Program-made: the position numbers and the translations under genes
Notes under the pieces: generated by a model
What the model was told of the DNA's origin: nothing
Database searches by the model: none
What the model saw: only the letters and a program-made list of their open reading frames with translations
Part shown: positions 1 to 36,061 of the stretch, piece after piece
Layout: each line of letters begins with the position of its first letter
Numbering within the stretch: position 1 is the stretch's first letter
Source of the DNA: an uncultured Lachnospiraceae bacterium
GTDB taxonomy: Bacteria; Bacillota; Clostridia; Lachnospirales; Lachnospiraceae
Assembly: GCA_947565305.1 (NCBI GenBank)
Contig: CANOFO010000020.1
Span: 1 to 36,061 of the forward strand
Length of the DNA: 36,061 nucleotides
Direction of reading: 5' to 3'

Positions 1-51
1 ATATTCAGCCAGCCACTGAGTTTTGGTCGGCAGGCTCAAGATTCCGAGAGC

Positions 52-207
52 CTATTTTAGTTCTAATTCCTTCACCATTCCCTCCATAGAAATACCCCCG
101 GCTGTATCCAACACAACCGAGGAATGTATTTTTCCTGTATCGTTTATTATACAAAGGAATTTTCCATTGTTCAAGACATAACGCTTAGGAACCTGCCCAT
201 ACAGGAT
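52..207 (-). pseudogene. Short orphan coding remnant, no start codon
   Basis: An open frame of 51 codons runs on the minus strand between an in-frame TGA (208-210) and a TAG (52-54). Its conceptual product contains stretches such as KRYVLNNGKFLCIIND and VVLDTAGG, which look like real protein rather than random translation. There is no upstream ATG/GTG with a ribosome binding site, so if it is coding it is the 3' end of a decayed gene. It lies on the same strand as, and downstream of, the SGNH hydrolase gene, separated from it by a hairpin. I do not recognise the family. It could also be a chance open frame. Confidence 0.25.
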
Positions 208-220
208 TCATTTAATTCAA

Positions 221-246
221 CAGGGGCTGGCACTGACCAACCCCTG
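221..246 (-). terminator. Hairpin after SGNH hydrolase gene, possible terminator
   Basis: Two 10-nt arms, CAGGGGCTGG (221-230) and CCAACCCCTG (237-246), pair with one G-U wobble around a 6-nt loop. It begins 22 nt after the stop codon of the minus-strand SGNH gene. The sequence after the stem on the minus strand (TTGAATTAAAT) is AT-rich but is not a clean U-tract, so termination is probable, not certain. Confidence 0.45.
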
Positions 247-268
247 CTCGATTATTTTCACTATTCTT

Positions 269-2935
269 CTAATTCTTAATCTTAACGCTGGATGCCTGTC
301 CTTTCCGCTTCAGCAATTTCCCATATGCTTTCAGCTTGCTCTTCGGCACTTTGATGGAAGCCTTCTTGTGAATGCCTTTGAATGCCTTCGCACCCACCGA
401 TTTCAGCTTCGTACCCTTAATAGTTATCTTTTTTAGCTTCTTGCAGTTGTAGAATGCCTTAGAGCCAATCTTGGTAACATTCTTCCCAATCGTCGCGCTT
501 GTGGCTTTGCTGCATCCCGAGAATGCACTGCTGCCTATTGATGTAACAAGGAACTTCTTACCTCCGATATTTACCGTGTCCGTCATCTTGATGCTTTTAC
601 TCTGCTTGCTCTTGACGCCGCTTAGGGAAACTGTACCTTTCCCATCCGTCTTGGCATCCGTAATCTTGTACTTATAATTTCCAACAGTGTAGACTGCATT
701 CTTCCTGACAGTAATCTGGAATGTCTCGGAGACTTCTCCTGTATAATTTCCCTTTCCAATGATTTTTACGGTCGCTGTCCCGATATTTGTGTTATTTCCG
801 TAGCTTACCGTATAGTCCTCGTTAACCTTTAAGTTGCTGCCCGCGTACGTTATCGCAAGGGACGGCTCTATCTCTTTGCTCGTATAGTACTGGTTCTCAA
901 TCCTATTCACAGTAGCCTTTGCGATGCTTGTTTTTTCTGAGGGCGTTGTAGATGTTGGGGGTTCCGAAGGCGCAAGGCTTTTATATTTTGCCTCCGCATC
1001 CGTCAATACCTTATAATTTTCCACGAGAGCCTTCTGAACCTCGGTCAGCTTGTCGTATGCTTCCCTTGCAGCAGCGATTTTTTCCTTGCTGGCGTCATTA
1101 TAAACTACTTCGCCAATATCATTAATCAGCGTTACCACATTCACTACCGCCTGATCCACCGCTGCCTCTTCTGTCTGATAGCCAATCGCATACAAAGTAA
1201 ACTTTTTCGCTTCATCTCCCGCTGCCATTTTCAATTCAATTTTGTGCTTGGCAGACTTTTCTTCCTGCAAGGCAATGCAAACTTTGCCATTATTCCAACC
1301 CGATTGATTAAAACAACTCAATGTGGATTTTTTCACGCCATCCACATATAAATCTGCAGAACCATACGCACTCTCGCTTGTTTCTTTATAGACGAGCATA
1401 AATGTCTGGCAATTGACTTCAATCGTCAGCGGAGCAGCCGCGCCATTCTCATTGTACATCCAGTTATTCGGAAACCACTTTTCCCCATCTTTTCCATTAT
1501 ACTTATACTGATATGTCGGAACATCGCTGTCATTGCTGTTGAATCCGCCCGCTTCGATAGCGCTGATTGCCGAATCAGAGCCCGCTGTTGTTGTCGAATC
1601 AATCATCTTAATCCCTTCAAAGGAAGAAGATGTCACAGCTTCGATGGAATCCACATTTGTTATATTATCAGCCTCAGTTTCTTCTTTATCCACACGGTCC
1701 ATCAGTTCAAGAATGCAATCCGCCATGAGTTTGTACCCATTTGCATTCGGATGAAGCGTATCGTTGTAAAACCAGTCATAAAAACCATCCCTTTGATAAA
1801 CGTCCTCGATAGCGTCTGCCGTGCTAATCATGGGCAAATCATACTTTGTCCCATATTTGCGGTAATTCATCTCTTCTACGCGGTTTAAGTTATTAAATAC
1901 GGAAAATACCAGAACAACTGCCGAGCCGGATTTCAACGCCTGGCGAATCAGGCCTTCGTATGCACCGCCTCTTGTTTCACAGCCCGAATCATTTACTGCA
2001 AACTCAATGAACAAAATGTCCGGATGAGTGCTGCCCTTTGGCAGACGGCCTACCACATCGCGCCCATAGCGGATAATACCGATATCTGATGAGGTGCCGC
2101 TCATGCCTGCATTGATAAAATGAACATTCTGCCCTTCATTTACGCCATATTTCTTAGCAAAAGCAGTTGCAGAGACTTCTGCATAACATGCGGAATTCGG
2201 ATTGTAGCCGCCGCCCTCCGTGATAGACCCGCCAATGTAAGCCAGCGATACATCTTCTCCTGCGCGTGCCTTTTGAAGCGCTGTCTTTATGCGCGCATTG
2301 TTGCCTGTGGAAAAAACGCCTTGCCCAACCATTTGCTTATAAAGTTCTTCATCCGGCTTAAATTCTTTAATTTCTTGCGGAATACCAGAAATCGACAAAT
2401 CATCTACATAGAAATCCGCCGTCTCGGACGAAGAACACTGAAGAAACAAGGCAATCTCATCGGCAGTTTCCGGAACGGTAAAAGAACCGCTCAGTTCTGT
2501 CCACTCACCGCTTACACAGTTAGAACTCTTTACCGAAGGATATTGTGTGCTGCTGCTGGCATCCTTATACTGTATCCCCATGTCGATTGTTTGCCCTGAA
2601 CCCGAGTCCTGCTTTACATAAACTTTGAAATCATATGTATTCCCTGATATCACATATTTCACAAGCGGCAGCTGAATGCCATGCCATGTCGCAGAACGTT
2701 CTTTGACTGACAGACTGTTATTGCCTACATCATGATGTACCGAAGTAGAGACTTCAATTTTTGCTCCGCGCCCCATAATCCCCTGATATTGCCCATCTTC
2801 AAAACCATTTTTGTAAAATACTATTTTCTCATCCTCTGCCTGTGCATCCACTGGAAACATCGTCAATGTCATTGCCGCCGCCAGAATTGCCGCACATACG
2901 CGCTTCCATCCATTCCTCATTACTTTCTTCACCAT
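269..2935 (-). CDS. Secreted multidomain SGNH/GDSL hydrolase with carbohydrate-binding, Ig-like and LRR-like modules
   Basis: 888 residues. Residues 1-33 form a signal peptide (basic start, hydrophobic core, AQA-E). Residues 36-182 look like a CBM4/9-type beta-sandwich. Residues 225-415 are an SGNH hydrolase: block I GGSIT with nucleophile Ser237, GMSG near 279, FAVND with Asn315, and DTLHPN with the Asp392/His395 pair. A second beta-rich domain follows, then a short helical spacer (IAAAREAYDKL), an Ig-like domain (about 680-755), and a C-terminal BspA/LRR_5-like part (FSGCSK, FYNCKKL) that is very rich in lysine. No LPXTG motif is present. SGNH enzymes of this layout usually remove acyl groups from plant polysaccharide, so an acetyl-esterase role is inferred. 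The ATG at 2935 is only 3 nt from GGAG; the adjacent GTG (2932) has better spacing and may be the true start. Confidence 0.85.
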   Translation of the reverse strand: MVKKVMRNGWKRVCAAILAAAMTLTMFPVDAQAEDEKIVFYKNGFEDGQYQGIMGRGAKIEVSTSVHHDVGNNSLSVKERSATWHGIQLPLVKYVISGNTYDFKVYVKQDSGSGQTIDMGIQYKDASSSTQYPSVKSSNCVSGEWTELSGSFTVPETADEIALFLQCSSSETADFYVDDLSISGIPQEIKEFKPDEELYKQMVGQGVFSTGNNARIKTALQKARAGEDVSLAYIGGSITEGGGYNPNSACYAEVSATAFAKKYGVNEGQNVHFINAGMSGTSSDIGIIRYGRDVVGRLPKGSTHPDILFIEFAVNDSGCETRGGAYEGLIRQALKSGSAVVLVFSVFNNLNRVEEMNYRKYGTKYDLPMISTADAIEDVYQRDGFYDWFYNDTLHPNANGYKLMADCILELMDRVDKEETEADNITNVDSIEAVTSSSFEGIKMIDSTTTAGSDSAISAIEAGGFNSNDSDVPTYQYKYNGKDGEKWFPNNWMYNENGAAAPLTIEVNCQTFMLVYKETSESAYGSADLYVDGVKKSTLSCFNQSGWNNGKVCIALQEEKSAKHKIELKMAAGDEAKKFTLYAIGYQTEEAAVDQAVVNVVTLINDIGEVVYNDASKEKIAAAREAYDKLTEVQKALVENYKVLTDAEAKYKSLAPSEPPTSTTPSEKTSIAKATVNRIENQYYTSKEIEPSLAITYAGSNLKVNEDYTVSYGNNTNIGTATVKIIGKGNYTGEVSETFQITVRKNAVYTVGNYKYKITDAKTDGKGTVSLSGVKSKQSKSIKMTDTVNIGGKKFLVTSIGSSAFSGCSKATSATIGKNVTKIGSKAFYNCKKLKKITIKGTKLKSVGAKAFKGIHKKASIKVPKSKLKAYGKLLKRKGQASSVKIKN

Positions 2936-3016
2936 TTACTCCTTTCATGATAAAGAAGGATTGCAGAAACTTCATCGTCAAAATTTCTCAATCCTCCCAG
3001 ATTTTATAGATAATTT

Positions 3017-3044
3017 ATTATAGTATGTTATTTTATCTTTTTCA
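3017..3044 (-). promoter_or_regulatory. Possible promoter of the SGNH hydrolase gene
   Basis: On the minus strand a consensus -10 TATAAT lies at 3017-3022, about 80 nt before the SGNH start, in a strongly AT-rich stretch. The -35 (TGAAAA, 3039-3044, 16-nt spacer) is weak. The gap 2936-3142 between this gene and the protease remnant holds nothing else I can name. Confidence 0.35.
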
Positions 3045-3142
3045 TCCCCCAAAACTATAGACTTTTCACAAAAACTTGGTATAAATATTTAGTTTTTTAC
3101 ATATTGTGCCAAAAATCCATGATACTAAATACTCGTTCATTG

Positions 3143-4465
3143 TCATCCCGGCAAGCTATCCCTCAGACAGAGTACGCCCCATCCCAGAGCCTGGTTCGGA
3201 TACTCCGGCATTATCGGCAGATGCTTTGCCCCTCTTATCAGATACGCTTTCACTTTCTCCCCATACAGATAGGGGTCATTTCCCTCCACGACTCCCCACT
3301 GCATCAACAGCGCCGCACTGCCCGTGACAAACGGCGTTGCCATGGAAGTCCCGCTGCGCACCGCATAACCGCCACCAGGCGCTGCCGAATTGATGGACAC
3401 GCCAGGCGCTGCCAAATCCGGTTTTATCTGGTTAGTCTGTCTCGTATAACCACGCCCGGAAAACTCTGCAAGCCGGCCATATCTGGAATCATAGGCTGCC
3501 ACAGAAATCACTTTTTCCGCTGTGGAAGGAATCGTCAGCGTTGTCTCCTCCACCGGGTAGAGAAATCCGGTTCCCTGGTTCAGCACGGTCTGGCCTGGAA
3601 GCCACAAATCATAGTTTCCCCGCACAATACGCTCCGGTACTAAAACCACCCGCCAGATTCCAGAATCAATATAGGCAGAGACTGGCAGGAAATCAATATA
3701 GATTTCCTGATAAAGGTTATAAGGGCTCGGCTCCCCATAATAGAGCAGAATTTCCGTCTGTCCTATTACAAATCTCTGCGGCCCCTGAATTTGCCGTATA
3801 GGTCCTATCCGTCTGCCGGAAGGATGCTCCAGCAAAATGTCATACTGGTCGACATAGGATTTCCAGACCTGCAGGCTCAAAGCCGTCTCATAATCCCCCA
3901 CGCCCAGCTCAATCTCCTGTTCCTGTCCTTCCACGAGAATTCCTGAGGTATGCCCTCTTGCCGCCCCCTCATTTCCAGTTCCCACTGAGATAGTTGTCTT
4001 CCAGTAATTTGACATGTCATTGATATAGCTCTCCAGCAATGCCGTCCCGCTGTGCGAGCCATAATTGTTGCCAAAACTCATATTGACTGCCATAGGCATC
4101 TTGAGCTGCAATGCTTTTTCCACAACGTAATCCAGGGCGCGCATAAGCTGGGTCGTCCGCGGAAACCCATCCGGCTCTGCCGTCCCCAGCTTTACGACCA
4201 GCAGCGGACTTTCATATGCAACGCCGCGGTTGACGCCATCGGAAGCCCTGCCGTTTCCCGCCGCAATACCGGCTACATGCGTACCATGACCGGAGGTGTC
4301 ACGGCTGGGCACAAGACGAAAACGTTCCTGTTCACTTGGCGCATTCAATGCCTCATTGATTTGTTCCGCTGTAAATTCCCTGTCCAGCGTCTCATCATAT
4401 AGCGCAAGAATCCTTGTACTGCCGTCTGCATTGCGAAAATCAGGATGACTGTAATCAATCCCCTC
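3143..4465 (-). pseudogene. Csp-like S8 (subtilisin) peptidase, C-terminal part, separated from its N-terminus by an insertion
   Basis: The frame opens straight after a TAA at 4466-4468 that belongs to the inserted element, and begins EG then IDYSHPDF, exactly what follows the catalytic Asp in subtilases. It contains the catalytic His motif GHGTHVAG, the oxyanion-hole Asn in SVGTGNEG, a jelly-roll-like insert (from about ELGVGDYETAL), and the catalytic Ser motif RSGTSMATPF. The insert within the subtilase fold is typical of the clostridial Csp family, some of which process the spore cortex hydrolase SleC. The missing prodomain and catalytic Asp are at 12242-12661. A TTG at 4348 could start translation, but it has no good ribosome binding site. 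Joined, the two parts would give about 569 residues, the usual size of the family. As it stands the gene is broken. Confidence 0.9.
4459..4463 (-). repeat. Left boundary of the inserted element (att-like GGGGA repeat)
   Basis: On the minus strand the junction reads CATAAGAGGGGATTGATTAC, where ATTGATTAC is protease sequence and CATAAGA is element sequence. GGGGA recurs at the other junction (12267-12271). The boundary is placed by protein continuity (LDSG joined to IDYSHPD), so it is good to a few bases. The run of Gs hides the exact crossover point. Confidence 0.75.
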
Positions 4466-4468
4466 TTA

Positions 4469-4476
4469 TGTCAAGT
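4469..4476. repeat. Inner inverted repeat, left end of the element
   Basis: TGTCAAGT, the exact reverse complement of ACTTGACA at 12245-12252. In the circular form of the element the two copies would flank the crossover site, as expected for recombinase contacts in an attP site. They are unevenly spaced, about 6 nt on one side of the presumed GG core and about 17 nt on the other. Confidence 0.5.
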
Positions 4477-4485
4477 CACTGCAAA

Positions 4486-4515
4486 AAGTTTTTCAGCTTA
4501 TTTATTAAAAAACTT
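4486..4515 (-). terminator. AT-only hairpin after the recombinase operon, weak terminator candidate
   Basis: AAGTTTTT (4486-4493) pairs with AAAAAACTT (4507-4515), and on the minus strand TTT follows the stem. It lies about 85 nt past the stop of the last recombinase. The stem is almost entirely A-T, so stability is doubtful. Confidence 0.25.
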
Positions 4516-4600
4516 CCCTGTTTTAGCAGTTTCCTATGTAAGTACCCGCCTTTTTGCATACCTGCTGTCAGATAATTGCCACAAAAACCTGTCTGCCATG

Positions 4601-6181
4601 TTAAACTATTGCCGAATCAGTTTGTAGCGCTTTCCATTTGATTTCTATATCTTCTTCATTATAAACTACGATTTTATCAATATACTTCTCCATTGTCTCT
4701 GTTGCCAATAAGACCTCTCCCCCTGATATAAATTTCTCTGATTCCGCCTTTTGAATTTGTTCATCCAGTCGAATAACCCGCTCCTGTAAACTCCTGATAA
4801 CTCCCCGCTGTTTCTCCATCCCTGCATAGAGGGGACGGAACTCTGTCTGCTCTCCCAGAGCATATAACTGGTAACTCTCATAATGCACCTGTTTCAGCCT
4901 CTCATATTCCCTTTCAGCCTTCCTCATATCCCGCAATAATTTGTCACGTTTCACGTTCAAATCATCCTTATACCTATGGGAAACCTCTGCTGCAAGCTTC
5001 TGTTCTTCCAGATATTCTTCCAGCCGGAACAATACCACCTGTTCCAGAAACATGACATTGACCTTGCTGACACAATCCCTAAGTCCGTCCACATACCGGT
5101 TCTGACAGATAAAATAAGGATTCCGTCCCTCCTTTACCTGCAAGCTGCGTTTGCAGCATCCGCACACTGCCCTGCCAATCAATGGATGTCTGCTTTCTTT
5201 CCCCTTTCTTTTTCTGCAGCTTTTTCCCCTGCTTTTCTGGACTTCCTCAAAATCTTCCCTTGCAATAATAGGGGCATGGTGGTTTCGGATAATCTTCCAG
5301 TCTTCTCTTGATTTCAAGACGTTACGACCTCCCACCTGCTCCCTCTCCGTTTTACCATACTCCACATCCCCGACATACACCGGATTGCGTAAAATACTGC
5401 ATATGGTACTGTTACTCCAATTAAACTTATCCCCCTTTGGCTTGCGAGAGGTTGTGCCTTTCCTAATCTTAAACTCTATTGGCGTAGGAACATTCTCTAA
5501 ATTCAGTTTCTTTGCCGTCTGGGAGGATGTTACCCCCTGCAGGGCAAGGGCGAAAATCTCACGGACGACCGCCGCCTCATCCTCGCAGATGACAAGCATG
5601 TGCCTGTCATCCGTGCCCTTTTCATAGCCAAATGGAGCATTGGTGCTGACATACTGTCCGCCTTCCTTTCTTGCCCGCAGCGAAGTTTTCACTTTCTGCG
5701 ATAAATCCTTGCTGTACATGTCATAGAGGAGGTTTTTGAAATTTACATCCAACTCAGAGGTGTTTACCCGATAACTGGCGCTGTCATAATGGTCGTTAAT
5801 GGAAATAAAACGGATTCCCAAAAAGGGAAATATCTGCTCCAGATAAGAACCCACTTCCATATAATCCCTGCCAAACCGTGAAAAATCTTTTACCACTACG
5901 CAGTCGATTTTCTCATTTCTGGCATCTTCCAAAAGTTTCTGTACCCCCGGACGGTTGAAATTCGTCCCCGAAAATCCGTCATCCTGGTATTCCATAACCT
6001 CACATTCTGTAAAATGGGCAGCGATATACTTCCTTATTAAAGTGCGCTGCATGGAGATACTGCTGCTTTCCTCCCTCACTGTTTCATCTGTCTTGGAGAG
6101 GCGCATATAGGCAGCAATGCGGACAAAGCTTACATCCCTTTCCTTATCCATCTGCCTGATTCTTTCCATCTTGTTACTCAT
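4601..6181 (-). CDS. Large serine recombinase (third gene of the trio)
   Basis: 526 residues from the ATG at 6181, which has AAGGAGG 8 nt upstream; a longer frame to 6235 lacks this. The N-terminal resolvase/invertase catalytic domain has the active-site Ser in AAYMRLSKTDE and the conserved VVVKDFSRFGRDYMEVG. The central recombinase domain follows, then a zinc-ribbon motif (VCGCCKRSL with FICQNR) and a long charged coiled coil. This is the architecture of large serine integrases, which join attP and attB without needing long homology. The start overlaps the stop of the preceding recombinase by 8 nt, implying translational coupling. All signature catalytic residues I can check are present, so it is probably functional. 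Confidence 0.92.
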   Translation of the reverse strand: MSNKMERIRQMDKERDVSFVRIAAYMRLSKTDETVREESSSISMQRTLIRKYIAAHFTECEVMEYQDDGFSGTNFNRPGVQKLLEDARNEKIDCVVVKDFSRFGRDYMEVGSYLEQIFPFLGIRFISINDHYDSASYRVNTSELDVNFKNLLYDMYSKDLSQKVKTSLRARKEGGQYVSTNAPFGYEKGTDDRHMLVICEDEAAVVREIFALALQGVTSSQTAKKLNLENVPTPIEFKIRKGTTSRKPKGDKFNWSNSTICSILRNPVYVGDVEYGKTEREQVGGRNVLKSREDWKIIRNHHAPIIAREDFEEVQKSRGKSCRKRKGKESRHPLIGRAVCGCCKRSLQVKEGRNPYFICQNRYVDGLRDCVSKVNVMFLEQVVLFRLEEYLEEQKLAAEVSHRYKDDLNVKRDKLLRDMRKAEREYERLKQVHYESYQLYALGEQTEFRPLYAGMEKQRGVIRSLQERVIRLDEQIQKAESEKFISGGEVLLATETMEKYIDKIVVYNEEDIEIKWKALQTDSAIV

Positions 6182-7877
6182 GCCGTGCGCCTCCTTTCCC
6201 TGACATGCCATTTTCATCGGCATATAATAATTCATTCATGCAGAATGCAAACGTAATTTTTACCCGGTGATCGGCATACACATCAATCCGGTTAATCAGG
6301 GTATGTATGGATTCCTTTGTCAGTTCCGTCCTTTCATTGCATTTCATAAGATTCCGCAGGAACTTTCCCTTTTCCCTTATCTCCCCCTCCATGACATCTA
6401 ACCCGCGCTGTAATTCTTCTTTCCTCTCTGCTGCTTCATGGAGGGACTTCTCATTTTCCTTTTTCATATGCTGAAATTCTTCCAGGGAAAGGCTACCCTC
6501 ATGATATTTCAGGTACAGCTCACTCCCTCTCTTTTTTCTGCTCTCCTGCTGTTTCCCACACAAGACAATCTCATGCCTGATTTTCCTCTTTTGTTCCTCT
6601 GCCTGGTTTTCAAGCTCCTTTACCAGCCTGCCCGGGCGTAAACCTGACAGGGAGAACTCCTGACGCAGTGCAGTTTTTATCAGTTTATCCAGCACGCCCA
6701 TGCCTATGCTCTTTGCCGGGCACTGCAGTTCATCCAGCCTGCCGGAAGATGGGCAATAGTAACCATAATGGCGCACCATATCCCCAGAACCCAACTGCTT
6801 TGCATTTGCCACTCTTGCCATCTGCTTTCCACAGTCCCCACAAAACAGCACACCAACATAAATATCCTCCTCTATTGGCACTTTCTTAGAAAAACCGTCT
6901 CTATTGCAGTATTTTGACGCCGACTTTTCAAACATGGCAGCCACCCGGAAAAACACATCCTCGCTGACAAGAGGCTCATGGGTTCCATGCTGAATGCAGT
7001 AATCCCCGCTGTCCACATCATGGCGGTCCCTGATTTTATATTGTTTCCCGCAGGTTGTCCCCTGTACCAGACAGCCCATATAGACAGGGTTTGTCAAAAT
7101 CAGTTTTACCGTTCCGGCGGTCCACTGTTCCAGAACCTCCCCCTCCTGCCAGTACACATGCCCTGTCTTTCTGTAAATTCCCGGTCGGTGGATTCCCCTC
7201 TCATAGAGTTCTACGGCAATCTGCCTCATATTTTTACCAGATAAATACATTTCATAAATATCCTTTACAATCCCTGATGTCTCCGGGCAGATAAAAAGGC
7301 ATTTTTTCCCATCTGCCCATTCTGCCCGGTATCCATAAGGCGGGATTCCTCCGGTATAACTTCCCTGCTCCTGGCTGCTACGCCTGCTGGACTTTACCTT
7401 TTCGGCAATGTCCCTCACATACATCTCATTGACAAGATTTTTGAGGTTCAATGCCATCTCATCCGTGCCGGATTCCATGAAGAACGTATCAATCCTATCC
7501 GTAAGGGCAATAAAGCGGACGCCCATAAAAGGAAAAATCTTCTGGATATAATTCCCTGCCTCTATATGATTCCTGCCGAACCGGGATAAATCCTTGACAA
7601 TCACACAGTCAATGCGTTTTTTTCTCACATCCTGCAGCATTCGCTCAAAACCTTCCCTCTTGAAATTAGTTCCTGTTCTGCCCAAATCCGTATAACAGTC
7701 ATAAAGCACCATCTCCGGGTGTTCTTTCAGGTACTGCTTTGCCATAGCAACCTGCATATCAATGGATTCATTCTTTCTCTCTGTACCTTCTACGGAAAGC
7801 CTTGCGTAAATCCCTACATGAAAACGTCTGGAAAGAGGTATTTGTTCCGTTTTTTTCTTCTTAGAAGTACGGGCCAT
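6174..7877 (-). CDS. Large serine recombinase (second gene of the trio)
   Basis: 567 residues. The catalytic Ser lies in GIYARLSVEG, followed by CVIVKDLSRFGRNHIEAGNYI, a recombinase domain, a zinc ribbon (FCGDCGKQMARV with YYCPS), and a coiled-coil C-terminus. The start has AAAGGAGG 9 nt upstream and lies 15 nt past the stop of the upstream recombinase, so the three genes form one transcript. The N-terminus is basic (ARTSKKKKTEQ), unlike its two neighbours. It is clearly paralogous to them but diverged, which argues for separate roles and against recent duplication. Confidence 0.92.
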   Translation of the reverse strand: MARTSKKKKTEQIPLSRRFHVGIYARLSVEGTERKNESIDMQVAMAKQYLKEHPEMVLYDCYTDLGRTGTNFKREGFERMLQDVRKKRIDCVIVKDLSRFGRNHIEAGNYIQKIFPFMGVRFIALTDRIDTFFMESGTDEMALNLKNLVNEMYVRDIAEKVKSSRRSSQEQGSYTGGIPPYGYRAEWADGKKCLFICPETSGIVKDIYEMYLSGKNMRQIAVELYERGIHRPGIYRKTGHVYWQEGEVLEQWTAGTVKLILTNPVYMGCLVQGTTCGKQYKIRDRHDVDSGDYCIQHGTHEPLVSEDVFFRVAAMFEKSASKYCNRDGFSKKVPIEEDIYVGVLFCGDCGKQMARVANAKQLGSGDMVRHYGYYCPSSGRLDELQCPAKSIGMGVLDKLIKTALRQEFSLSGLRPGRLVKELENQAEEQKRKIRHEIVLCGKQQESRKKRGSELYLKYHEGSLSLEEFQHMKKENEKSLHEAAERKEELQRGLDVMEGEIREKGKFLRNLMKCNERTELTKESIHTLINRIDVYADHRVKITFAFCMNELLYADENGMSGKGGARHE

Positions 7878-7892
7878 CTTACGATACCTCCT

Positions 7893-9632
7893 TTAAGGTA
7901 ACGGCACGCGACGCAATACGTCACCTGCCATGTCGGCGGAAGGCATGAGAGAAATGCTCCGCATTTGCCTTCCTCCTCTTTCCTGCTCCATTATCGACGT
8001 GTTTTCCCTGTGTTCCATGAAATCTGCCAACATCAGAACCTTTACAAACATATCCTTTGCCTTAAGTTCCAAAAATACCCGCTTATCTTCATACACAAAA
8101 ATGCGGCTGACGAAAGTCACGAGAATATTCCGGCTTAATTCCGTAATTTCCAGCGTGGATTTCATCTTTTCCAGATTTGCCCCCGCTGCCACGCCTGCCT
8201 TAAATAAAACCTTAATTGCCTCCTCCTGCTGCCTAATGGCTTCCTCCGCCTCCTGGTACTGCGTTTCATAAATCTGCCGGAAATCGCGGAAATCTTCCTC
8301 TGTAATAATTCCCCGTTTCAAATCTTCGTATAATCCTGTACGCAGAGAAACATACTTTTCCTGTTCCTGATGAAGCTTCTGGATTTCTTTGTCGAAAGCC
8401 GTCACTTCATCAAACTGTACTTCCATTGTTTCTATCTGTGCCAATACATGGCTCTTATCCAAAAACAATGCTAACTGCTGCTGCAGCCCTGCCAGGATAA
8501 GGTGTTTCAATTTTTCCTCCGGGATGCTGTGTCTTGTGCAGCCAAGCCCCTTATTTCTGGTAGGGCAGATAAAATACACCTTTTCCGTTCCCTTATAGCG
8601 GTTTACACGTCTTATCATCGGCTCCCCGCAGTCGCCGCAGAACAGAAAGCCTGTAAACATATGGCATCCGGCTTTCCCGGATGAGGCCCTTGTGTCAACT
8701 TCCAATAATTTCTGGACTGTCTCAAAATCCTCTGCCGATACCACCGCCTCATGGGTATCCCATACACGCACCCATTCCTCTTTTGGCTTTTCCACCGAGC
8801 GTTTCACCTTATGGCTGACCTTTTCATTTTTCCCCTGCACCATCATTCCCATGTACAGTTCATTGGTAAGGATTCGCTTGACCGCTACAGCCGACCATTT
8901 CGCCTTTACGTGGGTTGCAAACCCGGTAGAGAATTTCTCCCCCTGCGACTTCTTATACTCCATCGGGGAAAGGATTCCCATCCCATCCAGTTTTTCCGCT
9001 ATGGCAAGGTTGCTGAGGCCTGCAATCTTCCATGCAAATATCTTCTTCACAATCCCGGCTGCATACTCATCCACAAGCAGATGGTTGATATTCTCCGGAT
9101 CCTTACGGTAACCGTACACCGCAAATGCACCAATAAAGTCCCCTTTCTCCCTCTTGACCTGTTGATGGCTCCTGACCTTTTTGGAAATATCGCTGCAATA
9201 TGCATCATTGACAAAGTTCTTGACCGGCAGCACCAGCGTTTTTTCATTAAAATCGGCTGTCAGCGAATCAAAGTTATCGTTCAGCGCTATAAACCGCACA
9301 GAAAAAGCCGGGAGGGTTTTTTGAATCAACCGCCCGGCTTCAATATAGTCCCGTCCAAATCTGGATAAGTCTTTTACAATCACACAATCAACGTGTCCAG
9401 CCTCTATATCTTCCATCATCCGCTTAAACGAAGGCCTGTCAAAATTTGCCCCCGACCATCCGTCGTCCACGTAGATGTCATAAATCTCCATATCGTCCTG
9501 CTTACGGATATAGGAACGTATCATATCTCTCTGGGAACGGATACTGTTGCTTTCCGCGCTGCTGCCATCCGATTCATCATCCCGGCTCAGACGGAGATAG
9601 ACTGCCACGTTATAGAAATCTTTCGCTTTCAT
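7893..9632 (-). CDS. Large serine recombinase (first gene of the trio)
   Basis: 579 residues from an ATG with GGAGG upstream. The catalytic motif is VYLRLSRDDESDG, followed by CVIVKDLSRFGRDYIEAGRLI. A recombinase domain is followed by a zinc ribbon (LFCGDCGEPMIRR and FICPTRNKGLGC) and a coiled coil (about 415-490). It is the first of the three recombinases on the transcript. Large serine integrases usually act alone as a dimer pair at each site. A conserved set of three suggests either division of labour (integration, excision, target choice) or a heteromeric complex, which is inference. Confidence 0.92.
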   Translation of the reverse strand: MKAKDFYNVAVYLRLSRDDESDGSSAESNSIRSQRDMIRSYIRKQDDMEIYDIYVDDGWSGANFDRPSFKRMMEDIEAGHVDCVIVKDLSRFGRDYIEAGRLIQKTLPAFSVRFIALNDNFDSLTADFNEKTLVLPVKNFVNDAYCSDISKKVRSHQQVKREKGDFIGAFAVYGYRKDPENINHLLVDEYAAGIVKKIFAWKIAGLSNLAIAEKLDGMGILSPMEYKKSQGEKFSTGFATHVKAKWSAVAVKRILTNELYMGMMVQGKNEKVSHKVKRSVEKPKEEWVRVWDTHEAVVSAEDFETVQKLLEVDTRASSGKAGCHMFTGFLFCGDCGEPMIRRVNRYKGTEKVYFICPTRNKGLGCTRHSIPEEKLKHLILAGLQQQLALFLDKSHVLAQIETMEVQFDEVTAFDKEIQKLHQEQEKYVSLRTGLYEDLKRGIITEEDFRDFRQIYETQYQEAEEAIRQQEEAIKVLFKAGVAAGANLEKMKSTLEITELSRNILVTFVSRIFVYEDKRVFLELKAKDMFVKVLMLADFMEHRENTSIMEQERGGRQMRSISLMPSADMAGDVLRRVPLP

Positions 9633-9763
9633 CTTCTATTCCTCCTGATTTATAATTCGTCAGCATTACCCATCCTACCGGGCATGAACCTTTCATCAGG
9701 AGTCCTGCCGGTTTCGTCCTGATAAAATCATAACACGCTCTCTGCGCTTTATAAATGCCCTTT

Positions 9764-10027
9764 TTATATGATTGCAGTCTGCTTTCTGACAAGCTGCACC
9801 ATGCGCTCATCCAACGTTTCCTGTTCACCCTGTGCATATCCAATCTGTAATATATACTCGCCTACATTCTGCGCAAAGGGATTCTTTACCTGCTCCAAAA
9901 AAAACTGCACCCGCTGGTTCCTGCTTTTGAACTGATCTATCACAACCTCCCCTGCATTTGACAATTCTTCCCTCTTGAGTTCCATAATAGGAATGTTCTT
10001 TAGTTCAGATAATTTTTCAAGCGTCAC
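9764..10027 (-). CDS. Small DUF6870-like protein encoded upstream of the recombinase trio
   Basis: 87 residues from a GTG at 10027, with AAAGGAG about 10 nt upstream. The middle (QVKNPFAQNVGEYILQIGYA) and the tail (ETLDERMVQLV) resemble DUF6870-type proteins seen near serine recombinases in clostridial mobile elements; this assignment is from memory of the family. It is acidic to neutral, with no clear DNA-binding motif. Its place just before the recombinase genes makes it a candidate accessory or directionality factor, but nothing in the sequence proves that. The 131 nt between it and the first recombinase holds no convincing gene. Confidence 0.65.
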   Translation of the reverse strand: MTLEKLSELKNIPIMELKREELSNAGEVVIDQFKSRNQRVQFFLEQVKNPFAQNVGEYILQIGYAQGEQETLDERMVQLVRKQTAII

Positions 10028-10145
10028 TGGTATGCCACTCCTTTCTAAAATTATTTTATTAGGAATGATGCCTGTCTTATGACTTGCAAATTCATACTGC
10101 TAACCCGCACTGCCCTCATTTTCCTTTTATCCAACAATAATGAGA

Positions 10146-10186
10146 GAAAAAATGCTAAGCCACATGTTTTAATCTATGGCTTAGCA
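10146..10186 (-). terminator. Rho-independent terminator of the chemotaxis receptor gene
   Basis: A perfect 10-bp stem, TGCTAAGCCA (10152-10161) with TGGCTTAGCA (10176-10185), and a 14-nt loop. On the minus strand it is followed by six T residues (10146-10151). It lies 36 nt past the receptor stop codon and separates that gene from the recombinase operon inside the element. Confidence 0.85.
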
Positions 10187-10221
10187 CTATATTAATGTTC
10201 AACTCAAAAAGCCAGATATAA

Positions 10222-11946
10222 TCAACGTTTCTTTAAATCAATCTGAAACATTGCCGTAATCTGATTCAGCTTATCAATAGTCTCAATACAATCCTCCACA
10301 AGTTCATTATTCTGAGTTGTCTGCGCAACAACATCTGTTGTTTTATCTGCAATATCGGTCACGCCAACTGCGGACTCATTGACCGTTGAATTGATGCCGC
10401 TAAGTGAATCTGCAATTTCTGCAACCGTGTCTGTCAGTTTGAGCACAGACTCTTCAATGGTGCTCATTCCCAACGAATATCTTTCCGAATCGTTATAATA
10501 GTTCTCACCGACCTCAGCAAACTTCTCATAATCTTTTAAAACAACTTTTTCAAGAAATTCCACCGTATCCCGAAGCGATTCCGCCAGCATGGACACCACA
10601 CGATTCACATCCGCAACAATAGAATTAATGCTTCCGACGGTTTCGGATGTCTGACTTGCCAGAGAGCCAATCTCTGTCGCAACAACGGCAAAGCCCCTGC
10701 CAGCTTCTCCTGCTCTCGCTGCCTCAATCGATGCATTAAGTGCAAGCAGGCTTGTCTGTGATGATATTGCCATAATCGCACTCGTTAACTCGTTTATCTT
10801 CTCAACCGCCTTAGATCCTTCAATTGCCTGTTCCGTCTTTTCACTGATATTCTGGTACATTCTTGTAGTTTTGTCCGTTGCTTCAGTCGTCGCCGTCTTC
10901 AAGCTTTCTGCACGTGTCTTTACCTCGCTGGCCAGACGCTCCCCCTCTGCAGCAAGGCTCTGAATCTGTTCGGTCTCTTTTTTCACATAACCGATATTGC
11001 CATTGATAATTTCGGTCGTCGCTGCAGTCTCCTCCATGCCCGCTGCAAGCTGCTGCGTCGTGGCAGAATTATCAGTACATTTGCTGTTAATCTCGGCGGA
11101 GATTGCCCTAACCTCATTTACATTATTCGTAATCTGTTCACTCACGCCATCAATATCGCCAACCATCGTACCCAAGTTTGTACGCATATCATGGATGGCA
11201 CGTCCCATCAATCCAAGTTCATCCTTTTTCTTTACAATTTTGGTACCCGCCTGATTCTCCGTAAAGTTAAATTTGCTTGTATCATTGATAATATCCGTAA
11301 TCTGCCCCAAGGCTTTCAGCATATATCCGACTACAGCCAAGCTTAAAATCATACCGAGTATTACTAAACCCACACTGCCACCAATCAGCCATTGTCTGAT
11401 TTCCGTCACGCCACTGAGAATATCATTTTCATCCGCTGTCATAACTAAAATACACTGGTTATCCAATACCATAAACGCCGCATATTTCAAAACGCCTTTA
11501 AAATTATATGTAATAACATCCGGTTCCGGCACAATACCCCTATCCAGCTCCGCAAGAATCTGCTTCACCGCTTCATTCTCAACCGACTGCCCGATTTTTT
11601 CCGGCGACGGATGGTAAAGCATGGTACTGTCACTCGCTACCAGGTAAGAATATGAGCTGTCCACACCCTCCAGCTTTGCATCCGCAAGAATTCTTTCAAG
11701 CATTTCATCAGACATCTCCCCACCTGCGCCAGAAATCTCATATTCCAACATTTTTGCAGACGCTTTCGTCAATGATAACATAGAACTGCGCGCCTGTTCT
11801 CTGATCAATTTGGAACTTGTCGGCAACGTAATCGCGATACATCCCACAACCGCAATAATCAAAAAAGATTCCGCCAGAATCATAACTTTAAATTTAAGTG
11901 AGTGGAAAATTCCCACCTTGCTGTCGTTCTTCTTTTTCATCTGCAT
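10222..11946 (-). CDS. Methyl-accepting chemotaxis protein with Cache-type sensor, carried inside the element
   Basis: 574 residues. A membrane segment lies at about 20-42, then an extracellular region of about 140 residues with Cache-like features ([36 protein letters not shown]), a second membrane segment (about 187-212), a HAMP-like linker, and a long helical signalling domain. The conserved receptor tip [21 protein letters not shown] is at about 395-415, where CheA and CheW bind. It is full length and looks intact. Two start codons are possible: ATG at 11946 (4 nt from GGAGG) and ATG at 11940 (10 nt away); the second has more usual spacing. No other chemotaxis gene is present in the window. 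Being inside a recombinase element, it appears to be cargo, which is unusual. Confidence 0.93.
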
Positions 11947-11983
11947 TTTTCCTCCGTAAACTAAATTAATCTTTATTTAATTG

Positions 11984-12018
11984 TAACATATTATATCATG
12001 TTATGAAAGATTATTTGT
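11984..12018 (-). promoter_or_regulatory. Possible promoter with inverted repeat for the chemotaxis receptor
   Basis: On the minus strand a TATAAT (11990-11995) sits inside an inverted repeat, TAACAT (11984-11989) with ATGTTA (11998-12003). The corresponding -35 (ACAAAT, 12013-12018, 17-nt spacer) is poor, so an activator or a different sigma factor may be involved. I see no sigma-28 flagellar consensus. The rest of 11947-12241 holds no gene or structure that I can support. Confidence 0.35.
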
Positions 12019-12244
12019 TACTTTTCGTACAGGATTTCAGGTTTGTACTTAGCGAGAAGATTAGTCAGGAACATCCGTATAAAAATTTGAACAACTTTCG
12101 TTAATACACAACATGTTAAATAAATGCAGCAAACAGTTTTCACTTTGTAAAACAGACCCATCTTACATCAAAATGACTATCTATTTTGCATTTCCTGTAG
12201 GACTAAATCAGCCGGAATCCTTGATATTTACTGGGTCCTTGCTA

Positions 12245-12252
12245 ACTTGACA
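12245..12252. repeat. Inner inverted repeat, right end of the element
   Basis: ACTTGACA, the exact reverse complement of TGTCAAGT at 4469-4476 near the other end. The matching pair supports the view that both junctions belong to a single element, including the chemotaxis receptor next to this end. Confidence 0.5.
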
Positions 12253-12266
12253 ATATAATAACACGC

Positions 12267-12271
12267 TCCCC
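12267..12271 (-). repeat. Right boundary of the inserted element (att-like GGGGA repeat)
   Basis: On the minus strand the junction reads CTGGATTCCGGGGAGCGTG, where CTGGATTCCGGG encodes LDSG of the protease and the rest is element. GGGGA matches the repeat at 4459-4463. Large serine recombinases cross over at a 2-bp core, and GG inside this run is the likely core. Confidence 0.75.
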
Positions 12272-12793
12272 GGAATCCAGAACCGCCACAATCACCCCTT
12301 TTCCTGTCAGGTTATATCTTGCACTCTGCAGCGGTGTGATACAGGATGCCTGTATACCCTCCCGCACAGCAAAATACAGCCGTTTGGGCTTTTCCACATA
12401 TTCCACTTCTATCGCAGCTGCCACCTCATCCATAGCAGATTCCGGCACATTTAAGATGGCATACTCGTTACTTAATTCATCCACACGTATCTGTGGATTC
12501 TCCCTGGAGAGCCGCATAATATCTCCGGAATATTTGACAATCAGCTCCCAGCGTTTCTCCTCCGGCTCATAACCCACGCCAAGATTTAGGGATTTCTCCC
12601 TCTCGCGCTCTGTGGCATCTAATGCAAGATTCAACAGGTTCTCAAATTTTTCGCTTGCCATATTGTTCCATTCCCTCCTACTTATGATAAAACAAAGCAG
12701 ACAAGTCCGCTTCAACTCCCTAAATCCCTCATTCTTGAGAGACTTGGACATAGTTCCCCAAAATTCAGTATTTATATAACCTCATTAATCTTC

Positions 12794-12841
12794 AAACAGT
12801 CCAGCCTATTGTCTGTAACATAAACAATAGCTGGACTGTTT
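12794..12841 (-). terminator. Long hairpin between hybrid kinase and split protease
   Basis: AAACAGTCCAG (12794-12804) pairs with CTGGACTGTTT (12831-12841), and the stem continues, past one or two unpaired bases, with CTATTGT/ACAATAG. On the minus strand it lies 86 nt after the hybrid kinase stop. It ends in TTT followed by GAAGATT, so it is a fair but not classic terminator. It also precedes the protease start and could act in that leader. Confidence 0.5.
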
Positions 12842-12926
12842 AAATATATCATATGAGGGGAAGATATATGCACGGAAGTATCTATTTCTCCGATACCCTC
12901 AAAATATTATATGAGTTGCTTTCATT

Positions 12927-15623
12927 TCACAGCTTTTCTCTCCAACTTTTCAATATCTGCTCACAGCGGTCCACATCAACTTCCTCCACCGCATCTTTCA
13001 GCTGTTCAAACAAGTCATGCTGTACATCCAAGTAAAGGTATTGATTCATTTCCTTAATTACCGCTTCCATCCTATCTATGTCCAGCTCCTCTATAGCAGC
13101 TGTCATCTCAATAAAGCAACTTTCCAGCACGTCCTGTGGAATTTCCTTTTTGTTAGCCTCATCCTCCTCTTCCTCAGCACAAAAAGGTTCCAGTACAGAA
13201 AGATATCCAAGATACTCCGCCAGCATCTCCTCTGTACCTTCACGAATTGCTGCAGAATCTCTGGCATTTCCTGCTTTCTCCATGGCAGCGGCTTTCTCCG
13301 ATAAGGATATGGCTCCAATCTGCTTAGAAGAACTTTTAAGCGCATGAACTTCAATCGTATATCCGGTCCAATCCTTCTGCTCCACCATATTCCTGATTGC
13401 CTGCGCTTTCTTTTCTATATTTCGGTAATATACCTTTAATGTCTTCCAGAACAAACTTTCATTGACAAAGAATTTCATGGCTGCTTCCACATCCAAGTCA
13501 CCAATCACAATCGGTTCATACCTCCTAGGCTCCTTATCTGCATCTGCAGCATTGTACAACGTCTTCACCTTCTGAATCTTTTCCACCGGAAGCCACTGCC
13601 TTACCTTATCCACCAGAATGCGGATTTCGATGGGCTTGCCTATAAAATCATTCATGCCCTCCCGGCAGAACATCTCTTTCGTCCCCTCCACGGCGTTGGC
13701 AGTAAGGGCAATAATCGGCACATCATTGTATTCAGAATGGAAACGGCGAATGATATGTGTGGTCTCCACGCCATCCAGTTCCGGCATCATGTGGTCCATA
13801 AATACGATATCGTAATGGAAATTAGCAATCTTAGCAATTGCCGCCTGTCCGCTGGTCACAGTGTCTATCTGCATTTTCAGCGGTTCTAAAAGTCCTTCCG
13901 CCACCGTCAGGTTGACTGCATTATCATCAACAATCAGCACATGGGCCTCCGGAGCTATAAAATCAAATTCATTTTTATACTCGTCCCCATCAAAATTTAA
14001 CTGCTCCCCATTGAGAATCAACGCAATATTCAGGGCAAACAACGGTTTTTTGACAATAAGGAGATTGGGGATATGATAATCCACATGGTCGTAAAAACCT
14101 ATCAGCAGAACTGCCGTAATCTGCGGGTTGTTTCTGACATAACCCTCCACTAATTCTGTAAACATAGGATATTCAATAAAGAGAACTGTCCTTTTCTCCT
14201 CTGGAAGCAAATCAAACTCCTTGGCAGAAACAAGCCTGATACATTCCATGCCAAGACGTTCCGCATCGGAACAGAACTGCTCCCAAATATAGGGATTTGA
14301 CATCAGACCTGCCATTAATACAGACTCTGGTTCCTTAATGGCAATGCTTGGGGAATCATCCACAATTTTCTGAGGAAGTACAAAAGAAAACTTGCTTCCT
14401 TTCCCATATTCGCTTTCGACCCAGATATCTCCGTCCATCAGGGTCAGAAGCTGCTTGGCAATTGCCAGCCCAAGCCCCGTGCCCTCGATATTGCGGTTTC
14501 TCTTACTGTCCACCTGCTGGAAAGATTGAAACAGTTTGCTAAGGTCTTCTTTCTTAATGCCAATCCCGGTATCCTCCACACAAACATGAAGTTCTATTTG
14601 CTCTGATGAAATCTTTTCATAATCTACTTTTAAGACAATCTTGCCCTTTGAAGTAAACTTAGCTGCATTATTCGTGAGATTAAGCAAAATCTGTTTAAGC
14701 CTAAGGTTATCGCCCCACAATTTACTAGGCAAATCCGGTGCAATATCAACAATAAGTTCCACATCTTTTCCTTTGAGCCTTGCCATGACGATATTGGCAA
14801 CGTCATACACCATGGACATCAGCTCATACTCAACCTCATTGATATCCATTTTCCCTGACTCTATCTTGGAAAAATCCAATATATCATTGATAATCGTGAG
14901 CAGCGATTGACCGGCCTCCTTAATCTGATTGATATAATTCCTGGCTGCGGGAGGGAGCTGTTCGCGGAGCGCCATTTCCGCCATGCCAATTACGGCGTTC
15001 ATGGGTGTCCTGATTTCATGGCTCATATTGGCAAGGAAATCGGATTTCATGTGGGAGGAACGCTCAAGTTCTATATTTGCCTGATAAACAAGATATTTAT
15101 GGTATGCCATCTCCGACAAGACATCTGCAATCATATGCAGAAACTTTGCCGCATTGTCAATGGCCTTCTGATCTATAATGTTTACCTCGCCAACTGCCTG
15201 CACATACTCATCTTCATCCACGCCGATTTCCGCTGCAATCTTCCTTACCTGCGCAAGGTCAGGAGATTCGGTAAGGACCTGTCCGCCGATAAAGCAGCCT
15301 ACCATTTTGTTTTCCGCCATAATTGGCGCAGCAAAATCCATCAGGCCTGCATGGCAGAAATAGACGACCGACTCTCCATGTTCCAATGCCAGGCTCGCCC
15401 CCTGGCTGTCACATTGTTCACAGCGCGCACAGCCAAGTGCAGACCCTCTGGTATACTTCATGCAGAAATCTGAGAAATTGCTGCCTGATGTGACCGGAGT
15501 GCCATCCGCCTCCGTGGTAAGCGCCGCCATTCCGCTCATGTCAGAAAAACCGTCCTGGATCTTCTGTAAAATCTTCTTGTCAATTAAATCTGTCAGCTTC
15601 AATTCTTCTCTGTCTTTATCCAT
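12927..15623 (-). CDS. Hybrid sensor histidine kinase with PocR sensor, two receiver-like domains and HPt
   Basis: 898 residues from an ATG 8 nt after AGGAGG. Residues 12-175 are a PocR-type ligand-binding domain with the Cys set C54, C65, C68, C71 and C90. HisKA has phospho-acceptor His202 (NMSHEIRTPMN). The ATPase domain shows NLTNNAAKF, DTGIGI and GTGLGLAIA (about 300-415). Residues 432-540 form a degenerate receiver-like domain without acidic pocket or phospho-Asp. Residues 560-680 are a true receiver (LIVDDN, phospho-Asp610). An HPt domain follows with His760 (VHALKSSSKQIGA). There is no transmembrane segment, so it senses a cytosolic signal. It lies 37 nt after the double-receiver gene on the same strand; the two are probably partners in one phosphorelay. 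Confidence 0.93.
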   Translation of the reverse strand: MDKDREELKLTDLIDKKILQKIQDGFSDMSGMAALTTEADGTPVTSGSNFSDFCMKYTRGSALGCARCEQCDSQGASLALEHGESVVYFCHAGLMDFAAPIMAENKMVGCFIGGQVLTESPDLAQVRKIAAEIGVDEDEYVQAVGEVNIIDQKAIDNAAKFLHMIADVLSEMAYHKYLVYQANIELERSSHMKSDFLANMSHEIRTPMNAVIGMAEMALREQLPPAARNYINQIKEAGQSLLTIINDILDFSKIESGKMDINEVEYELMSMVYDVANIVMARLKGKDVELIVDIAPDLPSKLWGDNLRLKQILLNLTNNAAKFTSKGKIVLKVDYEKISSEQIELHVCVEDTGIGIKKEDLSKLFQSFQQVDSKRNRNIEGTGLGLAIAKQLLTLMDGDIWVESEYGKGSKFSFVLPQKIVDDSPSIAIKEPESVLMAGLMSNPYIWEQFCSDAERLGMECIRLVSAKEFDLLPEEKRTVLFIEYPMFTELVEGYVRNNPQITAVLLIGFYDHVDYHIPNLLIVKKPLFALNIALILNGEQLNFDGDEYKNEFDFIAPEAHVLIVDDNAVNLTVAEGLLEPLKMQIDTVTSGQAAIAKIANFHYDIVFMDHMMPELDGVETTHIIRRFHSEYNDVPIIALTANAVEGTKEMFCREGMNDFIGKPIEIRILVDKVRQWLPVEKIQKVKTLYNAADADKEPRRYEPIVIGDLDVEAAMKFFVNESLFWKTLKVYYRNIEKKAQAIRNMVEQKDWTGYTIEVHALKSSSKQIGAISLSEKAAAMEKAGNARDSAAIREGTEEMLAEYLGYLSVLEPFCAEEEEDEANKKEIPQDVLESCFIEMTAAIEELDIDRMEAVIKEMNQYLYLDVQHDLFEQLKDAVEEVDVDRCEQILKSWREKL

Positions 15624-15660
15624 CTATCCAGCCTCCTTTCCCTGCACAGTTACCAGCCTT

Positions 15661-16506
15661 TCACCCAATGTGTTTTGCAATCTCTTCCAACAGCTTATCG
15701 CGGTCCACTGGTTTTAACAGGTAACCCTGAGGCTTTAAGACGAGCGCTTCCTTAATCTTTTTACGCTCTGTAACTCCGGTCAGGAAAACAACTGGAATGT
15801 TTTTTGTTGCTTCTTTTGCGCGCAGCTTCTCCAAAACTACCGTCCCGCTCTCTTCCGGCATCATGTAATCCAGCAGAATTAAATCTGTGGACCTCCTCTC
15901 CAGGAATTTCAGGGCAACCTTACCGCTGACGGCGGTCGCCACATCATATTTCTCATGCAGGTGTTCTTTGATGAGCTTTAACATCATTGGATTGTCGTCC
16001 ACCACTAAGACATGTTTTTTATGCGATACCGACATTATATCCTCCAGACTGCGCAGCTCTGGCATAGGCTCCGGCGTTCCCTGATTCTCCATCTGCCCTG
16101 CCATAACTATATCTTCATTCTCATCACCGTTAAGCCCTTCCTGCTCCATGAAATCCAGAATCTTCTCCTTGATGGCAGTTGCAGAAAGCGGTCTATGTAA
16201 AACAAGGCTCGCAACATTAACCGCAATCCGCTGAAATTCATCACAATCTTCCTTGGAGCCAAGGATGATGCAGGGGATATTCGAGCGCATGAGCCTGGAA
16301 CTGATGCTCAACATCTGCACAATACTGTCCCTCGCCTCATTATAAAGGCAGTATACAAAAGCATGCGGCGCAAAATAGTCTATATGCCCCACGATATCTT
16401 CGTAACGCGTTGAGGAACTGAGAACCACAAAATCATCCGTAATCTGTTCAAAAAAAGCTGTAATAGCTGAATCGTTTTTTCCAGTCACTAATATTTTATA
16501 CCGCAT
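15661..16506 (-). CDS. Two-receiver response regulator without output domain
   Basis: 281 residues from an ATG with AAGGAGG upstream. Residues 1-120 fold like a receiver but lack the acidic pair at the start (TGKNDSA) and a clear phospho-Asp, so this half is probably a pseudo-receiver. Residues 164-281 are a canonical receiver: VLVVDDN, phospho-Asp213 in LLDYMMP, Thr in FLTG, and Lys in LLKPVD. There is no DNA-binding or enzymatic output domain. It is therefore likely to work by protein contact or as a phosphate shuttle for the hybrid kinase downstream. The degenerate half parallels the degenerate receiver of that kinase. Confidence 0.9.
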   Translation of the reverse strand: MRYKILVTGKNDSAITAFFEQITDDFVVLSSSTRYEDIVGHIDYFAPHAFVYCLYNEARDSIVQMLSISSRLMRSNIPCIILGSKEDCDEFQRIAVNVASLVLHRPLSATAIKEKILDFMEQEGLNGDENEDIVMAGQMENQGTPEPMPELRSLEDIMSVSHKKHVLVVDDNPMMLKLIKEHLHEKYDVATAVSGKVALKFLERRSTDLILLDYMMPEESGTVVLEKLRAKEATKNIPVVFLTGVTERKKIKEALVLKPQGYLLKPVDRDKLLEEIAKHIG

Positions 16507-16629
16507 AACATTCCTCCTTAATTCCCTTTTATTCTGCAGCGCTTACCTGCAAAATTCATTTTATTCTTTACCGATTTCTCTGGTCTGGCTATTGTTCACT
16601 GACAACCGGATTCTGTATGCCAAAAGGAC

Positions 16630-16647
16630 CTGCTGCAATAGCAGCAG
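16630..16647. repeat. Hairpin 1 of an intergenic cluster
   Basis: CTGCTGC (16630-16636) and GCAGCAG (16641-16647) form a perfect 7-bp stem with the tetraloop AATA. It is the first of three hairpins within about 110 nt. Confidence 0.6.
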
Positions 16648-16662
16648 AGTCACATTGCATAA

Positions 16663-16698
16663 GATTGCATCTGGAAAACATGTTTTCCAAGTGCAATC
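16663..16698. repeat. Hairpin 2: 36-nt palindrome
   Basis: The centre TGGAAAACATGTTTTCCA (16672-16689) is a perfect 18-nt palindrome. After two mismatched positions it continues with GATTGCA (16663-16669) and TGCAATC (16692-16698). With no loop, it suits a dimeric DNA-binding protein better than an RNA hairpin. Confidence 0.65.
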
Positions 16699-16711
16699 AA
16701 TATGCAATTGT

Positions 16712-16741
16712 CACCTGTCACATTTTGTGACAGGTGCTTTT
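16712..16741 (+). terminator. Hairpin 3: 11-bp stem followed by CTTTT
   Basis: CACCTGTCACA (16712-16722) and TGTGACAGGTG (16726-16736) pair perfectly around TTT, followed on the plus strand by CTTTT. It looks like an intrinsic terminator read on the plus strand, but no plus-strand gene ends here. It may stop stray transcripts or end a short untranslated RNA. Confidence 0.5.
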
Positions 16742-16800
16742 GGCAAAGTTATCAAATCTGTGAGCAGTAACCATGTTTGCACTGCTCTTTGCTTTCAAAT

Positions 16801-16838
16801 ATTATATCATTGATTTTTGCCGAAAGCAATGATATAAT
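16801..16838. promoter_or_regulatory. Palindromic, apparently bidirectional promoter
   Basis: A perfect 12-bp inverted repeat, ATTATATCATTG (16801-16812) with CAATGATATAAT (16827-16838). On the plus strand it gives -10 TATAAT (16833-16838) and -35 TTGATT (16810-16815) with a 17-nt spacer. On the minus strand the mirror gives -10 TATAAT (16801-16806) and -35 TTGCTT (16824-16829), again with a 17-nt spacer. It would drive the small membrane protein (plus) and the response regulator and hybrid kinase (minus). The same palindrome could bind a regulator. Confidence 0.6.
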
Positions 16839-16899
16839 GCTGAGTGGTAAGTGGCGCAAAGCTGCGCAAATCATAATAAAAAGAGGAGGTTCTATTACT

Positions 16900-17361
16900 T
16901 TGAAACCATGGGTTATTGTATTAATAGTAATTGCTGTCATTCTTGTGGCGGCAATCGTTGCACTTTACATACTTGGCAAGAAATCGCAGAAGAAAAAGGA
17001 AGAGCAGGAAGCACAGATTGCTGCTGCCGCACAGACCGTTTCCATGCTGGTAATTGACAAGAAACATCTGAAGCTAAAAGACGCCGGGCTTCCCGCTGCC
17101 ATCTTAGAACAGACGCCCAAGCTTCTGCGCCGTTCTAAAATGCCCATTGTGAAAGCAAAGGTCGGTCCTAAAATCATGACGTTTATCTGTGAGGAATCTA
17201 TTTTTGACAGTATCCCCACCAAGAAGGAAGTAAAAGCCGTGGTCAGCGGCCTTTATATCACCAAAGTGCGGGGGCTGCGCGGTGCTATGGAAGCACCTCC
17301 CAAGAAATCGAAATTCAAACAGAAACTTGAGCAGATAAAGCAACAACGCGACATCAAATAA
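16900..17361 (+). CDS. Small single-pass membrane protein of unknown function
   Basis: 153 residues starting at a TTG (16900) with AGAGGAGG 9 nt upstream; the in-frame ATG at 16777 lies in the promoter region and has no such site. Residues 4-24 are a single membrane helix (WVIVLIVIAVILVAAIVALYI), followed by a charged helix (KKSQKKKEEQEAQ) and a soluble domain of about 100 residues ending in lysine-rich sequence. The topology is probably N-out with a cytosolic C-terminus (positive residues after the helix). I do not recognise a named family. It has its own promoter and a strong terminator, so it is a stand-alone gene. Confidence 0.8.
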   Translation: MKPWVIVLIVIAVILVAAIVALYILGKKSQKKKEEQEAQIAAAAQTVSMLVIDKKHLKLKDAGLPAAILEQTPKLLRRSKMPIVKAKVGPKIMTFICEESIFDSIPTKKEVKAVVSGLYITKVRGLRGAMEAPPKKSKFKQKLEQIKQQRDIK

Positions 17362-17362
17362 A

Positions 17363-17398
17363 AAACCCCCATCCGCCTAGGACACGGATGGGTTTTTT
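17363..17398. terminator. Bidirectional terminator
   Basis: CCCATCCG (17368-17375) pairs with CGGATGGG (17385-17392), flanked by AAAAA on one side and TTTTTT on the other. It serves the plus-strand membrane protein gene and the minus-strand AraC-type regulator gene, which converge here; on the minus strand it overlaps the regulator stop codon. Confidence 0.9.
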
Positions 17399-18188
17399 AT
17401 TTGATGACTCCCCTCTCTTTGGCATCCTGTTTACGCGCCTCAAGCATCTGCGCCCGGTACTCCTTGGGCGACATCCCTACTTGCCGCGTAAAATCCCTGG
17501 AAAAATGCTGCGGATTGTCCCGGTAACCAACCTTAGACGCCACCTGCTTGATTTTCATAGGGGAATTCTCCAGATATTCCTTGGCGCACTCCATACGCTG
17601 CCAAAGCAAATAGGAAGAAAACGACATTCCGGTATATTCGCGAAACAGCTTGCCAAAACTGCTGTAGCTGACTGCCATCTTGCGCGCCATCTCGGCAGCG
17701 CTCAGTTTTTCTCCCATATGCTGGCGGATATAGTCTGCCACATCCTCTATCAGAAACACACTGTTTTTTTTCGCCTGCTCTGGCTCTTTCTCCAACCCGC
17801 AGGTTCCTTTGGCGGCAGATATTTTTTCAGACAACTGCCTCACGCATTGTTCAAGTTCCGAGAATGCAATCGGCTTTAAAATATAATCCCACGCTCCCAT
17901 CGTAAATGCGTTGCGCACATATTCAAAATCATCATAGGCGCTGAGGACTAAAATTCCACAATCCGGGTCATCTTTATGGATTTCAGACACTAAAATCAAG
18001 CCGGATCCCCCCGGCATGTTGATGTCAGTAATTACAAATTCCGGCTCTTCCTGGTAATAAATTTTCTGTGCCGCCGCCACTGACTGGGCTGTAAAGATTT
18101 CGTATTTCCACGGATGCTCCATGCGCAGAAAATCCGCCTTTATGCTCTCACAGATTAGAGATTCATCATCAACAATCAACACTTTCAT
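17397..18188 (-). CDS. AraC-type (YesN-like) response regulator
   Basis: 263 residues from the ATG at 18188, with AAAGGAT about 8 nt upstream; a longer frame to 18326 overlaps the divergent kinase gene and has no such site. Residues 1-120 are a receiver (LIVDDES, phospho-Asp55 in ITDINMPGG, Lys in LKPI). Residues 145-250 are an AraC/XylS double helix-turn-helix (LSAAEMARKMAVSYSSFGKLFRE and IKQVASKVGYRDNPQHFSRDF). Such regulators pair with YesM-type kinases and control carbohydrate uptake and degradation genes. The kinase gene is divergent and only 109 nt away. The nearby solute-binding protein and GH53 genes are plausible targets. Confidence 0.93.
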   Translation of the reverse strand: MKVLIVDDESLICESIKADFLRMEHPWKYEIFTAQSVAAAQKIYYQEEPEFVITDINMPGGSGLILVSEIHKDDPDCGILVLSAYDDFEYVRNAFTMGAWDYILKPIAFSELEQCVRQLSEKISAAKGTCGLEKEPEQAKKNSVFLIEDVADYIRQHMGEKLSAAEMARKMAVSYSSFGKLFREYTGMSFSSYLLWQRMECAKEYLENSPMKIKQVASKVGYRDNPQHFSRDFTRQVGMSPKEYRAQMLEARKQDAKERGVIK

Positions 18189-18241
18189 CTTTTCTATCCT
18201 TTTTATATTTGGTATACTATGAACAGTTGCAAAACAGCAGA

Positions 18242-18258
18242 CGGCAAACGTTCTGCCG
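18242..18258. promoter_or_regulatory. Inverted repeat in the divergent kinase/regulator promoter region
   Basis: CGGCA (18242-18246) and TGCCG (18254-18258) flank AACGTTC. It lies between the divergent regulator and kinase genes and could be an operator. No convincing -35/-10 pair was found for either gene. Confidence 0.3.
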
Positions 18259-18297
18259 ACACGCTGGATTTCACTATAAGCAAAGGAGGGACAACTT

Positions 18298-20025
18298 ATG
18301 AAGACACATGCTATCTGGGATTCCATCTACACGAAATTCCTGCTCCAGCTGCTCGTCCTCGCCTTTATTCCTATCGTCCTCGTCATCAGCATTTTTTTCT
18401 ATATGAACCAGCAGAATTATGCCAGTGCAAAATATGAACTGAATAACCGCGTAACGGATTCCATCATCGCTAATATCAACAACAACCGGGCATTTACTAC
18501 CAGAACCACCCAGTCGCTGTTATCCAGCAGCGAGCTGATTTCTTTCCTCAACAACAGCTACTCCATGGACAAGGACTACGACAATTATATTTCTTCCATC
18601 CAGAATTATATCCAGGCAACCATCAATGCAGACCCACGTTCTGATATCTATATTTATATGGACAATCCCACGATTCCCATGAGCATGGATGTGTTTTATC
18701 ATCTGACCGATATTGCCGGGGAAGCGCCTGTCGCTGAATTCTTAGAAAGCAGCCGCATGGAACAATGGTTCTGTGAAGCCGATTTCTCGGGCCTGTCCAA
18801 CCCCTACCTTTTCTCCACTGAAAAATGCTTTGTCTATCTGCGCAAAGCATACGATTTCCGCAAGAATTTCCTTGGTCTGATTGTTTTTTCCATTCCAGAA
18901 AAGTATTTCCTCTCATTTGAAAATGAGAGCGGTGAGACCGTCATTTCCACTGGGAATCACCGCATTGTCAATTTGAGCGGCAATACGCTGACAGAAGATA
19001 CCCTTTCTTCCATTCAGGCTTTGCAAAAATCCCAGTCTCAGATGAATGGCTTCCTCGTGACTTTAAACCATCCAGATGATTTCCCGGTAACCATCATCAC
19101 TGTAACAAAAAATTCCAATTACGGCAAGATTCTTGGCATCTTCCTGCTCACCTTAGGATTATTCGCGCTGCTTGCCATCCTTCTCTGCCTGCGCAGCCTA
19201 CAGCAGTTAGAACGGCAGATGAACCAATGCCTTACCGCCATGGACACTTCCATCAGCAACAATTACAAGACGCGGATTCCTGTCAGCGGCAATAATGAAA
19301 TCTCCCATATCTGCCGGCGTATCAACCTGCTGCTGACCCAGGCGTCAGATTTGTCCCGGCAAAATATCCTCAAGGAGACTTCCAACAAAGAGAGCCGCCT
19401 GATTGCACTGCAGCATCAGATAAACCCCCATTTCATCTACAATACCATGGAGGTTTTTTCTGCCAAGATGAAGCTGTATGGACATTATGAGGAATCCGAT
19501 TGCCTGGTGGCGTTTGCAAATATCTTCCGCTACAATATTTCCACCAACGATGCCCTCGTGGAAATCCGCGTGGAATTACAGCAGCTCCGCAACTACCTGC
19601 GCATCCAGAAACTCCGCTACCCCAAACTCTCTTTTACGAGTGAGATTCCCGCGGAGCTGATGAATGCACTGCTGCCCAAATTCACGCTCCAGCCCATCAT
19701 TGAGAATGCCGTCTCCCATGGTATCTCGGACAGCAGCCAGGAAATGTCTGTCACAGTCACTATCACCAGGAAAGGCGAGCGGCTTCTGTTCCAAATGAAA
19801 GACAACGGCGCTGGCATCCCCGCAGACAAACTGCAGGAATTAAACAGGATACTGCACGATACCGGACATTCGCCGGATATCGCATCCGATGGTCACTCCG
19901 TAGGGCTTAGGAATGTCAATGCCCGGCTGGAACTGTATTTCGGCAAAGAGAGCCGTCTGTCCATAAGCAGCGCCCCTGGACTCGAAACCTGTGTTAGTTT
20001 TGAGATTCCTTATAAGCAGCAGTAA
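18298..20025 (+). CDS. YesM-type sensor histidine kinase
   Basis: 575 residues from an ATG after AAAGGAGGG. A membrane helix lies at about 14-36, an extracellular sensor region of about 235 residues (37-275) follows, then a second helix (about 277-299) and a HAMP-like linker. The His_kinase domain has phospho-acceptor His378 in HQINPHFIYNT. The ATPase domain follows (LQPIIENAVSHGI, MKDNGAGIP). It is the membrane partner of the divergent AraC-type regulator. The usual arrangement of such pairs is tandem; here they are head to head. The signal is unknown; plant-derived galacto-oligosaccharide is inferred from the neighbouring galactanase. Confidence 0.93.
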   Translation: MKTHAIWDSIYTKFLLQLLVLAFIPIVLVISIFFYMNQQNYASAKYELNNRVTDSIIANINNNRAFTTRTTQSLLSSSELISFLNNSYSMDKDYDNYISSIQNYIQATINADPRSDIYIYMDNPTIPMSMDVFYHLTDIAGEAPVAEFLESSRMEQWFCEADFSGLSNPYLFSTEKCFVYLRKAYDFRKNFLGLIVFSIPEKYFLSFENESGETVISTGNHRIVNLSGNTLTEDTLSSIQALQKSQSQMNGFLVTLNHPDDFPVTIITVTKNSNYGKILGIFLLTLGLFALLAILLCLRSLQQLERQMNQCLTAMDTSISNNYKTRIPVSGNNEISHICRRINLLLTQASDLSRQNILKETSNKESRLIALQHQINPHFIYNTMEVFSAKMKLYGHYEESDCLVAFANIFRYNISTNDALVEIRVELQQLRNYLRIQKLRYPKLSFTSEIPAELMNALLPKFTLQPIIENAVSHGISDSSQEMSVTVTITRKGERLLFQMKDNGAGIPADKLQELNRILHDTGHSPDIASDGHSVGLRNVNARLELYFGKESRLSISSAPGLETCVSFEIPYKQQ

Positions 20026-20033
20026 CTACCAGA

Positions 20034-20075
20034 CCCCGCAGCAAGCTAGGTCATGCCCCATAGCTTGCTGCGGGG
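20034..20075. terminator. Strong hairpin between convergent genes
   Basis: A perfect 15-bp stem, CCCCGCAGCAAGCTA (20034-20048) with TAGCTTGCTGCGGGG (20061-20075), and a 12-nt loop. It lies between the ends of the YesM kinase (plus) and the solute-binding protein (minus) genes. There is no long U-tract on either side, but the stem is strong enough to be a shared terminator or 3' stabiliser. Confidence 0.7.
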
Positions 20076-20104
20076 TATTTGACTGACACAGCTCCATTTA
20101 ATAT

Positions 20105-21652
20105 TTATTTTATTTTCTTCTTGGCCTGCTCATACTGCTGCTTTTCAAATGCTTCCAGCTTTTTTAGGCCCAGCTTTTCCATCTGCCTGATGGTCTCCTG
20201 ATATTTCTGTATACAGCTCTCCTCAGATTCACTGGTAAGGATTTCAATTTCTGCACTGTTATAGAAACGCTCTATTTTCTCACGCAGCTGCTGCATCTCA
20301 TTGTCAGTTCCCACCGAGACTGCTGCATCCTCTGCTTTGCTGTCATAGATACGGCAATTCCGGTACTGTTCCCTGAAATCCCTGCGCTCAGAAGCAGGCT
20401 GGTATTTCTGCACCACAGTCCAATCCACAAAAAATTCCAGATTTAAATAATATTTCTCAGCCGCTTTTTGATAGTCTTCTGCAAATTCTTCTTGGACGGA
20501 TTCGCGCATGACATAACCATGGTCCACAATATCATACGTTTCCGTGCCAATGGAAGGGGCGGCATCCAATGTCGCCTCTTCCTGGGTCATATAGGAAATA
20601 AACTCTGCTATCTCTTTTTTATGCTGGGTTCCTTCATAGACCATGGTAGTTGTCCACCCGCCGGAAGCGACTGATTTGAGGTTCGGCCTCTTCCCCTCAG
20701 TTCCCCGCACCTGCCCAACATACACAAGCTGCGCATTTTTATCGTTGCTGTATAAAATGTCTTTTGCCTCCTGTACATTGGAATACCCGGTACAGAAAAA
20801 TATTCTCCCGGACTGCACTTGCTTCCTCCTCTGGCTTAGACTTTCCGTAAATTCTTCCGGCAGCAGCAGCTTTTCCCGGTACAATTGGTTGCCAAACTGC
20901 AAAGCTTCCAGCCATTCCGGCTGACGGTACTTTGACAGGTAATTCCCCTTCGCATCCTCTATATCCATGCCAAACTGCTCCGCCAGGTTCTGTGTCCACC
21001 AGCCGGAATAAGGGATAATCTGCTGATTCTTATAAGACAGTTTCTTTGCTGCCCGCAAAGCAGCGAGGAGCCCCTCTTTTGTCCTTAGGTCCTGCATGGG
21101 CACTCCTGTCTGTGCAAGCAGGTCACTGCGCACATAATTATTGTTATGGGTTCCCAGATATCCCCCGTACTGAGGATTTACCCGCTCCGGTCCATAGTAA
21201 TAGCTGGCAATAGCGTACCAGTTGCCATCTTGATTGCGGTACCATTCTTTCATGGAATCCGGGATATTTACATCCGGTGCATACTCTGCAAACAATGGCT
21301 CCAATGCCACTGCCATCCCCGAGTCTTCCAACAGAAACCGTTCCGCTGCCCCTGCTTCTACCGTAATCAAATCCGGCAGGGAATCTGTGGCAATCAAGGC
21401 ATCCAAATCTGTCAAATCCCCTGATTTTATTTCCAGGTTTACACCTGTATTCTTAAGTATCTTGGCATCTGCAACATTTTTCTCAGGATTCCACTCCTTG
21501 GAATACCCCTCCAATGCCACAAACCATGTGAGCGTCACGGGCTTTTCCTTCCCATAGCGGATTTCCTCTGGCATAGGATTTATCCTTTCGCCTGTACTGT
21601 ATAACAGCAATCCCAATATAATCACCAAAACTGCCTGAACAATTTTTTTCAA
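20105..21652 (-). CDS. Extracellular solute-binding protein, no lipobox, no adjacent permease
   Basis: 515 residues taking the TTG at 21652 as start, because AGAGGG lies 6 nt upstream; the GTG at 21670 has no ribosome binding site. The product begins with basic residues and a hydrophobic stretch (IVQAVLVIILGLLLY) but has no cysteine, so it is not a lipoprotein; it is either cleaved and released or held by its N-terminal helix. The body resembles family 1 / LplA-type sugar-binding proteins (SLPDLITVEAG, GNWYAIASYYYGPERVNP, RSDLLAQTGV), and it ends in a lysine-rich helix. No ABC permease or ATPase gene is near. It lies downstream of the galactanase on the same strand, 116 nt away. Confidence 0.82.
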   Translation of the reverse strand: MKKIVQAVLVIILGLLLYSTGERINPMPEEIRYGKEKPVTLTWFVALEGYSKEWNPEKNVADAKILKNTGVNLEIKSGDLTDLDALIATDSLPDLITVEAGAAERFLLEDSGMAVALEPLFAEYAPDVNIPDSMKEWYRNQDGNWYAIASYYYGPERVNPQYGGYLGTHNNNYVRSDLLAQTGVPMQDLRTKEGLLAALRAAKKLSYKNQQIIPYSGWWTQNLAEQFGMDIEDAKGNYLSKYRQPEWLEALQFGNQLYREKLLLPEEFTESLSQRRKQVQSGRIFFCTGYSNVQEAKDILYSNDKNAQLVYVGQVRGTEGKRPNLKSVASGGWTTTMVYEGTQHKKEIAEFISYMTQEEATLDAAPSIGTETYDIVDHGYVMRESVQEEFAEDYQKAAEKYYLNLEFFVDWTVVQKYQPASERRDFREQYRNCRIYDSKAEDAAVSVGTDNEMQQLREKIERFYNSAEIEILTSESEESCIQKYQETIRQMEKLGLKKLEAFEKQQYEQAKKKIK

Positions 21653-21694
21653 ATGCGTCCCTCTTTTCACAAGTGTGCATAGTATTTTCTATAG

Positions 21695-21731
21695 CAGGAA
21701 AAGAGGTTTCCTGCGAAACCTCCCTTTCCTG
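21695..21731. repeat. Hairpin between galactanase and solute-binding protein genes
   Basis: CAGGAAAAGAGGTTTC (21695-21710) and GAAACCTCCCTTTCCTG (21715-21731) pair almost completely around CTGC. There is no U-tract after it on the minus strand. It may be a partial terminator or an RNA processing site that lowers expression of the downstream gene. Confidence 0.55.
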
Positions 21732-21768
21732 TGCCGGTACAGCAACTATTATGTTATCATTGGCCTGC

Positions 21769-24700
21769 CTATTTTTTTATCTTAACTTTTACTGCCGTGC
21801 TGTTCTTGCCGCAGACTTTCTTTCCCATGCTGTCTTTCTTATATGCGCAGACCCTTACATAATAAGTCTTGCCCTTTTTCAGCTTCTTGATGGTCTTGGG
21901 CGACTTCGTTGCCGTTACCGTTTTCACCGTGCCTTTCTTAAACTTTTTGGAGGTAGAATAAGTAATCTGATATCCCTCTGCCCCCTTTACTTTCTTAAAG
22001 GAAACTTTCATCGTTTTCTTTGCCGAATTCTTAACCGTAGGCTTCTTTACTTTGGCAGGTTTCGTCACCTTTTTCCAATGGGCGTACAGCGTGGTATCGC
22101 CTGTAACCTTTACGATGGTATCCGCCGTAATCCTGGCGCCATTTGTCTTTGCCGTATACCAGCCCTGAAATGTATAGCCTGCCCGTTTGGGGCTTGGCAG
22201 CGTTCCATATTTGCCGCCGGAAGTAACAATTTTGCTATTGGTCTTTAACGCATTTCCGCCGTTGACATTGTAAGTAATCTTATATGTCTTCGGCTGGGGA
22301 GAAACGCTTATCGGCAAATCCTCCTGCCGCATCAGGCTGATATCGTCTACGACAACCCAGGGGGCAAGCCCCTCTGCGCCCGCACAGGAAATCCTGGTTC
22401 CTACCGTGACATTTTTCACATTGGCGTCAATAGGGATGTCCGTGATAATTGCCTGGTAGAAATCCTTCCACACATTGTTAATCTGAATCTTCGTCTTATA
22501 ATCCTTCCTGGTTCCATCCTTGTAGCTAACCTCCGCATACAGGCCCGACGTATCCTTTACCTGCCCCACGGAGGTTCCCTGATACCATGCATATAAGGTA
22601 TACAAGCCTGTGGGAAGAGCCTCGGAAATTGTCTGCTCTACTTTAAAATCAATTTCTTTGCCGACTTCTGCCCATCCGGTGTAATAGTAAGAACCAGTTT
22701 TCGCATTTGCTGAATTCGGTTTGTCTATGAATGCATTGTTATAGTCGTTGACTTCCATAAAATTTGTGAGCGTCCAGCCTGTCGCATTCGTGCCGTCATT
22801 TTCCTCAAAACTGCCGTTTTTCACATAATTCTTGCCGGTAATCTTCACCAGGCATGTCGTTTTCCATGTGTTTGCAGCTACATTGATGACGCTGCCGTCA
22901 CCTGCATTCGTATAGGTAAATGCCCCAACGGAACCATTCACCGTATACTCACCAAATGCTGCCGTTTTCAGCTTGCCGACCTGTGCTGCATCCCAGGTAA
23001 CCGGAACGTCAATTGCCGACCCATCGTTCAGATTCGCCTTAACAGTAGCCGGAAGCTTGGGTGTCTCCTTATACCCCATCTCAAGGGAAGCCGTATCTAC
23101 CGTGCTTACCCTGGTAGGACCTTCCGCCCCTGTGTATACCCATTTGTATACATTGATGGAGGGCAGCGCTTTTCCTGTAAAATCAAAGAGCGCCTGGTTG
23201 TTCCACTCACTTCCGTTCCTATCGTCCTTAATCTCCGGGTCTGTCTCTTTGGCATAAATAGAACCCCAGCCGGAACCATATAGCCTCCATGCTTTCATGT
23301 TCGATGCCAGCACCGCCTCAGCGTCTGCTGCACCCTCCTCATACACTGTGGGCGGAACCCATGCCGGTTCCCAATAAAAGGTACCGATTCCCTTATCGCC
23401 GATTGCTGCAATGGCTGCAATAGCGTCCCGGACTGCCGCTGCCTGACCTTCCACATCTACCGGATAGTTGAATTCCATATCGCCTGCGCCTTCAAATACT
23501 TTATCGGGATATCCATCGCCGTCTTTGTATGTCCATGCATAGGAAATCTCTGCAACCATGACTTTTTTATTGTACTTGTCTGCAATCTTCTTCAAATTTG
23601 TCGTCAGGGTCTGCGCTGTTCCATGCCAGAATGGATAGAAGGAGCTTGCAAATACATCATAATCCACCTCATGGTAATCCAGGGCATCCGCCTTTCCCAT
23701 CTGATAACTCTCGCTCTGTGGGTCCGTATAATGGATGGCAATGAGGATATTCTCATCAATGTTACGGACTGCAGCGCTTCCCGCTTTTAACAGCTGATAG
23801 ACATTTTCTTCGTTCGTCTCTCCAGCCATTCCGTTGTTAATCTCATTGCCAATCTGCACCATGCCTACATCTACGCCGGCTTCCCTGAGCGTGTTGATGC
23901 TGTCTGCCGTGAACTCCGTGAGGGCAGCGGTTTTCTGCTCTAAATCCATGCCTTTCCACGCCTTGGGCACACTCTGCTTCTTGGGGTCTGCCCAGAAATC
24001 AGAATAGTGGAAATCCAGCAATACCTTCATGCCATAATAAGTAGCAATTTTACCCATCTCTGTCACATTCTCAATGCCGCAGTTTCCGGCGCCGTAGCCT
24101 TCACGGTATACCTGCGTGCCATCGGCAAGAAAGTACTCGTCATATCCTGCACCTTCAAAATACGTGGGGTCATCCGGCGATACGCTGGTCTGTGGCTCAA
24201 TAATCCATTTCTTTTCTGTCTTCGCTACCTGGCTGGCATTGTATTCATTTCCCTCTTCATCGACATATTTATAATTGCCGTCTGCATCGATAACGTATGG
24301 GCAGTTCCACAGGCGCAGACGCACGTAATTTACGCCAGACTCCTTTAAAATCTGGAAAAGGTTCTTTTCTGTCCCATTTTCATCATAATACTTGACGCCG
24401 CTCTGCACTTCACTGATATAAGTGGACACATCCACGCCGTGGATGAAATCCTGGGAAAGGCCATCGACCCTCTGTACCGTAATCGGCGCATTCTTCACAG
24501 CCTGGCTTGCCTCCAGGGCCGCATTTTTGATTCCGCACCACTCTCCCGCTTTCAAATCTCCGCTGATAGTAATGGTCACGCTGTCTCCCTCTGCAACACT
24601 TACAGACTTTGTGGAAAAAATATTGGTCTCGCCCCAGTTTTCCAACCAGCCCTGATAGGTGACCGGCGCTGTCTCTGATTTCCCGCTGTTGTTATTCTTA

Positions 24701-25038
24701 ACGGTCAGCTGCAGCGGCGTCACTCCCTCATTTCCAACAGCGGCAACTCTGCCTGAGTAGGAACCTGCTGCCATATTTTCGACCGTCTGGCTGATACGGA
24801 ACGTTCCTGCTTCTTCTGCCCACAGATTCAGATATCCGCCATCATCCGTGCTGAACGAGTATGCTCGTTCTCCTGTGATGGTCCATCCATCCGCATTGGT
24901 CTCAAGCGCCCCATTCTGCAGCGTGCCGTTTGCTGCTGCCATGACAGTGTCTTGCGGCAAACAGTCAATGGGAAGCATAGAAAACAGCAGGCACAAACTA
25001 AGAATTATGCCTACTGTTCTTTTTAATGTACTCTTCAT
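21769..25038 (-). CDS. Secreted arabinogalactan endo-beta-1,4-galactanase (GH53), multidomain
   Basis: 1089 residues from the ATG at 25038 with GGAGG upstream. Signal peptide about 1-35. Residues 36-178 form a beta-sandwich carbohydrate-binding module. Residues 195-630 are GH53: FIHGVDVSTYI, RLRLWNCP, LLDFHYSDFWADP, acid/base Glu399 (QIGNEINNG) and nucleophile Glu497 (VMVAEISYAW). A bacterial Ig-like domain follows (about 650-725), then a second carbohydrate-binding module (737-905, CBM61-like), an InlB-type repeat (918-990, AGYTFQGWYTAKTNG), and a lysine-rich Fn3-like end (995-1089). It cleaves beta-1,4-galactan, such as pectin side chains. There is no LPXTG; the basic tail may hold it to the cell wall. 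Confidence 0.93.
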   Translation of the reverse strand: MKSTLKRTVGIILSLCLLFSMLPIDCLPQDTVMAAANGTLQNGALETNADGWTITGERAYSFSTDDGGYLNLWAEEAGTFRISQTVENMAAGSYSGRVAAVGNEGVTPLQLTVKNNNSGKSETAPVTYQGWLENWGETNIFSTKSVSVAEGDSVTITISGDLKAGEWCGIKNAALEASQAVKNAPITVQRVDGLSQDFIHGVDVSTYISEVQSGVKYYDENGTEKNLFQILKESGVNYVRLRLWNCPYVIDADGNYKYVDEEGNEYNASQVAKTEKKWIIEPQTSVSPDDPTYFEGAGYDEYFLADGTQVYREGYGAGNCGIENVTEMGKIATYYGMKVLLDFHYSDFWADPKKQSVPKAWKGMDLEQKTAALTEFTADSINTLREAGVDVGMVQIGNEINNGMAGETNEENVYQLLKAGSAAVRNIDENILIAIHYTDPQSESYQMGKADALDYHEVDYDVFASSFYPFWHGTAQTLTTNLKKIADKYNKKVMVAEISYAWTYKDGDGYPDKVFEGAGDMEFNYPVDVEGQAAAVRDAIAAIAAIGDKGIGTFYWEPAWVPPTVYEEGAADAEAVLASNMKAWRLYGSGWGSIYAKETDPEIKDDRNGSEWNNQALFDFTGKALPSINVYKWVYTGAEGPTRVSTVDTASLEMGYKETPKLPATVKANLNDGSAIDVPVTWDAAQVGKLKTAAFGEYTVNGSVGAFTYTNAGDGSVINVAANTWKTTCLVKITGKNYVKNGSFEENDGTNATGWTLTNFMEVNDYNNAFIDKPNSANAKTGSYYYTGWAEVGKEIDFKVEQTISEALPTGLYTLYAWYQGTSVGQVKDTSGLYAEVSYKDGTRKDYKTKIQINNVWKDFYQAIITDIPIDANVKNVTVGTRISCAGAEGLAPWVVVDDISLMRQEDLPISVSPQPKTYKITYNVNGGNALKTNSKIVTSGGKYGTLPSPKRAGYTFQGWYTAKTNGARITADTIVKVTGDTTLYAHWKKVTKPAKVKKPTVKNSAKKTMKVSFKKVKGAEGYQITYSTSKKFKKGTVKTVTATKSPKTIKKLKKGKTYYVRVCAYKKDSMGKKVCGKNSTAVKVKIKK

Positions 25039-25156
25039 CCTGTTCTCCTCCTTATCATTTTCTGCCTTTATGATAAGAAGATGCCGCGAGGAAAAAAAGA
25101 CCATTTTTATCAAAAAAATACCAGAATCCACGAAATTAAAAAATATTCAGGATTCG

Positions 25157-26050
25157 TCAATCATACTGAATCATTTCATCCAGATTCTCATGGAGTCTGC
25201 CCAGGTATTCCTCCATCTCTTCCCTGAGTTCTTCACGGCGCAATGCAAATTCAATATTTGCCTGAATAAATCCGACTTTGCTGCCCACATCATAACGGTG
25301 TCCCTTGAAATCATAGGCATACATCGCCTGTTCTTTCGCCAGCCGTTTCAAGGCATCGGTGAGCTGGATTTCACCGCCCTTGCCCGCATCCTGCGTCTCC
25401 AGGAAACGGAAGATTTCCGGCGTGATAATATAGCGTCCCAGCACCGCCACGTTAGAAGGCGCTTCCTCCATAGAAGGCTTTTCCACCATGTCGTTTACTT
25501 TATATACACGCTCATCCACCTGTTTCCCGGCAATGATTCCGTATTTGTCCACAACTTCATGCGCTACCGTCTGCACACCCAGAATAGAAGTCTGGTACTC
25601 TTTGAACACGTCCAGCATCTGCCCCAGGCAGGACTGCTTGGAAATCACCACGTCATCCCCCAATAACACGGCAAACGGCTCGTCCCCAATAAAATGCTGT
25701 GCGGCAAGGATGGCATGTCCGAGCCCTCTTGGCTCTTTCTGGCGGATATAGTGGATATTCGCCATATCGGAAATCTCCCTTACCATGTCAAGCATCTCCT
25801 GCTTGCCGCTCTTCTCCAATTCCAGCTCCAATTCTATGGAGCGGTCAAAATGGTCCTCAATGGAACGCTTATTCCTGCCAGTCACAATAATGATATCCTG
25901 GATTCCCGCTTCCACCGCTTCTTCAATGATATACTGGATGGTAGGCTTGTCTACAATCGGCAGCATCTCCTTGGGCTGTGCTTTTGTTGCCGGCAGAAAC
26001 CTTGTCCCAAGTCCTGCGGCAGGTATAATCGCTTTTCTTACATTCATCAT
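25157..26050 (-). CDS. galU: UTP-glucose-1-phosphate uridylyltransferase
   Basis: 297 residues, the usual length. It makes UDP-glucose from UTP and glucose-1-phosphate. The nucleotide-binding start is AIIPAAGLGTRFLPATKAQPKEMLP; VDKPTIQYIIEEA, EPRGLGHAI, LLGDDV and MVEKPS are all conserved family motifs. The first of two adjacent ATGs (26050) is preferred, with AAGGAG 9 nt upstream. It is the last gene of a likely murI, DUF1934, galU transcript, starting 21 nt after the DUF1934 stop codon. In this setting UDP-glucose would feed cell-surface polysaccharide or the Leloir pathway, which also handles galactose released from galactan. Confidence 0.96.
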   Translation of the reverse strand: MMNVRKAIIPAAGLGTRFLPATKAQPKEMLPIVDKPTIQYIIEEAVEAGIQDIIIVTGRNKRSIEDHFDRSIELELELEKSGKQEMLDMVREISDMANIHYIRQKEPRGLGHAILAAQHFIGDEPFAVLLGDDVVISKQSCLGQMLDVFKEYQTSILGVQTVAHEVVDKYGIIAGKQVDERVYKVNDMVEKPSMEEAPSNVAVLGRYIITPEIFRFLETQDAGKGGEIQLTDALKRLAKEQAMYAYDFKGHRYDVGSKVGFIQANIEFALRREELREEMEEYLGRLHENLDEMIQYD

Positions 26051-26071
26051 ATAATTTGTCTCCTTTTCGCG

Positions 26072-26524
26072 CTATGACAGCGTAAATTCTCCTGATTCCT
26101 TTGATTTGATATTCATGATTATGGAACAATCTGCCAAATGCTCATAATTCACTTCCAGATTATATTTAACCCTCACGTCAATATTGTCCTCTGTCTCCGC
26201 AATATCAACGCTCTTAGCGTCAATGCCAATCAGAAGGCTCCCAAAGGGGGTGTTGTAATAAGAAACATTTTTCTTATTTTTCTCAAATACCATATGTACG
26301 TTGGACACGCCTTTCTTGGTGATGTCCAAAGAATCCTCTGTAAGCTTGATGATATTGCGCGTGTTCCCATCAAACCCTTCCATCACCTCGTCATACAGAA
26401 TATAATGTTTGCCATTTTTCTTGTAATAATCCCCAGCAGTAATTACTTCCACCGGTTCAACATCTTCCTCATCCTGGGCTGCAAACTGCAGTCCGCTGAT
26501 GGACAACAATACATCTTTCGTCAT
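26072..26524 (-). CDS. DUF1934 (YwiB-like) beta-barrel protein
   Basis: 150 residues. The pattern of beta strands and the stretches HYILYDE, VHMVFEKNKKN, YYNTPFG and VKYNLEVNYEHLADCSIIMNI match the DUF1934 family, small calycin-like beta-barrels of unknown function found beside murI or argS in Firmicutes. It starts 2 nt after the murI stop and is therefore likely to be coupled to it. There is no signal peptide. Confidence 0.88.
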   Translation of the reverse strand: MTKDVLLSISGLQFAAQDEEDVEPVEVITAGDYYKKNGKHYILYDEVMEGFDGNTRNIIKLTEDSLDITKKGVSNVHMVFEKNKKNVSYYNTPFGSLLIGIDAKSVDIAETEDNIDVRVKYNLEVNYEHLADCSIIMNIKSKESGEFTLS

Positions 26525-26526
26525 AA

Positions 26527-27357
26527 TTACTCCTCAATATGTATCAACTGCGCCTCTTCAATCTCACAGGGCAGAATTGAATTGGCAAAATTTTTAAACT
26601 TCTCTGCTGCATCGCTGACATAGAACTGGTACATCGGCTCTTTCTCCTCTTTGCCGTCATTGGAAATGCCGTGCTGAAATAACAGCCGTTTTAGCCCCTG
26701 CGCCGTCTCATATGCCGGATTTACCAGGCTAACCTTATCACCCATGATTTCGCCTATCATGGAACGCAGCAATGGATAATGGGTACAGCCCAGAATCAGG
26801 GTATCAATGTCCGACTCCTGGAAATACGCAAGATAGCGCTTTGCCACTTCAATGGTAACCGGGTCTTTCAGCCACCCCTCCTCCACCAGAGGAACAAACA
26901 GGGGACACGCCTTCCCCAAAACGGCTGCCTTGGGATTATGCCTGTGTATCATCTCCGTGTAAATTTGGCTTCCCACGGTTCCTTCCGTCCCAATAACGCC
27001 AATTCTGCCATTGTTGGTGATTTCTGCCGCAACTTTGGCTCCCGGTTTGACGACGCCGATAATCGGCATCTTCATTTCCGGGCGAAGCTTTTCCAGGGCA
27101 AACGCACTTGCCGTATTGCATGCCACCACAATTGCTTTCACGCCTTTAGATTCCAGAAAGTGGATAATCTGCCTGGAATAACGGATTATCGTCTCCCTGG
27201 ATTTGCTTCCATAGGGCACCCGCGCCGTATCCCCGAAATAGATTATCCTTTCCTGTGGGAGCTGACGCATAATTTCACGTGCCACGGTCAGACCTCCCAC
27301 GCCCGAATCAAAGACCCCGATGGGGGCATACTTTTCCTTTTCAAACGATTGATTCAT
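26527..27357 (-). CDS. murI: Glutamate racemase
   Basis: 276 residues from the ATG at 27357, 8 nt after GGAG; the longer frame to 27420 runs into the promoter. It converts L- to D-glutamate for peptidoglycan. The N-terminus has IGVFDSGVGGLTV with the catalytic Asp, the first catalytic Cys is in AIVVACNTASA, and the second is in LILGCTHYPLL. It also has GDTARVPYGSKS. It is the first gene of the murI, DUF1934, galU group and has a good promoter directly upstream. Confidence 0.97.
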   Translation of the reverse strand: MNQSFEKEKYAPIGVFDSGVGGLTVAREIMRQLPQERIIYFGDTARVPYGSKSRETIIRYSRQIIHFLESKGVKAIVVACNTASAFALEKLRPEMKMPIIGVVKPGAKVAAEITNNGRIGVIGTEGTVGSQIYTEMIHRHNPKAAVLGKACPLFVPLVEEGWLKDPVTIEVAKRYLAYFQESDIDTLILGCTHYPLLRSMIGEIMGDKVSLVNPAYETAQGLKRLLFQHGISNDGKEEKEPMYQFYVSDAAEKFKNFANSILPCEIEEAQLIHIEE

Positions 27358-27391
27358 CTCATTTTCTCCACAAATTACATCATACACATGT

Positions 27392-27420
27392 ATATTAACT
27401 GTTTTAGTGCGAAAATGCAA
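27392..27420 (-). promoter_or_regulatory. Promoter of murI
   Basis: Minus strand: -35 TTGCAT (27415-27420), 17-nt spacer, -10 TAATAT (27392-27397). It sits 35 nt before the murI start codon, and is a good sigma-A site. Confidence 0.7.
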
Positions 27421-27471
27421 GTAGTTGGAAAGAATTACAGAAATGGCTGGTTCTATTCGGCCTGAAAATTT

Positions 27472-28086
27472 TTACAGCAATTCCTGCAGTTTTTCCCACA
27501 GCGCAAACCTGACTTTATAATTTTTCCCTTCCATCAGGGTCTCGTACTCCTCCGGGGTCAGTGCACGCTGCAAAGATTCTTCGGCCTCCTCATCCACAAC
27601 TTCGTAGACGCTGTTAAAAAAACAGAGATTGGGGTACATCACGCACCACCAGTTATGTCCGCCACCCTCTCCAATCACTACCTCCAACGCCTCATACCTG
27701 CCTGCCGGAAACGTGTAATTCCCATAAGTTTTTTCCGGAAAATCCGTAACGGTCAGGGAAGCTGACACATCATATGTATACCCCTCCCGGGCAACCACCT
27801 GCTCAGCAGTTCTGGCAATCTTAGGCAGTCTTTCTTTGATAGCCTGACGGCTTGCTTCTATATCAGAAATGCCTGAGAGCGCAGGCTGCATATAAGCCCC
27901 TATCGCATCCCGCACTTTCAGCTTCAGCTCCTGGTCTTCCTCTCTGTCACTGTTGGCACGCACATGGAAACGGATGACTTTTCCTGCAATCTCCTCCGTC
28001 ATCCGCTGCTGCCGGAATTGCACAATCCCACAGCAGATAAACGCTGCCACTGCCAATAGTATCCCTGTTTTAATCCATTTTTTCAT
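27472..28086 (-). CDS. spoIIR: Stage II sporulation protein R
   Basis: 204 residues. It has an N-terminal signal/anchor helix (WIKTGILLAVAAFICCGIVQF), then IRFHVRANSDREEDQELKLKVRDA, the family hallmark, and GEGGGHNWWCVMYPNLCF in the second half. SpoIIR is made in the forespore and exported to the intermembrane space, where it triggers SpoIIGA to process pro-sigma-E in the mother cell. Its presence shows that the organism is a spore former. The start lies after AAGGAAGG. A sigma-F type promoter is expected but was not identified. It is 115 nt from murI. Confidence 0.95.
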   Translation of the reverse strand: MKKWIKTGILLAVAAFICCGIVQFRQQRMTEEIAGKVIRFHVRANSDREEDQELKLKVRDAIGAYMQPALSGISDIEASRQAIKERLPKIARTAEQVVAREGYTYDVSASLTVTDFPEKTYGNYTFPAGRYEALEVVIGEGGGHNWWCVMYPNLCFFNSVYEVVDEEAEESLQRALTPEEYETLMEGKNYKVRFALWEKLQELL

Positions 28087-28097
28087 TCTTCCATACC

Positions 28098-28159
28098 TTC
28101 CTTAGCTATATTTGGGGAAATGCTTAATCAACGTTTCCTATATTTAGCCGGCTAAGGAA
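28098..28159. repeat. Inverted repeat upstream of spoIIR
   Basis: TTCCTTAGC (28098-28106) and GCTAAGGAA (28151-28159) are perfect 9-nt arms. The space between contains the palindrome end TTAGCCGGCTAA (28144-28155, overlapping the right arm) and two copies of TATATTT. The left arm lies just before the spoIIR ribosome binding site, so the structure could affect spoIIR translation. Confidence 0.5.
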
Positions 28160-28192
28160 AGTATTTCCAAATAATTAGTTTTTAATCACATA

Positions 28193-28249
28193 AATTCTAA
28201 AGGTGCAAAGCCTTAATTATTCCATCAAAGACTTTACACCTTTAGAATT
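28193..28249 (-). repeat. 18-bp stem hairpin downstream of the 40-codon gene
   Basis: Left arm 28193-28210 and right arm 28232-28249, with a 21-nt loop. The only mismatch in DNA becomes a G-U pair in minus-strand RNA, so the minus transcript folds completely. This supports a functional RNA structure read from the small gene at 28297-28419. There is no U-tract directly after it. Confidence 0.55.
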
Positions 28250-28259
28250 CATAGTATAG

Positions 28260-28294
28260 GGAACGAATAAAACGCTTGCGTTTTCATTTGTTCC
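28260..28294 (-). terminator. Hairpin directly after the 40-codon gene
   Basis: Arms GGAACGAATAAAACGC (28260-28275) and GCGTTTTCATTTGTTCC (28278-28294), loop TT, with one bulged base and one mismatch. It begins 2 nt after the TAA of the small gene on the minus strand. The stem is long and the flank only moderately U-rich. Confidence 0.55.
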
Positions 28295-28296
28295 GT

Positions 28297-28419
28297 TTAT
28301 TGGGTTTCTATTTTAGGTTCTGCCGTTTCAACATACTTGATAATCTCTATAATTTTTTCAGCGCTCATTCCCTCAGCTTCTAGTTTCTGAATAAGATTGA
28401 CAACTTCTTTACCAGTCAT
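28297..28419 (-). CDS. Small protein of 40 residues, unknown function
   Basis: ATG at 28417-28419 to TAA at 28297-28299. It has its own consensus promoter 43 nt upstream, a usable ribosome binding site (AGGTGAT), and hairpins directly downstream, so it looks like a complete gene although very short. The product begins MTGKEVVNLIQKLEAEGMSA and appears to be two short amphipathic helices linked at the EGMSAEKI turn. It is acidic overall, with no membrane segment or signal peptide. I do not recognise the family. It lies between spoIIR and the gerC-type gene. Confidence 0.65.
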   Translation of the reverse strand: MTGKEVVNLIQKLEAEGMSAEKIIEIIKYVETAEPKIETQ

Positions 28420-28461
28420 ATCATCACCTGCTTTCTGATTTGGATTTCTATTTATGCATTA

Positions 28462-28490
28462 ATTATAATGGATGATTGCACAAGTGTAAA
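28462..28490 (-). promoter_or_regulatory. Promoter of the 40-codon gene
   Basis: Minus strand: -35 TTTACA (28485-28490), 17-nt spacer, -10 TATAAT (28462-28467). It is one of the best sigma-A matches in the window and has no other gene to serve. Confidence 0.75.
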
Positions 28491-28520
28491 GTTTTTATTC
28501 AAGAAATGCAAAGTTCACAC

Positions 28521-29666
28521 TCACCAATTTAAGATTTCAATATCCACCTCAAACACTTGCTGCGCATTTTGGCAGTATTCATCCGGCAGGTTTTTATAAA
28601 CCTGGTAAAGTTCCCGATTTAACCCTCCCAGAGAAACATAGCTGTTTGTCATGTCAATCCCATACTCCTCCCGCAGTTTTCCGGCACATCTTTGCAGCCC
28701 AGTCAAAATATGCTGCTCCATCCTCTGCTCAATCTGGTATTGCTGACCTACTGAGTTTGCCTGTCCGATCTTCATCCTTCCCTGTCCGGTTATAGACACG
28801 GTCACCACAGGTTTTCCATCTTCCTGCTCCACGCTTGTCGTTACCCGAATATTTGAAATCTCTGCCACTTCCTCCTTATCCGGCTCACAGGTAAATGTCT
28901 CCAACAAGCCCTGGGAGAGAAACACCTGCATCGCTTCTTCCACCGTAAGAATTCCACGGTACTCAAAATTCTCAATTGCCGCATACGCACTGACCACCGG
29001 GCGGCCGCCCTGCTCTGTCAGAACAGGAATCAGCAGCAGTTCATTCTGGTTGTGCCACTGATTAATCAGGCTTCCTACGGTAGCAATTTTTTTCTGGCTG
29101 AAATCTCTCTGGCTCTCTAACAGCTCCTCAAGGTACGTGCCCATGGAACCTTCCGTCTCCTCTGTGAGCGTAAGGATTTTAGCCGCTGAACTGCTGCCGA
29201 CAAACAGGCTGATATTCCTGGCTGCACGCTCCTGCTGTTCCCAGGCAAGCAGCAGATTACGCAAACGCTTAGGCTCAGAAATCAAATTCTCCCCAATCAC
29301 CACCGCTTTCAGATGATTGTAGTCGAGGATACGGTTGGTATTATTTTCGTAAGATTTTTCCACATGGAACAAATCATCGCCCTCTAAAGACATTGCCATC
29401 GGCGTATCTACAGTCTTACCTTTCTCCGATATCTGGGCAAGGTCCGGAAAATCAAAACTGACTACCAGCTTTCGCTCTGTCTCTTTTCCCTCGTCTTCTT
29501 TTGCTTCCCTTCCTTCCGTCTCTTTTCCACCTGCTTTTTCTGGCGCTCCCTGTAAATCTATGCCAACCGCCAAGGGAAAGCTGCGCTGTTCCAGTTCCAC
29601 CGACTCACAGCCGCCCCACAAAATCATTCCCAAAAATGCCGCCGCCAGAATTCTACTCTTGCGCAT
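28521..29666 (-). CDS. Ger(x)C-family spore germination lipoprotein
   Basis: 381 residues. A lipoprotein signal ends in a lipobox (LWGGC, Cys20). The start of the mature part, ERLxFPLAVGIDL-like (QRSFPLAVGID), and ending domain (YVSLGGLNRELYQVYKNLP with VDIEILNW) are those of GerAC-type proteins. A Glu/Lys-rich insert (about residues 42-65) is unusual. GerC proteins are the lipoprotein subunits of nutrient germinant receptors in the spore inner membrane. Its start overlaps the end of the gerB-type gene by 14 nt, so the two are translationally coupled. Confidence 0.93.
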   Translation of the reverse strand: MRKSRILAAAFLGMILWGGCESVELEQRSFPLAVGIDLQGAPEKAGGKETEGREAKEDEGKETERKLVVSFDFPDLAQISEKGKTVDTPMAMSLEGDDLFHVEKSYENNTNRILDYNHLKAVVIGENLISEPKRLRNLLLAWEQQERAARNISLFVGSSSAAKILTLTEETEGSMGTYLEELLESQRDFSQKKIATVGSLINQWHNQNELLLIPVLTEQGGRPVVSAYAAIENFEYRGILTVEEAMQVFLSQGLLETFTCEPDKEEVAEISNIRVTTSVEQEDGKPVVTVSITGQGRMKIGQANSVGQQYQIEQRMEQHILTGLQRCAGKLREEYGIDMTNSYVSLGGLNRELYQVYKNLPDEYCQNAQQVFEVDIEILNW

Positions 29667-30774
29667 CCATTTCTACCCCCTTTCCCATCTTCCTGCCCAT
29701 CTTAATCTGATTTACAAGCAGCAGAATCAGCATAATTAAAAACATGCCCGGCAGCGCGATATAGTACTGGTATATCCCATAGATTTCTGCCAAAAACTGG
29801 TGTTCAAACAATCCCTTGCCGACAAAAAAAGCCAGCAATGCCACAAGATACAGGCTGTAATGATGTTTCGTTTCATGGCACAATTCTTTCAGTACCAGGC
29901 TTCCCTGAAAAATCCCTGTATTCAGAAGGGCAAACAGCGCAAAAAACCACACCGCGGTCATCAACACATCCTGTCTGGTAAAAAATCCGCCTGGAAGATT
30001 AATCATCCCCATCAAAGTAAGGATGGGACGCTTCAATATCCCCATGGCATTCTGCCCAAACGCGCCCAGGATTACGAGATAAATAAAAATATTTAACAAT
30101 GTCGCTGCCAGCAGTGAATCACGTCCGCAGGCTGCCAATTTCTCTGGGCTTCTGCTAAAAGGCTTCAAGAACAGCAAGGCACTGAGCGGCAGCAGAAAAA
30201 CCAATACGGATGTACTGCCTTTCAACAACTGTACCCCATCCGAAGCCACAATCGGCGTCCAATAAGATGTGTTTATCTCCGGGATTGCCATAATCAGCAT
30301 CAAAAGCAGCGGTATCCCCAGAAACCAAAAAATAATTTCATACACCCTCGCCCTGCCCTCAATGCCGCGGATGCTGCCGTAGACTGCCAGAAGAAGGAGC
30401 AAGATGCCAATTCCCAGAAAAGATCCTTCCGGCAGCAGCCAGCTCAGGGTCAGGGTCGTCAGCTCGAACAGCACATATCCAGACAAAGTTACAAAATACA
30501 GGAAATAAAATACCATAAACACATCTGCAATAATCTGCCCCACCGTGTCTTTCATATAACCATAATAATCATCATCCATATGTTTCAAATTAGCACCCAT
30601 CAGCCATAAAAGAACTGCGCCGCCCGCCATGCCCAACAACAGGCAGAAAATTCCGTCTGCCCCCGTCATGGCAGAAAAAACACCTGGCAGCACCAGGCTG
30701 CTTATGCCAAAAATATCCAAGACAAAAAGCCTTCTTATCTGCCGTAACGATATTTTCCAATTATCTGCAAACAT
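29653..30774 (-). CDS. GerAB-family spore germination permease
   Basis: 373 residues with about ten membrane helices and the fold of the amino-acid/polyamine permease superfamily. It begins ISLRQIRRLFVLDIFGISSLVLP, a typical GerAB start. GerB subunits bind the germinant (often an amino acid) in the inner spore membrane. It starts 8 nt after the gerA-type stop and overlaps the gerC-type gene. The ligand cannot be read from the sequence. Confidence 0.93.
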   Translation of the reverse strand: MFADNWKISLRQIRRLFVLDIFGISSLVLPGVFSAMTGADGIFCLLLGMAGGAVLLWLMGANLKHMDDDYYGYMKDTVGQIIADVFMVFYFLYFVTLSGYVLFELTTLTLSWLLPEGSFLGIGILLLLLAVYGSIRGIEGRARVYEIIFWFLGIPLLLMLIMAIPEINTSYWTPIVASDGVQLLKGSTSVLVFLLPLSALLFLKPFSRSPEKLAACGRDSLLAATLLNIFIYLVILGAFGQNAMGILKRPILTLMGMINLPGGFFTRQDVLMTAVWFFALFALLNTGIFQGSLVLKELCHETKHHYSLYLVALLAFFVGKGLFEHQFLAEIYGIYQYYIALPGMFLIMLILLLVNQIKMGRKMGKGVEMDAQE

Positions 30775-30782
30775 ATTTCCAG

Positions 30783-32294
30783 CTATTTCCCCTCTCCATC
30801 TCTTTTTTCAGCCTCATTGAATTTTAACCTAATACGCGCACCTCCTCTGGTATATATGGGACGTTTCTTCAAGAAATCCAGAGGAAGTCGAAGGAAGGTA
30901 TCACGCTCATCCTGATATCCGTTCAAATCCGCTCCCACAAAGGGCGCAAGGTAAGGAATGCCAAAGCTTTCCAGATGGGACAGATGAATCAGCACTGCCA
31001 ACAGCCCCATCAGGAAACCGAAAAATCCCAGGGAACCGCAGAGGAAGATAAACATGAATTTGAGAATCCGAAATGAGGTGGCAAATTCCTCATTGGGCAC
31101 GGCAAAGGAGCACAGCGCCGTCAATGCCACCACAATCACCACAATCGGACTGACAATATTGGCATCTACCGCTGCCTGCCCGATAATCAGCCCGCCGACA
31201 ATTCCTATCGTGTTTCCATTGGCTCCCGGCAGCCGTACGCCTGCTTCCCGCAATAATTCAAATGCAATCTCCATGATGAACACTTCCACCATTGCCGGAA
31301 AGGGGACTCCCTGTCTCGAAGCTGCCAATGACAGAAGCAAATCCGTAGGCAGAATCTGGGTGTGGAAATTCGTCATTGCCAGATACAGTCCTGGAAAAAC
31401 CATTGCCAGAAAAGATGCTACATAACGCAGGACCCTGGTAAAGGAAGCAATCTCCCAACGGCTGTAATAATCATCGCTTGTCTGGATAAACGTATTGTAA
31501 GTCGTTGGCAGAATCAGCGCTACCGGAGAGTTATCCGACAGCAGGACAATCCTGCCCTCAAGGATTGCCATAGCTGCGCGGTCCGGGCGCTGGGTGGTCT
31601 GAAACTGCGGAAACGGAGAATATTTGCGCCGCTCCGTGAGCTGTTCAATAATCCCACTATCCAGAGCGCCGTCAATCTCAAATTCCTGCAGCCGCTTTTC
31701 TATCTCCTCCAATATCTCCGGGTGGATTAAATCTTTCATATAGACAAGGTCTACATTTGTATTCGTGCGCCTGCCCGCAAAACTTTCCCTTACTTTCACA
31801 TGCGGGCTGCGCAGACGCTTGCGGATTAACGCCGTATTTATCTTTACGGATTCAGAAAATCCCTCATTGGAACCACGGATTACCTTTTCTGATTCCGTCT
31901 CATACACACCGCGTGACGGATAGCCCTTATCCGGGATTTTCAATGCTTTGTTATAGCCTTCAAGAAACACCAGGGCATCCCCGGTAAGCATTCCCTGGGC
32001 TGCATCCTCTATTGTCTCAAAAGGCTGGGAATCCGAAATATCATAGACATTGTCCCTGACATACGCTGCAAGCTCCTCCTCGGGCAGCGTCCGCAATTTT
32101 CCCAGAAACTTTCCCACTGCCGAATCCTTCCAGTCCACGCTGCTGACCGCCACTTCGATATAGGCAATATAGCACTCGCTTTTTAAATTCTTTCCGACCT
32201 TTATTTTCCGCTTCTTGATATCCGCACAGTCAGAAAACAGTTCCTCAAAATTTTTGATATTTTCCTGCAAATCAGGAACAATCTGCATCGGCAT
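30783..32294 (-). CDS. GerAA-family spore germination protein
   Basis: 503 residues, the normal size. An N-terminal soluble part of about 280 residues (DLQENIKNFEELFSDCADI, RSPHVKVRESFAGRRTNTNVDLVYM) is followed by the membrane part with the conserved stretches PFPAMVEVFIMEIAFELLREAG and NTIGIVGGLIIGQAAVDANI. GerA subunits form the ion-channel-like part of nutrient germinant receptors. The ATG at 32294 follows GGAGGG by 4 nt; a second ATG two codons on has wider spacing. It is the first gene of the gerA, gerB, gerC order, preceded closely by a terminator-like hairpin. Confidence 0.95.
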   Translation of the reverse strand: MPMQIVPDLQENIKNFEELFSDCADIKKRKIKVGKNLKSECYIAYIEVAVSSVDWKDSAVGKFLGKLRTLPEEELAAYVRDNVYDISDSQPFETIEDAAQGMLTGDALVFLEGYNKALKIPDKGYPSRGVYETESEKVIRGSNEGFSESVKINTALIRKRLRSPHVKVRESFAGRRTNTNVDLVYMKDLIHPEILEEIEKRLQEFEIDGALDSGIIEQLTERRKYSPFPQFQTTQRPDRAAMAILEGRIVLLSDNSPVALILPTTYNTFIQTSDDYYSRWEIASFTRVLRYVASFLAMVFPGLYLAMTNFHTQILPTDLLLSLAASRQGVPFPAMVEVFIMEIAFELLREAGVRLPGANGNTIGIVGGLIIGQAAVDANIVSPIVVIVVALTALCSFAVPNEEFATSFRILKFMFIFLCGSLGFFGFLMGLLAVLIHLSHLESFGIPYLAPFVGADLNGYQDERDTFLRLPLDFLKKRPIYTRGGARIRLKFNEAEKRDGEGK

Positions 32295-32323
32295 AAATCC
32301 CTCCTAAGATAAAATCCTTCCTC

Positions 32324-32349
32324 AAAAAAGGATAAGCCTAAGCTTACCC
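32324..32349 (-). terminator. Terminator-like hairpin in the leader of the gerA-type operon
   Basis: On the minus strand GGGTAAGC (32342-32349) pairs with GGATAAGC's complement (32330-32337) through one G-U pair, around TTAG, followed by six T residues (32324-32329). It ends only 30 nt before the gerA-type start codon. It may terminate the ispE transcript, which ends 120 nt upstream, or act as an attenuator in the germination operon leader. Confidence 0.7.
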
Positions 32350-32469
32350 TTTCCTCCATTGCTATTATATTTTCCGAAATTTTCCTTTTTATCCCTTTTC
32401 CTGAAATTTTTATTTGGTCTTTCCGGCGCACTTCCAATTATTATCCACTTCAAAGCAGACAAATATTTC

Positions 32470-33339
32470 CTAATTTCTGTTGTAAATGCCTGTCAGATAC
32501 ACCTGCTTTGCCAAATTGCCTTCGCGCATTTTCGTGTATGCCTGCATTGCCAGTTCGTTATCGTCAAACAACCCAAACACGGTAGGCCCGCTGCCGCTCA
32601 TCATGGCATTCAATGCACCCAGCTGCAGCATCTCCTCACGTATCCTGGCAATCACCGGATAATTGGGAATTGTCACTGTCTCCAATACGTTCCCCATATA
32701 AAAAGCAATCTTATATAAATTCGCTTCCTTGATTCCTTCCAGCAGCCTGTCAATTCGCGGATGCTTTTCAAGCTCGTCCAATTTTAGATTCTCATAGACA
32801 AACTTCGTAGAAACACTGATTGGCGGCTTTGCCACCAACACCCGGCAGGAAGGCATAGGCGGCAGCGGCGTAAGTTTCTCACCAATTCCCTCAGCAAGGA
32901 CCGTCCCCCGCAGAATGCAATATGGCACGTCCGCTCCAATTTGCACGCCGCGCTCCATCAGCTGTTTCTTGGACAGATTGAGTTGGAACATCCGATTAAT
33001 GCCATACAGCACTGCCGCCGCATCGGAACTTCCTCCTGCCATTCCTGCCGCAACCGGGATGAATTTCTGCAAATCAATAAATACTCCCTCTTCCACCTGA
33101 AATTCGTCCATCAGCAACTTTGCCGCACGGTAAGCCAGATTCCCCGCATCCTCCGGCACATAGAACAGATTGCTTTTGAGGCGGATTCCCGGCTCCTTTG
33201 TCTTTTTTATGGTTATTTTGTCATACATCCTCAGCGTCTGCATAATCATACGTACCTCGTGGTAACCATCCTCCCTGCGCCGCAGCACATCCAGTCCCAA
33301 ATTAATCTTCGCAAGCGCTTTCATCCTCATTTCTGTCAT
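32470..33339 (-). CDS. ispE: 4-diphosphocytidyl-2-C-methyl-D-erythritol kinase
   Basis: 289 residues. It phosphorylates CDP-methylerythritol in the non-mevalonate isoprenoid pathway. The GHMP-kinase motifs are clear: KALAKINLGLDVL with RREDGYHEVRMIM at the N-terminus, the ATP-binding loop PVAAGMAGGSSDAAA, and the C-terminal MSGSGPTVFGLF. The start follows AAGGAG by 8 nt and is preceded by a good promoter. It neighbours the germination operon on the same strand but has no functional link to it. Confidence 0.96.
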   Translation of the reverse strand: MTEMRMKALAKINLGLDVLRRREDGYHEVRMIMQTLRMYDKITIKKTKEPGIRLKSNLFYVPEDAGNLAYRAAKLLMDEFQVEEGVFIDLQKFIPVAAGMAGGSSDAAAVLYGINRMFQLNLSKKQLMERGVQIGADVPYCILRGTVLAEGIGEKLTPLPPMPSCRVLVAKPPISVSTKFVYENLKLDELEKHPRIDRLLEGIKEANLYKIAFYMGNVLETVTIPNYPVIARIREEMLQLGALNAMMSGSGPTVFGLFDDNELAMQAYTKMREGNLAKQVYLTGIYNRN

Positions 33340-33434
33340 AGTATTTCTCCTTCATTTCCATTCATCTAATGTTTCATTCGTGTCACTCATCCATAATATA
33401 TTGCCACTTTTCTTCCTCTTTCATTGCTATCTGA

Positions 33435-33463
33435 ATTATACTGTGGGATGGTAAAATATACAA
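33435..33463 (-). promoter_or_regulatory. Promoter of ispE
   Basis: Minus strand: -35 TTGTAT (33458-33463), 17-nt spacer, -10 TATAAT (33435-33440), about 95 nt before the start codon. No comparably clear promoter was found for the divergent plus-strand gene at 33603. Confidence 0.7.
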
Positions 33464-33602
33464 GCGAAAAATCCTCTTTCAGGAATCTCAAGATTTTTCC
33501 AGGCCAGTGTTAATTTTTTCCTTCCCCTACCGATATAAATTATGAGAACTATAAAATAATGGTTACGGATAACCAAATCAGTATGCCAAGGAGGGATACA
33601 TC

Positions 33603-34178
33603 ATGAGTGTAAACAGTGTAAATGCTACAACCGCTTATACCCCAAATTATCAGAATACTTACAACAATACTGCAAAGGCTGAGGAAGAGAAGAAATCAAA
33701 AGATGAGGGCGTTGTATATCAGAAAGGCTCCTCCTCTACCAAGGCTACCTACGCTAAGGAAGATGTAGTTGCACGTTTAAAGAAAGATGCCGAAGACAGA
33801 ACCTCACAGCTGAGAAGCCTGGTACAGCAGATGATGGGCAACCAGGGGAACAGAATTGGACAGGCAGACGACATGTGGCGTTTCCTCGCCAAAGGTGACT
33901 TCACCGTTACTCCTGACGTAAAGGCCCAGGCTCAGAAAGATATTGCAGACGACGGATACTGGGGTGTGAACCAGACTTCTGACCGTATCATTGAATTTGC
34001 CAAAGCTTTAGTGGGAGATGACCCTGAGAAAGCTGAGCAGATGCGCTCTGCTTTTGAGAAAGGCTTTAAGGCAGCTACCAAGTCCTGGGGACAGAAACTC
34101 CCGGATATTTCCCAGAGAACTTACGATGCTGTTATGTCTAAGTTTGATGACTGGGCAGGCGTAGAAACAAAAGCTTAA
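33603..34178 (+). CDS. Soluble protein of unknown function, probably well expressed
   Basis: 191 residues from an ATG with AAGGAGGG upstream. The N-terminal 40 residues are polar and low in complexity (NVNATTAYTPNYQNTYNN-like, then EEEKKSKDEG), followed by a helical domain (about 50-185) with KEDVVARLKKDAEDR, GYWGVNQTSDRIIEFAKALVG and QRTYDAVMSKFDDWAG. It has no signal peptide or membrane segment and no cysteine. The opening recalls the disordered starts of proteins exported by flagellar-type systems, but this is only a resemblance. A strong ribosome binding site and strong terminator suggest high expression. I do not recognise a named family. Confidence 0.85.
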   Translation: MSVNSVNATTAYTPNYQNTYNNTAKAEEEKKSKDEGVVYQKGSSSTKATYAKEDVVARLKKDAEDRTSQLRSLVQQMMGNQGNRIGQADDMWRFLAKGDFTVTPDVKAQAQKDIADDGYWGVNQTSDRIIEFAKALVGDDPEKAEQMRSAFEKGFKAATKSWGQKLPDISQRTYDAVMSKFDDWAGVETKA

Positions 34179-34206
34179 AACCAAGCTTATTACTCGCAGC
34201 AATCAG

Positions 34207-34252
34207 ACACCCGCTTTCACACATGATAGTGCAGAAAGCGGGTGTTTTTTAT
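34207..34252 (+). terminator. Rho-independent terminator
   Basis: A perfect 12-bp stem, ACACCCGCTTTC (34207-34218) with GAAAGCGGGTGT (34234-34245), followed by TTTTTATTTT. It lies 29 nt past the stop codon of the 191-residue protein gene. Confidence 0.92.
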
Positions 34253-34294
34253 TTTATAGGAAAGTAGTCGCAAAGCGACTATTTCCTATAAAAT
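34251..34294. repeat. 20-bp stem hairpin between terminator and antiporter gene
   Basis: Arms 34251-34271 and 34275-34294 pair fully apart from one bulged G, with an AAA loop and GTCGC/GCGAC at the top. It is followed at 34328-34343 by a second hairpin with the same top (AGTCGC, TAAA, GCGACT). Confidence 0.6.
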
Positions 34295-34327
34295 AAAAAT
34301 AATATGCGCACTCGTGCAATAGGTATT

Positions 34328-34378
34328 AGTCGCTAAAGCGACTGCACTCGGCGCAGCAAAGTGGGCTTGCCCACTTTG
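34328..34378 (+). repeat. Two hairpins in the antiporter leader
   Basis: AGTCGC-TAAA-GCGACT (34328-34343) and a perfect 10-bp stem CAAAGTGGGC-TT-GCCCACTTTG (34357-34378). The second ends 23 nt before the ribosome binding site region of the antiporter. I do not recognise a known riboswitch, including the c-di-AMP (ydaO) class that often controls potassium transporters. Confidence 0.5.
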
Positions 34379-34414
34379 TTCCAGTCACGCAACATTTACA
34401 GAAAGGACGAAATC

Positions 34415-36004
34415 ATGGCAATCATGCTTCTTCTATGCTGTGCCGTCATCCTCTCCTGTATCATAGCAAACCGCTTTTCTAACAAATTCGGGATGCCCGC
34501 ACTGCTGTGCTTCATGGCTCTTGGTATGATATTCGGCTCTGACGGACTGTTTAAAATTTCCTTCAACAATTACCAGATTACAGAACAGCTCTGTACCATC
34601 GCATTAATTTTCATCATGTTTTACGGCGGCTTCGGCACCAAGTGGCAGACTGCGCGTCCTGTTGCAGCAAAGGCAGTATTGCTTTCCACCCTGGGAGTAG
34701 TAATCACGGCAATGCTCACCTGCCTCTTCTGCTATCAGGTACTGCACTTTTCTTTTACCGAGAGTTTTCTTATCGGCGCAGTTTTGAGTTCCACCGATGC
34801 AGCTTCCGTATTTTCCATCCTGCGTTCCAAAAACCTCAATCTGAAACACTCCACTGCTCCGCTTTTAGAAATTGAGAGCGGAAGCAACGACCCCATGGCA
34901 TATATGCTGACAATGATAGCCCTCGCCATGATTTCCGGCGACAGCGGCGCTTCCGTGCCTGTCATGCTAATCACACAGATTGGGGTTGGCATCTGCGTCG
35001 GCATTGCCTGCGCCATCCTGGGCATATTTGCCCTCAGGAAAGATGACCTGATTACCCTTGGCATGGACACAGTTTTTGTAATTGCCCTGGTATTTCTCTC
35101 CTATGCACTGCCGACTGTATTAGGCGGCAATGGTTATCTGAGCGTATACCTGACCGGCATTATCCTTGGAAACAGCACCATCAACAACAAAATTACGCTT
35201 GTGCATTTTTTTGATGGGATAACAGGGCTTGCCCAGATTTTAATTTTCTTTCTGCTGGGGCTTTTGTCCTTTCCGCACCTGCTGCCTAACCTGTTTTTGC
35301 CGGCTTTGGTGATTGCATTGTTTTTGACATTCCTTGCCAGGCCTGCCGCCGTCTTTCTGCTGCTTTTGCCGTTTGGCTCCTCACTGCGGCAATGTCTGCT
35401 GGTCGCATGGTCTGGCTTGCGCGGCGCGGCATCGATAGTATTTGCAATTATGGTCATTGCCAAGGGAACCAGTTTAGAACATGATTTGTTCCATATTGTA
35501 TTTTTCATCTCGCTGCTCTCCGTTGCCGTCCAGGGTTCCTTACTGCCAATGGTAGCCAGAAAGCTTGACATGGTGGACAACAGCTCGGATATCCGCAAAA
35601 CCTTCAACGACTACCAGGATGATTCCGACCTCACGCTGATGCGCATGTACATCCCCAACGGACATAACTGGGAAAACCACAAGATAGAAGACGTCAGCTT
35701 TCCTACCGGTTCGCTCGCCCTGATGATTAAACGTGAAGGAGATACCTTAATTCCACGTGGCAATACGACAATCCTTGCAGGCGACACGCTTATCTTAAGC
35801 GTCCCCTCCTACCGTGGGGAGAATGACGGAAACTTAAAAGAAATCCTTGTTGAATCCGGGCATAACTGGTGCAATTCATCTATTGCAGAATTAAACCTCC
35901 CCGAAAATATCCTGATTGCCCTCATCAAACGCGGAGATGAGAACATCATCCCCCAGGGCAGCACCGTCATCCATGCAAATGACCGGGTGGTTATCTATAA
36001 ATAA
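34415..36004 (+). CDS. Potassium/proton antiporter (NhaP2/CvrA-like) with two TrkA-C domains
   Basis: 529 residues from the ATG at 34415, after AAAGGACG; the longer frame starts within the leader hairpin. About 12-13 membrane helices form a CPA-type exchanger (GMPALLCFMALGMIFGSDGL, LIGAVLSSTDAASVFSIL, EIESGSNDPMAYMLT with the conserved Asp, SGLRGAASIVFAIM). From about residue 410 two TrkA-C-like domains follow (IPNGHNWENHKIEDV and VESGHNWCNSSIAEL, each ending in a GDTLIL- or NDRVVIY-type strand). These domains bind ligands such as c-di-AMP in some relatives, so control by that nucleotide is possible. It exports K+ in exchange for protons. Confidence 0.93.
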   Translation: MAIMLLLCCAVILSCIIANRFSNKFGMPALLCFMALGMIFGSDGLFKISFNNYQITEQLCTIALIFIMFYGGFGTKWQTARPVAAKAVLLSTLGVVITAMLTCLFCYQVLHFSFTESFLIGAVLSSTDAASVFSILRSKNLNLKHSTAPLLEIESGSNDPMAYMLTMIALAMISGDSGASVPVMLITQIGVGICVGIACAILGIFALRKDDLITLGMDTVFVIALVFLSYALPTVLGGNGYLSVYLTGIILGNSTINNKITLVHFFDGITGLAQILIFFLLGLLSFPHLLPNLFLPALVIALFLTFLARPAAVFLLLLPFGSSLRQCLLVAWSGLRGAASIVFAIMVIAKGTSLEHDLFHIVFFISLLSVAVQGSLLPMVARKLDMVDNSSDIRKTFNDYQDDSDLTLMRMYIPNGHNWENHKIEDVSFPTGSLALMIKREGDTLIPRGNTTILAGDTLILSVPSYRGENDGNLKEILVESGHNWCNSSIAELNLPENILIALIKRGDENIIPQGSTVIHANDRVVIYK

Positions 36005-36061
36005 TTTCGTAACAGTTCAGCCAGCCGAGTTAAATTGGGGAAAATCGTGCTAAGTGCCCTA

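Follow-up and report, generated by a model that had tools for sequence, protein, structure and literature searches.

A three-recombinase element within a csp germination-protease gene of a Lachnospiraceae bacterium and its possible excision during sporulation

Introduction

The element gin interrupts gerE of Bacillus cereus ATCC 10987, encodes three serine recombinases and is excised in sporulation (PMC5595907). As characterized in that work, gin is a non-phage element of 28.6 kb with a 9-bp core, in which girAB are located apart from girC and GirX comprises 42 aa. The skin element of Clostridioides difficile, located in sigK, relies on a large serine recombinase (LSR) and a directionality factor whose synthesis in the mother cell is governed by sigma-E and SpoIIID; the same account presents skin as phage-like, with one LSR transcribed from a sigma-A promoter and a sigma-factor gene as target (PMC5025042). 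A third element, yin, interrupts yabG of Clostridium botulinum and is reported as prophage-like, with one recombinase described and a putative directionality factor whose gene follows a putative sigma-K promoter (PMC10747680). Lastly, triplet serine-integrase modules of Streptococcus integrative and conjugative elements (ICEs) are described with targets in mutT, traG and hsdM, together with conjugation genes, and sporulation has no part in the sections of that study used here (PMC4701971).

The element reported here interrupts a csp gene. It resembles gin in its non-phage character, its location in a mother-cell sporulation gene, the number of serine recombinases and the restoration of the frame that excision is predicted to bring about, and differs from it in the gene occupied (PMC5595907). 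The directionality factors of gin, where it is a small protein, and of skin have a candidate counterpart (PMC5595907; PMC5025042). With yin it has in common the interruption of a germination-linked protease gene of sporulation (PMC10747680). The Streptococcus modules likewise show three LSRs that all point the same way with respect to the gene targeted, direct repeats of 2-8 bp and clades that follow the insertion position; unlike them, the named genes of the csp element include none for conjugation (PMC4701971).

Results

The window, a stretch of 36,061 nucleotides from an 83%-complete assembly of an uncultured Lachnospiraceae bacterium (GCA_947565305.1, contig CANOFO010000020.1), contains csp in two pieces, both on the minus strand. 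The csp 5' half (12269..12661, minus strand) covers codons 1-131 with the prodomain, the catalytic Asp and the DSG motif, ends with VIAVLDSG and affiliated in a domain search with the CspB prodomain (PF18425, E=2.8e-34). Its reading frame continues into the element, with a stop at 12242. The csp 3' half (3143..4462, minus strand) extends from Gly131 to the stop codon, starts with GIDYSHPDF, possesses the motifs GHGTHVAG and GTSMATP and belongs to Peptidase_S8 (E=4e-35, domain search). In genome G019, the nearest relative with an uninterrupted csp, a single protein of 569 residues crosses the insertion point; the 5' half aligns to it over 131/131 residues (97%) and the 3' part shares 96% amino acid identity. 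The first-pass annotation had interpreted the two pieces as one split protease gene and had proposed a search for the uninterrupted gene in related genomes, and the intact G019 copy confirms that interpretation. The best match of the G019 protein among solved structures is CspB (4i0w, E=9e-105). It combines a CspB prodomain, an S8 domain and the D-H-S triad, the latter read in G019 and matched by the same motifs in the window halves. As judged from sequence, the interrupted gene is a CspB-type germination protease gene, and the element splits the coding sequence of a gene whose products act in spore germination (PMC3789822). Separate functions of the fragments, for instance of the prodomain in trans, would suit the 5' half, which encodes an entire CspB prodomain and has a stop of its own, but the 3' half is without the catalytic Asp and the insertion sites 2-4 found in relatives would leave fragments of quite different kinds; we give this explanation hardly any credence.

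The intervening element (4463..12269, about 7.8 kb, no strand assigned) is bounded by attL and attR and corresponds to an empty site in G019. An excised form did not appear in the 83%-complete assembly, a point against excision. The named genes of the element are all on the minus strand. LSR1 (4601..6235) adjoins attR and belongs to a family whose clades largely predict the insertion codon; it is accompanied by LSR2 (6174..7877) and LSR3 (7893..9632). The three full-length proteins are serine recombinases with the catalytic motifs Y.RLS and SRFGR, and their common orientation beside the target gene, together with a repeat in the range of 2-8 bp, identifies a triplet serine-integrase module. 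The first gene of the recombinase operon encodes a DUF6870 protein (9764..10027), a candidate directionality factor, and is preceded by the sigma-E-like promoter sequence ATA-N17-AATAAAAT (10053..10080, minus strand). A methyl-accepting chemotaxis protein (MCP; 10222..11946) constitutes the cargo. No conjugation genes were present among the named genes (three LSRs, DUF6870 and MCP, which make up most of the element), and, as judged from these genes, the element is not an ICE. A phage or plasmid origin was rejected: the LSR1 relatives in phage (593) and plasmid (326) records were all below 60% identity, viral contigs yielded a single relative of 36% identity, and DUF6870 had no PHROG match at E<=1. 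An assignment of DUF6870 to a known directionality factor was also discarded, with no notable match among solved structures (best E=0.62), and the name did not appear in a literature search.

Both junctions contain a GG crossover core, located at 12270..12271 in attL (minus strand, element arm GGAGCGTGTTATTATATTGTCAAG) and at 4461..4462 in attR (minus strand, element arm CTTGACATAAGAG); the sequences are GATTCC-GG-GGAGCG and AAGAG-GG-GATTGATTAC, respectively. The crossover lies within a Gly codon, the second codon downstream of that for the catalytic Asp (site 1), where the insertion had been placed initially, and recombination at this common 2-bp core would restore exactly the 569-codon frame seen at the empty site of G019. 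Joining on GGGGA, the longest string common to attL and attR, would instead shift the frame. The assignment of GG also derives from six further genomes with a site-1 insertion, in whose attR the last base of the Gly codon depends on the host; attL was observed in five of the six. Beyond these genomes, the same junction occurred at 8/8 named loci with an LSR1 at least 65% identical (two of them, L032 and L035, near-identical), and the csp homologues there, only 30-53% identical, are interrupted at the same codon. This recurrence of the junction rules out chance.

Pieces of csp were present in 28/29 genomes of the genus, and the gene was interrupted in 14. The insertions occupy four codons, largely with one LSR1 clade per codon; according to both identities and tree, LSR1 proteins are more similar within than between sites, except for an overlap of S1 and S4. 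The site-1 codon is interrupted in 7/27 genus genomes having the csp 3' part. Genome G007 has csp cut at three sites, and G004, G010 and G024 at two; G006 is among the genomes with an insertion at site 2. Family-wide, the exact attR pattern was found in 5/397 genomes, the window's own included, and by this pattern the element is therefore rare outside the genus; the intact-site pattern matched 64/397. In three of the other four attR-pattern genomes LSR1 adjoins csp; the fourth (L114) has csp with no LSR in the flank.

A plain insertion hotspot would also produce interrupted copies, if a conserved csp motif were targeted, the gene inactivated and the loss tolerated through a working paralogue or through quick loss of the element in sporulating lineages. 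The inspected copies of a csp paralogue (paralogue B, 35% identical) retain D, H and S, so that loss of csp might be tolerated, which counts against excision; yet in G022, G010 and G020 paralogue B is itself cut, at the same codon. Recombinases are missing or broken in several interrupted genomes, another point for a hotspot and against excision: site 1 of G020 has junctions and no LSR, G002 has no LSR within 14 kb around the site-2 3' piece of the main gene, LSR1 of G010 has an internal stop and LSR3 of G003 is split by a nested insertion. Likewise, G023 yielded no csp 5' half, despite a genome completeness of 99%. Against a hotspot stand the interruption of half of the csp-bearing genus genomes with both halves open and no visible decay, the four separate sites in one gene, and a target class that tracks the sequence before DUF6870. 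For most interrupted-intact sister pairs dN/dS was 0.03-0.05, like intact pairs; the closest such pair, G016-G012, had 0.10, the top value among the 40 closest pairs listed. As a measure of age dN/dS was discarded: interrupted copies mostly have intact sisters, so that the ratio says nothing on the duration of an interruption. Some insertions may be young, as suggested by the identical S3 LSR1 of G016 and G007, and to that extent the clean halves are weak evidence. Taken together, we consider a mere hotspot unlikely.

The sigma-E-like sequence precedes DUF6870 in 20/21 csp- or spmA-linked elements versus 0/17 elements in spoIVB, tyrosine integrases and aldo-keto reductases, a pattern defined post hoc, after inspection, among carriers related to each other. 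In C. difficile, cspBA and spmA are described as sigma-E genes (PMC3789822), and sigE scored above the cut-off in 29/29 genus genomes. Upstream of csp itself, the -10-like site CATATNNT was enriched (14/26; shuffle mean 1.36, maximum 5) and the sigma-E -35 ATA was not (3/26; shuffle mean 1.92). The spmA insertions affect two codons. The truncated spmA form matched no NCBIfam or Pfam model, and the name is based on homologues annotated as spore maturation/nucleoside recognition proteins, the Gate domain (PF07670) of the next gene and an intact frame of 214 codons in G000. Recombinase trios were also located within the forespore genes spoIVB and spoVT, insertions that a mother-cell logic leaves unexplained, and at conserved motifs of tyrosine integrases and aldo-keto reductases, non-sporulation genes whose occupation accords with a hotspot. 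A vegetative on/off switch, with low-frequency excision and re-insertion in growing cells, mixed populations and no sporulation control, would agree with the excision of yin at all culture time points reported for that element (PMC10747680) and with the spread of related elements across species, which implies excision in living lineages. The resemblance of the sequence before DUF6870 to a sigma-E promoter, its association with mother-cell targets and the described role of Csp in spore germination (PMC3789822) argue against such a switch, which we regard as very improbable.

Discussion

We consider it probable that the locus harbors a non-phage sporulation gene-intervening element, of the class that includes skin, vfbin, gin and yin, that is excised in the mother cell, restoring csp. 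The first-pass annotation had proposed either a reversible switch or a destroyed gene. The comparison with relatives suggests programmed excision at sporulation rather than plain gene destruction, given the undecayed halves, the frame-exact junctions, the interruption in 14/28 genomes at four sites and the sigma-E-like sequence tracking mother-cell targets. "Reversible" is probably the wrong word, as by analogy with skin and gin, so far as these are described (PMC5025042, PMC5595907), excision would be a one-way event in a dying mother cell.

The proposed element would be a three-recombinase mobile element at home in csp, with swappable cargo, here the chemotaxis receptor. In the sporulating cell, the operon DUF6870-LSR3-LSR2-LSR1 would be transcribed through a sigma factor of the mother cell, probably sigma-E. 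LSR1, probably switched to excision by DUF6870, would then recombine attL with attR at their GG cores, releasing the element as a circle and exactly restoring the csp frame, and the Csp protein would be made and incorporated into the spore. The element would stay in the chromosome of the forespore and hence be inherited. On our best reading, the element would work like skin and gin, with a target gene that is new, with four sites and with swappable cargo.

A wider proposal, to which we give slightly less than even weight, is that a three-recombinase lineage of the Lachnospiraceae resides in sporulation genes of the mother cell, using four codons of csp and two of spmA, and that sigma-E fires its excision, the dying mother cell offering a cost-free exit. 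In some hosts, three excisions per sporulating cell would then assemble as many as four pieces into a single germination gene, and the elements would serve as exchangeable cargo docks.

If this holds, programmed gene assembly in sporulation would be a common event, at least in this genus of Lachnospiraceae, its target would be a protease of germination and not a regulator, and mobile elements could occupy an important gene at little cost. The choice of mother-cell genes by such elements would become testable, and a promoter-like mark associated with the class of target would be available. The scoring of interrupted sporulation genes in metagenome assemblies would also be affected, since some apparently broken genes may work.

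The interrupted csp gene and its junctions

The csp gene, a CspB-type germination protease gene, lies on the minus strand of contig C20, part of a 3.07-Mb assembly that has 202 contigs and is 83% complete. Its 5' half starts at 12661, encodes the CspB prodomain and reads up to VIAVLDSG, where foreign DNA begins; the 3' half resumes from 4462, also on the minus strand, with GIDYSHPDF. Between the halves are encoded three large serine recombinases (LSR1-3, the trio), DUF6870 and a methyl-accepting chemotaxis protein (MCP). The first-pass annotation had joined both halves into one protease of about 569 residues and proposed a search for the uninterrupted gene in related genomes, and G019 indeed contains an empty site and a single intact csp of 569 residues, whose top match among solved structures is CspB. 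The junctions read GATTCC-GG-GGAGCG (attL) and AAGAG-GG-GATTG (attR). In six other genomes interrupted at this codon (site 1), the element arm ends with AG, followed by GG and a host-dependent third base, and hence the crossover was placed in GG. As read from the sequence, recombination at GG would give the exact csp frame, matching the empty site of G019. Directly upstream of csp, positions 12927-16506 of the window encode a PocR-type hybrid sensor kinase and a response regulator.

Recurrence within the genus and selection on csp

The 3' part of csp is present in 27 of the 29 genus genomes and is interrupted in 13 of the 27. Site 1 (DS/G, the slash marking the break) is occupied in seven genomes, site 2 (YLY/G) in five, site 3 (NP..G/W) in three and site 4 (QWG/) in one, counts that overlap as some of the 13 genomes are cut at two sites. 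Beyond these, G007 has one more break at site 3, and G024 has C-terminal pieces showing site 4 and a site-3 junction. Overall, csp pieces occur in 28/29 genomes and are interrupted in 14/28, G024 being included on its C-terminal pieces alone. The csp of G004 carries two insertions on one contig (5' half 534706-535095, middle 514631-515842, last piece 459957-460091). In G007, the pieces 1-131, 131-530, 526-557 and 557-569 are spread over three contigs, and each of sites 1, 2 and 3 adjoins a trio. Two insertions are very large, namely about 54 kb at site 2 (G004:C2:460091-514631; L088, L103) and about 91 kb at site 4 (G003:C1:1030251-1121108; L089, L090). In L092:2721-7992 (G017:C10), csp is intact and a second copy of its last 43 codons, perhaps the scar of an earlier site-2 element, lies about 3.4 kb downstream.

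Interrupted csp copies were scattered among intact ones in an alignment of 515 codons from 26 genomes (G023 left out, codons past site 4 unused). The dN/dS was 0.03-0.05 in interrupted-intact sister pairs, similar to intact pairs, and 0.10 in the closest interrupted-intact pair, G016-G012. Such low values speak against a long decay of interrupted csp and would be compatible with a recent insertion. Loss of csp could possibly be tolerated owing to a paralogue, 35% identical, which retains D, H and S in the inspected copies, but insertions at the same codon split this paralogue as well in G022, G010 and G020.

Recombinase module and cargo

The order DUF6870, LSR3, LSR2, LSR1 at the attR end is shared by 6/7 site-1 elements; the G020 element has no DUF6870-LSR module at that end. 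Cargo varies among site-1 elements (names assigned by eye, MCP excepted): the G000 element carries an MCP, that of G018 a protein of 886 residues, that of G004 an NRPS-like protein of 2995 residues, that of G007 a protein of 1013 residues plus a transporter-like one, and that of G010 almost nothing. Of 16 named loci retrieved with LSR1 as query, eight (L031-L038, including the near-identical L032 and L035; LSR1 65-79% identical) adjoin csp homologues of 30-53% identity, which resume at codon 131 in 8/8. L041 adjoins csp at site 2, and spoVT, its identity confirmed by TIGR02851 in L039, harbours the trios of L039:11687-12220 and L040:1711-2247 at its 5' end; for the other five, a csp match was absent from the fetched flank.

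LSR1 amino acid identity was 46-79% within site 1, 70-87% within site 2, 76-100% within site 3 and 78% within site 4, versus 32-52% between sites, the G010 sequence in this comparison being a fragment. In the LSR1 tree, sites 2, 3 and 4 each formed a clade (support 100), as did site 1 (100) except for G007, which grouped weakly with site 4 (52). Sites 1, 3 and 4 formed a clade (99) nested in a wider one (94) that adds site 2 and the spoVT elements; trios from spoIVB, tyrosine-integrase and aldo-keto-reductase genes fell outside.

Related trios split spoIVB at MSGSP in L146, L148 and L151 (G015:C7, G004:C3, G016:C16), with the TIGR02860 C-terminus following attR; in G015, spo0A lies downstream. 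Trios in tyrosine-integrase genes (L156-L158, L217, L218, L220-L222, L224; two pieces Pfam-confirmed, others by eye) sit in several cases at the HDLRH motif. A single LSR in L147:4135-6480 (G017:C4) adjoins a cwlD (TIGR02883) lacking its N-terminus and broken at the HGG motif. LSR3 genes are cut near residue 64 in L207, L208, L211, L213 and L227, and LSR2 near residue 63 in L037:3211-8590; a further LSR lies close to the cut LSR3 in L208, L211, L213 and L227. The cuts mark mobile elements nested within the recombinase gene itself.

A sigma-E-like sequence upstream of DUF6870

DUF6870 (PF21757) gave 55 matches in 19/29 genus genomes and none among 14 control genomes; 53 loci were analysed, two weak matches (G014:C4, G002:C21) being excluded. 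In G003 and G002, DUF6870 was tied to its trio across an LSR3 gene split by a nested insertion. The mark ATA(0-3)[AG]GACA(8-14)NATA, sought up to 230 bp upstream across loci that are related to one another and derived from the csp loci themselves, was present in 18/19 csp-linked loci (paralogues counted; the sole miss, G020:C65, has one mismatch), 2/2 spmA loci, 1/1 remnant beside csp and 2/14 loci without an assigned target. It was absent from the spoIVB (0/4), tyrosine-integrase (0/9) and aldo-keto-reductase (0/4) loci. Targets were called by tblastn for csp and by NCBIfam for spoIVB, except G007:C69, called by recombinase only; for tyrosine integrases and aldo-keto reductases, five pieces were called by Pfam and the remainder by eye. 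Among these, G009:C194 was assigned by recombinase only, since its contig ends. The mark-bearing trios in spmA (L171:4045-5063, G007:C35; L212, G001:C218) occupy two different sites, and in G007:C35 the mark was spotted first and the target looked up later. A stricter form, ATA-N17-NATANNNT, occurred in 12/14 trios, against an average of 0.27 (maximum 2) in shuffled sequences. An earlier subset including the named loci gave 19/19 versus 0/11 (Fisher p = 1.8e-8, ignoring descent and omitting four csp trios without DUF6870 found at that stage). SigE scored above its curated cut-off in 29/29 genus genomes.

The csp element as a probable gene-intervening element

Several observations count against an excision model. 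The recombinase module is missing or broken in the interrupted G020, G002, G010 and G003, the csp 5' half of G023 was not found, and related trios also hit forespore genes, which mother-cell excision leaves unexplained. A literature search, with subscription papers and preprints mostly outside its coverage, returned no report of an element of this kind interrupting csp, spmA, spoVT or spoIVB. The systems that come closest are gin (PMC5595907), the C. difficile skin element (PMC5025042), yin (PMC10747680) and the triplet integrases of Streptococcus (PMC4701971). On balance, the csp element is probably a gene-intervening element that would be excised from the germination protease gene, working like gin and skin.
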